NCBI RefSeq assembly: GCF_013374995.1
Contig: NZ_CP056030.1
Coordinates: 4,992,501 to 5,056,500 of the forward strand
DNA: 64,000 nt
DNA from: Pseudomonas eucalypticola
GTDB taxonomy: Bacteria > Pseudomonadota > Gammaproteobacteria > Pseudomonadales > Pseudomonadaceae
Direction: 5' to 3'
Shown here: positions 1 to 64,000 of the stretch, one piece after another
Position numbering within the stretch: position 1 is the first letter of the stretch
Layout of the letters: each line of letters opens with the position of its first letter
Notes under the pieces: generated by a model
Database searches by the model: none
What the model was told of the DNA's origin: nothing
Seen by the model: the letters and a program-made list of their open reading frames with translations, nothing else
Program-made: the position numbers and the translations under genes

Positions 1-1656
1 CGCACACGCTGGAGGAACCTGTTTCCACTGCTTGTTAGCCGGATGGCGTTACGCAAGCGTGGCTGGCTGTTTCTGGCGGTTGTGGGCATGGCGGCGCTGG
101 TGTTCGCCGGCGCAGGCGTCGTGATGGGCGCCGCGCAGGCATTTACACCCTATGCTCTGGGAGCAGCGGCCCTGTGGACAGCGTTGATCGGCGTCGCGCT
201 GTTTTCCCAAGCCCATGAAATGGCAGAAGCTGCCTGGTCACTGCATCACCGTCGCGTGTTCTACCCGGTGACCTACCCCCGCGCCTATCGCCCGAAAGTG
301 TCCATACATGTGCCCTGTCACAATGAACCGGCCGCCATGGTCATGCAGACCTTGGACGCACTGGCGCAATTGGACTATCCCGATTACGAAGTGCTGGTGA
401 TCGATAACAACACCCCACTGGCCGCGACCTGGCTGCCGGTACAAGCTCACTGCCGGGCTCTCGGCCAGCGCTTCAGGTTTTATCATGTTTCCAATTTGCA
501 AGGGTTCAAGGCCGGCGCCCTGAATTACGCGTTGGCACTAACGGCCGCTGACGCAGAACTGGTGGCGGTGATCGATTCGGACTATTGCGTGCACCGTGAC
601 TGGCTCAAACAACTGGCACCGCTGATGCTGGATCCGCACCTGGGGTTCATTCAGTCGCCGCAAGACTACCGGGACCACCACATAAATCTCTACAACCAGA
701 TTTGTTATGACGAATACCGTACGTTCTTCCATGTCGGAATGGTCATCCGCAATAACTACGATGCCATCATTCAACATGGCACCATGACCATCATCCGAAA
801 GTCGGTACTGGATCAATTGAAATGGTCGCCCTGGTGCATTTGTGAAGATGCGGAACTGGGCCTGAATATCCTGAGCCATGGTTATTCCAGTGCCTACTGC
901 ACCGATAGCTACGGCCGAGGGCTTATCCCCCATACCTTCGAAGACTTTCAAAAACAGCGATTTCGCTGGGCGTACGGCGCGGTGCAAATCCTCAGGCACC
1001 ATCGGCGGGCGCTGGTGCGGCCCGGGAAACTGAGTATTGCCCAACGCTACCACTTTGTCGTGGGCTGGCTACCCTGGCTCGGCAATGGCATCGCGCTGCC
1101 ACTGACCCTGGCTAGCCTTGCGTGGTCGGTGTTGATGGTGGTGGCGCCCACCCAGCGCCCTGCCCCCTGGTTGCTGACCCTTCCGATACTGGCGCTAACC
1201 CTCTTCAAACTGGTCAAGATAGCGTTCATCTACCTGCGCGTCATGGGGCTGCATTTCAAACACGCATTGCTTGCCACCGTCGGCGGCATGGCCCTTCACC
1301 ACACCATTGCCAAAGCCGTGATTTACGGCGCCATCAGCGAGCACATGCCATTCGTGCGCACGCCCAAATACCCCAAGTCCCAAGGCTGGCGCCGTTCGCT
1401 GCACAGCGTGCGCGATGAGTTGGCTTTGGCGGTCGCCCTGATGGCAGCAGGGGGTGGCATCCAAACACGTCACGGCTTCGCCTCGTTCGACCTGCTGCTG
1501 TGGCAACTCCTGCTGCTGGCTGAATCGCTGCCGTACCTAGCCGCGCTGTTCATGGCGTTCCTGGGGTGGCATTGCAACGCGGCCGACACCGTGAACGCGC
1601 CAGGACCGCTGGCGGAGAGCAGCCCGCCCCCCAGCTCAGAGCGAGAAATTTCCTAG
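1..1656 (+). CDS. Family 2 glycosyltransferase, NdvB/cellulose-synthase type (5' end outside window)
   Basis: Processive membrane glycosyltransferase that would polymerise a beta-glucan from a nucleotide sugar at the inner membrane. The GT2 signature is complete: a DxD-like VIDSDY near 571-588, the acid of CEDAEL at 841-858 and the QRFRW (QxxRW) motif at 955-969. Hydrophobic segments lie before the catalytic domain and several follow it. The frame has no stop back to base 1, and the first ATG (position 43) has no Shine-Dalgarno sequence, so I read the gene as cut by the window edge rather than starting at 43. Pseudomonas NdvB proteins carry an N-terminal glycoside-hydrolase-17 part before such a domain; whether that is present here cannot be seen. 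Fairly sure of the family, unsure of the product. Confidence 0.8.
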   Translation, partial: RTRWRNLFPLLVSRMALRKRGWLFLAVVGMAALVFAGAGVVMGAAQAFTPYALGAAALWTALIGVALFSQAHEMAEAAWSLHHRRVFYPVTYPRAYRPKVSIHVPCHNEPAAMVMQTLDALAQLDYPDYEVLVIDNNTPLAATWLPVQAHCRALGQRFRFYHVSNLQGFKAGALNYALALTAADAELVAVIDSDYCVHRDWLKQLAPLMLDPHLGFIQSPQDYRDHHINLYNQICYDEYRTFFHVGMVIRNNYDAIIQHGTMTIIRKSVLDQLKWSPWCICEDAELGLNILSHGYSSAYCTDSYGRGLIPHTFEDFQKQRFRWAYGAVQILRHHRRALVRPGKLSIAQRYHFVVGWLPWLGNGIALPLTLASLAWSVLMVVAPTQRPAPWLLTLPILALTLFKLVKIAFIYLRVMGLHFKHALLATVGGMALHHTIAKAVIYGAISEHMPFVRTPKYPKSQGWRRSLHSVRDELALAVALMAAGGGIQTRHGFASFDLLLWQLLLLAESLPYLAALFMAFLGWHCNAADTVNAPGPLAESSPPPSSEREIS

Positions 1657-1792
1657 GACAAATCACAAAATCAAACAGAACCGTCTGATAGGGCCGCCCA
1701 AGTCACATCCTTAAACTTTCTCTCGTTGGAGTCACCCAGGGAATCCCCTGAGGACTTCAGTCAACACTTAACCAAGAGAAAGGAACACGTTC

Positions 1793-2431
1793 ATGATTCG
1801 CACTCCAAAAAGCCTCATCGCCGTTTGCCTGCTGGCTGCCAGCTCCGCCGCCATGGCGGCTACCACCGCCGAACTGACCGTCAAGGGCCAGGTCGTTCCG
1901 ACCGCTTGCGAACCCTCCTTCGCCAACGCTGGCGTGGTGGAATATCAACTGTCCCACGCCGACCTGAACCCCGACGCTACCCTGCCTACCACCGTGGCAC
2001 CGAAGAACCTGGCCTTCACCATCCAGTGCACCAGCGCCACGCCAGTAGCCACCACCTGGGTCGACAACAAGCCTGAGCACAACGACAACCCATCCCATGT
2101 CAACTACTTCGGTTTCGGCAAGGATGCCAACGGCGATGCCATCGGCCGCCTGTGGGTACAGCACCCTGGCAGCAAGGCGTTGGGCGACGGCAAGCCAGTG
2201 GACGTGATCCACAGCACCGACAAGACCACCTGGACCAAGAACAACTACGGTCAGGTGAGCAAGCAGCACTTCACTTCGTTCGCCGCCGAAGGTGAAACCA
2301 CCCCAGGTGCCTACAGCGTCTACAGCGGCAACCTGCAGCTCAAGCCGACCATTCGCGCCACCGAGCAGATGGACATGTCCAGCGCGCTGGAAATCGACAG
2401 CAGCCTGACCATGGAAGTCGTTTACCTGTAA
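1793..2431 (+). CDS. DUF1120-type major fimbrial subunit
   Basis: Likely main pilin of a chaperone-usher fimbria, exported by Sec and polymerised at the outer membrane. It has 212 residues, with a signal peptide ending at AMA-ATTAEL. About 13 residues precede the first cysteine (VPTAC), enough for an N-terminal donor strand. A second cysteine (TIQCTS) gives the usual single disulfide of a pilin Ig fold, and the C-terminus is a beta-strand (TMEVVYL). It is the first gene of the operon, followed after 80 bases by the chaperone gene with a strong hairpin between them. AAAGGA about eight bases before the ATG is the ribosome site. Assignment to DUF1120 is from overall resemblance, not a search. 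Confidence 0.75.
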   Translation: MIRTPKSLIAVCLLAASSAAMAATTAELTVKGQVVPTACEPSFANAGVVEYQLSHADLNPDATLPTTVAPKNLAFTIQCTSATPVATTWVDNKPEHNDNPSHVNYFGFGKDANGDAIGRLWVQHPGSKALGDGKPVDVIHSTDKTTWTKNNYGQVSKQHFTSFAAEGETTPGAYSVYSGNLQLKPTIRATEQMDMSSALEIDSSLTMEVVYL

Positions 2432-2440
2432 ACGGCAACC

Positions 2441-2468
2441 CGGGCGCCATGACCCCGCATGGCGCCCG
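2441..2468 (+). terminator. Hairpin between pilin and chaperone genes (attenuator or mRNA stabiliser)
   Basis: Perfect 11-bp stem (arms 2441-2451 and 2458-2468, loop ACCCCG) directly after the pilin stop. Only two Ts follow, so it is more likely a partial terminator or a 3' stabiliser than a full stop. This is a common way to make far more major subunit than chaperone and usher. Confidence 0.6.
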
Positions 2469-2511
2469 TTTCACCCTCGCACGCCCCCATTTTTTTCCAT
2501 CAGAGCTCCCG

Positions 2512-3246
2512 ATGAACCTGCCCAAACCCTTTCTGCGGCTGGTAGTGCCCGTGCTCGCCCTCGGTTTAGCCGCCCAGGCCATGGCCGCCGGGATGGTGCC
2601 CGACACTACCGTGCTGCGCGTCAACGCAGCGGATGGCGAAGCCAGCCTGAATGTCACCAACACCGACCAGGCCGCCGCCCTGCTGTACACCTCACTGACC
2701 GACCTTGAGCAACAGCCCCAGGCCTACCTGCTGGCCAGCCCTCCCGTTACCCGGGTAGAGGCTGGGGAGAAACAGCTGGTGCGCTTTATGCTGAAACCGG
2801 GGCAGACCATCACCGAGCAGCACATGCTGCGGGTGATCTTCGAAGGCATCCCCGAACGTCGGCTGGGCAACCCCAGCGACCTGAACGTCACCGTACGCCA
2901 GAATTTGCCCGTGATCCTGCATCCCAAGGGCCTGGCCGAAGACCCGCAGCCCTGGAAGCGCCTGGCTTGGCGCCAGGACGCCAGCACGATCACGCTGAGC
3001 AACGACAGCCCCTATGTGGTCCGCCTGAGCCAGCACGTCACGCTGCTGCCGGACAAGATCAACCTGGCTTTGCCACATACCTACGTGCTGCCGCGCAGCC
3101 ACCTGGTGATTGACCTGCCCGCGCCGCTGAAACCCGGCCAGCCGCGCTCAGTGCGCCTGCACCCGGCCAGCCCTTACGGCTTTCAGGGCAAGCCTTACGA
3201 AGCGCCGCTGACCTGCGCGCCCGACGCACAAGGCTGCCTGCAATGA
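2512..3246 (+). CDS. Fimbrial chaperone (PapD family)
   Basis: Periplasmic chaperone that caps pilin subunits by donor-strand complementation and delivers them to the usher. The ATG at 2512 is preferred over an in-frame ATG at 2449: it follows GAGCTCCC and gives a clean signal peptide (MNLPKPFLRLVV...AMAAG). The 244-residue product has the two-Ig-domain length. The alternating hydrophobic G1-type strand is recognisable around NVTVRQNLPVILHPKG. The stop overlaps the usher start by four bases (ATGA at 3243-3246), indicating translational coupling. Confidence 0.85.
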   Translation: MNLPKPFLRLVVPVLALGLAAQAMAAGMVPDTTVLRVNAADGEASLNVTNTDQAAALLYTSLTDLEQQPQAYLLASPPVTRVEAGEKQLVRFMLKPGQTITEQHMLRVIFEGIPERRLGNPSDLNVTVRQNLPVILHPKGLAEDPQPWKRLAWRQDASTITLSNDSPYVVRLSQHVTLLPDKINLALPHTYVLPRSHLVIDLPAPLKPGQPRSVRLHPASPYGFQGKPYEAPLTCAPDAQGCLQ

Positions 3247-5684
3247 ACCCGGCCACCCCTCGGCCATGTTGGCCACTGTATTGGGCGATGAGCGCCTGTA
3301 TCCTGCCGTTGCCCAGCCATGCCGCCACCGCCGGCTTCGACGCGCAAACCCTGAAGCAACGGGGCATCGACCCAAGCCTGAGCCAGTATTTCGCCCAGGC
3401 GCCACGCTTTGCACCCGGTGTGCGTCGGGTCAACCTCACCCTGAACGGCAAGGCCCTGGGTGCAGTCGACACGCGCTTCGACGATCAGGGCCAGCTCTGC
3501 TTCGACGCCCAACTGCTCGCCAAGGCCGGCCTGCGCACCCCGTCCCAGGCGACGCCTGGCAGCGGTTGCCATGACTACCTGGTGGCGTTCCCGCGCACGG
3601 TGGTCAAACTTCGCCCTGAACGCCAACAGGTCGACCTGCTGGCCAGCGATGACAGCCTCGAGCGCGCGCCCACGCGTACGGCACCGTTCCAGGGCGGTGG
3701 CAGTGCCGCCACGCTCAACTACGAGCTGTATGGCGCCGCCAACCAGTTCCTGGGCCACTCCAGCCACTACACGGCCGCCAATGCCGAACTGGGGGTCAAC
3801 CTGGGCGACTGGCTGGTGCGCAGCCGCCACAGCTACAGTGCCTTCAATGACCGTGCTCATACCGAGAACCTTTATACCTACGCCCAGAAGACCCTGGTCG
3901 AACAGGGCAGCATCCTCCAGCTGGGCGAACTGAACATCAGCCACTCGGTACTGCCCGGCGCGCCCATCACCGGCCTGCAATGGGTACCGGAAGCCGCGCT
4001 GCAACGTCGCGGGCACAGCGGCGTGCAGGTGCAGGGGTTCGCCCAGGACAACGCCCGGGTCGAAGTCCGCCAGGCCGGCGCCTTGATTCATGATCAGATG
4101 GTGCCCGCCGGTCCCTTCGAATTGCGCGACCTGGCGCTGTTCAACAGCAGCAGCGACCTGGACGTGCGAGTGATCGAAACCAGTGGCCGCGAGCAACGCT
4201 TCAGTGTACCGGCCATCAACCTGGGCACCGCGACCCGGGTGGCAGGCGGGTTTTCGTTCGCCCTGGGCAAGGTGCGTACCTTCCACTCCGACGACCTCAA
4301 CGCCCCGCTGATGGCCACGGCCTCCAACGGCTGGTTGCTGGGCGAACGCTACCGCTTCGCCCTGGGCGGCACGCTGGGCGACCATGACTACCGCGCCACC
4401 GGCATGACCCTGGACACCGGTTTCGGCCCCGACATCTCGCTGGGCCTGGGCACCCTGCTGTCCCACGGCGGCCCCCAGGGCACCAGCGGCGCCCAGTTCA
4501 ACGGGCAACTCTCGGTAAAATGGCCCCACGGGCTGTCCACCGGGCTGAACCTGAGCCGCGAGACACCCGGCTACCGTGACCTGTCCGACACCCTGGCCCG
4601 GCGCTACGACGAACGCCAGTACTACCGCAGCAGCCGCGACCAGTTCGGGCTGTCGGTGAGCTGGTTCAACCCGACGTTCGGCGCGCTGTCGGCCACTTAC
4701 GCCAGCGCGGTGCAGTTCAACGGTCAGCGCAGCGACTTCATCACCGGCAGTTGGAACCGCAACGTCGGCCAGGTGAACCTGGGGCTGCGCGTGGAACACA
4801 ACACCCGGCAACTACGCCGCTACCGCGCCGATCACGAGCGCTTCGACCGCCAGGAGCAATCGGCGGTGTACCTCACCGCCAGCCTGCCGCTGGGCAGCGG
4901 CAGCCGCCTGCGCAGTTATGCCGGCCGCCGTGGGGAACGCAACACCTATGGCAGCACCCTCAACAGCCAGCTCAGCGACCGCGTGCAGACCAGTTTGAGC
5001 GCCGAGTACGAAGCGCCGGATGCCCGCCAGTCACTCAGCGCCGGGCTCAACCTGCTGACCGACAGCGCCCGCACGCAACTCTCGGTGACCCAGGGCAACG
5101 AAGGCCGGCGGGGCGCCAGCCTCCAGGCCAGCGGCGCGGTGGCCGTGCACGGTGACGGCGTGACCTTCTCGCCGTACGCCATCGGGGACACCTTCGCCAT
5201 CGCCCGCGTGGGCGATGTGGCCGGCATCAAGTTGCAGACACCCAGCGGCCCGGTATGGACCGACCGCTCGGGGCAAGCGGTGGTCGCGCAACTGCCGGCC
5301 TATCAGCCCAGCCAGGTGGAAGTCGCCACCCGCAGCCTGCCAAGGGCGGTGGACGTGGTCAACGGCCACCAAGCGATCACGGCCGGGCGTGGCTCGGTGC
5401 ACCGTCTGGGCTTCTCCGTGGTGCACAACCGCCGCGTACTGTTGACCCTGGACGCCGCCAGCCGCGCGCGCTTGAACAAGGGCGACAGCGTGGTCGACGC
5501 GCAAGGTCAGTTCGTGACTGCCGTGCTGGATGGCGGCCAGGTATTCCTGGAAAACGCCGACGCCCAGGGCTTGAGCGTGTCACGCCAGGGCCAACGGCTA
5601 TGCACACTGGGCTTCGACCTGCCCGCGCAGCCCGATCTGGACAGCCCCTACGAACAGTTGGACGCCCATTGCCCGTCAACCTGA
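3243..5684 (+). CDS. Fimbrial outer-membrane usher
   Basis: Outer-membrane pore that accepts chaperone-subunit complexes and threads the fimbria outward. It has 813 residues with a signal peptide (PLPSHAATAG), an N-terminal chaperone-binding region (AGFDAQTLKQRGIDPSLSQY), a long beta-barrel with the plug insertion, and a C-terminal domain with CTLGFDLP and a last cysteine in DAHCPST. Length is typical of ushers. It overlaps the chaperone by four bases and is followed after ten bases by the small subunit gene. I did not assign a chaperone-usher clade. A long frame on the opposite strand inside it is a GC-driven shadow. Confidence 0.9.
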   Translation: MNPATPRPCWPLYWAMSACILPLPSHAATAGFDAQTLKQRGIDPSLSQYFAQAPRFAPGVRRVNLTLNGKALGAVDTRFDDQGQLCFDAQLLAKAGLRTPSQATPGSGCHDYLVAFPRTVVKLRPERQQVDLLASDDSLERAPTRTAPFQGGGSAATLNYELYGAANQFLGHSSHYTAANAELGVNLGDWLVRSRHSYSAFNDRAHTENLYTYAQKTLVEQGSILQLGELNISHSVLPGAPITGLQWVPEAALQRRGHSGVQVQGFAQDNARVEVRQAGALIHDQMVPAGPFELRDLALFNSSSDLDVRVIETSGREQRFSVPAINLGTATRVAGGFSFALGKVRTFHSDDLNAPLMATASNGWLLGERYRFALGGTLGDHDYRATGMTLDTGFGPDISLGLGTLLSHGGPQGTSGAQFNGQLSVKWPHGLSTGLNLSRETPGYRDLSDTLARRYDERQYYRSSRDQFGLSVSWFNPTFGALSATYASAVQFNGQRSDFITGSWNRNVGQVNLGLRVEHNTRQLRRYRADHERFDRQEQSAVYLTASLPLGSGSRLRSYAGRRGERNTYGSTLNSQLSDRVQTSLSAEYEAPDARQSLSAGLNLLTDSARTQLSVTQGNEGRRGASLQASGAVAVHGDGVTFSPYAIGDTFAIARVGDVAGIKLQTPSGPVWTDRSGQAVVAQLPAYQPSQVEVATRSLPRAVDVVNGHQAITAGRGSVHRLGFSVVHNRRVLLTLDAASRARLNKGDSVVDAQGQFVTAVLDGGQVFLENADAQGLSVSRQGQRLCTLGFDLPAQPDLDSPYEQLDAHCPST

Positions 5685-5694
5685 GGCTTACACG

Positions 5695-6231
5695 ATGAAT
5701 CGACTGAACCTTGCCCTGGGCCTCGCCCTGGCCTGCACTGCCGCCGGCACCCAGGCAGCCGAGCCCTGCCGCATCGCGCTGGACCAGCCAGAGCTCGACT
5801 ACGGGGTGCTGCAACTGCCCACCGGAAGCCGCCTGGACAGTTTCCAACAGGCCCATGCGCTGCCCGAGCGCACTGTACGGGTTCGCATCAGTTGTCCCGT
5901 GCCCGGGCCACTGGCCGTGGACCTGACAGGGGCCAGCGCGGGCGGCCAGGCGCGCTTCGCCGAGGCAGGCCACCTGCGCCTGCAACTGACCCAGGCCACC
6001 GTCGACGGTGCGGTGGTGGACCTGGCCAACGTCAACCAGGGCCCGACCGGGCAACGCGAGCTGGAGGTGCAACCCGGCCAGCGGATCGTGCCCGTCAACG
6101 CCGGCCAGCCGGTACTGGGCAGCGAGTGGGCGATGACCCTGCTCGTCACCCCGAGCCTGCCGCTGGGGGAACTGCGCCGCGCGGACGAAACCCAGTTGCA
6201 GGGCAGCCTGGCCCTGCAACTGGCCGAGTAG
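5695..6231 (+). CDS. Small fimbrial subunit, candidate tip or terminating subunit
   Basis: Last gene of the fimbrial operon. It has 178 residues and a signal peptide (LACTAAGTQA-AEPC). Two cysteines (AEPCRIAL and RISCPVP) and a beta-rich sequence fit a pilin fold. The first cysteine lies only about four residues into the mature chain, leaving no room for a donor strand like that of the major subunit. A subunit without a donor strand cannot insert into a neighbour's groove, which would place it at the fibre tip; that is inference. No lectin-like domain is attached, so it is not a classical two-domain adhesin. Confidence 0.7.
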   Translation: MNRLNLALGLALACTAAGTQAAEPCRIALDQPELDYGVLQLPTGSRLDSFQQAHALPERTVRVRISCPVPGPLAVDLTGASAGGQARFAEAGHLRLQLTQATVDGAVVDLANVNQGPTGQRELEVQPGQRIVPVNAGQPVLGSEWAMTLLVTPSLPLGELRRADETQLQGSLALQLAE

Positions 6232-6330
6232 CGCACCGGCAAGGGCCGAATGGCGAAAGGGCCGTACACTGGGGGCAATTTGCTTTACCATTACGGCCCT
6301 TCATTGCCCGTTCTGTATCCGGAGTCTTTC

Positions 6331-7482
6331 ATGACGGCCCACGCCGACCTTTCGCCCACGCTGCAACTCGCTTGCGACCTGATCCGCCGCCCTTCGGTGA
6401 CCCCTGTGGACGCCGATTGCCAGAAGCTGATGATGCAGCGCCTGGGGGATGCCGGCTTTACGCTCGAACCCATGCGGATCGAAGACGTCGACAACTTCTG
6501 GGCCAGCCACGGCACCCAGGAAGGCCCGGTGCTGTGCTTCGCCGGCCACACCGACGTGGTGCCCACCGGCCCGGTCGCGGCCTGGCAGAATGACCCCTTC
6601 GACGCCCTGATCGACGCCGACGGCATGCTGTGCGGCCGTGGCGCCGCCGACATGAAAGGCAGCCTGGCGGCCATGCTGGTGGCGGCCGAGCGTTTCGTCG
6701 GCGACTACCCCGACCATCGCGGCAGCGTCACCTTCCTGATCACCAGTGACGAAGAGGGCCCTGCCCATCACGGCACCAAGGCCGTGGTCGAGCGCCTGGC
6801 CGCGCGCAACGAGCGCCTGGACTGGTGCATCGTCGGCGAACCCTCGAGCACCCGCCTGGTGGGCGATGTGGTGAAGAACGGCCGTCGTGGTTCCCTGGGC
6901 GCCACCCTGACCGTGCGCGGCAAGCAAGGGCACGTGGCCTACCCGCACCTGGCTCGCAACCCCATTCACCTAGCAGCCCCGGCCCTGGCGGAACTGGCGG
7001 CCGAACATTGGGATGACGGCAACGCCTTCTTCCCGCCGACCAGCTTCCAGGTCTCGAACCTGAATGCGGGCACGGGCGCCACCAACGTGATTCCCGGCGA
7101 ACTGACCGCGGTGTTCAACTTCCGCTTCTCCACCGAATCCACGGTGGAAGGGCTCAAGGCCCGGGTCGCGGCGATCCTCGACAAACACGAACTGGACTGG
7201 CACGTGGACTGGGCGCTGTCGGGCCTGCCGTTCCTCACCGAGCCCGGGGCATTGCTGGACGCGGTGTCGGCCAGCATCAAGGCCGTCACCGGCCGTGACA
7301 CCCAGGCCTCCACCAGCGGCGGTACCTCCGATGGCCGCTTCATCGCCACCCTGGGCACCCAGGTGGTCGAACTGGGCCCGGTCAACGCTACGATTCACCA
7401 GGTCAACGAGCGCGTGCTGGCCAGCGACCTCGACGTGTTGACCGAGATCTACTACCAGACCCTGGTGAAGCTGCTCGCATGA
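6331..7482 (+). CDS. dapE: Succinyl-diaminopimelate desuccinylase
   Basis: Zinc hydrolase that releases succinate from N-succinyl-LL-2,6-diaminopimelate in lysine and peptidoglycan precursor synthesis. It has 383 residues of M20 peptidase type: metal ligands in [18 protein letters not shown] and TSDEEGPA, and the dimerisation-domain histidine near [12 protein letters not shown]. The ATG at 6331 is chosen over an upstream in-frame ATG (6250) because GGAG lies just before it and homologues start with a short leader before [15 protein letters not shown]. The stop overlaps the rlmA start (ATGA, 7479-7482). Confidence 0.95.
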
Positions 7483-8294
7483 TGCTCACCTGCCCCATTT
7501 GCAACGCTGGCCTGGCCAAGGCCGGCAACGGCGTGGTGTGCCCCGCCGGGCACAGCTTCGACCGCGCCCGCCAGGGTTACCTGAACCTGTTGCCGGTGCA
7601 GCACAAGAACAGCCGCGACCCGGGTGACAACCAGGCCATGGTCGAGGCCCGCCGCGACTTCCTCAACGCCGGTCACTACGCCCCCGTGGCCCAGCGCCTG
7701 GCGGAACTGGCGGCCGAGCGCCAGCCCGGGCGCTGGCTCGACATCGGCTGCGGCGAAGGCTATTACACCGCGCAGATCGCCGAAGCCCTGCCCCGGGCCG
7801 ACGGCTACGCCCTGGACATCTCCCGCGAAGCCGTGAAGCGCGCGTGCAAGCGCAACCCGGCAGTCACCTGGCTGGTGGCAAGCATGGCACGCATTCCGCT
7901 GCCCGACGCCAGCTGCCAGTTTCTGGCCAGCGTCTTCAGCCCGCTGGACTGGCAGGAAGCCAAGCGCCTGCTGGTGCCCGGTGGCGGCCTGATGCGCGTG
8001 GGGCCCACCCGCGAGCACCTGATGGAGTTGCGCGAACAGCTTTATGATGAAGTGCGCGAATACGTGGACGACAAGCATCTGCTGCAAGTGCCCGAGGGCA
8101 TGGCGCTGGCCCACAGCGAGACCCTGAAATTCAAGATCAAGCTGATCGACGGCCCGTCGCGTGCCAACCTGCTGGCCATGACACCCCACGGCTGGCGTGC
8201 CAGTGCCGAACGTCGCGCCCAGGTCATCGAGCAGCCACGCCCCTTCGTGGTGACCGTGTCCATGCGTTACGATTATTTCGTGCTGCAACCCTGA
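7479..8294 (+). CDS. rlmA: 23S rRNA (guanine-N1)-methyltransferase
   Basis: Methylates N1 of G745 in helix 35 of 23S rRNA using S-adenosylmethionine. The 271-residue protein begins with the RlmA zinc finger (CPIC ... VCPAGHSF) and then the class I SAM site [25 protein letters not shown] is the family's conserved stretch after the finger. It is translationally coupled to dapE by an ATGA overlap; the next codon is also ATG, so the start could be either of two adjacent Met codons. Confidence 0.92.
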
Positions 8295-8312
8295 TTCCAA
8301 GTGAGTACGTCC

Positions 8313-8690
8313 ATGCGCCAACCCGATATCGAGATTTACCTCAAAGACGCCGACGTCGACCACAAGGCCATCGCCGCCTGGCTGGGCGAGGCCCTGGGCC
8401 CGTGCAGCGACTGGGTGCAGAAAGGCCAGACGTGGAAATGCACCGCTGGCGGCGTGCCCGTGACCTGGCTGCCCAAGGCCGTGGGCAAGTGGAACAGCCT
8501 GTACCTGGAAAGCGACCAGACCCCTTGGGATGACGACATCGCCTGTGCCCGCGCCGCGTTCGCCGCGTTGCAGGTGGAAGTGCGCTGCGCCCCGGGCAGT
8601 TGGGTGGAAGAGGAAGGCGAGGAAAGCGCTGACACCTGGATTCGCGTCAGCGAAGAGGGCGAAGAGCAGATCACCTGGCGTACCAGCTGA
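8313..8690 (+). CDS. Conserved hypothetical protein
   Basis: A soluble acidic protein of 125 residues if translation starts at the ATG at 8313; a GTG at 8301 would add four residues, but GTGAG at 8301-8305 sits well as a ribosome site for 8313. No signal peptide or membrane segment. Central conserved-looking stretch GVPVTWLPKAVGKWNSLYLE and a C-terminal run rich in Glu (WVEEEGEE). It follows rlmA by 18 bases and is probably in the dapE operon. No function recognised. Confidence 0.75.
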   Translation: MRQPDIEIYLKDADVDHKAIAAWLGEALGPCSDWVQKGQTWKCTAGGVPVTWLPKAVGKWNSLYLESDQTPWDDDIACARAAFAALQVEVRCAPGSWVEEEGEESADTWIRVSEEGEEQITWRTS

Positions 8691-8715
8691 ACTCCCAGGC
8701 AACCCTCCAAGAGTA

Positions 8716-8780
8716 CCGGGCGAAGCTCGGGAGGCGGGTAACCCGATCGATCGGGCCTTGCTTTTCCCGAGCTTGCCCGC
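8716..8780. repeat. REP-like palindromic element, family A copy 1
   Basis: Two inverted arms (8716-8732 and 8765-8780) share the core GGGCRAAGCTCGGGA. Between them lies the perfect palindrome CCCGATCGATCGGG (8742-8755). It lies between convergent genes and may help end transcription. The same core recurs at 23776-23864 and 51400-51433. Confidence 0.7.
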
Positions 8781-8804
8781 TGCTGCAAACGTGCAGCGCA
8801 GTCC

Positions 8805-9014
8805 TCAGAGGCCCTGCACGTCCTCGGCCTGCGGGCCCTTGGGGCCGTCGACCAGGGCGTATTCCACCTGCTGCCCCTCTACCAGCGAGCGATGCCCCTC
8901 GCCGCGGATGGCGCGAAAGTGCACGAACACGTCCGCCCCGCCCTCACGCTGGATAAAGCCATAGCCCTTGGCATCGTTGAACCACTTGACGCTTCCTGTC
9001 TCACGAGACGACAT
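8805..9014 (-). CDS. Cold-shock domain protein (CspD-like)
   Basis: A single cold-shock domain of 69 residues that binds single-stranded RNA or DNA. RNP1 (KGYGFI) and RNP2 (VFVHF) are both present. The ATG at 9014 is preferred to an upstream GTG because GGAG lies eight bases before it. The chain is shifted from the CspA at 51116: more Glu/Gly ([19 protein letters not shown]) and a C-terminus [13 protein letters not shown]. It is transcribed divergently from plsB. The exact paralogue name (cspD or another) cannot be settled from the sequence alone. Confidence 0.9.
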
Positions 9015-9201
9015 CGGCACTACTCCGTTTATTTCTATTTATGGACCCGCTGTTGCCCGCCCCCTGAGAGGCCGGCGCTCCTTTGGCAGGCGCGGTCGAG
9101 TATAGGCCGCGCCTGTCACAATTATTATGACGGCGGCGCTTTTTGCCAGACGATCGACCCTGTACAGTGCCGAGCATCCGTTTCAAGCAAGCACAGGCCT
9201 T

Positions 9202-11685
9202 ATGACCCGTTTCCCGTTCCGCCGTTTTGCCTTTGGCACCCTGCGCCGACTGCTGTACCTGTGGGTCCGTTCCGAGACCATCAACCAGTCGTCATTCACC
9301 CTGAACCTGGACCGCAGCCGGCCGGTGTTCTACGTGTTGCAGTCGCCGTCGGCCAGTGACCTGGCGGTGCTGGACACCGAATGCACCAAGGCCGGCCTGC
9401 CGCGCCCGGTGTTGCCGGTGGCGGTCGGCGATCGGGTAGAACCCGCTGCGTTCTTCTACCTTACCCCCGCCCCGGACTGGCTAGGGCGCCAGGACAAGCG
9501 CGGCGCACCGCCGACCCTGGAGCGGTTGATCGCGGCCATCAGCCAGAATGCCGAAGAAGATGCACAAATCATTCCCGTCAGCGTGTTCTGGGGCCAATCG
9601 CCCGCCAGCGAGTCCAGCCCCTGGAAGCTGTTGTTCGCCGACAGCTGGGCCGTCACAGGCCGTCTGCGCCGGCTGGTCAGCATCCTGATCCTGGGCCGCA
9701 AGACCCGCGTGCAATTCTCCGCACCTATCCATTTGCGCGAACTGGTTGCCCAGAACAAGGACCACGAACGCACCCTGCGCATGGCCCAACGCCTCTTGAG
9801 GGTGCATTTTCGTAACCTCAAGGCCGCGGTCATTGGTCCGGATATTTCCCACCGGCGTAACCTGGTGAAGGGCCTGATCCACGACAGCCAAGTGCGCCAG
9901 GCCATCAGCGAAGAAGCCGAGCGGCAGAACATTCCCCTGGCCAAGGCCGAGGCGCAGGCCTTGCGCTATGGCAATGAGATTGCCTCGGACTACACCTACA
10001 CCGCCATCCGCTTCCTGGAGGTGGTGCTCAGCTGGTTCTGGAACAAGATCTACGACGGCATCAAGGTCAACCACCTCGAAGGCGTGCAGCAGATCGCCCC
10101 CGGGCACGAGGTCATCTATGTGCCCTGCCATCGCAGCCACATCGACTACCTGCTGCTGTCCTACCTGCTGTTTCGCAACGGCCTGACGCCCCCGCACATT
10201 GCCGCGGGCATCAACCTGAACATGCCGGTCATCGGTGGCCTGCTGCGCCGCGGCGGCGCCTTCTTCATGCGCCGCACCTTCAAGGGCAACCCGCTGTACA
10301 CGGCGGTGTTCAACGAATACCTGCACACCCTGTTCACCAAGGGCTTCCCGGTGGAGTATTTCGTCGAGGGTGGCCGCTCGCGCACCGGGCGCATGCTGCA
10401 ACCCAAGACCGGCATGCTGGCGATCACCCTGCGCAGCTTCCTGCGCTCCTCGCGCATGCCCATCGTCTTCGTGCCGGTGTACATCGGCTACGAGCGGGTG
10501 CTGGAAGGCCGCACCTATCTGGGCGAGCTGCGCGGGGCCAGCAAGAAGAAAGAATCGATCTTCGACATTTTCAAGGTCATTGGCGCTCTCAAGCAGCGTT
10601 TCGGCCAGGTGGCGGTGAACTTCGGCGAACCCATCCGCCTGGCCGAATTCCTCGACACCGAGCAACCCGGCTGGCGCGAACAGGACCACGGCCCGCAGTT
10701 CAAGCCCCACTGGCTGCACGAAACCACCCACCGCCTGGGCGCCCAGGTGGCTCGCCACCTCAACGAGGCCGCAGCCATCAACCCGGTGAACCTGGTGGCG
10801 CTGGCGCTGTTGTCCACTACACGCCTGGCCCTGGACGATGCCGCCATGGCCCGGGTGCTGGACCTGTACCTGGCGCTGTTGCGCAAGGTGCCCTACTCGC
10901 CGCACACCACCCTGCCCGAAGGCGATGGCCGCGCGCTCATCGACCACGTCAAGGCCATGGACCTGCTGTCCGAACAAAGTGACGCCCTGGGCAAGATTCT
11001 CTACCTGGGTGAGCAGAACGCGGTACTGATGACCTACTACCGCAACAACGTGTTGCACATCTTCGCCCTGCCCGCCCTCCTGGCCAGCTTCTTCCAGAGC
11101 AGCGCACGCATGAGCCGCGAGCAGCTGCTGCGCTATACCCGGGCACTGTACCCGTACCTGCAGGCCGAACTGTTCATTCGCTGGTCGGTAGAGGAACTCG
11201 AAGGCGTCATCGATCAATGGCTGGCGGCATTCGTCGAGCAGGGCCTGCTGCGGGTCGAAAACGAGGTCTACCAACGCCCCGCGCCCAGCTCACGCAAGTT
11301 CGTGCTGCTGACCCTGCTGTCGCGCAGCATCAACCAGACCCTACAACGCTTCTACATGGCCATCGCCCTGCTGCTCAACAGCGGCCAGAACACCCTCACG
11401 GCCGAAGCCCTGGAAGACCTCTGCACCATCATGGCCCAGCGCCTGTCCATCCTGCATGGCCTGAATGCGCCGGAATTCTTCGACAAAAGCCTGTTCCGCC
11501 ACTTCATCCAGACCCTGCTCGACCAAGGCGTGCTGAGGCGCGACACCGACGGCAAACTGGGTTACCTGGAGGGGCTGGGGGAACTGGCCGAAGGCGCCGC
11601 CAAGCGGGTACTGCCGGCCGACCTGCGGCTGTCGATTCGGCAGGTGGCCTTGCACCGTAGCGATGAAGCCTTCCAGGGAAGCTGA
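9202..11685 (+). CDS. plsB: Glycerol-3-phosphate 1-O-acyltransferase
   Basis: Inner-membrane enzyme that acylates sn-glycerol-3-phosphate at position 1, the first step of phospholipid synthesis. It has 827 residues, the usual size. The acyltransferase boxes are in order: HRSHID (HX4D) near residue 312, [25 protein letters not shown] and PVYIGYERV. The ATG at 9202 is chosen over one at 9127; the family starts with a short leader before [13 protein letters not shown]. It is divergent from the cold-shock gene. Confidence 0.95.
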
Positions 11686-11748
11686 AGTCAGGGGCGAATC
11701 ACCGTATCCTGTGCACTCTTTTGCCGCACCCGATACGGAGATCTGCCC

Positions 11749-12165
11749 ATGAAGCAACTCACCCTGGTACTGCTCGGCGCCTTGCTGGGTGCGTGCAGCT
11801 CGTTCAACGGCGCGCCCCAGGCCCATCTGGACGGTGAAGTGTTCTACCTGCAGCGCATGGCGCTGCCACCGTCGGCCACCCTGAGCGTGACCCTGCAGGA
11901 CGTATCCCTGGCGGACGCACCCGCTCAGGTGCTCGCCCGCCAGAGCGGCCCGGTGACGGGGCAGGTGCCGTTGCCCTTCCAGCTCAACTATGACCCACGG
12001 CAAATCCAGCCTGGGCACCGCTACGCCGTCAGCGCCCGCATCGAATCGCAGGGCCAACTTCTGTTCATCAGCACCGAGCAGCACAGCGTGCAACTGGATG
12101 GCAAAGACCCGCAGCCGCTGCGTATTCGCGTGAACCCCGCTCGCCAACCCAACCCCGCCCCATAA
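11749..12165 (+). CDS. YbaY-family lipoprotein
   Basis: A 138-residue exported lipoprotein: hydrophobic leader followed by the lipobox LLGAC-S, with Ser at +2 predicting outer-membrane sorting. The beta-rich remainder (GEVFYLQRMALPPSATLSV, PFQLNYDPRQI, HRYAVSARIE) matches the YbaY/pilotin-like domain that has no settled biochemical role. Good ribosome site (ACGGAGATCTGCCC) before the ATG. Followed after ten bases by the DUF4197 gene, probably one operon. Confidence 0.85.
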   Translation: MKQLTLVLLGALLGACSSFNGAPQAHLDGEVFYLQRMALPPSATLSVTLQDVSLADAPAQVLARQSGPVTGQVPLPFQLNYDPRQIQPGHRYAVSARIESQGQLLFISTEQHSVQLDGKDPQPLRIRVNPARQPNPAP

Positions 12166-12175
12166 GGACGCCGCC

Positions 12176-12865
12176 ATGCTTCGTCGCTCCACTACCGCCA
12201 CCGGCCTGTTGGCCGGCTTGCTGCTTTGTGCCAACGCTTTCGCCGTGGACCTTTCCAGCCTTTCCCAGGGCGACGCCAGTGGCGGCCTCAAGGACGCCCT
12301 CACCCAGGGCGCCCAGGTGGCCGTCAAGCAACTGGGCACCCCCGGCGGCTTCAGCAACAACCCTGACGTGCGTATCGAACTGCCGGGCAAACTGGGCAAG
12401 GCCGCCAAGGCCATGAAGAAATTCGGCATGGGCGGCCAGGTCGATGCGCTGGAAACCAGCATGAACCAGGCGGCCGAAGCCGCCATGCCGCAAGCCCAGG
12501 CACTGCTGGTAGACGCCGTGAAGAAGATGACCGTGACCGATGCCAAGGGCATCCTCACCGGTGGAAACGACTCTGCGACCCAGTACCTGAGCAAGACCAG
12601 CCGTGAGCAGATCCGCGCCAAGTTTTTGCCCATCGTCAAACAGGCCACTGACAAGGTCGGCCTGGCGCAGAAGTTCAATGGCTTCGCCGGCCAGGCTGCC
12701 AGCCTGGGTGTGATCGACGCCAAGGACTCGAACCTGGAAGGCTACGTGACCGAACAGGCGCTGAACGGCCTGTTCAAGGAAATCGCCAACCAGGAAGCCA
12801 GCATCCGCAAAAACCCGGCGCAGGCGGCGACCAGCTTGGCCAAGAAGGTGTTCAGCGCACTCTGA
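12176..12865 (+). CDS. DUF4197 exported protein
   Basis: A 229-residue protein with a signal peptide (LLLCANAFA-VDLSS) and then an alpha-helical, Lys/Ala/Gln-rich chain. DUF4197 features include GLKDALTQGAQVAVKQLG near the N-terminus, and DAKGILTGGNDSATQYL and KFLPIVKQATDKVGL in the middle. No enzymatic motif. Expected in the periplasm. AAGGACGCCGCC precedes the ATG. It ends at a hairpin (12885-12916) shared with the convergent fic gene. Confidence 0.85.
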   Translation: MLRRSTTATGLLAGLLLCANAFAVDLSSLSQGDASGGLKDALTQGAQVAVKQLGTPGGFSNNPDVRIELPGKLGKAAKAMKKFGMGGQVDALETSMNQAAEAAMPQAQALLVDAVKKMTVTDAKGILTGGNDSATQYLSKTSREQIRAKFLPIVKQATDKVGLAQKFNGFAGQAASLGVIDAKDSNLEGYVTEQALNGLFKEIANQEASIRKNPAQAATSLAKKVFSAL

Positions 12866-12884
12866 TGCGCGCACCTGATGCTAC

Positions 12885-12916
12885 GCAGCGGCCATTACGG
12901 GCCCGATGGCCGCTGC
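12885..12916. terminator. Hairpin between DUF4197 gene and fic
   Basis: Perfect 11-bp inverted repeat (GCAGCGGCCAT at 12885-12895 and its complement at 12906-12916) with a ten-base loop, between convergent genes. There is no T-run, so it may be a Rho-dependent end or mRNA stabiliser. Confidence 0.5.
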
Positions 12917-12938
12917 CGCATCCGAGGAGGCGGCTGAG

Positions 12939-14285
12939 TTACCGCCAGGCTTGTCGGATCTGGCTTTTATCCGCCATGCTGAATACCCATTCGCGGCCGC
13001 GCTTGACCTTTACGAACAGGCCCAGATCCACCAGCCCATTCAGCGCCGCCGAAGCCGTGTTGTAGGAGCAACCCAGGTTCTCCTTCGCCGTAACGGCAGT
13101 GAACGCTATGGCTGAGCCGGTTCGCGCGACTTGCAACAGTGCCCGCTGGTGCTCATTGAGGTGGACGTACACCCCGGAGTTCACCCACCAATGCTCGAAC
13201 GCCTGGGCATCAGCGAGGCTGCGCGTATAGGTTTCGGTAAACTGGGTGACGGCACGAATGATCAACCCGCATTGGTACTCGATGAAATAGGTCAGGTCCA
13301 GGTCATCGGTTTCCGTGTGCAGGTAGGAGCGCCCATATTTGACGGGCGCATTCTTGAGCAGCACGCTGATCGCAATGTAGCGAAAGACGCAGTAGTCACT
13401 CTTGAACATCAACCAATAGAACAGTGCCCGGGCGACCCGGCCATTCCCGTCACGGAAGGGGTGTTCATACCCGATGGCGAAATGCAGGGATATTGCTCGG
13501 ATCAGCGGGTGCAGGTAGCCCTGTTCCTCGACGTTCTCAGGTGCGGCGTTCACCCATTCCACCAACCGCTGCAAGCGCTCCTCCAAGCCAGCGGCCGGAG
13601 GCGGCACATGCACGGTGTTGCCCTCACCATCCTGCACGACCACCTGGTCGTGATTGCGAAACTGGCCCGGTGTGTACTTGTCGTCGTCGATGCCCGTGAC
13701 GCCTGTCTCATGCATCTCTTCGATCAGTTTTACGCTCAGCGGGGCATGGCGCTGCTCCCAGGCAAACTTCATCATGCGGTAGTTGCCCAGAATCATGCGC
13801 TCGTCCGGGGTGCGTGGCTGACGTTGACGCTTGAGCAGGTCCTTGGCGACCAGTGTGGTGGTAGCAGCCCCCTCCAACTGGCTGCTGCTGATGGCCTCGT
13901 CCTCAATCAAGTCATTGAGCAGGTAATTGAAGTGGGCGGCCTCCCCCAACTGGCGGGTGATGTACTCCATAGCCGCGCGGGTGGCATGGCGGTCCACCAA
14001 GGCCATTGCCTTATGCGATTGGGGCGTCGCGCACCAGGTACCCCACTGCAACGGCTGGCCCAGGGGTATCAGCGCCCGCTGCGCACTGAGGCGGGCCGCC
14101 TTGACCATTGACCAGCACAGGATCGGAACCAGTGTCGAGGGCCAACGGTGGCGTAGCTCATCGAAATGCAAATAGCGCCCCTTGTCATCGACGACCGCGT
14201 GCAGGGCCATGTAATGCGCAGGTGCCGCCAGGAAAGCCGGGTGGCTGGCAGCCTCGTCGAGGCTGAGGCAAAGGGGCGGCTTCAT
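12939..14285 (-). CDS. Fic-domain protein with N-terminal inhibitory helix and C-terminal winged helix
   Basis: Enzyme of the Fic family, normally transferring AMP from ATP to a protein side chain. The 448-residue protein has the full active motif HPFRDGNGRVAR (residues 275-286) and the flap stretch KYTPGQFRN (204-211). SSQLEG at 134-139 fits the inhibitory (S/T)xxxE(G/N) motif, placed before the core as in class II Fic proteins, so it is probably autoinhibited. The C-terminus (about 385-448; LLQVARTGSAIAFTAVTAKE, YNTASAALNGLVDLGLF) looks like a winged helix that could bind DNA. Two matching palindromes around its promoter fit autoregulation. Its target is unknown. There is no antitoxin gene beside it. 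Confidence 0.9.
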   Translation of the reverse strand: MKPPLCLSLDEAASHPAFLAAPAHYMALHAVVDDKGRYLHFDELRHRWPSTLVPILCWSMVKAARLSAQRALIPLGQPLQWGTWCATPQSHKAMALVDRHATRAAMEYITRQLGEAAHFNYLLNDLIEDEAISSSQLEGAATTTLVAKDLLKRQRQPRTPDERMILGNYRMMKFAWEQRHAPLSVKLIEEMHETGVTGIDDDKYTPGQFRNHDQVVVQDGEGNTVHVPPPAAGLEERLQRLVEWVNAAPENVEEQGYLHPLIRAISLHFAIGYEHPFRDGNGRVARALFYWLMFKSDYCVFRYIAISVLLKNAPVKYGRSYLHTETDDLDLTYFIEYQCGLIIRAVTQFTETYTRSLADAQAFEHWWVNSGVYVHLNEHQRALLQVARTGSAIAFTAVTAKENLGCSYNTASAALNGLVDLGLFVKVKRGREWVFSMADKSQIRQAWR

Positions 14286-14290
14286 AGAGG

Positions 14291-14320
14291 CTGTCTCAAT
14301 ATTCCTGTTTATTGAGACAG
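14291..14320. promoter_or_regulatory. Candidate operator 1 of fic (start-proximal)
   Basis: Perfect inverted repeat: ten-base arms CTGTCTCAAT and ATTGAGACAG around a ten-base spacer. It begins six bases upstream of the fic ATG and covers the expected transcription start and leader. Its core TCTCAAT-N10-ATTGAGA is identical to that of operator 2. Confidence 0.75.
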
Positions 14321-14321
14321 C

Positions 14322-14350
14322 ATTACAGCAGAAAAACAGTCATCTCTCAA
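14322..14350 (-). promoter_or_regulatory. Predicted sigma-70 promoter of fic
   Basis: On the minus strand TTGAGA (14350-14345; 5/6 to TTGACA) is separated by exactly 17 bases from TGTAAT (14327-14322; 5/6 to TATAAT). The -35 box is formed by one arm of operator 2, and operator 1 begins just past the -10 box, so a protein bound to either palindrome should block transcription. Confidence 0.7.
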
Positions 14351-14368
14351 TTTTTCGGATTATTGAGA
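14345..14368. promoter_or_regulatory. Candidate operator 2 of fic (start-distal)
   Basis: Inverted repeat TCTCAAT-N10-ATTGAGA with the same arm sequence and spacer as operator 1. The two centres are 51 bases apart, close to five helical turns, so both sites would face the same side of DNA. Confidence 0.72.
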
Positions 14369-14388
14369 TAACGACGGTTCGCCGTTTA

Positions 14389-16566
14389 TCAGAACCGATA
14401 AACCGCCGCCAGCACCGCTGAACGCCCATCCCCGTACTCCACCGCCGCAGACCGCGTCTGGCTGCCTGTCACCGCCCTCACCCGCTCGATGTACCGGGTA
14501 TCCAGCAGGTTGTCGAGGTTCAGCTGAAGGTCCAGTTCCGGGCTGACGCGGTAGCCGAGCATCGCCTGGTGTACCCAGTAGCCATCCAGCTTGTAGCGTT
14601 CGTCATTGCGCAGGTTGCGCTCGCTCACGTGACGAGCCCCATACCCTACGCGCCAATCCTCAGACAGCTGGTAGGCGGTCCACAGGCTGAATGACCGAGG
14701 CGGTGTGTTGGCCAGCGCCTGGCCTTCAGCACGCGGGTTGGCACGTGATTTCAGGGTTTCGCTCTGCAGGAAGCTGTAGTTGGCGAAGACCTGCCATTGC
14801 TGGCTCAAGCGACCGGTCACGCCCAGTTCCACCCCCTGTACACGTTGCAGCCCTGCCAGCAGCGACTCGCCGGTTTCGAGCTTCTCGCGCACATTGTCTT
14901 TCTGCATGCGGAACAGCGCCGCATCCAGCTGCAAGCCACCGTCGAGCACTTCCCACTTGGTGCCCAGCTCCCAGGTGCGGCTGGTTTCCGGGGCTACCTT
15001 TCGCGTCTGCTGGGTCACCCCATAGCCGCCGGTGACCAGGTTCTCGGCCGAGGGATTGAATGAGTTGCCATAGGCCAGGTACACGCGGCCGTTGGGCGCC
15101 GGCTTGTAAACCAGCCCGGCGCGATGGCTGAGGAAGGTGTCGCGGGTTTCATGTTCCCCCACCGCACCACTGGGTTTGCGCTCCAGGCTGCTGCCGTCGA
15201 TCCAGTCGTGGCGCAGGCCCAGCACCAGGTCCCAATGAGGGGTGAAGCTCAGGGTGTCGAACACATACAGCCCAGTGGTCTGCAAGCGGTTGCGCACCGA
15301 AGCGCCGCGGGTGCGGTCCAGCGGCCCGTGCCAGTAGCCCGGCGGGTTGGCCAGGTCATAGACAGGGCCATCTTTCAGGCCTACCTGGGCGTAACTGTTG
15401 GTGTCACGCCGGTAGCGCTCATAGGACACATCCAGGCCCGTCACCAGCGCATGGCCAACACCGAATGTGTCGAACCGGCGGGTGAGGCTGGTGCTGTTGA
15501 GCCACTGGTCGGTCACGATGTCGCGACCGTACCCCTGGGGGCCAGCCGGCCGATACTTGCCGGGTGGCAGCCCAGCCTGGCTGACATGGGAAGCCGAAAC
15601 CACGCCACTCCGGTCTACCCGGGCGTAGCGCAGGGTGTTCTGCAGGGCCAGGCCCTCATCGAAGTCATGCTCGAACACAGCACTGAGCCGGTCCGTGGTG
15701 ATGTGGTCCTTGTCCAGGTTGCGCCAGCCGAAGTAGCTGTCGTGGGCGACCCCGTCGAGCACCTTGCCGCGCAGCGTCGGCAAACCATAGTCCGGCAGGT
15801 TGTCGTCCTTCTGGTGGTAGTAGCTGAGGGTCAGCCGCGTAGCCTCCCCCAGCCCCAACAGCAAGGACGGCGCCAGGCCCCAGCGCTCGCGGTCGATCTG
15901 GTTGCGCCCGGGTACATCGTTCTGGTGCGCCATGAGGTTCAGGCGCACTGCGCTGCCGCTGCCCACGCCGGGAAGCGGCTGGTTGGTGTCCAGGGTCAGG
16001 CGCCGGTAATGGTCGGTGCCCAGGGCCGCGCCCAGTTCGGTGAAGGCCTCGGCCTGGGGGGTCTTGCTCACGAGGTTGACGCTGCCGCCCGTGGTGCCGG
16101 CGCCCCCGAACACCGAGTTGGGGCCCTTGATCACCTCGACGGCCTGGAGGTTGAAGCCGTCGCTGCGGGTGGTCTGCGCGGTGTCGCGCAGGCCATCGAG
16201 CAGCAGATTGCTCGATGCATCGAAACCGCGAATGTTGATCAGGTCGCCGGAGCCGCCACCGCCTTCGCCGGCCGCGAAGGTGATCCCCGACACGTTGGAC
16301 AGCACCTGGCGCAGGCTCAAGGCATTTTGCTCGCGCATGATCTGCTCGCCGACCACCGTGATCGTCTGCGGCACTTCCAGCAGCGGCTCGCTGAGCTTGG
16401 CCGAGGCCGAGCGCTCGGCCTTGTAGGCACGCTGGCGCTCGCGCTCGGCTTCTATCCGCAGCGATTCGAGCTCCAGCGGCGCACCCTCGGCCAGTGCCAG
16501 CCAGGAGCACGACATCAGCGCCAACCCGGTAACGGGCCGTGCGCCCCCTTGTCTTTGATGTGCCAT
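14389..16566 (-). CDS. TonB-dependent siderophore receptor (Fiu/PiuA-like)
   Basis: Outer-membrane gated barrel importing a ferric siderophore, probably a catecholate type. It has 725 residues: signal peptide (SCSWLALAEG), plug domain (LLEVPQTITVVGEQIM, QVLSNVSGITFAAGEGGGG, NIRGFDASSNLLLDGLRD, VEVIKGPNSVFGGAGTTGGS) and a beta-barrel ending in aromatic F (AAVYRF). The ATG at 16566 follows GGGGAGGA; an earlier TTG is not used. There is no N-terminal signalling domain, so it is not a transducing receptor. I see no Fur box in the 125 bases upstream, which is odd for an iron receptor. It is co-directional with rsmJ, but a hairpin separates them. Confidence 0.9.
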   Translation of the reverse strand: MAHQRQGGARPVTGLALMSCSWLALAEGAPLELESLRIEAERERQRAYKAERSASAKLSEPLLEVPQTITVVGEQIMREQNALSLRQVLSNVSGITFAAGEGGGGSGDLINIRGFDASSNLLLDGLRDTAQTTRSDGFNLQAVEVIKGPNSVFGGAGTTGGSVNLVSKTPQAEAFTELGAALGTDHYRRLTLDTNQPLPGVGSGSAVRLNLMAHQNDVPGRNQIDRERWGLAPSLLLGLGEATRLTLSYYHQKDDNLPDYGLPTLRGKVLDGVAHDSYFGWRNLDKDHITTDRLSAVFEHDFDEGLALQNTLRYARVDRSGVVSASHVSQAGLPPGKYRPAGPQGYGRDIVTDQWLNSTSLTRRFDTFGVGHALVTGLDVSYERYRRDTNSYAQVGLKDGPVYDLANPPGYWHGPLDRTRGASVRNRLQTTGLYVFDTLSFTPHWDLVLGLRHDWIDGSSLERKPSGAVGEHETRDTFLSHRAGLVYKPAPNGRVYLAYGNSFNPSAENLVTGGYGVTQQTRKVAPETSRTWELGTKWEVLDGGLQLDAALFRMQKDNVREKLETGESLLAGLQRVQGVELGVTGRLSQQWQVFANYSFLQSETLKSRANPRAEGQALANTPPRSFSLWTAYQLSEDWRVGYGARHVSERNLRNDERYKLDGYWVHQAMLGYRVSPELDLQLNLDNLLDTRYIERVRAVTGSQTRSAAVEYGDGRSAVLAAVYRF

Positions 16567-16631
16567 GAAACGGTTCCTCCCCAAAATCGAGGGGGAAGTT
16601 TATGGGCCAGAAGCGCGAAAAAACCGGCGCT

Positions 16632-16671
16632 GAAAAAATCAGGAAGGGTCCTACTTCAGGGCTGTAGGACC
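16632..16671 (-). terminator. Terminator after rsmJ
   Basis: Inverted repeat GGTCCTAC (16647-16654) / GTAGGACC (16664-16671) with a nine-base loop. On the minus strand it is followed after nine bases by a run of six Ts. It separates rsmJ from the receptor gene. Confidence 0.6.
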
Positions 16672-16691
16672 GCAGGGCTGCAGGCGACGAC

Positions 16692-17474
16692 TCACGGTTT
16701 CAGCGCTTTCTTGGGATAGATGTCATAGCGGCTCGACTTGCCTTCCAGGCTGTGGCTCGGCTTCGGCCCCTCGATGGACGGTGCCTTGCGCGGGCGCTTG
16801 ACCACCACCCGGTGGCTGGCCAGCGCCAGCGCGGCGGCCAGCAGCGCCGGGGCATCCATGTCATCGCCCACCAGCGGGCGGAACAGGCGCATTTCCTTTT
16901 TCACCAAGGCACTCTTCTCTCGATGGGGGAACATCGGGTCCAGGTAGATGACCTGGGGCGGCTCACCTTCCCACGCGCGAATCAGGTCGATGGCATTGCC
17001 CTTGAGCAACTGCATGCGGGAGACGATCGCCCCTACGTCCAGGTCCCCTGCCGCGCGGGCGAGGCCGTCTTCCAGCAGCGCGCCGATGATGGGCTGGCGT
17101 TCGATCAGGCTCATGTCGCAGCCCAGGCTGGCCAGCACGAAAGCGTCCTTGCCCAAGCCCGCGGTGGCGTCCAGCACGCGCGGGCGCACGCCCTGCTGCA
17201 CGCCCACGGCCTTGGCGATCATTTGCCCGCTGCCACCCCCGAACAGCCGCCGATGGGCCACCGCGCCCTCGACGAAGTCGACCCGCACCGGCCCTGGCGC
17301 ATCCTCGCCCAACTGTTGCAGTTGCAACCCGGCTTCGGTGGCCTGCAGCGCAAACTCGGCGTCGTCGATGTCCAGCGGCAATGCCAGGCGCTGCGCCCAC
17401 TGCTGTGCCACCGGTTGAAGGGCGTCGTTCTGGGCCTCGACGCGGATACGAACCGCCGCTTGCTGCTGTGCCAT
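16692..17474 (-). CDS. rsmJ: 16S rRNA (guanine-N2)-methyltransferase
   Basis: Methylates N2 of G1516 in 16S rRNA. About 260 residues. The SAM-binding motif is [19 protein letters not shown], the catalytic-type motif is [13 protein letters not shown], and the RsmJ hallmark stretch [16 protein letters not shown] follows. I chose the ATG at 17474 (GTGGATTCC before it); a GTG three codons upstream (17483) is possible. The C-terminal [17 protein letters not shown] is typical of the family. Confidence 0.93.
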
Positions 17475-17566
17475 GGAATCCACTACTCAAAAAAGTTAAA
17501 GATCGGCCCACGCGGCCGATAACGAATATGTCCGGTATTTTGCCAGAGCCAGCGCCCTTACGTGCC

Positions 17567-18184
17567 ATGAGCAACCTTCAGACCACATCGATCGGCTACA
17601 TTTCGCCCCATGGCGACTTCAGCCGCCAGAATACCCAGGCATTGGGTGGCATCAGCCACCTGTGGTCGGACTTCTTCGCCCAGGCCATGGCCGAACAGGT
17701 GGGCGACGCGGCCGAGGGTAACCTGGTACTGCCCGGCGCGGCGCAAGACCCCGAAGTCGAACCGGCCGGTGGGGGCGATGTGTTGGCGCAGATCCTCTCC
17801 CAGCGCCTGTGCGACGTACAGGACACCGAAGTGCAACCGCCCGAGCCGCTGTTCCTGCCCAAGGCCGAGTTCGACACCGAACTGCTGGACAAGCCCGCCC
17901 CACCGTACCCGCCCGAAGCCCTTCTCGACCAGCAAAAACAGCTGGACTTCGATAACGGCTGGGTACGCCCCATCGTGATGAACGCCAACCAGCCACAGCC
18001 CGAACCTGGCCCCGCGCCCGAGCCGACGCCACTGTTCCTGCCGATCGCCGAGTTCGAGTGGGACCTGGCTGACAAGCACGTCCCGTACGACGAGCAGACC
18101 CTGGCCGAGCAGGATAAGGCGTTCGCCTACGACACCGGGTGGGCGCGGCCGCTGATCGTCAACAACCTGCGCTTGGCCGCCTGA
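17567..18184 (+). CDS. Uncharacterised protein with an internal duplication
   Basis: About 205 acidic, Pro-rich residues without signal peptide or membrane span. Two copies of one module are visible: LFLPKAEFDTELLDK...DNGWVRPIVMN and LFLPIAEFEWDLADK...DTGWARPLIVNN, joined by a Pro/Glu linker (QPQPEPGPAPEPTP). The shared pattern is LFLPxAEFxxxLxDK, then Q, then DxGWxRPxxxN. Start is uncertain: ATG 17567 (MSNLQTT) is taken, but ATG 17528 is in frame and neither has a good ribosome site. It is divergent from rsmJ. No function recognised. Confidence 0.7.
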   Translation: MSNLQTTSIGYISPHGDFSRQNTQALGGISHLWSDFFAQAMAEQVGDAAEGNLVLPGAAQDPEVEPAGGGDVLAQILSQRLCDVQDTEVQPPEPLFLPKAEFDTELLDKPAPPYPPEALLDQQKQLDFDNGWVRPIVMNANQPQPEPGPAPEPTPLFLPIAEFEWDLADKHVPYDEQTLAEQDKAFAYDTGWARPLIVNNLRLAA

Positions 18185-18265
18185 CGCGTTTTCACCCGCC
18201 CTCCCCCCCTATCAACACCCCAGCGCCAATGAGATAATCGCCCGATCTATTTCGGAGACACCCAG

Positions 18266-18472
18266 ATGACCCAGCAACCCCATGTCCATGGCCCTGATTG
18301 CAACCACGACCACGACCACGGTCACCATGACCACGACCATGGCCATGTACACGGCCCGCACTGCAACCACGCCCCGCAGGAACCCGCGCGCAATGCCCTG
18401 AAGGACGTCGGCCGCAACGACCCGTGCCCCTGCGGTAACGGCAAGAAATTCAAGAAGTGCCACGGCGCCTGA
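18266..18472 (+). CDS. His-rich SEC-C motif protein
   Basis: A 68-residue protein in two parts. Residues 7-36 are almost all His, Asp, Gly, Cys and Asn, with the unit HVHGPxCNH at both ends of an (HD)n run; this should bind several metal ions. Residues 49-67 hold a SEC-C zinc motif ([19 protein letters not shown]), known from the tail of SecA, where it binds Zn and the chaperone SecB. Possible roles are metal buffering or delivery to a partner. A ribosome site (CGGAGACACCC) precedes the ATG. Confidence 0.85.
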
Positions 18473-18703
18473 TCTGACTCACCGCAGCCACCGCGCGTCA
18501 GCGGTGGTAACCATCGAAGCGCTGTTTTCCAGCCATCGAGGCACATCCGGCCAGCCAATGGGCCTGCGCCCCGGGGGCATGCGTGCCGGCCCTGGGGCAC
18601 CGGCCGTCCCATGCTGTAAATAAAGACGGCCACCCGCTTGCGTGGCGTGCGGGCGCTCACTAACGTAGCGCCTTTTACACGCCAGCCCCGCAGGAGCCTC
18701 GCC

Positions 18704-21145
18704 ATGGCCTCGCCAGCCTTCACACATTTCATTCCCCGGTTCGGCGCCGCCGCAACCCTGGCCGGGCTGATCAGCCTGACCGGTTGCCAGTCGTGGCTCG
18801 AAAGCCGTTACGCCGACAGCGTGCCACCGGACAGTGGCGTACAGCCGCTCAAGGGGCTGGCCCAGAACGTCTCGGTGCGCCGCAACGCCTATGGCATGCC
18901 GCTGATCGAAAGCAGCAGCTTCCATGATGCGCTGTTTGCCCAGGGCTACATCAATGCCAGCGACCGCATTAGTCAGATGGTCACCCTGCGCTTGCTGGCC
19001 CAAGGCCGCCTGGCCGAGCTGCAAGGTCCCCAGGCGCTGGATGTCGACCGCTTCATGCGGACCGTGAACCTGAAGAAAAGCGCCGATGCGCTGTACGCCG
19101 CTGCGTCGCCACGCCTCAAGCGGTTCTTCGAGGTGTACGCCCGCGGCGTCAACGCCTACCTGTTCCGCTACCGCGGCAAGCTGCCCCAGGACCTGGCCGA
19201 AGCGGGTTACGTGCCTGAATACTGGAAGCCGGAAGACTCGGCGCTGATCTTCGCACTGTTCAACTTCGGCCAGTCGGTGAACCTGCAGGAAGAGATCGCT
19301 TCGCTGGTGCTGGCGCAGAAAGTTGGCGCCGACAAGCTGGCCTGGTTGCTGCCCACCTACCCCGACGAACCGCTGCCGTTCGATGAGGCCGACAAGCTCA
19401 AAGGCCTGAACCTGAGCGGCCAGGTGCCGGGCCTCGCTGAGCTGAACAAGGTCACTGGCACGCTGGCGACCCTCAGCGGGCTGGGCCTGGCGGCCTCGAA
19501 CAACTGGGCCATCAGCCCGGACCACGCCCGCAACGGCCGAAGCCTGTTCGCCAACGACAGCCACCTGCCCATCGCCATTCCGTCGCTGTGGAACTACGTG
19601 CAGATTCGCGCACCGAAGTACCAGGCCGCAGGCGTGTCACTGGCCGGCATTCCCGGCGTGCTGACCGGCTTCAACGGCAAGGTCGCCTGGGGCATGACCC
19701 TGACCATGGGTGACAACCAGGACGTGTTCCTGGAAAAGATCCAACGCCAGGGCAACCAGTTGCAATACCTGGCCGACGGCAAATGGCGCCCGGCCGCGGT
19801 ACGCCAGGAAACCTTCATCATCAAGGGCCAACGCCCGGTGCGCGAGGCCGTCTACGAGACGCGCCACGGACCGCTGCTCAACAGCGTGGCCAACACAGGC
19901 CTGGGCCTGGCCCTGCAAACCCCGGACTTGAAGGACGACAAGAGCCTGGACGCGCTGTTCGACCTGTCCCGGGCACAGTCAGTGGAAGCCGCCTCCGATG
20001 CCAGCCGCGAGATCCGCGCCCTGGCTGTCAACATGATTTTCGCCGACGCCCAGCACATCGGCTGGCAGGTCACCGGCCGCTTCCCCAACCGCCGCGAAGG
20101 CCGTGGCCTGCTGCCGTCGCCCGGCTGGGACGGGCGCTACGACTGGGACGGTTTCGCCGACGCCATGCTGCACCCCTACGACCAAGACCCGCCGCAAGGC
20201 TGGCTGGGCACGGCCAACCAACGCACCGTGCCCCACGGCTACGGCATGCAACTGTCCAATTCCTGGTACTACCCGGAGCGTAGCGAGCGCCTGGCGCAAC
20301 TGGCCGGTGCCGGCAAGCAGGACACGCGCAGCATGATCGCCATGCAATACGACCAGACCACCACCTTCGCGCCCAAGCTCAAGGCCATGTTCCAGGCCCC
20401 AGGCATGGCCCAACCGCTGAAGCAGGCCATCGACGCCCTGCCGGCCGCCGACCGTGCCAAGGCTCAGGAAGCCTTGGCGCGACTGCTGGCGTTCAATGGC
20501 AGCCTGGCACCACAGTCGGCGGATGCGGCCCTGTACGAATTGTTCCTGCAGGAAAGCAGCAAGCAGATATTCCTCGACGAGCTGGGCCCGGAGGACAGCC
20601 CATCGTGGAAAGCCTTCGTCGCGGCCGGCAACCTGTCGTACTCGGCGCAAGCCGACCACTTGCTGGCGCGGGAGGACAGCCCGTTCTGGGATGATGTCCG
20701 CACCCCGCAAAAAGAGGACAAGCCCACCATTCTGGCCCGTAGCCTGGCCGCCGCCGTCACCGAAGGTGACAAGCAACTGGGCAGCGACCACAAGGCCTGG
20801 CAATGGGGCAACCTGCACCGCTACACCTGGGCCGCCAAGGGCACTCCACTGGCATCGCGACAAGCCGGCGGCGACCACACCACCCTCAACACCTCGGCCT
20901 ACAGCTGGGGCGAGAACTTCGATGCCCGGTTGATCCCGGCCATGCGCGTGATCGTCGACTTCTCGCTGGCCGAACCGATGATCGGCCTCAACAGCACCGG
21001 CCAGTCGGGCAACCCGGCCAGCCCGCACTATGCCGACAGCATCGATGCCTGGCTGAAGGGGCAGTACGTGTCGTTCCCGATGCAGCCGCAAAACTTCGAC
21101 AAGACCTATGGCAGCAAGCGGCTGTCGCTGGTGCCGGGCAAGTAG
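18704..21145 (+). CDS. quiP: Penicillin-acylase family amidase, QuiP-type acyl-homoserine lactone acylase
   Basis: Ntn-hydrolase expected to cleave the amide of long-chain acyl-homoserine lactones. It is 813 residues from the ATG at 18704, which follows AGGAG. The precursor has a leader with a lipobox-like LTGC-Q. The alpha chain runs to about residue 264 and the beta chain starts at the nucleophile Ser265 in AASNNWAIS, where self-cleavage should occur. Beta-chain landmarks are [20 protein letters not shown] and [14 protein letters not shown]. The name rests on the family's general layout; another penicillin-acylase substrate remains possible. Confidence 0.82.
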
Positions 21146-21232
21146 CAAATGGTGGCGGGCTTTCGGCCGGCGGACTTGACCGCGTCGGTGGCCCGCTATC
21201 CCTGGCACATGCGCCACCAGGGACGCGGCCCG

Positions 21233-21919
21233 CTACAGTCTATTGGAAGCCTGCACTGTTGCGATCCTTCGGCGCTCGATAAAAGCGCTCATGTTTTCTT
21301 TGGTCCGCGCCACCAACTCTGGTGGCGCGACTCGCGGTGAGCCCGCTTGAAAGGGCGGTTCAGGATCGTATTCCATTTGCAACTGGATACTTTGGGCAAC
21401 CTCCTCCCCTGCCAGTAACGCAACCACGCTCAACGCAAAGTCGATACCCGACGTGACACCAGCACCGGTCAACCGATCTCGGTCACGCACCACTCGCGCA
21501 TGGACAGGCTCAGCCCCCAGCAACCCCAATTGGTCGATGGAAGACCAATGGCTCGTAGCCCTATACCCCGTTAACAACCCCGCCGCGCCAAGGATGAGCG
21601 ACCCCGTGCAAACCGAGGTTATCAACTGGCAACCAGCTGCTACCTTACGCAGGAAGTTCAGTGTCTGCTGGTCACTCATGAGTTCGATCTGGCCGGAACC
21701 GCCTGGAACGCAGATGACGGTCAGCGGCGGACACTCGTCGTAGCGCGTGGTCGGCAAGATACGCATGCCGCGATCAGTCACCACTGGATCGAGATCCTTC
21801 CAGAGCAGGTGCACATGGGCCCCCGGGAGCCTGCTGAAAACCTCGGCAGGACCCGTCAAGTCAAGCTGGGTGACATTTGGGAAAAGAACAAGACCGATAT
21901 GGATAGAACTCGAGGACAT
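21233..21919 (-). CDS. inhA: Isonitrile hydratase (DJ-1/PfpI family)
   Basis: Hydrates isonitriles to N-substituted formamides. The protein has 228 residues, the size reported for the Pseudomonas enzyme. Catalytic residues are in place: Asp20 in QLDLTGP, and Cys104-Thr105 in the nucleophile elbow TSVCTGSLILGAAG. VICVPGG carries the oxyanion glycines. The start at 21919 follows GGGAGG; a longer upstream frame lacks a ribosome site. No HTH domain follows, so it is not a GlxA-type AraC regulator. It is convergent with quiP. Confidence 0.85.
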   Translation of the reverse strand: MSSSSIHIGLVLFPNVTQLDLTGPAEVFSRLPGAHVHLLWKDLDPVVTDRGMRILPTTRYDECPPLTVICVPGGSGQIELMSDQQTLNFLRKVAAGCQLITSVCTGSLILGAAGLLTGYRATSHWSSIDQLGLLGAEPVHARVVRDRDRLTGAGVTSGIDFALSVVALLAGEEVAQSIQLQMEYDPEPPFQAGSPRVAPPELVARTKENMSAFIERRRIATVQASNRL

Positions 21920-22079
21920 GGATGCCTCCCTGGCCGTTTGGAATGCTAGGCACTTTAGGGCAGACAGGTTTGGAGCGTTATACCGATTGCACCTCTGAAC
22001 GCGCCATTTTGGTATTAGCTTTAGACGCATACGCGCCCCTACCCAGGGTATTTGCGGTGGAGAGGAAAATCCGCAGACG

Positions 22080-22105
22080 AAAAAAAGCCTGCACTAGGCA
22101 GGCTT
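22080..22105 (-). terminator. Terminator of tRNA unit 1
   Basis: Stem AAGCCTGC (22085-22092) / GCAGGCTT (22098-22105), five-base loop, followed on the minus strand by a T-run. It ends the Val-Asp tRNA unit nearest to it. Confidence 0.85.
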
Positions 22106-22145
22106 CTTTTTGGTACCAGGCGTTCAGTGTTCCTGGTTCCTGATA

Positions 22146-22222
22146 TGGCGCAGCGGACGGGACTCGAACCCGCGACCCCCGGCGTGACAGGCCGGTATTC
22201 TAACCGACTGAACTACCGCTGC
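22146..22222 (-). tRNA. tRNA-Asp(GTC), copy 1
   Basis: 77 bases with encoded CCA. Acceptor stem GCAGCGG / CCGCTGC, anticodon loop CTGTCAC with anticodon GTC, T-arm GGTTCGAGTCC. Identical to copy 2 at 22484-22560. Confidence 0.97.
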
Positions 22223-22241
22223 GCGATACACGTGGAGCGAG

Positions 22242-22317
22242 TGGTGGGTGATGACGGGATCGAACCGCCGACCCTCTGCTTGTAAGGCAGATGCTCTCCC
22301 AGCTGAGCTAATCACCC
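22242..22317 (-). tRNA. tRNA-Val(TAC), copy 1
   Basis: 76 bases with encoded CCA. Acceptor stem GGGTGAT / ATCACCC, anticodon loop CTTACAA with anticodon TAC, T-arm GGTTCGATCCC. Identical to copy 2; transcribed ahead of tRNA-Asp. Confidence 0.97.
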
Positions 22318-22339
22318 TTCGTCTCTCGGTGTGGCGCGC

Positions 22340-22368
22340 ATTGTACGGATGGATCGCTGACATGGCAA
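22340..22368 (-). promoter_or_regulatory. Promoter of tRNA unit 1
   Basis: On the minus strand TTGCCA (22368-22363), 17 bases, TACAAT (22345-22340). It lies 22 bases before the tRNA-Val 5' end. A GC-rich discriminator (GCGCGCC) follows, as expected for a stringently controlled stable-RNA promoter. Confidence 0.8.
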
Positions 22369-22415
22369 CACAAAATTGCACGACCCGGCCACGATATGAG
22401 TGGTTTCCTGCAGAC

Positions 22416-22442
22416 GAAAAAAAACCTGCACAAGGCAGGTTT
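22416..22442 (-). terminator. Terminator of tRNA unit 2
   Basis: Stem AAACCTGC (22422-22429) / GCAGGTTT (22435-22442), with a T-run on the minus strand. It separates the two tandem tRNA units, so each is a closed transcription unit. Confidence 0.85.
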
Positions 22443-22483
22443 CTTTTTGGGTACCAGGCGTTCAGTGTTCGTGGTTCCTAATA

Positions 22484-22560
22484 TGGCGCAGCGGACGGGA
22501 CTCGAACCCGCGACCCCCGGCGTGACAGGCCGGTATTCTAACCGACTGAACTACCGCTGC
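22484..22560 (-). tRNA. tRNA-Asp(GTC), copy 2
   Basis: Identical in all 77 bases to copy 1; anticodon GTC, CCA encoded. It lies 338 bases from copy 1. Confidence 0.97.
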
Positions 22561-22579
22561 GCGACACACATAGAGAGAA

Positions 22580-22655
22580 TGGTGGGTGATGACGGGATCG
22601 AACCGCCGACCCTCTGCTTGTAAGGCAGATGCTCTCCCAGCTGAGCTAATCACCC
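22580..22655 (-). tRNA. tRNA-Val(TAC), copy 2
   Basis: Identical in all 76 bases to copy 1; anticodon TAC, CCA encoded. First tRNA of unit 2. Confidence 0.97.
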
Positions 22656-22677
22656 TTTGTCTCTCGGTGTGGCGCGC

Positions 22678-22706
22678 ATTCTACGGACGCACCTATGGCC
22701 TGGCAA
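22678..22706 (-). promoter_or_regulatory. Promoter of tRNA unit 2
   Basis: On the minus strand TTGCCA (22706-22701), 17 bases, TAGAAT (22683-22678), 22 bases before tRNA-Val. Same spacing and discriminator as the unit 1 promoter. An AT-rich stretch upstream (22710-22730) could be an UP element. Confidence 0.8.
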
Positions 22707-22818
22707 GCATTTTTTAAATTAATTTTTCGAAGCCTTCCAAACACTTAGCGCAGGGTTGGCCTGCGCCCTCACACGGGACAATAATGCGCCCCTTATGTGT
22801 TGAGGAGTGATTCACCCC

Positions 22819-23739
22819 ATGTGGTTCAAAAACCTGCTTGTCTACCGCCTGACCCAAGATATCCCCTTCGACGCCGAGGCCCTGGAAACCGCACTGGCCA
22901 CCAAGCCCGCGCGCCCCTGTGCAAGCCAGGAGCTGACCACTTATGGTTTCGTCGCGCCCTTCGGCAAGGGTGAAGACGCCCCCCTCGTCCACGTCAGCGG
23001 CGATTTCCTGCTGATTTCGGCCCGCAAGGAAGAGCGCATCCTGCCGGGCAGCGTCGTGCGCGATGCCGTCAAGGAAAAGGTCGAAGAGATCGAAGCCGAA
23101 CAGATGCGCAAGGTCTACAAGAAAGAGCGTGACCAGATCAAGGACGAGATCATCCAGGCCTTCCTGCCGCGCGCCTTTATCCGTCGCTCGGCCACCTTCG
23201 CCGCCATCGCGCCCAAGCAAGGCCTGATCCTGGTCAACTCGGCCAGCCCCAAGCGTGCCGAAGACCTGCTGTCGACCCTGCGTGAAGTACTGGGCTCGCT
23301 ACCCGTGCGCCCACTGACCGTGAAAACCTCGCCAACCGCGGTGATGACCGAGTGGGTCAAGACCCAGACCGCCGCCCCTGACTTCTATGTGCTGGACGAA
23401 TGCGAACTGCGCGACGCCGAGGAAGATGGCGGCATCGTGCGCTGCAAGCGCCAGGACCTGACCGCTGACGAGATCCAGTTGCACCTGAGCACTGGCAAAC
23501 TGGTGACCCAACTGTCGCTGGCCTGGCAGGACAAGTTGTCGTTCGTGCTGGACGACAAGATGGTGGTCAAGCGCCTGAAGTTCGAAGAACTGCTGCAAGA
23601 CCAGGCCGAAGAAGACGGCGGCGACGAGGCACTGGGCCAACTGGATGCCAGCTTCACCCTGATGATGCTGACGTTTGGCGAATTCCTGCCGGCGCTGTTC
23701 GAAGCCCTGGGCGGCGAAGAACTGCCTCAGGGGATTTGA
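22819..23739 (+). CDS. rdgC: Recombination-associated protein RdgC
   Basis: Ring-shaped DNA-binding protein that limits RecA filament activity. It has 306 residues and opens with [14 protein letters not shown], the typical start; the ATG at 22819 is preceded by GAGGAG, so an in-frame ATG four codons earlier is not needed. Conserved stretches include [30 protein letters not shown] and [19 protein letters not shown]. It ends at a long palindromic repeat. Confidence 0.95.
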
Positions 23740-23775
23740 CGCTGCGCGCTATAAGCTGAAAGCCATGCTGCACCC

Positions 23776-23864
23776 TGTGGGACCGGGCGCAGCTCGGGAA
23801 AAGCACGACGCGGTGTATCAGGCACCCCGCGCCGTGCTTTTCCCGAGCTACGCCCGGTCCCACA
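23776..23864. repeat. REP-like palindromic element, family A copy 2
   Basis: Long inverted repeat with arms of about 30 bases that differ at only a few positions and contain GACCGGGCG and AGCTCGGGAAAAGCACG. It fills the gap between rdgC and the BASS transporter and shares its core with the elements near 8.7 kb and 51.4 kb. Confidence 0.8.
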
Positions 23865-23891
23865 TCTCTACATCCATAAGAAGGAAACACC

Positions 23892-24824
23892 ATGCGCGCC
23901 CTGGCCGCCCTCAGCCGCTTTGTCGGCAACACCTTCGCTTACTGGGTCTTGCTGTTCGCCATCCTGGCGTTCCTGTTCCCGCAATGGTTTATCGCCTTGA
24001 AAGTGCTGATCGTGCCGCTGCTGGGCCTGGTGATGTTCGGCATGGGCCTTACCCTCAAGCTCGATGACTTTGCCGAACTCAGCCGGCACCCGTGGCGGGT
24101 GTGCCTGGGGGTGGTGGCGCACTTCGTGATCATGCCGGGCATGGCATGGCTGTTGTGCCAGCTGTTTCACCTTCCGGCCGAGATCGCCGTGGGCGTGATT
24201 CTGGTGGGTTGCTGCCCCAGTGGCACCGCTTCCAACGTGATGACCTGGCTGGCCAAGGGCGACCTGGCGCTGTCGGTGGCCATCGCCGCCGTGACCACCC
24301 TGCTCGCGCCACTGCTGACCCCTGCGCTCATCTGGCTGCTGGCATCGGCCTGGCTGCCGGTTTCGTTCATGGAGATGTTCTGGTCGATCCTGCAATTGGT
24401 GATGCTGCCCATCGTGCTGGGGGTGATCGCCCAGCGCCTGCTCGGTGACCGGGTGCGCTACGCCGTCGAAGTGCTGCCGTTGGTGTCGGTGGTCAGTATC
24501 GTCATGATCGTCTGCGCCGTGGTCGCTGCCAGCCAGGCGAAGATCGCCGAGTCAGGCCTGTTGATCATGGCGGTGGTGTTGCTGCACAACAGTTTCGGCT
24601 TCGTGCTGGGTTATGTCACCGGGCGCGTGTTCAAGTTGCCGCTGGCCCAGCGCAAGTCGCTGGCGCTGGAAGTGGGTATGCAGAACTCGGGGCTGGGCGC
24701 GGCGCTGGCCAGCGCGCACTTCTCGCCGCTGGCGGCGGTGCCTAGCGCGCTGTTCAGCGTATGGCACAACATCTCCGGCGCGTTGCTGGCAACGTTCTTC
24801 CGCAAGATGGACGACCGCCCCTAG
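23892..24824 (+). CDS. Bile acid:sodium symporter family transporter (BASS, PanS-like)
   Basis: Inner-membrane transporter of about ten helices and 310 residues. Family motifs are seen at [19 protein letters not shown] (crossover helix and Na+ site) and [15 protein letters not shown]. Bacterial members move pantoate, pyruvate or other organic acids rather than bile acids; the substrate here cannot be told. AAGGAAACACC is the ribosome site. The guanidine-responsive leader of the next gene begins 38 bases downstream. Confidence 0.85.
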
Positions 24825-24861
24825 GGGCGCCTTGCCGGGACCGGCGAAGTTGGGCACTATG

Positions 24862-24917
24862 GTGCGCATCCACGGGACGACCCGTCGATGCGCACTTTTT
24901 CGTTCGGGGACGGCCCC
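24862..24917 (+). promoter_or_regulatory. Guanidine-II riboswitch (mini-ykkC)
   Basis: Two hairpins, each capped by the diagnostic ACGR tetraloop. P1 is 24862-24895: a 14-bp stem with one C-C mismatch around ACGA at 24877-24880. P2 is 24906-24917: GGGG-ACGG-CCCC with the loop at 24910-24913. The linker is ten bases and includes a T-run. The GGAGG ribosome site of the next gene is at 24937-24941. In this class guanidine binding makes the two loops kiss and frees the ribosome site. The exporter downstream fits exactly. Confidence 0.85.
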
Positions 24918-24946
24918 ATCACTTGAATCAATTGATGGAGGTTGCC

Positions 24947-25261
24947 ATGTCCTGGCTGATCCTTTTCCTTGCGGGCCTGTTCGAAGTCGGTTGGGCCATT
25001 GGCCTGAAGTACACCGATGGCTTCACGCGCCCCTTGCCTACCCTGCTTACCGTTGCCGCCATGGCGGCCAGCCTCGGCCTGCTAGGCCTGGCCGTGCGTG
25101 AACTGCCGCTGGGCACCGCCTACGCCATCTGGACAGGCGTGGGGGCGGTGGGCACGGTAATCGCTGGCATCATTCTGTTTGGCGAATCCATGGCGCCGAT
25201 GCGCATCGTCAGCGTGCTGCTGATCGTGCTGGGCCTTGCCGGCCTCAAGGCCAGCACCTGA
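24947..25261 (+). CDS. gdx: Guanidinium exporter, SMR family (SugE/Gdx)
   Basis: Small four-helix inner-membrane antiporter of 104 residues that exports guanidinium in exchange for protons as an antiparallel dimer. The essential glutamate is in [15 protein letters not shown]. The Gdx-type signature [16 protein letters not shown] is present. Older annotation calls such proteins SugE, quaternary ammonium transporters. The upstream guanidine-II riboswitch supports the guanidine role. GGAGG at 24937 sets the start. Confidence 0.9.
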
Positions 25262-25290
25262 CGGCGCCGGCCCCTGCAAGGCAGCCAGGT

Positions 25291-27165
25291 TCAGCGCCCC
25301 TCGCCGCGCAGCTCGCTGACACGCGCGCGCAGCCGCGAGGGCTTGGCGTCCTCGGCCGGCACCGGCTGCCCCGCAGCCAGCGTCACGCGCGACCATAACC
25401 GACGGAAGAATCCCTTGGCCGGGTCACGACTGAAGAAACTGCCCCACAGCCCCTGCAGGGCCAGCGGAATCACCGGTACCGGGGTCTGCGCCAATATCGT
25501 GGTCACCCCACTCTTGAACTCGCTGATCTCACCATCACCGGTCAATTTGCCCTCAGGGAAAATACACACCAGCTCACCGTCCGCGAGGCAGGCCGCGATG
25601 CGCTTGAACGCCTGGTCGTAGATCAGCAGGTCTTCCCCGCGTCCGGCAATGGGAATGGCCCCGGCGGTGCGGAAGATGAAATTGAGCACCGGCAGCTGGA
25701 AGATCTTGTAATACATCACGAAGCGAATCGGCCGCCGTACCGCGCCGGTAATCAGCAGCGCGTCCACAAAGGACACGTGGTTGCACACCAGCAACGCAGC
25801 GCCCTCGTCAGGAATGCGTTCCAGGTCGCGGTGCTCCACCCGATACATGGAATGGCTGAGCAGCCAGATCATGAAGCGCATGGTGAACTCGGGCACGATC
25901 TTGAAGATGTAGGCGTTCACCGCGATGTTCATCACCGACACCACCAGGAACAACTGCGGGATCGACAGCTTGGCGAAGCTCAGCAGCAGGATCGAGACAA
26001 TGGCCGAGACCACCATGAACAACGCATTGAGAATGTTGTTGGCCGCAATGACCCGGGCTCGCTCATTTTCAGCGGTGCGCGATTGAATCAGCGCATACAG
26101 CGGCACGATATAGAAGCCGCCGAACACGCCCAGGCCCAGGATATCCAGCAATACCCACCAGGCCTGGCCGATGCCCAGCACGGTCAACCAGTCATTGTTC
26201 GCCGGGCCTTGGGCGAAGTCGCCTGAGTGCCACCACAGCAACAAACCAAACAACGTCAGACCAAATGAGCCGAAGGGCACCAGGCCAATCTCGACCTTGC
26301 GCCCCGAGAGCTTCTCGCACAGCACCGAGCCCAGGGCGATGCCCACGGAAAATACCGTGAGAATCAGGGTGACCACGGTTTCATCGCCGTTGAGCCAGTC
26401 CTTGGCGTAGGCCGGAATCTGGGTCAGGTAGATTGCCCCGACGAACCAGAACCACGAGTTGCCCACCACCGAGCGCGACACTGCCGGGGCTTGCCTGAGG
26501 CCCATTTTCAGGGTGGCCCACGACTGGCTGAAAATGTTCCAGTCCAGTTTCAGCTGCGGCGTATCGGCCGCGGCGGGCGGAATGGCGCGGCTGGCCAGGT
26601 ACCCCAACACTGCCACCCCGACAATCGCCGTACTGACGACAGGTGCGTAGTGAGCCTGGGACATCATCACCCCGGCGCTGATGGTGCCGGCCAGAATTGC
26701 CAGGAACGTGCCCATCTCCACCAGGCCATTGCCACCTACCAACTCTTCCTCGCGCAACGCCTGGGGCATGATCGAATACTTTACCGGCCCGAACAGCGCC
26801 GAGTGGGTGCCCATGGCGAACAGCGCCGCCAGCATCATCCACAGGTGATCAAAGACAAAGCCCGTGGCGCCCACGGCCATGATCACGATCTCGCCGATCT
26901 TGATCACCCGGATAAGCGCGTCCTTGTCGAATTTCTCGCCAAACTGCCCGGCCAGCGCCGAGAAGAGAAAGAACGGCAGGATGAACAGCAGCGCACATAG
27001 GTTGACCCAGAGGGTGCGGTCACCGCTGATGCTCAACTTGTAGAGAATCGCCAGGATCAGCGACTGCTTGAACACGTTGTCGTTGAAAGCACCCAGGGAC
27101 TGGGTAAGGAAAAACGGCAGGAAACGCCGCTTGCCCAACAGACTGAATTGCGAGGGGTGACTCAT
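25291..27165 (-). CDS. Lysophospholipid transporter-acyltransferase fusion (LplT-PlsC type)
   Basis: A 624-residue two-part membrane protein. Residues 1 to about 410 are a 12-helix major-facilitator transporter like LplT, which flips lysophospholipids inward (start PFFLTQSLGAFNDNVFKQSL). Residues about 430-624 are a PlsC-type acyltransferase with CNHVSFVDA (HX4D), GAIPIAGRG and FPEGKLTGDG. Together they could re-acylate lysophospholipids, as the LplT-Aas pair does in E. coli. The acyl-ACP synthetase part of Aas is absent, so the acyl donor must be made elsewhere or be acyl-ACP or acyl-CoA already present. No signs of frameshift. Confidence 0.85.
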   Translation of the reverse strand: MSHPSQFSLLGKRRFLPFFLTQSLGAFNDNVFKQSLILAILYKLSISGDRTLWVNLCALLFILPFFLFSALAGQFGEKFDKDALIRVIKIGEIVIMAVGATGFVFDHLWMMLAALFAMGTHSALFGPVKYSIMPQALREEELVGGNGLVEMGTFLAILAGTISAGVMMSQAHYAPVVSTAIVGVAVLGYLASRAIPPAAADTPQLKLDWNIFSQSWATLKMGLRQAPAVSRSVVGNSWFWFVGAIYLTQIPAYAKDWLNGDETVVTLILTVFSVGIALGSVLCEKLSGRKVEIGLVPFGSFGLTLFGLLLWWHSGDFAQGPANNDWLTVLGIGQAWWVLLDILGLGVFGGFYIVPLYALIQSRTAENERARVIAANNILNALFMVVSAIVSILLLSFAKLSIPQLFLVVSVMNIAVNAYIFKIVPEFTMRFMIWLLSHSMYRVEHRDLERIPDEGAALLVCNHVSFVDALLITGAVRRPIRFVMYYKIFQLPVLNFIFRTAGAIPIAGRGEDLLIYDQAFKRIAACLADGELVCIFPEGKLTGDGEISEFKSGVTTILAQTPVPVIPLALQGLWGSFFSRDPAKGFFRRLWSRVTLAAGQPVPAEDAKPSRLRARVSELRGEGR

Positions 27166-27277
27166 CGTCCTTGCACCTTGGTGGCGCCGCTAACGGCATA
27201 GGCTTTTGCCATTGGATGCAGCCGACTACCCTCCAGGCCACATCTGCCGTCCTAGATTAGCGAATCTGTGTAACTGT

Positions 27278-28429
27278 TCATTGCCCGCGTGCCGCTGCAA
27301 TGCACGGCGACACAAACAATTCACCTCGCCACGCCCCGCGCAGAGTCCGGGTCATCACCACCGCCCACAGCATCCCCAGGCACACCACCAACCCCTGACC
27401 GCACAGGCTGAAGAAAGCCAGATGCAACACATGCCCCAAGCGCAGGGTGGCCAGGGTGTATACCCCCAGCGGGAAGATGAACGCCCACCACCCGAGGTTG
27501 AACGGCATGCCCGCGCGCAAGTAGCGCAGCGTGATCAACACCGCCAGCAGCATCCACCACAGCCCCATGCCCCACAGGATCAACGCGCTGATGACCCCCA
27601 GGCCATCGAGCATGTCGCCCACGCCCGGCAACACCCCAGCGGCGGCGAGGATGCCCGGGGCATCGCCGCCCAGCAGCAACATGCCCAGGGCACCGGTGCC
27701 GATAGGGCCGAGCGCCAGCCAGCTGGACGCGGCCATGCTTTCATGGGGCAGTTTGTGCAGCGCCATGCGCAGCATCAGGATGGTCAGAATGGCAAAGGCT
27801 ACGGGCACCGAGAAGGCCCACAGTACGTAGCTGGTGACCAGCATGCTGAACTGCGCCGCCGGGTCCAGCAGGTGCGGCGCTAGCAGGCCACCGCTGGCAG
27901 CGGCGACCTCGGCCGCCACCACGGGCAACAGCCAGACCGCCGTCATCTGATCGATGCTGTGCTGTTGTCGGGTAAACATCAGGAACGGAATACCCACGCC
28001 ACATGCCAGCGACAGGCCCACATCCAGCCACCACAGCGCTTGAAGCCAGGGCAGTGCGGCATCGCCCACCCCTGGGAGGGCGAAGAGAATGAAGCCGTTG
28101 AGCAACGTCGCCAGGGCCATGGGAATGGTGCCAATGAACATCGACACGGTCGAGTGGCCGAAAATGCGCCGTGCCTCATGGAAGAACAGCACCCAGCGCG
28201 CGCCATAGAGCACCGCGAACAGCGCAAACAACACCAGTGCCACTCCCCACAAAGCGTGCGCCAGTGCCGGCAGCCATGGCCCGTTGGCCGGCAACTGCGC
28301 CATGGCCAAAGCAAGCACACCGGTGCCCATGACCACGGCAAACCAGTTGGGGGTAAATTGACGAATCACTTCGCGGGGGTGCTGCAAAGCGCTGAAGGGC
28401 CGGCGGGCCAACGGAACGGGGCGGTGCAT
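27278..28429 (-). CDS. TDT family transporter (TehA/SLAC1 fold)
   Basis: Ten-helix inner-membrane channel or transporter of 383 residues. It begins with the typical FTPNWFAVVMGTGVLALA and has the family's paired hairpin repeats. Members include the TehA tellurite protein, the Mae1 malate carrier, plant SLAC1 anion channels and the yeast Ssu1 sulfite pump; the anion handled here is not decidable. A ribosome site (AGGAGAAACCC) precedes the ATG. It is co-directional with, but not clearly cotranscribed with, the MFS gene upstream. Confidence 0.85.
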   Translation of the reverse strand: MHRPVPLARRPFSALQHPREVIRQFTPNWFAVVMGTGVLALAMAQLPANGPWLPALAHALWGVALVLFALFAVLYGARWVLFFHEARRIFGHSTVSMFIGTIPMALATLLNGFILFALPGVGDAALPWLQALWWLDVGLSLACGVGIPFLMFTRQQHSIDQMTAVWLLPVVAAEVAAASGGLLAPHLLDPAAQFSMLVTSYVLWAFSVPVAFAILTILMLRMALHKLPHESMAASSWLALGPIGTGALGMLLLGGDAPGILAAAGVLPGVGDMLDGLGVISALILWGMGLWWMLLAVLITLRYLRAGMPFNLGWWAFIFPLGVYTLATLRLGHVLHLAFFSLCGQGLVVCLGMLWAVVMTRTLRGAWRGELFVSPCIAAARGQ

Positions 28430-28517
28430 GGGTTTCTCCTGTCCTCGTGTGAGGTGAAACCATGCTAGCCGTCTTTGACTTATCTGCTAAACGGGTAGTT
28501 TAGCTATAGGTCATCGA

Positions 28518-29702
28518 TTATGCCGATATGGCGCGGACGCCGCGTCGCAGCCACATGCCGACCAGCGCCACGACACAGAGGGCGATCTGCAGCATGCCGT
28601 AACCGTCGCTGGTGGCCACCAACCCAATGCTGCGCACCAGGAAACCCGCCAGGATCGCCGGCGCGCAGAACGCCAGGTAGCTGAGCACATAGAACGTCGA
28701 CATCAACCCAGCCCGCTCGTGGGCATGGGCCAGTGGCAGCACGCTGCGCGCGGAGCCCAGAAAGCCACTGCCGAAACCGGCGCCGGCGATGACCGCGCCG
28801 ACGAAGAACAGCGTCAGCGCCTGCTGATTGGCCGCCAGCAGAACCAGGCCAATGCCGATGGCCAACAGCACCGTGCCCAGGCGCAGCACCTTCTCGGCTG
28901 CGACCGTGCGCAGCGCATAGATGGCGCCCGCGCCACTGAGCGTCAGCGTTGCCACCAGCGCCCCGCCGATCAGGTTGGAGGTAGAGCCCGTCGCCGCCCG
29001 CACCAGCGAAGGCGCCAGCGACAGAAAGAAGCCACCGGTCATCCACACTGCCGTGTTCACCGGCAGCATGCGCCACACGGCCGCCCTGGCCTGCGGCGGC
29101 ACGCTCAGGCGCGGGCGAAGCGAGGCGAGGGCGCCCGGCTGCGCGCTGACACTTTCCGGCAACCACACCAGCAGCACTGCCTGAACCACCAGCACACCGA
29201 GCACCACCGCGTACACCAGGCCAGTGGGCCACGGCGCATATTGCACCAGCAGCCCACTGCCCAAACCGCCCAGCGCCATGCCCAGCAACGGCGCCAGGCT
29301 GTTCAGCAGCGGCCCCTTGTTGCGGTCGTTATCCAGCAGGGCTGCGCCCAGGGAACTGGTGGCCATGCCCGTGGCGAACCCCTGCACAACCCGGGCGGCG
29401 AGCAGCCAGCTGACGTCGCGGGCATAGATGAACGCCAGCATCGACAGCATGTTCAGCAACAGGGCTACCCGCAACACCGGGCGCCGGCCGATATAATCCG
29501 AGAGCGAACCCACGGTCAGCAACGCCGCCAGCAGGCTTAGCGCGTACACCCCGAACACCATGGTCAGCATGCCCGGCGAGAACTGCCAGGCCTCTTGGTA
29601 CACGTGATACAAGGGGGTGGGCGCGCTGGACGCCGCCAGGAATGTCAGCAGCACCACCGACAGGTAGGCCAGGCTGCTTCTGGCTGACAACACGTAGGAC
29701 AT
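28518..29702 (-). CDS. Major facilitator superfamily efflux transporter
   Basis: A 394-residue, 12-helix drug or metabolite exporter. The loop 2-3 motif is GSLSDYIGRRPVL, and PTPLYHVYQEAW lies at the first periplasmic loop. It is transcribed divergently from a TetR regulator 89 bases away, the classic layout of a repressed efflux pump. GGAGGCTACC lies before the ATG. Substrate unknown. Confidence 0.88.
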   Translation of the reverse strand: MSYVLSARSSLAYLSVVLLTFLAASSAPTPLYHVYQEAWQFSPGMLTMVFGVYALSLLAALLTVGSLSDYIGRRPVLRVALLLNMLSMLAFIYARDVSWLLAARVVQGFATGMATSSLGAALLDNDRNKGPLLNSLAPLLGMALGGLGSGLLVQYAPWPTGLVYAVVLGVLVVQAVLLVWLPESVSAQPGALASLRPRLSVPPQARAAVWRMLPVNTAVWMTGGFFLSLAPSLVRAATGSTSNLIGGALVATLTLSGAGAIYALRTVAAEKVLRLGTVLLAIGIGLVLLAANQQALTLFFVGAVIAGAGFGSGFLGSARSVLPLAHAHERAGLMSTFYVLSYLAFCAPAILAGFLVRSIGLVATSDGYGMLQIALCVVALVGMWLRRGVRAISA

Positions 29703-29718
29703 GGTAGCCTCCGCAAAA

Positions 29719-29737
29719 GCTAATTCATTGCATTAGC
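29719..29737. promoter_or_regulatory. Candidate TetR operator between MFS gene and regulator
   Basis: Perfect inverted repeat GCTAAT-N7-ATTAGC in the 89-base divergent promoter region, close to the MFS start. A second, weaker dyad (AAAGC-N4-GCTTT, 29762-29775) lies nearer the regulator. Either could be the site of the adjacent repressor. Confidence 0.5.
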
Positions 29738-29791
29738 AGAGTCTGCACCCGCTCCGCGCTTAAAGCAAACGCTTTGTGTTAAGGTCGTTCA

Positions 29792-30337
29792 ATGGCTATC
29801 AAAGAAGGTATTCGCACGGGCGGCCGCAGTGCCCGTGTACAAGAGTCAGTCCACGCGGCCGTGCGCGCCCTGCTCCAGGAACAAGAGCGCGACAGCTTGA
29901 CCGTGCCGCTTATCGCCAGCCGCGCGGGCGTTACGCCCTCCACCATATACCGCCGCTGGGGTGAGCTGGCCGCCCTGCTGGCCGACGTCAGCCTGGCGCG
30001 CCTGCGCCCGGACAGCGCGCCTGCGGACACCGGCACCTTGCGCAACGACCTGCTGGCCTGGGCCGAGCAGTACCTGGACGAGATGAACTCGGAACCGGGG
30101 CGCAACATGATGCGCGACTTCATCGCCAGCGGCTGTTCCAGCCAATGCGCCACGGTGCTGCGCGGGCAATTGCAGACGATACTCGCGCGCGCGGTGAAGC
30201 GCGGTGAACCGGCGCCGGATGCCGACCACTTGCTGAACCTGATCGTTGCACCGGTGGTGTACCGCATCCTGTTCGCCGAATCGGCGCCCTCGCTTGAGCA
30301 CATGCATGAACTGGTGAACCTCAGCCTGAGGCGTTAG
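29792..30337 (+). CDS. TetR/AcrR family repressor
   Basis: A 181-residue dimeric repressor. The N-terminal helix-turn-helix is LTVPLIASRAGVTPSTIYRRWG (about residues 36-57). The remaining all-helical ligand domain is not assignable to a known inducer class. It is divergent from the MFS exporter and most likely represses it and itself through the dyad at 29719-29737. Confidence 0.88.
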   Translation: MAIKEGIRTGGRSARVQESVHAAVRALLQEQERDSLTVPLIASRAGVTPSTIYRRWGELAALLADVSLARLRPDSAPADTGTLRNDLLAWAEQYLDEMNSEPGRNMMRDFIASGCSSQCATVLRGQLQTILARAVKRGEPAPDADHLLNLIVAPVVYRILFAESAPSLEHMHELVNLSLRR

Positions 30338-30428
30338 GCCGCAGTGCGACCTTGGTCGGCGCTGACGCGCCGGGCTTGGCCGTGCGAGACTGGTAGCCAT
30401 CCGCACCCCCTTTGCATCGGAGCTCTTG

Positions 30429-33400
30429 ATGTCGCTGTCCAGCGGGCTGATCGCCGCGGTCGCCCTGGCCTACATGGCCGTGATGTTCGCCATCGCTTTC
30501 TATGGCGACCGCCGCAGCACGCCGCTGTCGCCGCGCCTGCGCGCCTGGGTGTACAGCCTTTCCCTGGCGGTGTATTGCACCAGCTGGACTTTCTTCGGCG
30601 CCGTCGGCCAGGCGGCCGAGCAATTGTGGGCGTTCCTGCCCATTTACCTGGGCCCGGTGCTGCTGATGGTGTTCGCGCCCTGGGTGCAGCAAAAGATGAT
30701 CCTGATCAGCAAGCAGGAAAACATCACCTCCATCGCCGACTTCATCGCTGCCCGCTACGGCAAGTCGCAGTCCCTGGCAGTCGTGGTGGCACTCATCTGC
30801 CTGGTGGGCGTGCTACCCTACATCGCGCTGCAGCTCAAAGGTATCGTGCTGGGCGTGAACCTGCTGATAGGCGCCGGTGCCGACGCCACTGGCACGCGTG
30901 TGCAGGACACCGCCCTGGTGGTGTCGCTGGTGCTGGCGCTGTTCACCATCGTCTTCGGCACCCGTAGCCTGGACGTCACCGAACACCACCGCGGCATGGT
31001 CCTGGCCATTGCCTTCGAGGCGCTGGTGAAGCTGTTCGCCTTCCTCGGCGTCGGGGCGTTCGTCACCTATGGCCTGTACGACGGCTTCGGTGACCTGCTC
31101 AACCAGGCGTCCCTGGCGCCGCGCCTGGAGAGCTATTGGCAGGAGACCATCAACTGGCCGTCCATGGTAGTGCAGACCGGCGTGGCGATGATGGCGATCA
31201 TCTGCCTGCCCCGCCAGTTCCATGTCACGGTGGTGGAGAACATCGAGCCCCAGGACCTGCGGCTCGCTCGCTGGGTATTCCCCGCCTACCTGATCCTGGC
31301 CGCGTTGTTCGTGGTGCCCATCGCCCTGGCCGGGCAGATGCGCCTGCCGAGCTGGGTCATCCCTGATTCGTTCGTCATCAGCCTGCCGCTGGCCGAGGCG
31401 CACCCGGCGCTTGCCCTGCTGGCCTTCATCGGCGGCGCCAGCGCGGCCACCGGCATGGTCATCGTCGCCAGCGTGGCCCTGTCGACCATGGTGTCCAATG
31501 ACATGCTGCTGCCCTGGCTGCTGCGTCGCCAGAGCGCCGAGCGGCCGTTCGAAGTATTTCGCCACTGGATGCTGTCGGTGCGGCGCATCAGTATCGTGGT
31601 CATCCTGTTGCTGGCGTACGTCAGCTACCGGTTGCTGGGCAGCACCGCCAGCCTGGCCACCATCGGCCAGATCGCCTTCGCCGCCGTGACCCAGCTGACC
31701 CCGGCCATGCTGGGGGCGCTGTACTGGAAGAAGGCCAACCGCCGCGGCGTGTTCGCCGGCCTGGCCGCCGGTACCTTCCTGTGGTTCTACACCCTGATCC
31801 TGCCCATGTCGGCCCACAGCCTGGGCCTGCCCCTGCACCTGTTCCCGGGGCTGACCTGGTTGCACAGCAACCCGCTGGGGCTGCCCATCACGCCGTTGAC
31901 CCAGGGCGTGGTGCTGTCACTGGCAGGTAACTTCATCCTGTTCGCCTGGGTGTCCGCGCTGTCGCGCACGCGGGTGTCGGAGCACTGGCAGGCCGGCCGC
32001 TTCATCGGCCAGGAAACCAGCGCCCGGCCCGGCGGGCGGCTGGCCCTGTCGGTACAGATAGAGGACTTGCTGACCCTGGCCTCCCGCTTTGTCGGTGAAG
32101 ACCGGGCACGGCAAAGCTTCATTCGCTTCGCCTACCGCCAGGGCATAGGGTTCAACCCCAACCAGCGCGCCGACAACGAATGGATCGCCCACACCGAACG
32201 CTTGCTGGCGGGTGTGCTAGGTAGCTCATCCACCCGCGCCGTGGTGCGCGCAGCCATCGAAGGCCGTGACATGCAGCTGGAAGATGTGGTGAAAATTGCC
32301 GACGAAGCCAGCGAAGTACTCCAGTTCAACCGTGCGTTGCTACAGGGCGCCATCGAGAACATCAGCCAGGGCGTGAGTGTCGTTGACCAGTCGCTGCACC
32401 TGGTGGCCTGGAACCGCCGTTACCTGGAGCTGTTCAATTACCCCGACGGCCTGATCACTGTCGGCCGGCCCATCGCCGATATCATCCGCTACAACGCCGA
32501 ACGCGGCCTGTGCGGCCCAGGGGAAGCCGAAGTGCATGTCGCCCGACGCCTGCATTGGATGCGCCAAGGCCGCGCGCACACCTCCGAGCGGCTGTTTCCC
32601 AACGGCCGGGTGATCGAACTGATCGGCAACCCCATGCCCGGTGGCGGGTTCGTCATGAGTTTCACCGACATCACCGCGTTCCGCGAGGCCGAGCAGGCAC
32701 TGACCGCGGCCAACGAAAGCCTGGAGCAACGGGTCGCCGAACGCACCCATGAACTGTCCCAATTGAACCAGGCCCTGACCCAGGCCAAGAGCACCGCCGA
32801 GGCCGCCAACCAATCGAAAACCCGCTTCCTCGCCGCCGTCAGCCACGACCTGATGCAGCCACTGAACGCCGCGCGACTGTTCTCCGCCGCGCTGTCCCAC
32901 CAGGGCGACGGCCTGTCCGCCGACGCTCAGCAACTGGTGCAGCACATGGACAGCTCGCTGCGCTCGGCCGAAGATCTGATCAGTGACCTGCTCGACATCT
33001 CCCGCCTGGAAAACGGCAAGATCACCCCGGACAGCAAACCTTTCGCGTTGAGCGACCTGTACGACACCCTGGGCGCCGAGTTCAAGGCTCTGGCCCAGGA
33101 ACAGGGCCTGGCGTTCCATGTGCGATCATCGGACCTGCGGATCAACAGCGATATCAAGTTGCTGCGGCGGATCCTGCAGAACTTCCTCACCAATGCCTTC
33201 CGCTACGGCAAAGGCCCGATCCTGCTGGGCGTGCGCCGCAAAGCCGGGGCCTTGAGCCTGGAAGTATGGGACCGCGGCCCAGGGATTCCGGATGACAAGC
33301 TGCAGGTGATCTTCGAGGAATTCAAGCGCCTGGACAGCCACCAGACCCGCGCCGAAAAAGGCCTGGGCCTGGGCCTGGCGATTGCCGACGGCCTGTGCCG

Positions 33401-33899
33401 GGTGCTGGGCCACCGCCTGCAAGTGCGGTCTTGGTCCGGCAAGGGTAGCGTGTTCAGCGTGACCGTGCCGGTGGCCAGTGTGGCCGCGCCCGCGCCCGTG
33501 GCGATCGCCAGCAAGGGCCATGACCTCAGCGGGCTGCACGTGCTGTGCGTGGACAACGAAGACAGCATCCTGGTGGGCATGAACAGCCTGCTCAGCCGTT
33601 GGGGCTGCCACGTGTTCACCGCCCGTGACCGCCTGCAGTGCCGCCACCTGCTGGACAACGGCATGCGCCCACACCTGGCGCTGGTGGACTTCCACCTGGA
33701 TGAAGGCGACACCGGACCGCAACTGATGGCCTGGCTACGTACCCAGCTCAACGCCCCGATACCGGGCATGGTCATCAGCGCCGACGGCCGCCCCGAGGTA
33801 TTGGACCAGGTGCATGCCGCCGGCCTGGACTACCTCGCCAAGCCCGTGAAGCCTGCGGCGCTGCGGGCATTACTGAACCGGCACCTCAGCCGGCAGTGA
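30429..33899 (+). CDS. Hybrid sensor kinase: symporter domain - PAS - histidine kinase - receiver
   Basis: Inner-membrane two-component sensor of 1156 residues. Domains in order: a sodium:solute-symporter-like transmembrane domain (about 1-490), a linker, a PAS domain (about 635-750; LFNYPDGLITVGRPIADII), a coiled coil (QRVAERTHELSQLNQ), a HisKA domain with His806 in VSHDLMQPLNAARLF, an HATPase domain (NFLTNAFRYGKG, DRGPGIPD, GLGLGLAI) and a receiver with Asp1087 in LVDFHLDEG. It resembles the CbrA kinase layout but adds a receiver and lacks the name-giving context. GGAG precedes the ATG. Its 3' end overlaps rmuC by 30 bases, tail to tail. Confidence 0.9.
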   Translation: MSLSSGLIAAVALAYMAVMFAIAFYGDRRSTPLSPRLRAWVYSLSLAVYCTSWTFFGAVGQAAEQLWAFLPIYLGPVLLMVFAPWVQQKMILISKQENITSIADFIAARYGKSQSLAVVVALICLVGVLPYIALQLKGIVLGVNLLIGAGADATGTRVQDTALVVSLVLALFTIVFGTRSLDVTEHHRGMVLAIAFEALVKLFAFLGVGAFVTYGLYDGFGDLLNQASLAPRLESYWQETINWPSMVVQTGVAMMAIICLPRQFHVTVVENIEPQDLRLARWVFPAYLILAALFVVPIALAGQMRLPSWVIPDSFVISLPLAEAHPALALLAFIGGASAATGMVIVASVALSTMVSNDMLLPWLLRRQSAERPFEVFRHWMLSVRRISIVVILLLAYVSYRLLGSTASLATIGQIAFAAVTQLTPAMLGALYWKKANRRGVFAGLAAGTFLWFYTLILPMSAHSLGLPLHLFPGLTWLHSNPLGLPITPLTQGVVLSLAGNFILFAWVSALSRTRVSEHWQAGRFIGQETSARPGGRLALSVQIEDLLTLASRFVGEDRARQSFIRFAYRQGIGFNPNQRADNEWIAHTERLLAGVLGSSSTRAVVRAAIEGRDMQLEDVVKIADEASEVLQFNRALLQGAIENISQGVSVVDQSLHLVAWNRRYLELFNYPDGLITVGRPIADIIRYNAERGLCGPGEAEVHVARRLHWMRQGRAHTSERLFPNGRVIELIGNPMPGGGFVMSFTDITAFREAEQALTAANESLEQRVAERTHELSQLNQALTQAKSTAEAANQSKTRFLAAVSHDLMQPLNAARLFSAALSHQGDGLSADAQQLVQHMDSSLRSAEDLISDLLDISRLENGKITPDSKPFALSDLYDTLGAEFKALAQEQGLAFHVRSSDLRINSDIKLLRRILQNFLTNAFRYGKGPILLGVRRKAGALSLEVWDRGPGIPDDKLQVIFEEFKRLDSHQTRAEKGLGLGLAIADGLCRVLGHRLQVRSWSGKGSVFSVTVPVASVAAPAPVAIASKGHDLSGLHVLCVDNEDSILVGMNSLLSRWGCHVFTARDRLQCRHLLDNGMRPHLALVDFHLDEGDTGPQLMAWLRTQLNAPIPGMVISADGRPEVLDQVHAAGLDYLAKPVKPAALRALLNRHLSRQ

Positions 33900-35360
33900 C
33901 GCGCCTTCGGCATCGGTCATGGCGCGTTCCAGCAGGTCGGCGGGCAGGCTTTTGCTGGCGCGCGCGCCCAGCAGCTTGAGCTGCTCGGTTCGGCTCACCA
34001 GGTTGCCACGGCCATCGGTGAGCTTGTTGCGCGCCGCGCTGTAGGCCTTGTCCAATTGCTGCAGGCGGTTGCCCACCTCGTCCAGGTCCTGAATGAACAA
34101 AACGAACTTGTCGTAGAGCCACCCTGCCCGCTCGGCGATTTCCCGGGCGTTCTGGCTTTGCCTTTCCTGTTTCCACAGGCTGTCGATGACCCGCAAGGTG
34201 GCCAGCAAGGTGGTGGGGCTGACGATCACGATCTGCCGGTCGAAGGCCTCCTGGAACAGGTTCGGTTCCGCCTGCAGGGCCGCCGAGAAGGCCGCCTCGA
34301 TGGGCACGAACAGCAGGACGAAGTCCAGGCTGTGCAGGCCTTCCAGGCGCTTGTAGTCTTTGCCCGACAGCCCCTTGACGTGGTTGCGCAGCGACAGCAC
34401 GTGCTGCTTCAGGGCTACTTGGGACACCGCCGGGTCGTCGGCACTGATGTACTGTTGGTACGCGGTGAGGCTGACCTTGGAGTCGACCACCACTTGTTTG
34501 TCACCGGGCAGCATGATCAGCACGTCGGGCTGGAAGCGCTCACCGTCCGGGCCTTTCAGGCTGACCTGGGTCTGGTACTCGCGGCCCTTCTCCAGGCCCG
34601 CGTGTTCCAGTACCCGCTCCAGAATCAGCTCGCCCCAGTTGCCCTGGGTTTTCTGGCCCTTCAGTGCCTGGGTGAGGTTGGTGGCTTCGTCGCTCAGTCG
34701 CTGGTTCAGTTGCTGCAGGCGCTCCAGTTCCTTGCCCAGCGAAAACCGCTCACGGGCCTCCTGCTGGTAGCTTTCTTCCACGCGCTTTTCGAACGACTGG
34801 ATGCGTTCCTTGAGCGGGTCGAGCAATTGCCCAAGACGTTGCTGGCTGGTCTCGGCAAAGCGCTGCTCGCGCTCATCGAAGATCTTCCCAGCCAACTCGG
34901 CAAACTGCGCGCGCAGCTCGTCCCGCGAACCCTGCAAGTCGGTCAGCCGCTGCTGATGGCTGTCCTGCTGCTCGCGCAACTCGGCCTGCAGGCCCGCGCA
35001 CTCGGCCGCCAGCCGGCGCAACTCGCCTTCCTTGCCGTTGCGCTCGAGGCTCCAGGCATGGGCGGCATCCCGGGCGTTGTCACGCTCGATCTGCAGCAGC
35101 TCCAGTTCGCGGCCCTGGGCGGCCAGCTCGGCCTGCTTCACACCATTGGCCTGGGCCAGGTCGCTGATTTCGTCACGGCAGGCATCCAGTTGTGCGTTTA
35201 GGCCATCCTGGGCCAACTGCGCGGTTGCCAGGCGCTCGTTCAGCAGCGCGGTGTCGGCGTTCACGCGGCTCAGGCGCCGCTGCAACTGAAACGCCAGCGC
35301 CAGGCTGGGTACCCCCGCTAGCAACAAGCCAAGCAACAGGCTGGTGATGTCCAAAGCCAT
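33870..35360 (-). CDS. rmuC: DNA recombination protein RmuC
   Basis: A 496-residue protein with one N-terminal membrane helix (ITSLLLGLLLAGVPSLALAF), a coiled coil over about residues 30-200, and the RmuC nuclease-like core (GNWGELILERVLEHAGLEKG, QPDVLIMLPGDKQVVVDSKVSL, LHSLDFVLLFVPIE). It limits inversions at short inverted repeats and is linked to DNA repair. The ATG at 35360 gives the membrane-anchored start; the frame continues upstream without stop but without homology-like sequence. Confidence 0.93.
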   Translation of the reverse strand: MALDITSLLLGLLLAGVPSLALAFQLQRRLSRVNADTALLNERLATAQLAQDGLNAQLDACRDEISDLAQANGVKQAELAAQGRELELLQIERDNARDAAHAWSLERNGKEGELRRLAAECAGLQAELREQQDSHQQRLTDLQGSRDELRAQFAELAGKIFDEREQRFAETSQQRLGQLLDPLKERIQSFEKRVEESYQQEARERFSLGKELERLQQLNQRLSDEATNLTQALKGQKTQGNWGELILERVLEHAGLEKGREYQTQVSLKGPDGERFQPDVLIMLPGDKQVVVDSKVSLTAYQQYISADDPAVSQVALKQHVLSLRNHVKGLSGKDYKRLEGLHSLDFVLLFVPIEAAFSAALQAEPNLFQEAFDRQIVIVSPTTLLATLRVIDSLWKQERQSQNAREIAERAGWLYDKFVLFIQDLDEVGNRLQQLDKAYSAARNKLTDGRGNLVSRTEQLKLLGARASKSLPADLLERAMTDAEGASLPAEVPVQ

Positions 35361-36468
35361 TTCAAATCCCACCGCGTTCAAACAAAGGCACAGTCTGAGC
35401 GAAGCGACGACCGGCGGCAAACCGATGATGCGTTCTGCCTCTGGTCGGGCGATAGCCGCACATTTTTGAACAACACCTGAAAAAAAATATCGGTGCCTGC
35501 ACAATGCAAAATATTCTCATCGAAGCATTGACATAATCAGATGAAGACTTGCCCCGACACATGAAATTACCGAGCACGCCCGTGCTAGAGCAAGCGCTCG
35601 GGACAATCCACAGAAGCTGTGGATAACTCAGTGGACAACCCCCTCCCGATGCCCGCAAACCCCGGTAGAATGGGGCTTTCAGTCAAACTGACGATTTTTT
35701 CACCAGCTCAAAAAAGCGTTTTTTTTCATTGACTTAAATTTTCAGTCGAGCATAGGGGTGGGATGGGCAAGGGCTTTGCAAGGAAATTGCAGATGAGGGG
35801 AGTGATGTGCACAACCGCCCTGATTGGAGGCAATGGACCGCACCATGTTCGGTCTCGATGTCAAGCTCTACCGAGGAAAACACCTCGCCAGGGGGTTCCC
35901 AATGCACGACTAAAGGTGCAAACTGGCCTGCTGCGCTACTAGACCAAAGCGGTAACGGATTGCTAGCCGCAAGACGCTCCCTGACCAGCCGCTACCGCCG
36001 CCGCGTAACAAAACAGTTGCCAAGGCGCCAGGACTTGATGTAGCCTTGAAAATGTTAGTACCAAGCTGAAAGTCAATTTACGGTCGACAAAGTCCTCCAG
36101 CACGTCGTTCGCAGCAAAGCGAACCCCCTGCTGAAACAGCGGACCGACCTACTCGATGGTTTCCAGGTAAACACTTCACGATCCTCGCACATTGACGAGC
36201 ATCGCTGCCAAGCCTCTTTACTCTGACCTAACCAACCTGCTGATTGATCAGGATCTTCACCCACGGGCTGTGAACCTTTGCCCCGGTGTGTTGCCTGTCC
36301 TCCTAAGTACCTACCGGTCAGCCCAAGCGCCACATTTGAAATGCGCTTCACACTGGCTGCTTTTGTTCCAGTCAGGTTCTTCGTTCGGCCAATGGTGGCC
36401 CACGTTACTGGAACGTTTTTAGTGCGCACGGATCTTATCCGTGTCTTTTGCAGGAACATCCAATAACT
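35361..36468. other. Gene-poor 1.1-kb stretch, origin unclear
   Basis: No gene I can support. The first 400 bases are AT-rich compared with the rest of the window and hold the dyad TCCACAG-AAG-CTGTGGA (35607-35623), which contains a perfect DnaA-box sequence TGTGGATAA (35618-35626). Short frames on both strands from 35.8 to 36.6 kb have no ribosome sites and unlikely compositions. On the minus strand, about 35.97-36.15 kb reads 60 codons without a stop (QQGVRFAANDVLEDFVDRKL) between two in-frame stops, so a decayed gene is possible. Confidence 0.5.
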
Positions 36469-36690
36469 ATGAACACTATCCACACTCAAGATGCCATTCG
36501 CACCCTGACCCACGCCTTTGCACCGTTGAACTGCCTGATCATGGCCGCTCGCAAAGGCTGCTTCAGCTTCACGATCGTCAACGAGCACGGTATTGCCCGT
36601 CACAGCGAACGCCTGTACCCGGAACAATACTCCAGCGCCGAGCCGCTGCAGGCCGTTATCGACCGTACGCGCCAGGCACTGGTTGCCTGA
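36469..36690 (+). CDS. Small conserved protein, DUF3509-like
   Basis: A cytosolic-type protein of 73 residues (MNTIHTQDAIRTLTHAFAP...RTRQALVA). The layout (a helical start with FAP, an aromatic beta-like middle, a C-terminal amphipathic helix) resembles the small Pseudomonas DUF3509 proteins, but this is from memory of the family and not certain. AGGA lies 13 bases before the ATG, slightly far. A strong terminator follows, supporting a monocistronic gene. Confidence 0.65.
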   Translation: MNTIHTQDAIRTLTHAFAPLNCLIMAARKGCFSFTIVNEHGIARHSERLYPEQYSSAEPLQAVIDRTRQALVA

Positions 36691-36710
36691 GGCAACCGCA
36701 ACACCCCAAG

Positions 36711-36736
36711 GCCCCGCTCTGATGCGGGGCTTTTTT
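36711..36736 (+). terminator. Rho-independent terminator
   Basis: Stem GCCCCGC / GCGGGGC with a six-base loop and six Ts (36731-36736), 20 bases after the small gene. Confidence 0.92.
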
Positions 36737-36991
36737 ATGGCCGCTTGGCGGCCAGCTGCAGGTCGCCAAGCAGCGCCTTGCCTGGGTAACTTGCAGGGCC
36801 TCCCTTATTTCCCTGTGGCATATTCATGACGGCTGGGCCCAGGCAAATAATTTAAAAACAGCCCTTTACAGCACACATATGACACTACACTTCAATTCAA
36901 GCGGTGCACGCCGCTTCCGGCGGGGCCGTCCAATTCACTGCTGCCAAGCACCCTAGCCCCGCCGGCCAGACAGGAGAGGTCGCAGGGCTTT
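36737..36991. other. Intergenic region before lysozyme-like gene
   Basis: No gene seen. An AT-rich block (36840-36900) probably holds the promoter of the next gene; I could not fix -35 and -10 boxes with confidence. Confidence 0.4.
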
Positions 36992-37474
36992 ATGGGCATC
37001 GCCGCACGGGAATTGAGCCAGTATGTGATTCGCCCAACCTTGTTGTACCTGGGGCGTCATTGCGCGAATGCCGAAGCATTGCTGCTGGGCGTCGCGGCCA
37101 GCCAGTCGGCCCTGGGCAGTGAATTGCACGGCCGGCGAGGCCATGGCCTGTATCGGATTGGCGCCCTTCGCCATCAGGCGTTGTGGGACCGCTACCTGGC
37201 GCTGGACCCCGAACTGGCCAGCCTGGTGCGCGGCCTGGCCAGCCAGCATGCTTTTTTAAGTGGCCCGCATCAGGAATTGACCGTCAATCTGCGATACGCC
37301 ACGGCCATCGCCTGGCTATTGATAGAACAGCAGAAAACGCCCTTGCCACAGGCCGATGATCTCATCGGCATGGCCAGAATATGGCGTCAAACCTTCCAAC
37401 CCCAGGGGCGCATCAGGGATTTTACTGCCGCCTGGGCACGCTGCATCACGACACCTGACAGATTAGCCAGCTGA
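36992..37474 (+). CDS. Hypothetical protein, possible lysozyme-like fold
   Basis: 160 residues, no signal peptide. The N-terminal half (LLLGVAASQSALGSEL, GHGLYRIGALRHQALWDRYL) recalls phage or pyocin lysozyme-fold proteins whose pattern is roughly AAxESxLGxxL...GLYQIxPxTHxxxW. If that alignment holds, the catalytic Glu is replaced by Gln in ASQSALG. The second half (NLRYATAIAWLLIEQQKTPLPQADD) also fits that group. The start at 36992 follows GGAGAGG at a longer spacing. Function unknown; family assignment tentative. Confidence 0.6.
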   Translation: MGIAARELSQYVIRPTLLYLGRHCANAEALLLGVAASQSALGSELHGRRGHGLYRIGALRHQALWDRYLALDPELASLVRGLASQHAFLSGPHQELTVNLRYATAIAWLLIEQQKTPLPQADDLIGMARIWRQTFQPQGRIRDFTAAWARCITTPDRLAS

Positions 37475-37618
37475 TGGTTGTGGCATAACGCCAGCTTATA
37501 AGCCATCAATCTGGTCGGATTGTCCTACAAAACCGCTCTATCTCAAGCGATACGGGCTATAGCGCCGCCGCGAAAATGTTGGTAGTTTTCGCTTCGGTGA
37601 TCACATGGAGTTCTAATA

Positions 37619-38890
37619 ATGAAAAAAGTAATGCTCAAGACCACACTCAGCATCGCCGTAACGCTCGCTTCCACCCAACTGTTCGCCAGTGGCTTTGCCA
37701 TCAACGAAACCAGTATCAGCGGGATGGGTACCGGGTTCGCCGGCCGCTCTTCGTCTGCCGATGACGCCAGCACCATTTATGGCAACCCTGCCGGCATGTC
37801 GCGCCTCAAGCACGAACAAGTGACCGTGGGGGCCGCGGTCATCGATGCCAAGACCGATATCAGCAACACGCGCGCAACCTTGGGCGGCAAGGAAGATGGC
37901 GACATGGTGCCGCTGACTGCCGTGCCCATGGGCTACTACGTCAAGCCCATCGACGACCACTGGGCGTTCGGTGTCGGCTTCTACGTACCGTTCGGTCTGA
38001 TCACCGACTACGGCAGCGACTTCGCCGGCCGTTACTACGCCAACAAGAGCAAGGTGTCGGTGTACACCTTCCAGCCGACCGTCAGCTACGCCTTCAATGA
38101 CATGGTATCGATCGGTTTCGGCCCGACCATCAACCGCATCGATGGCGAACTGAGCTCCCAGGTACCGACTGCCTCCAGCCCCGGCGTCAACGACGGCAAG
38201 GTCAAGATCAACGGCGATGACACCGCCATCGGCTTCAACGCCGGTATCCTGGTACAGGCTACCCCCACTACCAGCCTGGGCCTGACCTACCACTCCAAGG
38301 TTGATTACCACCTGGACGGTGACACCAAGGTCACCGGCGGCACGTTCGCCCTGCTGGGCCTGGGCGGCCGCAGCTTTGACGCTTCCCTCGACCTGACCAC
38401 CCCCGAGTCCGTCGACTTCTCCGTTACCCAGAAAGTGGGCGACGACTGGACCCTGTACGCCGGCAGCACCTGGACCCGCTGGAGCCGCCTCAAAGACATC
38501 ACCGTGGAGAACTCGGGCGTACCGACGCTGCTGTCCAGCTCGCTGGGCACCATTACCGAAGAGCAGAACTGGCACGACACCTGGGCCCACGCCATTGGTG
38601 CCGCCTACCAGCTGAACAAGGAAGTGGTACTGCGCGCCGGCTACTCGGTCGACCAATCGCCTACCAACAACGTCAACCGCTCGCCACGCATCCCGACGGG
38701 CGACCGTCAAGCCGTCAGCTTCGGCGTGGGCTGGACCCCAGTGGACAACATCACCCTGGACTTCGCCTATTCCTACCTGTGGGAAGAAAGCGTGAAGGTC
38801 AACGAAGTCTCCGCTTCGAAACTGGCCTACAGCTCCAAGTACAAGAACAGCGCCAGCGGTTTCGGTACCTCGATCACCTACCGCTTCTGA
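37619..38890 (+). CDS. FadL/OmpP1-family outer-membrane transporter
   Basis: 14-strand outer-membrane barrel for hydrophobic substrates (long-chain fatty acids or aromatic compounds). It has 423 residues with a signal peptide ending TQLFA-SGFAINETS. The hatch domain motif GMGTGFAGRSSSADDASTIY with NPAGM is typical. The terminal residue is Phe (ITYRF), the barrel assembly signal. Substrate range is not predictable. A terminator at 38906-38932 ends it. Confidence 0.92.
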   Translation: MKKVMLKTTLSIAVTLASTQLFASGFAINETSISGMGTGFAGRSSSADDASTIYGNPAGMSRLKHEQVTVGAAVIDAKTDISNTRATLGGKEDGDMVPLTAVPMGYYVKPIDDHWAFGVGFYVPFGLITDYGSDFAGRYYANKSKVSVYTFQPTVSYAFNDMVSIGFGPTINRIDGELSSQVPTASSPGVNDGKVKINGDDTAIGFNAGILVQATPTTSLGLTYHSKVDYHLDGDTKVTGGTFALLGLGGRSFDASLDLTTPESVDFSVTQKVGDDWTLYAGSTWTRWSRLKDITVENSGVPTLLSSSLGTITEEQNWHDTWAHAIGAAYQLNKEVVLRAGYSVDQSPTNNVNRSPRIPTGDRQAVSFGVGWTPVDNITLDFAYSYLWEESVKVNEVSASKLAYSSKYKNSASGFGTSITYRF

Positions 38891-38905
38891 TTCCATGCTT
38901 GCAGC

Positions 38906-38932
38906 AAAAAACCCGCCTCGGCGGGTTTTTTT
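38906..38932. terminator. Bidirectional terminator between fadL-type gene and glutathione peroxidase
   Basis: Stem AAACCCGCC / GGCGGGTTT with a two-base loop, T-run on one side and A-run on the other. It serves both convergent genes. Confidence 0.92.
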
Positions 38933-38956
38933 CGTTTACCCCACCCATACGCCGCA

Positions 38957-39502
38957 TCAGGGCTTGGAGGCGATCGCCTTTTCCACGGCGGCGATCAGAT
39001 CGGGGTCGTCAGGTTTGGTGATGCTGGAAAAGCTCGCCACCACATTGCCCTGGCGGTCCACCACGTACTTGTAGAAATTCCACTTCGGCGTACTGCTCTG
39101 CTTGGCCAGCACCTTGAACAGGTGGGTGGCGTCAGCACCCCGCACGGCAGTGGGGCGGGTCATGGTGAAGGTGACGCCGTAGTTGGCGTAACAGACCTTG
39201 GCGGTTTCAGCGGTGTCCTGGGCTTCCTGCTTGAAGTCATTGGAGGGTACACCGATCATCTCCAGGCCCTGGCCCTTGTACCGGCTATAGAGGCCCTCCA
39301 GGCCGCTGAACTGCGGGGCAAAGCCGCAATAGCTGGCGGTGTTGACCACCACCAGTGGCTTGCCGGCAAAGCGCTGGCACAGGTCGATGGGCGTCCCACC
39401 CCGCAGCGCCAGCATCTGGCCTTGCAGCAGTTCGGGGCAACCGGCGGCGAAAGCCGAACCGGTCATGAGCACAAGCGGTAATGCCAACCAGCGCAGGGCC
39501 AT
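38957..39502 (-). CDS. Exported glutathione peroxidase-family protein
   Basis: Thiol peroxidase of the GPx family, 181 residues, with a signal peptide ([14 protein letters not shown]), so it should act in the periplasm. Catalytic residues are in place: Cys59 in [10 protein letters not shown], Gln92 in DFKQEAQ, Trp141-Asn142 in KWNFYKY. The usual NQF of the family reads NDF here, next to but not at the active site. It lacks the dimer loop and probably uses thioredoxin-like donors rather than glutathione. GGAGCAACACCG precedes the ATG. Confidence 0.9.
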
Positions 39503-39638
39503 CGGTGTTGCTCCTTATCGACCGTTACCTTCAGTGTAGGAGCTCGCCCGAAGGCTCGGAACCCCACCCCTACCCCATTGAAACTTATATCACGCCGTCC
39601 GCCTCTGAGCCTTTAAGCCCCCAGCGAAAGGCTCGCCC

Positions 39639-40649
39639 ATGGACCTCGTCATCGCCCGCCCCGAAGGCCTGTATTGCCCGCCCGGCGATTTCTACATAGA
39701 CCCCTGGCGCCCCGTGGCGCGCTCGGTGATTACTCACGGCCATGGCGACCATGCTCGCACGGGCAACAGCCACTACCTGGCCGCCAGCCCGGGTGCCGGC
39801 ATCCTGCGCGCGCGGCTCGGCGCCGACATCAATCTGCAGACCCTGGCCTACGGTGAACGCCTGGTGCACCACGGGGTAACGCTCAGCTTTCATCCGGCCG
39901 GCCACGTGCTGGGGTCCGCTCAAGTGCGGCTGGAATACCAGGGCGAAGTCTGGGTGGCGTCCGGCGACTACAAGGTGGAAGCCGATGGCACCTGCGCACC
40001 GTTCGAACCGGTACGCTGCCATACGTTCATCACCGAATCCACCTTCGGCCTGCCTATTTACCGCTGGCAGCCGCAGCGGGAGATCTTCAGCGAAATCGAC
40101 ACCTGGTGGCGGGCCAATGCCCAGGCAGGCAAGGCCAGCGTCTTGTTCGCCTATGCCTTTGGCAAGGCCCAGCGCATCCTGCATGGCATCGATGCCAGCA
40201 TCGGGCCGATCCTGGTGCATGGCGCGGTAGAGCCGCTGAACCGGGTGTACCGCGAAGGTGGCATCCACATTCCCGACACCCACTACGCCGGTGATTTCAA
40301 AAAAACCGACCCGGCCCTGCGTCAGGCGCTGATCCTGGCGCCCCCCTCGGCGGGTGGCAGCACCTGGATGCGCCGCTTTGGCGATTACAGTGACGCCTTC
40401 GCCAGTGGCTGGATGCGCCTGCGCGGCACCCGCCGCCGGCGCGGCGTGGACCGCGGCTTCGTGCTGTCGGACCACGCCGATTGGCCTGGGCTGTTGTGGG
40501 CCATCGAACAGACCGGCGCTGAACGGGTAATGGTCACCCACGGCTCGGTGGCGGTGCTGGTGCGCTACCTGCGCGGCTTGGGCCTGGACGCCCAGGGTTT
40601 CACCACCGAGTACGGCGACGAAGACGACGACAAGGTGGCCACCGCATGA
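39639..40649 (+). CDS. Ligase-associated DNA exonuclease (metallo-beta-lactamase fold)
   Basis: Predicted single-stranded-DNA exonuclease of the ligase-associated repair cluster. It has 336 residues. The metal-binding motif is THGHGDHARTG, followed by HPAGHVLGSAQV and SGDYK, and a late LSDHADW; this is the MBL/beta-CASP order. Stop and ligase start overlap by four bases (ATGA at 40646-40649), showing co-expression with the ligase. The helicase and phosphoesterase partners lie 4.5 kb further downstream. Confidence 0.9.
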   Translation: MDLVIARPEGLYCPPGDFYIDPWRPVARSVITHGHGDHARTGNSHYLAASPGAGILRARLGADINLQTLAYGERLVHHGVTLSFHPAGHVLGSAQVRLEYQGEVWVASGDYKVEADGTCAPFEPVRCHTFITESTFGLPIYRWQPQREIFSEIDTWWRANAQAGKASVLFAYAFGKAQRILHGIDASIGPILVHGAVEPLNRVYREGGIHIPDTHYAGDFKKTDPALRQALILAPPSAGGSTWMRRFGDYSDAFASGWMRLRGTRRRRGVDRGFVLSDHADWPGLLWAIEQTGAERVMVTHGSVAVLVRYLRGLGLDAQGFTTEYGDEDDDKVATA

Positions 40650-42283
40650 AAGCCTTTGCCCAACTGTATGCCCGCCTGGACGAAACTACCTCCACCAACG
40701 CCAAGCGCCAGGCGCTGGAAGACTATTTCACCCAGGCCGACGCGGCCGATGCCGCCTGGGCCGTGTACTTCCTCTCCGGCGGGCGCCCCCGGCAACTGGT
40801 GCCCAGCCGGGTGCTGCGCGAGATAGCGGTGGCCACCAGCGGCATCCCCGACTGGCTGTTCGAAGAAAGCTACCAGGCCGTTGGTGACCTGGCCGAAACC
40901 TTTTCGCTATTGCTACCGGAAACCGACCACAGCAGCGATCAGGGCCTGGCCTGGTGGGTAGAGCAGGCCCTGCTGCCCCTGCGCGGCCTGCCAGCGGAAA
41001 CCCTGGCCGAGCGCCTGCCGGCGATGTGGGCGCAGCTGGACCGGCAAAGCCTGATGCTGTGCCTGAAGCTGATCACCGGCAGCTTCCGGGTGGGCGTATC
41101 GAAATTGCTGGTCACCCGTGCCCTCGCGCAACTGGCCGGCATCGACAGCAAGCGCGTGGCCCAGCGCCTGGTGGGCTATACCGACTTGTCCCACCGCCCC
41201 ACCGCCGACAGTTATCGCCGGCTGATCGCCGCCGAATCGGCTGACGAACATGCCCAGCGTGGTGGTCAGCCCTACCCCTTCTTTCTCGCCCATGCACTGC
41301 AGCAACCTGTGGAGCAGTTCGACGCCCTCATCGGCCCGGTCAGCGACTGGCAGGTGGAATGGAAGTGGGACGGCATCCGCGCGCAGCTGGTCAAGCGCGA
41401 TGGCCAGCTATGGGTGTGGTCACGTGGTGAAGAGCTGGTGTCCGACCGGTTTCCCGAACTGCAGATTCTGGTCGACGGCCTGCCCGATGGCACGGTCATT
41501 GACGGCGAGATCGTGGTGTGGAATGAAGGCGTACAGCCCTTCGCCCTGTTGCAGCAGCGCATCGGCCGCAAGACCCTGAGCAAGAAGATGCTGACCGAGG
41601 TTCCCGTGGCCGTGCTGGCCTACGACCTGCTGGAATGGCAAGGCCATGACTGGCGCAATGAACCCCAACACCAGCGCCGCCGCCAGCTGGAACAGGTGGT
41701 GGCCAGTGCCGACCTGCCAGTGCTGCGCCTGTCCCCTCTGGTGCAAGGTGATAGCTGGCAGGCCCTGGCCGAGCAACGCGAGCATTCCCGGCGCCTGGGC
41801 GTTGAGGGCATGATGCTCAAGGCCCGCGAAGCACTGTATGGCGTCGGGCGCACCAAGGACATGGGGGTGTGGTGGAAATGGAAAGTGGACCCGTTCAGCG
41901 TCGACGCCGTGCTGATCTACGCGCAGGCCGGCCACGGCCGACGCGCCAGCCTCTACACCGACTACACCTTCGCGGTCTGGGACGGCCCTGCCGAAGCCAG
42001 TGAGCGCACCCTGGTGCCCTTCGCCAAAGCGTATTCGGGGCTGACCGACGAAGAAATGCGCCAGGTGGACGCCATCGTGCGCAGGACCACCGTGGAGAAG
42101 TTCGGCCCGGTGCGCAGCGTGCGCCCCACCCTGGTGTTTGAATTGGGTTTCGAGGGCATTGCCCTGTCAAAACGTCATAAAAGCGGCATTGCCGTACGTT
42201 TTCCACGCATGTTGCGCTGGCGACATGACAAGCCAGTGGAAGAAGCCGATAGTCTGGCTACGCTGCAAGACCTGCTGAGCTGA
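40646..42283 (+). CDS. ATP-dependent DNA ligase (cluster-associated)
   Basis: Non-NHEJ ATP-dependent ligase of 545 residues. The nucleotidyl-lysine is Lys240 in EWKWDGIRAQL. The motifs that follow are WSRGEEL, IDGEIVVW, LGVEGMMLKAREA and WWKWKVDP. An N-terminal helical DNA-binding domain (residues 1-200) is typical of the bacterial LigB/LigC-like group linked to Lhr-type helicases. Coupled to the exonuclease by overlap. The last bases (42284-42480) separate it from an unrelated transport operon, where the helicase would normally be expected. Confidence 0.93.
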   Translation: MKAFAQLYARLDETTSTNAKRQALEDYFTQADAADAAWAVYFLSGGRPRQLVPSRVLREIAVATSGIPDWLFEESYQAVGDLAETFSLLLPETDHSSDQGLAWWVEQALLPLRGLPAETLAERLPAMWAQLDRQSLMLCLKLITGSFRVGVSKLLVTRALAQLAGIDSKRVAQRLVGYTDLSHRPTADSYRRLIAAESADEHAQRGGQPYPFFLAHALQQPVEQFDALIGPVSDWQVEWKWDGIRAQLVKRDGQLWVWSRGEELVSDRFPELQILVDGLPDGTVIDGEIVVWNEGVQPFALLQQRIGRKTLSKKMLTEVPVAVLAYDLLEWQGHDWRNEPQHQRRRQLEQVVASADLPVLRLSPLVQGDSWQALAEQREHSRRLGVEGMMLKAREALYGVGRTKDMGVWWKWKVDPFSVDAVLIYAQAGHGRRASLYTDYTFAVWDGPAEASERTLVPFAKAYSGLTDEEMRQVDAIVRRTTVEKFGPVRSVRPTLVFELGFEGIALSKRHKSGIAVRFPRMLRWRHDKPVEEADSLATLQDLLS

Positions 42284-42481
42284 TTGCACGCATTTGGTGC
42301 GCGCTTTCCGGGTCGCCCGATTTTGGGCATGGCGGCGTTCCAGAGCCTTCGCGGGTGCTCCATTTAAACGCCCGTTCGTGGACTATGGTGCGGAAATTGC
42401 TATCACAATGATGTCTGGCATTTGCCGGTAACGAATGTCGCGTACCTCTGTACGCTCTTCTCAGGTTCTAAGGACTGCACA

Positions 42482-43261
42482 ATGAAAAAAGCATTGCTGA
42501 CCCTTTCTGCACTGGCCTTATGTTTGTCTGCTGGCGCCGCGATGGCCAAGGATTACAAGGTACTGCGTTTCGGCGTGGACCCGTCCTACGCCCCGTTTGA
42601 ATCCAAGGCCGCCGATGGCAGCCTGGTGGGCTTCGACATCGACCTGGGCAACGCCATCTGCAAAGAGCTGAAAGTGCAGTGCAAATGGGTCGAGAACGAC
42701 TTCGACGGCATGGTGCCCGGCCTCAACGCCGGTAAATTCGACGGGGTGATCTCGTCCATGACCGTGACCGAAGCACGGGAAAAGGTCATCGACTTCTCCA
42801 GCGAGCTGTTCTCCGGCCCGACTGCGCTGGTGTTCAAAAAAGGTGCAGCCTACGGTACTCCCGAATCGCTGAAAGGCAAGACCGTGGGTTATGAGCAAGG
42901 CACCATCCAGGAAGCCTACGCCAAGGCCAAGCTGGAACCGGCCGGGGTGAAGATCCAGCCGTACGCCAACCAGGACCAGGTCTACGCTGACTTGACCAAT
43001 GGCCGGCTGGACGCCTCCATCCAGGACATGCTGCAGGCCGAGCTGGGCTTCCTGAAATCGCCACAGGGCGCCGACTACGAAGTCAGCAAGCCGGTCGACG
43101 ACCCGCTGCTGCCAGCCAAGACCGCCGTCGGTATCAAGAAAGGTAACAAAGAGCTCAAGGCCCTGCTGGACAAAGGTATCGAAGCGTTACACAAAGATGG
43201 CACCTACGACGCCATCCAGAAAAAACACTTCGGTGACCTGAACCTGTACAGCGGTAAGTAA
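42482..43261 (+). CDS. aotJ: Arginine/ornithine ABC transporter, periplasmic binding protein
   Basis: Captures basic amino acids in the periplasm. It has 259 residues with signal peptide (LSAGAAMA-KDYK). Family 3 solute-binding motifs: FGVDPSYAPFESKAADGSL, GFDIDLGNAICKEL, and the ligand-binding SSMTVTEAREKVIDFS. The start at 42482 gives the signal peptide; the frame is open upstream. A terminator-like hairpin follows, which should raise its output over the permeases. Gene order J-Q-M-O-P equals the aot operon of Pseudomonas. Confidence 0.9.
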   Translation: MKKALLTLSALALCLSAGAAMAKDYKVLRFGVDPSYAPFESKAADGSLVGFDIDLGNAICKELKVQCKWVENDFDGMVPGLNAGKFDGVISSMTVTEAREKVIDFSSELFSGPTALVFKKGAAYGTPESLKGKTVGYEQGTIQEAYAKAKLEPAGVKIQPYANQDQVYADLTNGRLDASIQDMLQAELGFLKSPQGADYEVSKPVDDPLLPAKTAVGIKKGNKELKALLDKGIEALHKDGTYDAIQKKHFGDLNLYSGK

Positions 43262-43273
43262 CATTTGGTAACG

Positions 43274-43306
43274 ACGCCTTCCCCTCTCCAGGGGAGGGCG
43301 TTTTTT
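43274..43306 (+). terminator. Intra-operon terminator between aotJ and aotQ
   Basis: 12-bp stem (ACGCCTTCCCCT / AGGGGAGGGCGT, with one T-G wobble) with loop CTCC and six Ts. It should stop most transcripts after aotJ, giving excess binding protein. Confidence 0.85.
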
Positions 43307-43327
43307 CTACCTGCACAGGCCTGATCC

Positions 43328-44056
43328 ATGTTCGATGACCTATTACAAAACCTGGGGCTTTCGGCATTCAGCTTGAAGGGCTTCGGCCCCATCCTGCTGC
43401 AAGGCACCTGGATGACCATCAAGCTTGCCGTGCTGTCGTTGCTGGTAAGCGTTTGCCTGGGGCTGCTGGGCGCCACCGCCAAGTTGTCCAGTGTCAAACT
43501 GCTGCGCGTGCCCGCCCAGCTCTACACCACCCTGATCCGCGGCGTGCCTGACCTGGTGCTGATGCTGCTGATCTTCTACAGCCTGCAGACCTGGCTGACC
43601 AATTTCACCGACGCCATGGACTGGGACTACATCGAGATCGACCCCTTCGTCTCGGGGGTGATCACCCTGGGTTTCATCTATGGTGCCTATTTCACCGAAA
43701 CGTTCCGTGGCGCCATCCTCGCCGTGCCACGCGGCCAAGTGGAAGCGGCCACCGCCTACGGGCTCAAGCGCGGCCAGCGCTTTCGCTACGTGGTGTTCCC
43801 GCAAATGATGCGCTTTGCCCTGCCGGGCATCGGCAATAACTGGATGGTGATGCTCAAGGCCACCGCCCTGGTGTCGATCATCGGCCTGGCGGACGTGGTC
43901 AAGGCCGCGCAGGACGCCGGCAAGAGTACCTACCAACTGTTCTACTTCCTGGTCCTGGCGGCCATCATCTACTTGCTGATCACCAGTGCGTCCAACATCG
44001 TGTTGCGCTGGGCCGAACGGCGTTACAGCGCGGGCAACCGGGAGGCGGTGCGATGA
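43328..44056 (+). CDS. aotQ: Arginine/ornithine ABC transporter permease
   Basis: Inner-membrane permease of the HisQ/ArtQ type, 242 residues, five helices. The coupling EAA loop is EAATAYGLKRGQRFRYVVFP. The N-terminal stretch GTWMTIKLAVLSLLVSVCLG is typical. It forms a heterodimer with AotM. Its stop overlaps the aotM start by four bases (ATGA). Confidence 0.92.
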   Translation: MFDDLLQNLGLSAFSLKGFGPILLQGTWMTIKLAVLSLLVSVCLGLLGATAKLSSVKLLRVPAQLYTTLIRGVPDLVLMLLIFYSLQTWLTNFTDAMDWDYIEIDPFVSGVITLGFIYGAYFTETFRGAILAVPRGQVEAATAYGLKRGQRFRYVVFPQMMRFALPGIGNNWMVMLKATALVSIIGLADVVKAAQDAGKSTYQLFYFLVLAAIIYLLITSASNIVLRWAERRYSAGNREAVR

Positions 44057-44763
44057 TCGAATTGCTGCAACAGTACTGGCGCCCGTTCCTGTATTCCGAC
44101 GGCCAGCACATCACCGGGCTGGCCATGACCATGTGGCTGCTCAGCGCCTCCATCGCCATCGGCTTCGTGGTGTCGATTCCACTGTCCATCGCCCGGGTAT
44201 CCAACCACTTCTGGCTGCGCTGGCCGGTGCAGTTCTATACCTACCTGTTTCGCGGCACGCCGCTCTACATCCAGTTGCTGATCTGCTACACCGGTATCTA
44301 CAGCATTGCGGCGGTGCGCGAGCAGCCGGTGCTGGATGCGTTCTTCCGCGATGCCATGAACTGCACCATCCTGGCCTTCGCGCTGAACACCTGCGCCTAC
44401 ACCACCGAGATATTCGCCGGTGCCATCCGCAGCATGAACCACGGTGAAGTGGAGGCCGCCAAGGCTTACGGCCTTACCGGCTGGAAACTCTATACCTACG
44501 TGATCATGCCGTCGGCGCTGCGCCGCTCGCTGCCGTTCTACAGCAACGAAGTGATCCTGATGCTGCACTCCACCACCGTGGCCTTTACCGCCACGGTGCC
44601 GGATATTCTCAAGGTGGCCCGGGACGCCAACTCGGCGACCTTCCTCACCTTCCAATCGTTCGGCATCGCCGCGCTGATCTACCTGGCCATCACCTTCACC
44701 CTGGTCGGCCTGTTCCGCCTGGCTGAACGCCGCTGGCTGGCCTTCCTCGGCCCCGCGCACTAG
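44053..44763 (+). CDS. aotM: Arginine/ornithine ABC transporter permease
   Basis: HisM-type partner permease, 236 residues. The EAA loop is EAAKAYGLTGWKLYTYVIMP. It begins MIELLQQYWRPFLYSDGQH, close to other histidine/lysine/arginine permeases. Coupled to aotQ by overlap; aotO follows after nine bases. Confidence 0.92.
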   Translation: MIELLQQYWRPFLYSDGQHITGLAMTMWLLSASIAIGFVVSIPLSIARVSNHFWLRWPVQFYTYLFRGTPLYIQLLICYTGIYSIAAVREQPVLDAFFRDAMNCTILAFALNTCAYTTEIFAGAIRSMNHGEVEAAKAYGLTGWKLYTYVIMPSALRRSLPFYSNEVILMLHSTTVAFTATVPDILKVARDANSATFLTFQSFGIAALIYLAITFTLVGLFRLAERRWLAFLGPAH

Positions 44764-44772
44764 GACCCGATC

Positions 44773-45891
44773 ATGCACCACCATACCCATGACCTGATCA
44801 GCCCGGTGCCCGGCACCACCCGGCAGATCCACAGTTTTCACTACGGCCCCACGGACGGCGCCGGCAAAATCTATATACAGGCTTCGCTGCACGCCGACGA
44901 ACTACCCGGCATGCTGGTGGCCTGGCACCTCAAGCAGCGCCTGGCCGAGCTGGAGCAGGCCGGGCGCCTGACCCACGAAATCGTGCTGGTGCCGGTCGCC
45001 AACCCGGTGGGCCTGGAACAAGTGCTGATGGACGTGCCCCTGGGCCGCTACGAGCTGGAGAGCGGGCAGAACTTCAACCGCCTGTTCGTGGACCTCAGCG
45101 ATGAAGTCGGTACCGAAGTGGAACCCCACCTCAGCGATGACCCTCAGCACAACGCCAGGCTGATCCGCGCCAGCCTGCGCAACGCCCTGCACGCCCAGGT
45201 GCCGGTCACCCAGTTGCAATCCCAGCGCCTGGTGTTGCAACGCCTGGCCTGCGATGCGCTGATGGTGCTGGACCTGCACTGTGACTTCGAAGCCGTGCAG
45301 CACCTGTACACCACGCCCGAGGCCTGGCCCAAGGTCGAGCCGTTGTCGCGCTACCTGGGCGCCCAGGCGAGCCTGCTGGCTACCGATTCGGGCGGCCAGT
45401 CGTTCGACGAGTGCTTCACCCTGGTGTGGTGGGAATTGCAGCAGCGCTTCAACCACCGTTTCGAGATCCCCCAGGGCAGCTTTTCGGTGACCGTGGAACT
45501 GCGCGGCCAGGGCGATGTGGACCACCCCACGGCCTTGGCCGACTGCCAGGGCATTCTCGACTACCTGACCCACTTCGGCGCCATCAGCGGCACCCCGGCG
45601 CCCTTGCCCGCGCTGCTGCAGCCGGCCACGCCACTGGCGGCCGTGGAACCGGTGGCCACGCCCGTGGGCGGCCTGCTGGTGTTTCATGTGCTGCCGGGCA
45701 CCTTGATGACGGCCGGGCAGTTGATCGCCGAGGTCATCGACCCGATCACCGACACCGTCACCCCGGTGCGGTCGGCCCAGCCTGGCCTGCTCTACGCCCG
45801 TTCGCTGCGCCGCATGGCCACCGCCGGCATGGTCATCGCCCATGTCGCCGGCCGTGACGCCTACCGCAGCGGCTACCTCCTTTCGCCTTGA
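44773..45891 (+). CDS. aotO: Succinylglutamate desuccinylase/aspartoacylase-family protein
   Basis: Zinc hydrolase-like protein of 372 residues inside the aot operon. The Zn motif HADELPGM (HxxE) is near residue 39 and a later histidine is in VLDLHCDFEAV. The C-terminal part is a lipoyl-like beta domain (GGLLVFHVLPGTLMTAGQLI). Its contribution is not settled; known studies found the aot transporter does not need it for uptake, as far as I recall. Perhaps it trims acylated arginine-pathway compounds. Confidence 0.85.
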   Translation: MHHHTHDLISPVPGTTRQIHSFHYGPTDGAGKIYIQASLHADELPGMLVAWHLKQRLAELEQAGRLTHEIVLVPVANPVGLEQVLMDVPLGRYELESGQNFNRLFVDLSDEVGTEVEPHLSDDPQHNARLIRASLRNALHAQVPVTQLQSQRLVLQRLACDALMVLDLHCDFEAVQHLYTTPEAWPKVEPLSRYLGAQASLLATDSGGQSFDECFTLVWWELQQRFNHRFEIPQGSFSVTVELRGQGDVDHPTALADCQGILDYLTHFGAISGTPAPLPALLQPATPLAAVEPVATPVGGLLVFHVLPGTLMTAGQLIAEVIDPITDTVTPVRSAQPGLLYARSLRRMATAGMVIAHVAGRDAYRSGYLLSP

Positions 45892-45904
45892 GACCCACTT
45901 GCCC

Positions 45905-46669
45905 ATGTACAAACTGACCATCGAAGGCCTGCACAAACGCTACGGCGACAACGAAGTGCTCAAGGGCGTGTCGCTCAAGGCCAACACCGGCGACGTCATC
46001 AGCCTGATCGGCGCCAGCGGTTCGGGCAAGAGCACCTTCCTGCGCTGCATCAACTTCCTGGAAACCCCCAATGACGGAGCCATGAGCCTGGACGGCAAGC
46101 AGATTCGCATGGTGCAGGACAGCCACGTCATGCGCGTGGCCGACCCGGCCGAGCTGCAGCGCATCCGCACCCGCCTGGCCATGGTGTTCCAGCACTTCAA
46201 CCTGTGGAGCCACATGAGCGTGCTGGAAAACGTGACCATGGCCCCGCGCCGCGTACTGGGCGTGAGCAAGCACGAAGCCGAAGACCGTGCGCGCCGCTAC
46301 CTGGACAAGGTAGGCCTGCCAGCGCGGGTGGCCGACCAATACCCGGCGTTCCTTTCCGGCGGCCAGCAACAACGGGTAGCCATTGCCCGCGCCCTGGCCA
46401 TGGAACCGGAGGTGATGCTGTTCGACGAGCCTACCTCGGCGCTGGACCCGGAACTGGTGGGCGAAGTGCTGAAGGTGATACAGGGCCTGGCCGAGGAAGG
46501 CCGCACCATGATCATGGTTACCCACGAAATGAGTTTCGCGCGGCAGGTTTCCAACCAGGTCATGTTCCTGCACAAGGGCCTGGTGGAAGAACAGGGGGCG
46601 CCGGCGGACGTGCTGGGCAACCCTACCAGCGAGCGGTTGCGCCAGTTCCTCAGCGGCAACCTGAAGTAA
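45905..46669 (+). CDS. aotP: Arginine/ornithine ABC transporter ATPase
   Basis: Cytosolic ATPase of 254 residues driving the AotQM permease. Walker A is GASGSGKST, the signature is [15 protein letters not shown], Walker B is [13 protein letters not shown] and the H-loop is MVTHEMSFA. The start at 45905 gives [14 protein letters not shown]. In P. aeruginosa argR follows this gene; here a DNA helicase gene begins 73 bases later instead. Confidence 0.93.
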
Positions 46670-46742
46670 CACCCGCCCCGTTTTCAACAAAACTATCTGC
46701 CGGACGCTGCTGTCTTTGGTTTAACCCCCACGGACAGCGCCC

Positions 46743-49181
46743 ATGCCCGATCACGCCCGCCATTGGTTCGCCCACCAACACTGGAAGCCCTTCGCGTTCC
46801 AGAAGCAGGTCTGGGCAGCGGTGAAAGCGGGACAATCCGGGTTGCTGCATGCCAGTACCGGCGCCGGCAAGACCTATGCGCTATGGTTCGCGGCCCTGCA
46901 GCAGTTCGCCAGGGCCGGCAGCCGCACCGCGCCGCTGACGGTGTTGTGGATCACGCCCATGCGCGCCCTCGCCGCCGACACCCAACGCGCGCTGCAAGCG
47001 CCCCTGGACGACCTGCAACTGCCTTGGAGCCTGGGCCTGCGCACAGGCGACACCAGCAGTGCAGAGCGTGCCCGCCAGGGCCGGCGCCTGCCGACCACCC
47101 TCATCACCACTCCGGAAAGCCTGACCCTGCTGCTGGCTCGCGAGCAGGCCCGCACCGAGTTCGCCAGCCTGCGCATGGTGGTCGTGGACGAGTGGCACGA
47201 ATTGATCGGCAACAAACGCGGCGTGCAGCTGCAATTGGCTCTGGCGCGCCTGCGCCGCTGGCAGCCTGAGCTGATCGTGTGGGGTATTTCCGCCACATTG
47301 GGTAACCAGGCCCATGCCCAGGATGTGCTGCTGGGCCCGGGCGAAGGGGTCAGCGTGCAGGGCGCCGACGCCAAGCGGATAGAAGTCGATACCCTGCTGC
47401 CCGGCGCCATCGAGCGTTTTCCCTGGGGTGGCCACATGGGCTTGCGCATGCTCGACCAGGTGGTGGCCGAAATCGACTCCAGCAGCAGTTGCCTGGTGTT
47501 CACCAACACCCGCGCCCAGGCGGAAATCTGGTTTCAGTCGATCCTTGACGCTCGTCCCGACTGGGCCGGCATCATTGCCCTGCACCATAGTTCCCTGGCC
47601 CGGGAAACCCGTGACTGGGTGGAGCGGGCACTCAAGCAGGGTGAACTCAAGGCCGTGGTCTGTACGTCGAGCCTGGACCTGGGGGTGGATTTCCTGCCAG
47701 TGGAACGTGTGCTGCAGATCGGCTCAGCCAAGGGCGTGGCGCGGCTCATGCAGCGCGCCGGCCGTTCCGGCCACGCCCCCGGCCGCGCTTCGCGGGTCAC
47801 CCTGGTGCCCACCCACAGCCTGGAACTGGTGGAAGCGGCCGCCGCCGAGCAGGCCGTGGCCGACCGCCAGATAGAACCGCGCCAATCGCCCCACAAACCC
47901 TTGGACGTGCTGGTGCAACACCTGGTGACCATGGCCCTGGGGGGCGGTTTCCGGCCTGACGAGCTGCTGCCGGAGGTGCGCAGCGCCTGGGCCTACCGGG
48001 ACCTCACCGATGACGAGTGGCAATGGGCCCTGGCATTTGTGCGCCATGGCGGTCATTCGCTGACCGCCTACCCCGACTACCGGCGTGTGGAGCCTGACGA
48101 ACAGGGCGTGTGGCGGGTGCCTGACGCAAGGCTGGCGCGCCGCCACCGCATGAGCATCGGTACCATCGTCAGCGATGCGAGCCTGCAACTCAAATTCTGG
48201 AGCAAGGGCGGTGGCGGCCGCTCGCTGGGCAGCGTGGAGGAAGGCTTCATCGCCCGCCTGCGCCCCGGCGACGGCTTCCTGTTCGCCGGCCGGCAACTGG
48301 AGCTGGTGCGGGTGGAAAACATGACCGCCTACGTCAAGCGCAGCACCGCGAAAAAAGCCGCCGTGCCGCGCTGGAATGGCGGGCGCATGCCGCTGTCCAG
48401 CGAGCTGGCCGATGCCCTGGTGGTGCAACTGGGCCTGGCTGCCCAGGGGGAGTACCACAGCGCGCCCATGCGGGCCGTGCGCCCGCTGCTGGAAGTGCAG
48501 CAACACTGGTCTGCGTTGCCGACCCCCGCCACCTTGCTGGCTGAAACCCTGAAGTCCCGGGAAGGCTGGCACCTGTTCCTCTACCCCTTCGCCGGGCGCC
48601 AGGTGCACCTTGGCCTGGCCAGCCTGCTGGCCTCACGCATGAGCCGCCAGCAGCCGCTGACCTTCTCCATGGCGGTCAATGACTACGGCTTCGAACTCCT
48701 CAGCGCGACGGCCGTGGATTGGGCGCAGTGGCTCAATGGCGCCCTGCTCAGCCCGGACGATTTGCTGGCAGACGTGGTGGCCAGCCTCAACGCCGGTGAA
48801 CTGGCGCAACGACGTTTTCGGGAGATTGCCCGTATTTCCGGCCTGGTCTTCGGGGGTTACCCTGGTTCGCAGAAAAGCACCCGTCAGGTGCAGGCGTCCA
48901 GCAGCCTGTTCTTCGAGGTCTTCAAGCAATACGACGCCGGCAACCTGCTGTTGACTCAGGCTCAGGAAGAGGTACTGCGCCAGGAGCTGGATGTGCAGCG
49001 CCTGGCCCAGACACTCACGCGCATCCAGGGCCTGCGCCTGGACCTGCACGCACTCAAGCGGGCGACCCCGCTGGCGTTTCCGCTGCTGGTAGAACGCTTC
49101 CGGGAAAGCCTGAGCTCCGAAAAACTCGCCGACCGAATCGCGCGCATGGTCGGTGAACTCGAACGGGCGGCCGACCAGTGA
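46743..49181 (+). CDS. Ligase-associated DEXH-box helicase (Lhr-Core type)
   Basis: 3'-to-5' ATP-dependent helicase of 812 residues. Walker A is STGAGKTY (Lys43), box II is VVDEWHEL, then [31 protein letters not shown] and [11 protein letters not shown]. The winged-helix and Lhr core domains follow, and the C-terminal half lacks the long extension of full Lhr. In P. putida this enzyme is encoded with a ligase, an exonuclease and a phosphoesterase. Here it is coupled to the phosphoesterase (ATGA overlap) but separated from the other two. Confidence 0.92.
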
Positions 49182-49837
49182 ATGGGCATTACCCCGTGGA
49201 CCTGAACGGCGCGCGCCTCTGGTTGCTGCCCGAAAAAGCCATTTACTGGCCAGCCCAGCGCGCGTTGTTGATCGCCGACGCCCATTTCGGCAAGGCCGCT
49301 GCCTACCGGCGCCTGGGCCAGCCAGTACCCCATGGCACCACCGCCAGCAATCTGGCCGTGCTGGATAGCCTGTTGGCGCAGCATGAGTGCGAGCAATTGA
49401 TCTTCCTGGGGGACTTCCTGCACGCACCCGGCTCCCAGAACCCGGCAACGCTCGCCGCGTTGACGGCCTGGCGCGAGCGTCATGCCAGACTGGCGGTCAC
49501 CCTGATCCGCGGCAACCACGACAGGCGCGCCGGTGATCCACCTGCGGCACTGGACTTCCAGGTGGTCAGCGAGCCGTGGGTGGTCGGGCCTCTGGCGCTG
49601 CAGCATGAACCCATGCCGCACCCACAGCTGCCCGTGCTGGCGGGGCATGTGCACCCGGTGTACCGGCTACAAGGACGAGGCCGCCAGAGCCTGCGCCTGC
49701 CCTGCTTCGTGCTGGGGGAGCAAATGAGCCTGCTACCGGCCTTCGGGGCGTTCACAGGTGGCTATGCCGTGCGCCCAGGGGCGGAGGAGAACGTCTACGT
49801 GGTCGGCGACGGGCACGTATGGCCAGTGGGAAGGTAG
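49178..49837 (+). CDS. pdeM: Ligase-associated metallophosphoesterase (PdeM type)
   Basis: Manganese-dependent DNA nuclease/phosphodiesterase of 219 residues. Metal-ligand motifs in order: [31 protein letters not shown] and [11 protein letters not shown]. It belongs to the four-enzyme set with Lhr-type helicase, ligase and exonuclease, thought to mend DNA damage. The start overlaps the helicase stop by four bases. Confidence 0.92.
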
Positions 49838-49895
49838 GCGTTTGTCACCGCACAGGGGCCGTGTGCCGGCCCCTGTACCGTTGCTCAACTCACCG

Positions 49896-50111
49896 TCACG
49901 CTACAGGCGCGGGGGGCGGCTGGTCGGGAATGGTGGGTTCGCCGGGTTCTTCGGGCTGAGGGTAGTCGGGGTTGGGGTCAGGGTCCGGTTGGCCCGGTAC
50001 GCCGCCCGCTTGTTGGGCCATGGGGTTGGCCAGCAAGGTCCAGGCTAGCATGCCAATCTGGTTGGGTTGCAGCCTGGCCAGTTCGGCGCTGATGGTCGGG
50101 TCGATTTTCAT
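49896..50111 (-). CDS. Small hypothetical protein with Pro-rich tail
   Basis: 71 residues. The N-terminal half looks helical (TISAELARLQPNQIGMLAWTLL). The C-terminal half is an extended Pro/Asp/Glu tail (PDPDPNPDYPQPEEPGEP). GGGAG seven bases before the ATG supports it as a real gene. It lies downstream of dcd in the same direction. No family recognised. Confidence 0.65.
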   Translation of the reverse strand: MKIDPTISAELARLQPNQIGMLAWTLLANPMAQQAGGVPGQPDPDPNPDYPQPEEPGEPTIPDQPPPAPVA

Positions 50112-50211
50112 AGGCACTCCCTGGGCAAAGGTCCGCTGCGCGTAACGCGAAACGGAACAGTTCACCTCGATAGAGTGCCTTTTTCCCGACTAATTCCTTG
50201 CGCCGGTCGGA

Positions 50212-50778
50212 TTAAGTGCGCGGCAGGGTCACGCCACGCTGGCCCTGGTACTTGCCACCGCGGTCCTTGTAGGACACTTCACACTCTTCGTCGGACTCCA
50301 GGAACAGCATCTGCGCCACGCCTTCGTTGGCGTAGATCTTGGCCGGCAGCGTGGTGGTGTTGGAGAACTCCAGGGTCACGTGGCCTTCCCACTCGGGTTC
50401 CAGCGGCGTCACGTTGACGATGATGCCGCAGCGCGCGTAGGTGCTCTTGCCCAGGCAAATGGTCAGCACGTTGCGCGGGATACGGAAGTACTCCACGGTA
50501 CGGGCCAGGGCGAAGGAGTTCGGCGGAATGATGCACACGTCGCTCTTGACGTCGACGAAGCTCTTCTCATCGAAGTTCTTCGGGTCCACGGTGGCCGAGT
50601 TGATGTTGGTGAACACCTTGAATTCATCGGCGCAGCGCACGTCATAGCCGTAGCTGGACACGCCGAAGGAGATCAGCCGGTCGGCGCCTTCGCCACGCAT
50701 CTGGCGCTCGACGAAAGGCTCGATCATGCCGTGCTCTTGCGCCATGCGGCGAATCCACTTGTCCGATTTGATGCTCAT
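50212..50778 (-). CDS. dcd: dCTP deaminase
   Basis: Deaminates dCTP to dUTP, feeding thymidylate synthesis. The 188-residue protein shows the trimeric dUTPase-like fold: start [35 protein letters not shown], the active-site [19 protein letters not shown] with [12 protein letters not shown], and the C-terminal lid [12 protein letters not shown]. Gene order dcd-csp-apbC-metG is the Pseudomonas arrangement. Confidence 0.95.
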
Positions 50779-51115
50779 GGCGGGTGTCCTGAATAGCGAG
50801 GTGTGAAAATGATGCCGGCATCTTACCGGACCGCAGGCCAGGGCTCAAAGCGCAGTGGTCAATTAGCCGCCCGGGAGCCGGGGAAAAGTGCGACTTTTCG
50901 TCACTTGCCCACGCCGTCAGTCATGATTTGGGATATTCGTTGCGAAGGGCATTGGCAGGCCCCGGAAAAAGGGTTATGGTGGCGTCACTGTGTTGCTTGT
51001 GTCACTGAGAATCTCTACCCGATGTTTTACATCTTCATGAATTTTCCTGCTCTTTGCACTCAGTCTCGGCCAGGGCGTTCCTAGCCGCAGTTAACTTTGT
51101 CCAAGGAGACTCACC
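50779..51115 (+). promoter_or_regulatory. Promoter and long leader of cold-shock gene
   Basis: 337 bases between dcd and csp without a gene. An AT-rich block around 50925-50985 likely holds the csp promoter, and the transcript should have a leader of more than 100 bases ending at CAAGGAGACTCACC. Long structured leaders are typical of cold-inducible csp mRNAs. I could not assign exact promoter boxes. Confidence 0.45.
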
Positions 51116-51325
51116 ATGTCCAATCGCCAAACCGGTACCGTTAAGTGGTTCAACGATGAAAAAGGCTTCGGCTTCATCACTCCACAATCCGGTGACGACC
51201 TGTTCGTACACTTCAAAGCCATCCAGGCTGACGGCTTCAAAAGCCTGAAAGAAGGCCAGCAAGTTTCTTTCGTCGCTACCCGCGGCCAGAAAGGCATGCA
51301 AGCTGAAGAAGTTCAAGTTATCTAA
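51116..51325 (+). CDS. Cold-shock protein, CspA family
   Basis: 69-residue RNA chaperone, one cold-shock domain. RNP1 is KGFGFI and RNP2 is LFVHF. Starts [23 protein letters not shown] lies before the ATG and a strong terminator follows (51348-51374), so it is monocistronic. It corresponds to the CapB/CspA-type protein of other pseudomonads. Confidence 0.93.
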
Positions 51326-51347
51326 CTTGTACTGAACAGTTAAAAAG

Positions 51348-51374
51348 AACCCCGCTCTCGAGCGGGGTTTTTTT
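51348..51374 (+). terminator. Terminator of cold-shock gene
   Basis: Stem AACCCCGCT / AGCGGGGTT with loop CTCG and a run of seven Ts. Confidence 0.93.
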
Positions 51375-51399
51375 ATACCTGGAATTTGCGATGCCTGTT

Positions 51400-51433
51400 C
51401 CCCGAGCTCGCCCGGTCCGGGCGAAGCTCGGGG
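51400..51433. repeat. REP-like palindromic element, family A copy 3
   Basis: Compact inverted repeat: CCCCGAGCT...AGCTCGGGG around CGCCCGG-T-CCGGGCG. Same core as the elements at 8.7 and 23.8 kb. Between the csp terminator and the apbC stop. Confidence 0.75.
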
Positions 51434-51450
51434 ACCAAATGACGCCGCTC

Positions 51451-52545
51451 TCAATCGTCGCTGACAGTGATGTTCGGCATCGCGGGCGCCGCGGCTTCCT
51501 GCAGCACGATCCGCGCACCGACGTGGCGAGCCAGTTCCTGGTAAACCATGGCGATCTGGCTCTCCGGCTCGGCGATGGCCGTGGGCTTGCCGCTGTCGGC
51601 CTGCTCGCGGATCAGCATCGACAACGGCAACGACGCCAGCAGCTCCACGCCATACTGGGCCGCCAGCTTCTCGCCACCGCCTTCACCGAACAGGTGTTCG
51701 GCGTGGCCGCAATTGGAGCAGATGTGCACGGCCATGTTCTCCACCACGCCCAGCACCGGAATGTTGACCTTGCGGAACATCTCCACGCCTTTGCGGGCGT
51801 CCAGCAAGGCCAGGTCCTGGGGGGTAGTGACGATCACGGCACCGGCCACCGGCACCTTCTGCGCCAGGGTCAGCTGGATGTCGCCGGTGCCTGGCGGCAT
51901 GTCAATGACCAGATAGTCCAGGTCGTCCCAGGCGGTCTGCGTGATCAACTGCAGCAACGCGCCGGACACCATGGGCCCACGCCACACCATGGGGGTGTTG
52001 TCGTCGGTCAGGAAGGCCATCGACATCACCTCGACGCCGTGGGCCTTGAGCGGCACGAACCACTTCTGGTCCTTGACAAGCGGCCGGGTGCCTTCGGCAA
52101 TACCGAACATCACGCCTTGGCTGGGGCCATAGATGTCGGCATCGAGAATCCCTACCCGCGCGCCTTCACGCGCCAGGGCCAAGGCCAGGTTGGCCGCGGT
52201 GGTGGATTTGCCCACCCCGCCCTTGCCCGAGGCCACGGCCACGATATTCTTGACGTTGGCCATGCCTGGCACCTGGGCCTGAGCCTTGTGCGCAGCGATC
52301 ACGCTGTTGATCTGCACCGTGGCGCGGGCGACGCCCTCCAGGCCCTCGATGCCCAACTGCAGCATCTGTGCAAAACCGTTCTTGAACAGGCCGGCGGCGT
52401 AGCCCAGCTCCAGCGTGACGCTGACCTGCTCGCCATTGATGTCGATGGCCCGCACGCACCCGGCGCTGACCGGGTCCTGGTTCAGGTAGGGGTCTGTGTA
52501 CTGGCGAAGCACGGCCTCGACGGCTGCGCGGTTGACGGCGCCCAT
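51451..52545 (-). CDS. apbC: Iron-sulfur cluster carrier protein Mrp/ApbC
   Basis: P-loop ATPase that binds and delivers Fe-S clusters. It has 364 residues: an N-terminal MIP18/DUF59 domain (AAVEAVLRQYTDPYLNQD), then the deviant Walker A ASGKGGVGKSTTAANLAL, and a late CxxC in HICSNCGHAEHLFG for cluster binding. The ATG at 52545 follows GGGAGAACCC; a longer frame to 52575 is not needed. Divergent from metG, the usual Pseudomonas pairing. Confidence 0.94.
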   Translation of the reverse strand: MGAVNRAAVEAVLRQYTDPYLNQDPVSAGCVRAIDINGEQVSVTLELGYAAGLFKNGFAQMLQLGIEGLEGVARATVQINSVIAAHKAQAQVPGMANVKNIVAVASGKGGVGKSTTAANLALALAREGARVGILDADIYGPSQGVMFGIAEGTRPLVKDQKWFVPLKAHGVEVMSMAFLTDDNTPMVWRGPMVSGALLQLITQTAWDDLDYLVIDMPPGTGDIQLTLAQKVPVAGAVIVTTPQDLALLDARKGVEMFRKVNIPVLGVVENMAVHICSNCGHAEHLFGEGGGEKLAAQYGVELLASLPLSMLIREQADSGKPTAIAEPESQIAMVYQELARHVGARIVLQEAAAPAMPNITVSDD

Positions 52546-52732
52546 GGGTTCTCCCGTTATATAAAGACTGAGCAAGACAGGCGGCTATCCTAGCGCGTCC
52601 GCGGCAAGGTAGGGAAAATCTCGAAGCCACCCGCACCACCCTGCGGGCAGAGGAAGCCTCGGGAGGGTGAAAAAAATCCGCCGGGCCTTTATAGTGGCCG
52701 ATCTTCGTTTGACTTCTAAGTAGCCGAGCCCC

Positions 52733-54775
52733 ATGTCCGAGCCCCGCAAGATTCTCGTCACCAGCGCCCTGCCCTACGCCAATGGTTCGATCCACCTTGG
52801 CCACATGGTCGAGTACATTCAGACCGACATGTGGGTGCGTTTCCAGAAGCACCGCGGCAACCAGTGCACCTACGTCTGCGCCGACGACGCCCACGGTTCG
52901 GCCATCATGCTGCGCGCGGAAAAGGAAGGCATCACCCCCGAACAACTGATCGCCAACGTCCAGGTCGAGCACAGCACCGACTTCGCCGACTTCCTGGTGG
53001 AGTTCGACAACTTCCACTCCACCCACTCGCAGGAAAACCGCGAGCTGTCGTCGCAGATCTACCTGAAGCTGCGCGACGCCGGGCACATCTCCCAGCGTTC
53101 GGTGACCCAGTATTTCGACCCCGACAAGCAGATGTTCCTGGCCGACCGTTTCATCAAGGGCACCTGCCCCAAGTGCGCGGCCGAAGACCAGTACGGCGAC
53201 AACTGCGAGAAATGCGGCGCCACCTATGCACCCACCGAGCTGAAGAACCCCAAGTCGGCGATCTCCGGTGCCACCCCGGTGCTGCGTGACTCCCAGCACT
53301 TCTTCTTCAAGCTGCCCGACTTCCAGGACATGCTCAAGGCCTGGACACGCAGTGGCACCCTGCAGGACGCGGTGGCCAACAAGCTGGCCGAATGGCTGGA
53401 CAGCGGCCTTCAGGAGTGGGACATCTCCCGCGACGCGCCGTATTTCGGCTTCGAGATTCCAGGCGAGCCGGGCAAATACTTCTACGTATGGCTGGACGCC
53501 CCCATCGGCTACATGGCCAGCTTCAAGAACCTGTGCGCACGCCGTCCGGAGCTGGACTTCGACGCGTACTGGGGCAAGGACTCCACCGCCGAGCTGTACC
53601 ACTTCATCGGCAAGGACATCATCAACTTCCACGCCCTGTTCTGGCCCGCCATGCTCGAAGGCGCCGGCTCCCGCAAGCCGACCGCGGTGAACGTGCACGG
53701 CTACCTGACCGTCAACGGCCAGAAAATGTCCAAGTCGCGCGGCACCTTCGTCAAGGCCCGTACCTACCTGGACCACCTGTCGCCGGAGTACCTGCGCTAC
53801 TACTACGCCTCCAAACTGGGCCGTGGCGTGGACGACATGGACCTGAACCTCGACGACTTCGTGCAGAAGGTCAACTCCGACCTGGTGGGCAAGGTGGTCA
53901 ACATCGCCAGCCGCTGCGCCGGCTTTATCCATAAAGGCAACGCTGGCGTGATGGTGGCCGAGAACGCCGCCCCCGAGCTGACCGATGCCTTCCTGGCCGC
54001 GGCACCGAGCATCGCCGAAGCATACGAGGCCCGTGACTTCGCCCGTGCCATGCGCGAAATCATGGCGCTGGCCGACCGCGCCAACGCCTTTATCGCCGAA
54101 AAGGCGCCCTGGGCCCTGGCCAAGCAGGAAGGCAAGCAGGCCGAAGTGCAGGCGGTGTGCGCCCTGGGCGTGAACCTGTTCCGCCAGCTGGTGATCTTCC
54201 TCAAGCCGGTGCTGCCGAAGCTGGCGGCCGACGCCGAGGCGTTCCTCAACGTGGCGCCGCTGACCTGGGACGACCACAAGACCCTGCTCGCCAACCATGG
54301 CCTGAACCCGTTCCAGGCGTTGATGAGCCGTATCGACCCGGTAAAGGTACAAGCCATGGTCGACGCCTCCCGGGAAGACCTGGAAGCCAGCCAGGCCGCC
54401 GCCGCACCTGCCGGCAATGGCGAGCTGACCAAGGACCCGCTGTCACCGGAGATCGAGTTCGACGCGTTCGCGGCTGTCGACCTGCGCGTGGCCCTGATCG
54501 TCAAGGCCGAACAGGTGGAGGGTGCCGACAAGCTGCTGCGCCTGACGCTGGACATTGGCGACGAGCAACGCAACGTGTTCTCGGGCATCAAGAGCGCCTA
54601 CCCGAACCCGGCCGAGCTGGAAGGTCGCCTGACCATGATGATCGCCAACCTCAAGCCGCGCAAAATGCGCTTCGGCATTTCCGAGGGCATGGTCATGGCC
54701 GCCGGCCCGGGCGGTGAAGAGATCTACCTGCTGAGCCCGGACAGCGGCGCCAAGCCAGGCCAGCGCATCAAGTAA
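52733..54775 (+). CDS. metG: Methionine-tRNA ligase
   Basis: Charges tRNA-Met with methionine. 680 residues. Class I motifs: HLGH in [12 protein letters not shown] and KMSKS in [12 protein letters not shown]. The zinc knuckle is CPKC...CEKCG. The C-terminal Trbp111-like tRNA-binding dimerisation domain is present ([16 protein letters not shown] to the end), as in full-length bacterial enzymes. A REP-like element follows. Confidence 0.97.
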
Positions 54776-54797
54776 CACCCCGCCCTGGCGGTCATGC

Positions 54798-54859
54798 AGG
54801 AGCTGGCTTGCCAGCGAGCTGTTCTGGGTAACCAGACGCTCGCTGGCAAGCCAGCTCCT
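54798..54859. repeat. REP-like palindromic element, family B copy 1
   Basis: Perfect 21-bp inverted repeat (54798-54818 and 54839-54859) with core GCTGGCTTGCCAGCGAG; an inner dyad CTGG-GTAA-CCAG caps it. It lies between metG and the rnfB-like gene. A related element is at 63021-63066. Confidence 0.88.
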
Positions 54860-54880
54860 CATTTATTCCGGACACCTGAC

Positions 54881-55858
54881 ATGAGCCTCATTCAACGCAT
54901 CGATGCCCTTCTGCCCCAGACCCAGTGCGGCAAATGCGGCCATGGCGGCTGCATGCCCTATGCCCAGGGCCTTGCCGCTGGCGAGGCGATCAACAAATGC
55001 CCGCCCGGCGGCACCGAAACCATCATCGCCCTGGCCCAGCTGCTCGAGGTGCCCGTCATCCCCCTGGACACCTGCCGCGGCAGTGCCCCGGCCCAGGTCG
55101 CTTATATCCGCGAGGCCGAGTGCATTGGCTGCACCAAATGCATCCAGGCCTGCCCAGTGGATGCCATCGTCGGCGCCGCCAAGCTGATGCACACGGTGAT
55201 CGTCGACGAATGCACCGGCTGCGACCTGTGTGTCGCGCCGTGCCCGGTAGACTGCATCGAACTGCGGCCACTGGCGCCCGACCAGGGCGTGGCCATCGTC
55301 GGCGGCCTGGCCCACGACGATAGCGAGCGCGCGGCTCGGGCCCACAAGCGTGAGCGCGCACGACGCCGCTTCGAGCACCATAAGGCGCGTCTGGCCCGTG
55401 ACCTGGCACGCCGTGAAAGCCAGCGCCAGGCCCGGCTGGCGGTACCGGCCGACCCCGTGCAGGCCGCGCTGGCCCGCGTGCAACCGCACAAGGCGGGTGA
55501 TGATGCCGTGCTCAAACAGGCCAAAGTCGCCGCAGCCATGACCCGCGCGCAGTGGACCAAGACGCTGCGCGTCTACCCGACACCGCCCACCCTGGAACAC
55601 TTTCAGCGCCTGGAGGCACTGGACGAAGAAGCCCGCAAGGCCGAGGCCCACTTGGCTGGCCTGCAACCCCAGGTGCCGGCCGCCCAAGCGCCAGCCCCCG
55701 GCGCTGACGTAAAGCGCCTGAAGATACAACTGGCCATGCGCCGCGCAGAGCTGGGCAAGCTGGAGCGTGCCGACAACGCCGATGCCACAGCGCTGGAGGC
55801 TGCCCGCCAAGCCGTCAGCCTGGCCCAACAAGCGCTGGACGCCAGTAGCCAGCCATGA
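54881..55858 (+). CDS. RnfB-like iron-sulfur protein without membrane anchor
   Basis: A ferredoxin-like electron carrier of 325 residues. It starts directly at the 4Fe-4S domain: [13 protein letters not shown] then NKCPPGG, followed by two ferredoxin clusters ([24 protein letters not shown]). The N-terminal membrane helix of canonical RnfB/RsxB is missing. The C-terminal 170 residues are charged, Arg/Ala/Gln-rich and partly coiled coil. No rnfA, C, D, G or E genes are nearby; nth follows directly, as at the end of rnf operons in other pseudomonads. It could supply electrons or clusters to Nth or other proteins; this is inference. Confidence 0.88.
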
Positions 55859-55877
55859 CCTCAGGACACCGTGACCG

Positions 55878-56516
55878 ATGAACGCCGCCAAACGCCGGGA
55901 GATTTTTCGCCGGCTCCATGAAGACAACCCCGAACCCAAGACCGAGCTGGCTTATACCTCTGCCTTCGAGCTGTTGATCGCGGTCATACTGTCTGCCCAG
56001 TCCACCGACGTGGGCGTGAACAAGGCCACCGCCAAGCTGTTCCCCGTCGCCAACACCCCCGCTGCCATTCATGCCCTGGGCGTTGACGGCCTGTCGGCGT
56101 ACATCAAGACCATCGGCCTGTACAACAGCAAGGCGCGCAACGTGATCGAAGCATGCCGCATGCTGGTGGAACTGCACGGTGGCGAGGTACCGCAAACCCG
56201 CGAGGCCTTGGAGGCCCTGCCGGGCGTGGGCCGCAAGACCGCCAACGTGGTGCTCAACACCGCGTTCCGCCAGCCCACGATGGCGGTGGACACGCACATT
56301 TTCCGGGTGAGCAACCGCACGGGCATCGCCCCCGGCAAGAACGTGCTGGAAGTGGAAAGAAACCTGCTCAAGTTCGTCCCCAAGGACTACCTGCTCGATT
56401 CACACCACTGGTTGATCCTGCATGGCCGTTACGTGTGCCAGGCGCGCAAACCACGGTGTGGCAGTTGCCGCATCGAGGACTTGTGCGATTACAAGTACAA
56501 GACCTCCGACGATTGA
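55878..56516 (+). CDS. nth: Endonuclease III
   Basis: DNA glycosylase/AP lyase removing oxidised pyrimidines. 212 residues. The helix-hairpin-helix LPGVGRKTANVV contains catalytic Lys120, and Asp138 is in AVDTHIFRV. The 4Fe-4S ligands are in CQARKPRCGSCRIEDLC. It lies 19 bases after the rnfB-like gene, so the two should be cotranscribed. Confidence 0.96.
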   Translation: MNAAKRREIFRRLHEDNPEPKTELAYTSAFELLIAVILSAQSTDVGVNKATAKLFPVANTPAAIHALGVDGLSAYIKTIGLYNSKARNVIEACRMLVELHGGEVPQTREALEALPGVGRKTANVVLNTAFRQPTMAVDTHIFRVSNRTGIAPGKNVLEVERNLLKFVPKDYLLDSHHWLILHGRYVCQARKPRCGSCRIEDLCDYKYKTSDD

Positions 56517-56623
56517 GCGCTTATTGAAAAAGCTGATCAGGCGATTGAAAAAATCTTTTTTACCTGTTGCGTTTTTACCGATATAAGGTGCGCCAATGGC
56601 ATTCCAAGCCTGGAGTTGACTCT

Positions 56624-56800
56624 ATGAGCACTGGTAAAGAAGAACTGGATGTGGAAGACGAATTCACCCCCGTCGACAGTGAAGATGACGCTCCCGTGGA
56701 GACGGCGAAAACCAACCTCAGCAAACGACGCACCATCGACAATCTTCTGGAAGAACGCCGGCTGCAAAAGCAGTTGGCCGACTACGATTTCGACCTCTGA
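56624..56800 (+). CDS. PA3496-family putative envelope integrity protein
   Basis: 58-residue, very acidic small protein (EELDVEDEFTPVDSEDD) with a basic helical end (LSKRRTIDNLLEERRLQKQL). It sits next to nth, as PA3496 does in P. aeruginosa. GGAG lies before the ATG at 56624. The molecular role is unknown. Confidence 0.85.
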   Translation: MSTGKEELDVEDEFTPVDSEDDAPVETAKTNLSKRRTIDNLLEERRLQKQLADYDFDL

Positions 56801-56897
56801 CCGCCCCCCCGGCCTTGGGGTATCGGTCAGCGAGGGGTTTACCCTGGCACGGTAGCTCGCTGACCCTCCCATTGCCCCTCCCATTGCCCGCCGGTCA

Positions 56898-57524
56898 TCA
56901 TGCCAGGCCGTTGCGCTGGGCCAGTTCGATCAGGTCCACCAGGGACCGGGCATTGAGCTTGAGCAACAGCCGGGTCTTGTAGGTGCTGACAGTCTTGTTG
57001 CTCAAGAACATGCCGTCAGCGATTTCCTTGTTGCTCTTGCCCCGCGCCAACTGTTGCAACACCATCATTTCCCGACCCGACAAGCGCTCGATCATCTGCG
57101 CCTCGGAAGCATTGCCCAGGCTGGAGCGCACCGAGTGCAATGCCTGGTTGGGGAAGTAGCTGTACCCCGACAACACCGCCTTGATGGCGCTGAGCAATTC
57201 CGTCAGGTCTTGTTGCTTGCACACGTAACCCGCCGCGCCGGTCTGCATGCAGCGCATGGAAAAATGCCCGGGCGCCTGGGACGTGAGCACCAGCACCTTC
57301 ACGGGCCGCTTCTCCGCCGCCAACCGGGCGATGACCTCCAGGCCATCGAGCTTGGGAATGGCGATGTCGAGAATCACGATGTCCGGTTCGTGCTCCCGTG
57401 CCAGTTGCAAGGCTTCCACGCCATTGTCCGTCTCCCCCACCACCTCGTAGCAGTGGCGCTCCATCAGCATGCGCACCGCGAGGCGAATGACAGGGTGATC
57501 ATCCACGATCAGCACTTTATTCAT
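56898..57524 (-). CDS. LuxR/NarL-type response regulator, EvgA/BvgA group
   Basis: 208 residues: a receiver (phospho-acceptor Asp in IVILDIAIPKLDG, acidic pair in IVDDHP, Lys in GYVCKQQD) and a C-terminal LuxR helix-turn-helix (MVLQQLARGKSNKEIADGMF). The stretch FLSNKTVSTYKTRLLLKL is close to EvgA/BvgA and RocA-type regulators. No sensor kinase gene is beside it, so it is an orphan here. The ATG at 57524 is used; a TTG four codons upstream opens the frame. Confidence 0.9.
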   Translation of the reverse strand: MNKVLIVDDHPVIRLAVRMLMERHCYEVVGETDNGVEALQLAREHEPDIVILDIAIPKLDGLEVIARLAAEKRPVKVLVLTSQAPGHFSMRCMQTGAAGYVCKQQDLTELLSAIKAVLSGYSYFPNQALHSVRSSLGNASEAQMIERLSGREMMVLQQLARGKSNKEIADGMFLSNKTVSTYKTRLLLKLNARSLVDLIELAQRNGLA

Positions 57525-58099
57525 GGGAAAATCCAATTATCGCTGTTCGAATTTTTAGAGCCCGCACAATAGCCTAGTCGTCTGGCCATTTGCATTGCAT
57601 CGCCACCATCCACCTAGCGGCAAAGACAAAACCCACAGCCAACAAAGACTTTTCCTACAGAAAACCTCCTCCACTGAAGTTCTCTCCAGATTTTTCCGAC
57701 AATTGGTAGCCCTACATTGATAAATACCTGACGACAATGAGCATTGCACATTGAATTATCGGCAGCAATTGAGTATTTACTTACAAGCCAATCAACCTGT
57801 GTCCAATTCCGGGCCTCTCGTTTTTCGGCAGCCAAGGCGTGCCACGGGCAGCCCTGCATAGGTGGTTTGCCCTTCTCTTTATATCCAGTTGTAAACGATT
57901 TTACACCTCGCAGATCCTGCAAGAGCTTTGTCAGCCGGGGCCTTCAGGCCATGAGGCCGGGAAGGCCAGCCCCGCGCAGCCGGTGTGGGGCGTCATAAGC
58001 CAAAACAAAAATAACTATGCATTAACCGGTGCTTGCCATTGAAACTCTACGATGTCGCTGACAGATGTCGGCTGAATAAAGCCTTGGCAAGGAGCTACC
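57525..58099. other. AT-richer intergenic region
   Basis: 575 bases between the divergent response regulator and the unknown membrane protein. No convincing gene. A GC-rich dyad-containing stretch occurs at 57935-57985 (GGCCTTCAGGCCATGAGGCC). AAGGAG at 58090 belongs to the next gene. The AT-rich part (57540-57780) probably contains the regulator's promoter. Confidence 0.45.
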
Positions 58100-58762
58100 A
58101 TGCCCAGTCCTCCCGCGAACACCAAGAACCCCCTGACGATCATTGCGATCTTTGCCGCGATTGTGGAAGCCTCGGCATTGGCTTCGCTGCCTTTCCTCAA
58201 AGAAGACAGCCAAGACCTTTACACGTGGTTTCTGGTTGGTTTTCCGCCTTTCTTGACACTGTTATTCTTTGTAACCCTCAATTTCAATTACAAAGTGTTG
58301 TACTCGCCTTCAGACTTCAATAACCCAGGCGATTTCATGCAAATCGCCAATGGTCCGCCGTTAGCCGTAACGCCGGTTGCACTACCGCCGGCCGCCGCAG
58401 TGGCGACGCCCCCCACAGCGGCCACGAACCGACCGCCGCGCACACCCGATCCACCCACCTGCGGCCCTCAGCCCACGGCCGTGTATGTGCTGGATTGCAG
58501 GCGGTTCGACACGGCCCAGTCGTTGAACACCGCGATTGATGATGTGATGAGCACCCCGCAGGAAAACGGCCGGCACCTCATTCTGCTGTACCAGGCCGGG
58601 CACGGAAGCGGCGGTGCGGGGGAACGGATGGCCCAGGCGCTGGCCAGAACCTTCGCACAAGGCAGCGACTGCATCGTCAGCGCCTACGACGTGGACACCG
58701 CCGCCCTCGTTACCCTCAACCGACAAGCCACGGCGGCGCATGACAACGTGGGTCCTGCGTGA
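58100..58762 (+). CDS. Unknown protein: two membrane helices, Pro-rich linker, soluble C-terminal domain
   Basis: 220 residues. Two hydrophobic helices (LTIIAIFAAIVEASALASL and FLVGFPPFLTLLFFVTLNF) are followed by a Pro/Ala/Thr linker (about residues 95-130) and a C-terminal domain of about 90 residues beginning PTAVYVLDCRRFDTAQSLN. That domain has alternating strands and helices (LILLYQAGHG, DCIVSAYDVDTAALV) suggestive of a small alpha/beta fold. AAGGAG precedes the ATG. No family recognised; convergent with argG. Confidence 0.75.
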   Translation: MPSPPANTKNPLTIIAIFAAIVEASALASLPFLKEDSQDLYTWFLVGFPPFLTLLFFVTLNFNYKVLYSPSDFNNPGDFMQIANGPPLAVTPVALPPAAAVATPPTAATNRPPRTPDPPTCGPQPTAVYVLDCRRFDTAQSLNTAIDDVMSTPQENGRHLILLYQAGHGSGGAGERMAQALARTFAQGSDCIVSAYDVDTAALVTLNRQATAAHDNVGPA

Positions 58763-58771
58763 GCCAGAAAG

Positions 58772-58802
58772 CACAAAGCCCCGGACAGGCCGGGGCTTTG
58801 TG
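58772..58802. terminator. Shared terminator hairpin before argG stop
   Basis: Perfect 13-bp stem (58772-58784 / 58790-58802) with loop ACAGG, between convergent genes. T-run short on both sides. Confidence 0.75.
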
Positions 58803-58819
58803 GTGCAACCAGGGGGCAA

Positions 58820-60037
<1,218 letters not shown>

Positions 60038-60168
60038 GCCATCACTCCACGGGGTTGTACGGAAAGCCGATTAGTCTACCGTTCAAACCCGCAGATTTAC
60101 AGAGGCGCGACAGCAAATGACGATGAAGCGACAATAACTTTCGCCCGGGCGACCCCGTCAGGCAGTGT

Positions 60169-61137
60169 TCATAGCTGTGCGGGCGGCTTGGCCTGCGCAG
60201 GGCCGGGCTGCGCAGGTGCCTGCTGGGAGGCCGGCACGGGCGCTTGTTGCACCGCTTCGGGCGCTACCGCCGGCTTCTCGGCCACGGGCACCCGTGACAG
60301 TTGAATGTTCACGCGGCGGTTGAGGGCACGGTTGGTCGCGTTGGTGTTCGGCGCGATCGGGTATTGCTCGCCATGGAAGCGCATGACGATATCGGCTTCC
60401 GGCACGCCCGCGGCCTTGAGGTAGTCCATCACCGCCAACGCACGACGGCGCGACATGTCGCGGTTGGTCAAGCGGTTGCCGCTGTTGTCGGAGTGCCCGT
60501 CGAGTTCGACATGGTTCACGCTGGGGTCGGCCTTCATGTACGCCAGAATGGTGTCGAGCCGGCGCTTGGCCGCAGCATCCAGGTCGTTGCCGCCGCCGGG
60601 GAAGCCCACCTGCGTGCGGCTGACCTGGTCGAAGTTCATGGCCAGCAGCTTGCTGGTGCAGGCCTGGAAGTCGGTGTAGCCCTGGCTGAATTTCACCGGT
60701 AGCACCCGCACTTCGGTGGGCCGCCCGGTTTCCCCGGAGAACGTGCGGATGACCGTGCTGCGCCCCTCGATCAGACCGCCGATCAAACGGCTGGCCTGGC
60801 CTTGGGAGCTATTGAACAGGGTGTCGCCGCTGCCCATGCGCACCGAGCCCAGGCTGATGTCGCCGCGCCCAGGCTGCCACGGTGCGGCCGCCGCCAGCAG
60901 GGTGGCCGAACCGCGGCCCAGCAATCGGCTGCTGGAGCGCAGGCTGAACACGGCGCCCTCGCCCGCGCGCTGAACGAATTCACCGGAGCCGAAATCGGCG
61001 ATCGGCTGCACCAGCCGACACTCGAACTGATCGCCTTCGACCTTCCACTCGACATTCTCCAGACGGGTCTGGAACGTGATTGCCATCGCAGGCAAGCTGG
61101 CAAACATACTGAGCAGGGCAAGATAACGCTGGCGCAC
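60169..61137 (-). CDS. motY: Flagellar stator-associated OmpA-family protein MotY
   Basis: Periplasmic OmpA-type peptidoglycan-binding protein that supports the flagellar stator in pseudomonads. Start: I choose the GTG at 61137 (MRQRYLALLSMFASLPAMA), which has GGAG six bases before it and gives a signal peptide; the ATG at 61164 lies against a GGAGGT with no spacing. That makes 322 residues. The MotY N-terminal domain (FQTRLENVEWKVEGDQFEC) is followed by the OmpA C domain (ELDGHSDNSGNRLTNRDMS) and a Pro/Ala/Gln tail. Confidence 0.9.
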   Translation of the reverse strand: MRQRYLALLSMFASLPAMAITFQTRLENVEWKVEGDQFECRLVQPIADFGSGEFVQRAGEGAVFSLRSSSRLLGRGSATLLAAAAPWQPGRGDISLGSVRMGSGDTLFNSSQGQASRLIGGLIEGRSTVIRTFSGETGRPTEVRVLPVKFSQGYTDFQACTSKLLAMNFDQVSRTQVGFPGGGNDLDAAAKRRLDTILAYMKADPSVNHVELDGHSDNSGNRLTNRDMSRRRALAVMDYLKAAGVPEADIVMRFHGEQYPIAPNTNATNRALNRRVNIQLSRVPVAEKPAVAPEAVQQAPVPASQQAPAQPGPAQAKPPAQL

Positions 61138-61266
61138 GGGAGGCTCCACAAATGTGTACGGCATACCTCCGGGCTATCGGTCGGGTCGTGGAAAACTTGA
61201 TACCGAGTGCCTGCATCGCCCATTTGCGGTAGCATTCCCCCGAGTTCGAACCGCCTGGAAACCCCC

Positions 61267-62313
61267 ATGTCCGACCGCCTGACCCTCCTGCGTCCCGATG
61301 ACTGGCACATCCATCTTCGCGATGGCGCCGTGCTGCCCCACACCGTCGGCGACGTTGCGCGCACTTTTGGCCGCGCAATCATCATGCCCAACCTGGTACC
61401 GCCTGTTCGCAACGCCGAGGAAGCCGACGCCTACCGTCAGCGCATCCTGGCCGCCCGCCCGGCCGGCAGCCGCTTCGAGCCGTTGATGGTGCTTTACCTC
61501 ACCGACCTGACCACGCCCGACGACATCCGCGCGGCCAAGGCCAGCGGCTTCGTCCATGCGGCCAAGCTGTACCCGGCCGGCGCCACCACCAACTCCGACT
61601 CGGGCGTGACCAGCGTCGACAAGATCTTCCCGGTGCTCGAGGCCATGGCCGAGGTCGGCATGCTGCTGCTGGTGCACGGTGAAGTGACCCGCGGCGAAGT
61701 GGACGTGTTCGACCGCGAGAAACAATTCATCGACGAGCACATGCGCCGCGTGGTGGAACGCTTCCCGACGTTGAAAGTGGTGTTCGAGCACATCACCACC
61801 GGTGACGCCGTGCAGTTCGTCAACGAGGCTTCGGCCAACGTGGCGGCGACCATTACCGCGCATCACCTGCTGTACAACCGCAACCACATGCTGGTGGGCG
61901 GCATTCGTCCGCACTTCTACTGCCTGCCGATCCTCAAGCGCAACACCCATCAGGTGTCTCTGCTCGACGCGGCCACCAGCGGCAGCCCCAAGTTCTTCCT
62001 GGGCACCGACTCGGCCCCTCATGCCCAGCACGCCAAGGAAGCGGCCTGCGGTTGCGCCGGCTGCTACACCGCCTACGCGGCCATCGAGCTGTACGCCGAG
62101 GCCTTCGAGCAGCGCAATGCGCTGGACAAGCTCGAAGGCTTCGCCAGCCTGCACGGCCCGGCCTTCTATGGCCTGCCGGTGAACACCGACACCATTACCC
62201 TGGTCCGCGAAGAGTGGACGGCCCCGGCCAGCCTGCCGTTCGGCGAGCTGTCCGTCATCCCGCTGCGCGCCGGTGAAAAACTGCGCTGGCGCCTGCTGGA
62301 GAAAACCGCGTGA
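61267..62313 (+). CDS. pyrC: Dihydroorotase (type II, homodimeric)
   Basis: Closes carbamoyl aspartate to dihydroorotate in pyrimidine synthesis. 348 residues. Zinc ligands in [10 protein letters not shown], the carboxylated lysine in [15 protein letters not shown], then LVHGEV, FEHITT and [10 protein letters not shown] at 61267 is used. The stop overlaps the rnt GTG start by four bases. Confidence 0.96.
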
Positions 62314-62981
62314 GTGAAGACCACTTCGACGAAGACCAGGACACCGGCGGTGGCGGTTCACGCCACCCCATGGCAGCGCGCTTTCGCGGTTACCTGCCGG
62401 TAGTGGTCGATGTCGAGACCGGCGGCTTCAACAGCGCCACCGACGCGCTGCTGGAAATCGCCGCGACCATCATCGGCATGGACGAGATGGGCTTCCTGTA
62501 CCCCGAGCACACGCTGTTCTTCCGGGTAGAGCCATTCGAGGGCGCCAACATCGAGCCGGCGGCGCTGGAGTTCACTGGCATCAAGCTGGACCACCCGCTG
62601 CGCATGGCGGTGAGTGAGGAGTCGGCCTTGACCGACATCTTCCGCAGCATCCGCAAGTCGCTGAAAGCCAATGGCTGCAAGCGCGCGGTACTGGTGGGCC
62701 ACAACGCCAGCTTCGACCTGGGCTTCCTCAACGCCGCCGTGGCGCGCAACGACCTCAAGCGCAACCCGTTCCACCCTTTCTCCAGCTTCGACACCGCGAC
62801 GCTGGCGGGCCTGGCCTACGGCCAGACCGTGCTGGCCAAGGCGTGCCAGGCAGCCGACATCGACTTCGACGGCCGTGAGGCCCACTCGGCTCGCTACGAC
62901 ACCGAGAAGACCGCCGAGCTGTTCTGCGGCATCGTCAACCGCTGGAAGGAAATGGGCGGCTGGGAAGACTTCGACCGTTGA
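62310..62981 (+). CDS. rnt: Ribonuclease T
   Basis: 3'-to-5' exoribonuclease that trims tRNA and other stable RNA ends. 223 residues, DEDDh family: [13 protein letters not shown] (ExoI), [11 protein letters not shown] (ExoII) and [14 protein letters not shown] (ExoIII). It starts with GTG (GTGA overlap with pyrC), showing coupling. An N-terminal Asp/Gly-rich leader of about 28 residues precedes the domain. Confidence 0.95.
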
Positions 62982-63020
62982 TGCACCCCGCCTGATCACC
63001 CGCTGATCGGCGCAGAATCT

Positions 63021-63066
63021 GGCATGCCAGCGAGCTTCCGAGCCGCCACCCACTCGCTGGCACGCC
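63021..63066. repeat. REP-like palindromic element, family B copy 2
   Basis: Inverted repeat with arms GGCATGCCAGCGAG and CTCGCTGGCACGCC (one mismatch), sharing the GCCAGCGAG core with 54798-54859. It lies after rnt. Confidence 0.7.
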
Positions 63067-63136
63067 ATTTCCTGCACCCTCCTGTCCCCTGCACATGACC
63101 ACCCATCGCTCTTGCTTAATGCGTTGCGAAGTTGTT

Positions 63137-63165
63137 TTGACAAGCATTCTCATTACGATTAGTCT
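63137..63165 (+). promoter_or_regulatory. bfd promoter with overlapping Fur-box-like site
   Basis: A perfect -35 TTGACA (63137-63142) and, 17 bases on, a weak -10 TAGTCT. A 7-1-7 Fur-like dyad TGACAAG-C-ATTCTCA (63138-63152; 11 of 14 arm positions match TGATAAT-N-ATTATCA) sits on the -35. This agrees with bfd being induced in iron starvation. Confidence 0.6.
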
Positions 63166-63202
63166 CACCGCATCAAGACGACACAGCGACGGTGTGCCCC
63201 CT

Positions 63203-63421
63203 ATGTATGTTTGCCTCTGCCAAGGTGTGACCGACGGTCAGATCCGTGACGCGATCTATGAAGGATGCTGCAGCTACAAGGACGTCCGCCAGACCTTGGG
63301 TGTGGCCTCTCAATGCGGTAAATGCGCCTGCCTCGCCAAGCAGGTGGTGCGTGAAACCCTCACTGAACTACAAGCCAGCCAGGCCGCCCTGCCCTACCCG
63401 GTAGAATTTACCGCCGCCTGA
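63203..63421 (+). CDS. bfd: Bacterioferritin-associated ferredoxin
   Basis: [2Fe-2S] ferredoxin that reduces the iron core of bacterioferritin to release iron. 72 residues. Cluster ligands are Cys4 and Cys6 (VCLCQG) and Cys38 and Cys41 (SQCGKC), with the helical BFD fold between. The next gene is bacterioferritin. A terminator follows the stop, so the two are separate units. Confidence 0.95.
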   Translation: MYVCLCQGVTDGQIRDAIYEGCCSYKDVRQTLGVASQCGKCACLAKQVVRETLTELQASQAALPYPVEFTAA

Positions 63422-63440
63422 AACCCCGAATATCGAAGAA

Positions 63441-63467
63441 CCGGACCCCGTGTCCGGTTTTTTTATG
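63441..63467 (+). terminator. Terminator of bfd
   Basis: Stem AACCGGAC / GTCCGGTT with loop CCCGT and a run of nine Ts in all. Confidence 0.92.
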
Positions 63468-63561
63468 CCTGCAATTCAAGTAGTTACGTTCTGGATGCGG
63501 AACTCAAACATTCTTATTCCGATTAATTTTCATATAGTATTCAATAACTTAGGTTTGACAG

Positions 63562-63587
63562 CGGAAGTTGCGGGGCTCAAACTTCCG
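63562..63587 (+). promoter_or_regulatory. Hairpin in the bacterioferritin leader
   Basis: Perfect 8-bp inverted repeat CGGAAGTT-N10-AACTTCCG, about 35 bases before the bfr ATG, just after a TTGACA (63555-63560). It may be part of a promoter or mRNA structure; no known regulator site is matched. Confidence 0.4.
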
Positions 63588-63622
63588 TCATTGGCACTCT
63601 TTACTCAGGACAGGACCCCACC

Positions 63623-64000
63623 ATGAAAGGCGATATCAGCGTCATCCAGCATCTCAACAAGATCCTCGGTAACGAGCTCATCGCCATCAACCAATACTTC
63701 CTGCACGCGCGCATGTATGAAGACTGGGGCCTGAACAAGCTGGGCAAGTTCGAGTACAAGGAATCCATCCAGGCGATGAAGGACGCTGACAAACTGATCA
63801 AGCGCATCCTGTTCCTGGAAGGCATTCCCAACCTGCAAGAGCTGGGCAAGATCCTCATCGGCGAACACACGCGTGAAATGCTGGAGTGTGACCTGAAGAT
63901 CGAGCGCAAGGCCCACGTCGACATCAAGGCCGCCATTGCCCACTGCGAGACCACCGGCGACTTCGGTAGCCGCGACATGCTGGAAGACATCCTGGAAGAC
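63623..64000 (+). CDS. bfr: Bacterioferritin subunit, haem-binding (alpha) type, 3' end outside window
   Basis: First 126 residues of a 24-mer iron-storage subunit. The haem ligand Met52 is present. Ferroxidase ligands Glu18 and Glu94 are present, but Glu51 is Ala and His54 is Asp ([10 protein letters not shown]), so this chain should not form a working di-iron ferroxidase centre. The residues expected at 127 and 130 lie beyond the window. In P. putida, alpha and beta bacterioferritins divide haem binding and ferroxidase activity, and this chain fits the haem-binding partner. Confidence 0.92.

Follow-up and report, generated by a model that had tools for sequence, protein, structure and literature searches.

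Predicted autorepression of a Fic enzyme through its own winged helix at two identical dyads bracketing the fic promoter of Pseudomonas eucalypticola

The idea that HTH domains fused to Fic proteins may regulate fic genes was suggested by Kinch et al. in 2009, and that article also cites the type II toxin-antitoxin operons of which Phd-Doc is one, in which a protein of the Fic/Doc fold is encoded and the operon is autorepressed at dyads (PMC2686095). More specifically, CccR of Yersinia pseudotuberculosis (YPK_0951, PDB 7XUX) represses its own promoter via a C-terminal HTH, and the operator within that promoter is given as AGATAATCAT-N26-ATGATAATCT by Wang et al. 2022 (PMC9755527). For CbFic2, random 20-bp DNA causes dimerisation and stimulates AMPylation and deAMPylation; the authors of this 2023 paper leave sequence specificity open and give DNA binding by SoFic as not shown (PMC10628234). 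The related EcSofic is restrained by a small protein, AS1, according to a further report (PMC12249575). Autorepression by a Fic-HTH protein is not new as a principle, and the view in an earlier note on the present DNA, that such an enzyme-repressor fusion is not well described, gives way to the 2009 proposal and the 2022 description of CccR. In the open-licence literature that we searched, CccR is the single case of operator binding by a Fic-HTH protein that was found.

The window analysed here is a stretch of 64,000 nucleotides from Pseudomonas eucalypticola, and its fic gene and the associated features are listed in Table 1. The gaps flanking fic measure 73 and 103 bp, the latter being the upstream gap that holds both dyads, and neither leaves room for a separate adjacent antitoxin or partner gene. 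The product matches the Pfam Fic family (PF02661, E 1.7e-17) and the PADLOC SoFic model (E 1.6e-42). Its HPFRDGNGR stretch at residues 275-283 agrees with the Fic motif HPFx[D/E]GN[G/K]R, and residues H275, F277, D279, G280, N281, G282, R283 and R286 are invariant among 74 sequences. The stretch SSSQLEG, which we take to be the inhibitory-helix motif, has the N-terminal S/TxxxEG form with its Glu, and S134, E138 and G139 are invariant in the same 74 sequences. An inhibitory motif is also described for CccR (PMC9755527). We infer that the fic product is a canonical, autoinhibited Fic enzyme, for which AMPylating activity is predicted. The C-terminal winged-helix-like region noticed earlier is real, as an AlphaFold2 model with a mean pLDDT of 93.5 places helices at residues 378-388, 397-404 and 408-420 and a hairpin at 424-437, with residue 409 as the second residue of the recognition helix. 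This model fits the structures of SoFic, CccR and CbFic2 in both the Fic domain and the winged helix. Several homologues of 369-397 aa in Pseudomonas have no winged helix (L032, L034, L038-L040, L043-L047, L049-L051 and others). The tails of L034 and L040 resemble those of their full-length counterparts, and this points to an internal loss of the winged helix.

Table 1. Positions of the features discussed, in coordinates of the window.
Feature	Position	Strand	Remarks
DUF4197 gene	12176-12865		convergent with fic
fic	12939..14285	-	ORF, 448 aa; class II Fic protein, winged helix at the C-terminus; ATG at 14285 (ORF listing)
Winged helix of Fic	12975..13154	-	residues 378-437; recognition helix 408-420; residue 409 codon 13059-13061
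Fic motif HPFRDGNGRVAR	13428..13463	-	residues 275-286, intact
Putative inhibitory-helix motif SSSQLEG	13869..13889	-	residues 133-139, N-terminal (class II) position
Proximal operator (predicted)	14290..14321	.	12-bp arms 14290-14301 and 14310-14321, core 14294-14317
Predicted -10 box TGTAAT	14322..14327	-	17 nt from -35 box
Predicted -35 box TTGAGA	14345..14350	-	fic-side half-site of distal dyad
Distal operator (predicted)	14345..14368	.	fic-side half-site is the predicted -35 box
TonB-receptor gene	14389-16584	same as fic	fic lies downstream of it

The pattern TCTCAAT-N10-ATTGAGA is exact at both places upstream of fic (14294-14317 and 14345-14368), with dyad axes at 14305.5 and 14356.5 and therefore 51 bp apart, which confirms the earlier description of two inverted repeats with the same arms and spacer. 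The proximal dyad has 12-bp arms, GCTGTCTCAATA and TATTGAGACAGC, and is longer than had been stated; it ends 4 bp before the fic ATG, and each dyad can be described in hexamers as TCTCAA-N12-TTGAGA. The exact pattern occurs in the 6.4-Mb genome at these 2 places only, with 0 one-mismatch and 3 two-mismatch places. The region upstream of fic stands out from 199 dinucleotide shuffles (p=0.005), and the 64-kb window holds 3 matches with at most three mismatches against a shuffle mean of 0.77. A wider regulon in the same genome was considered and rejected, as the two-mismatch places are no more than the level of a small control, the reversed pattern (1 place per strand). One of these places is a different dyad, TCACAAT-N10-ATTGTGA, between rpmE-like and malic-enzyme-like genes (L004 1501-1524, G000:C1:480704-480727). 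Across the genus (249 genomes), the exact pattern is present at 5 places in 4 genomes, 3 of them beside fic (2 in the window and 1 upstream of the gene in genome G108) and 2 where fic is missing (G051 and G223). Neither of the latter genomes has a fic match at E<=1e-40, and in both the dyad site adjoins a DUF4197-like gene, the counterpart of the one found after fic in the window. In G051 (L036, around 1440-1560), the DNA that matches 12956-14266 of the window is gone and the upstream part with the dyads is retained; in G223 (L037, around 1500-1590), a genome only 73% complete, fic is absent between its usual neighbours and the dyads remain.

The predicted promoter lies between and within these repeats. 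Transcription would start near 14315, about 7 nt past the -10 box and inside the proximal dyad, and the promoter boxes and start site proposed in the earlier note fit the dyads as described, but a consensus promoter scanner reported no promoter in the region upstream of fic, because its rule accepts only A as the second base of the -10 box and TGTAAT has G there. When 28 homologues were aligned on the distal half-site, TTGAG was retained in most and a TRTANT-like box 17 nt from it was seen in many, neither being invariant.

The earlier proposal of fic repression by the winged helix of Fic itself is, in our assessment, very probably correct. The C-terminal winged helix would act as a sequence-specific DNA-binding domain, with one Fic dimer predicted to bind each operator (half-site TCTCAA, N12, TTGAGA) and with the two operators bracketing the fic promoter, the distal one over the -35 box and the proximal one over the start site and the ribosome-binding region. 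Two dimers on the same helix face, separated by about five turns and perhaps binding cooperatively, would keep RNA polymerase out, and by this exclusion Fic would hold its own level low through negative feedback. A repressor typically has its sites over the -35 box and the start region, and this argues against an alternative in which Fic binds the same operators but activates fic, or serves as a switch with its enzyme activity governed by the bound DNA, and any repression is a side effect. That alternative draws on CbFic2, which shares the Fic-HTH architecture and whose AMPylation and deAMPylation are stimulated by DNA binding (PMC10628234), but CccR is described as a repressor (PMC9755527). 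We regard an activator or switch as unlikely, and such a role is in any case compatible with autorepression.

Recurrence of the dyads upstream of fic homologues, the absence of which the earlier note had named as refuting its proposal, is observed in many genera. Homologues were collected from the genus (50/249 genomes at 1e-40), the class (32/274 at 1e-50, and 37/369 at 1e-60 in a second, overlapping draw), the phylum (10/398) and the order (5/56), together with named loci (the best 80 of 545) and 35 loci on viral contigs. The 206 loci were reduced to 184 of at least 415 aa and then to 130 under 85% identity. In the 120 bp upstream of the gene, the top-scoring inverted repeat reached p<=0.05 in 77 of 129 homologues below 85% identity, the other 52 falling short of that level, and in 10 of 126 control stretches taken 274-400 bp upstream; at p<=0.01, the counts were 51/129 and 3/126. 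In an earlier set of 99 representatives, a score of at least 10 was obtained for 45 upstream regions and for 14 regions just past the stop codon, with 1 of 97 far upstream. Hosts of named loci include, among the matches listed, Vibrio, Pseudoalteromonas, Marinomonas, Cellvibrio, Shewanella and Pectobacterium. A proximal dyad that carries the half-site of its own lineage recurs upstream of many homologues, and proximal and distal sites with the same half-site are both present in 30, with axes 49-52 bp apart in 25 of them. This spacing is short for a DNA loop, and the looping suggested in the earlier note finds no support; in our view the distance fits two neighbouring dimers on one helix face better. 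The further suggestion in that note, that the AMPylation state of Fic could set repression, likewise finds no support here. Fic homologues with winged helices were also found on 35 IMG/VR contigs (L183-L217), some with a similar upstream dyad.

The half-sites vary by lineage (TCTCAA, TTTCAA, ACTCAA, TATCAA, TACTAA, TACTTG and rarer ones), and this variation follows the recognition helix of Fic. Of 91 homologues assigned to an operator class, 85 have the matching residue at 409, with the reservation that the classes were named after half-sites and helices had been viewed together and that 39 of the 130 representatives have no operator class. More specifically, N409 is found with CTCAA in 46/49, TTTCAA in 10/10 and CCGCAA in 1/1, A409 with TATCAA in 11/11, Q409 with CTAA in 10/11, D409 with ACTTG in 6/6 and E409 with ACTAC in 1/1, while the ATAGG class has both M and G at this position; one of the exceptions, L155, looks like a misread site. 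An unsupervised measure, the mutual information with the raw hexamers, also ranks column 409 first of 430. In a co-change scan on a tree built from residues 1-352 alone, 6 of the 13 operator changes share branches with changes of column 409, which number 10; this column ranks first of 413 (p=7.2e-6, against 7.6e-4 for the second), and the mean -log10 p is 1.27 for residues 403-413 versus 0.57 for residues 1-352. Score threshold, class merging and root were varied in 24 settings, with 404 to 413 columns compared in each, and column 409 kept the first rank every time. Within the N409 proteins, A407 accompanies 27 of 29 xTTCAA half-sites and S407 accompanies 107 of 116 xCTCAA half-sites, and wing residue 431 is N or S at 25 of 29 xTTCAA half-sites, these counts being of half-sites that are not independent. 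Independent-pair tests had 2-3 usable pairs per class, too few for inference, with 0 contrary and 0 significant. A partial Mantel scan of single columns places 409 first of 420 (0.519); in windows of 10 residues, the highest value belongs to 301-310 in the Fic domain (0.505) and 402-411 is 12th of 439 (0.315). We attribute the peak at 301-310 to the deep split within the family and prefer the tree-based scan. It is possible to express these relations as a putative recognition code, in which N409 would go with xCTCAA or TTTCAA, A with TATCAA, Q with TACTAA and D with TACTTG.

Natural losses of the helix were compared in one Pseudomonas group of 64 loci picked by N-terminal sequence, to the exclusion of other loci, using distinct upstream sequences. 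The proximal match to TCTCAA-N12-TTGAGA averages 8.93 of 12 where the CxYNTA helix is intact (27 distinct sequences), 6.92 where it is altered (13) and 7.14 where the protein has no winged helix (14), against a background of 5.43 (53); the difference between the intact group and the other two has a Mann-Whitney p of 8.8e-6, uncorrected for relatedness, and one sequence fitted none of the three helix groups. The distal site drops little (9.52, 9.0 and 8.93 in the same order; p=0.02), and a match of about 9 of 12 despite an altered or lost helix implies that part of the distal element is retained for another reason. In this group (for example L006, L008 and L023), a nested TCRGA-N4-TCYGA repeat shares sequence with the distal site and is conserved despite change or loss of the helix; it is perhaps the site of another regulator.

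The conserved distal element with its nested repeat would also suit a second alternative, in which the dyads are bound by some unrelated regulator from another locus and the winged helix of Fic is coincidental. Against it, the genome has no further exact or one-mismatch copies of the sites. Moreover, the half-sites change together with the recognition helix of Fic itself, the proximal site weakens with alteration or loss of the winged helix, and the dyads accompany fic across differing neighbourhoods, following a TonB receptor gene in the window and an RND-transporter-like sequence elsewhere. We therefore consider a coincidental winged helix very unlikely. The least probable alternative, to which we give hardly any credence, takes the proximal repeat for an RNA hairpin in the fic leader, acting in translational control or attenuation, and although the predicted hairpin at 14290-14321 is stable (-17.7 kcal/mol, z -4.53, 0 of 200 shuffles equally stable), carries AGGA in its loop upstream of the ATG and, with no Rfam match in 12800-16700, leaves room for an undescribed element, the distal dyad with the same half-site lies upstream of the predicted start and outside the predicted transcript, and what homologues conserve is not the stem length but the sequence of the half-site and how far it lies from the axis. 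A ribosome site in the loop is not general, since AGG, GGA or GAG is present in just 19 of 51 proximal spacers, and it was rejected as a rule; the scanner found no terminator-like site in the region upstream of fic.

Autorepression by the winged helix of Fic thus stands as our preferred reading, and signs of the same arrangement appear in SoFic-type genes. A search with NF046030 found such genes in 47 of 229 genomes at 1e-50, with 7 over the cut-off, and an upstream dyad reached p<=0.05 in 12 of 27 versus 1 of 26 controls. By eye, all 7 over-cut-off loci carry TGTCGA/TCGACA half-sites and several SoFic-like loci carry TGTATAG/CTATACA half-sites. Across L218-L246, the dyads TGTCGA..TCGACA, TGTATAG..CTATACA and TTCAAAA..TTTTGAA are seen beside differing recognition helices. 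A bolder and rather doubtful extension is that all Fic-winged-helix enzymes, including the SoFic type, are autorepressors with lineage-specific operators, whose DNA would switch the dimer state and hence AMPylation or deAMPylation, coupling activity to occupancy. Within the literature searched, the paired-operator promoter, the recognition code and the signs of both in SoFic-type genes are new, and our search of open-licence papers found no earlier description of paired operators or of a residue code. A predicted natural site and a residue-to-base code for a broad family allow a direct test of what Fic HTH domains bind. The predicted operator also lets the effect of operator DNA on enzyme activity be asked, where the CbFic2 work had random DNA only (PMC10628234).

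In comparison with known systems, operons of the Phd-Doc type have a separate antitoxin that binds DNA, whereas the Fic of the window has its DNA-binding domain fused to the enzyme and no partner gene alongside. Its likeness to the SoFic defence protein is a distant profile similarity only, as it scores 30.9 bits against the NCBIfam NF046030 cut-off of 550 bits for SoFic (SO_4266, PDB 3EQX/3ZCN) and SoFic anti-phage proteins. CbFic2 (CBU_0822, PDB 8CIL) is, like the window Fic, a class II Fic protein with a winged helix and is the best PDB profile match (E 1.7e-26); it targets histone H3 and has no known natural DNA site (PMC10628234). CccR shares with the window Fic a C-terminal winged helix and an inverted-repeat operator in its own promoter, binding being predicted in the present case. 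However, CccR has one dyad with 10-bp arms and a 26-bp spacer, and HTH helices about 70 A apart (PMC9755527), whereas the window has two N12 dyads 51 bp apart. Finally, CccR is a 380-aa T6SS effector encoded beside an effector locus (PMC9755527), whereas the fic gene of the window sits between the TonB receptor and DUF4197 genes.
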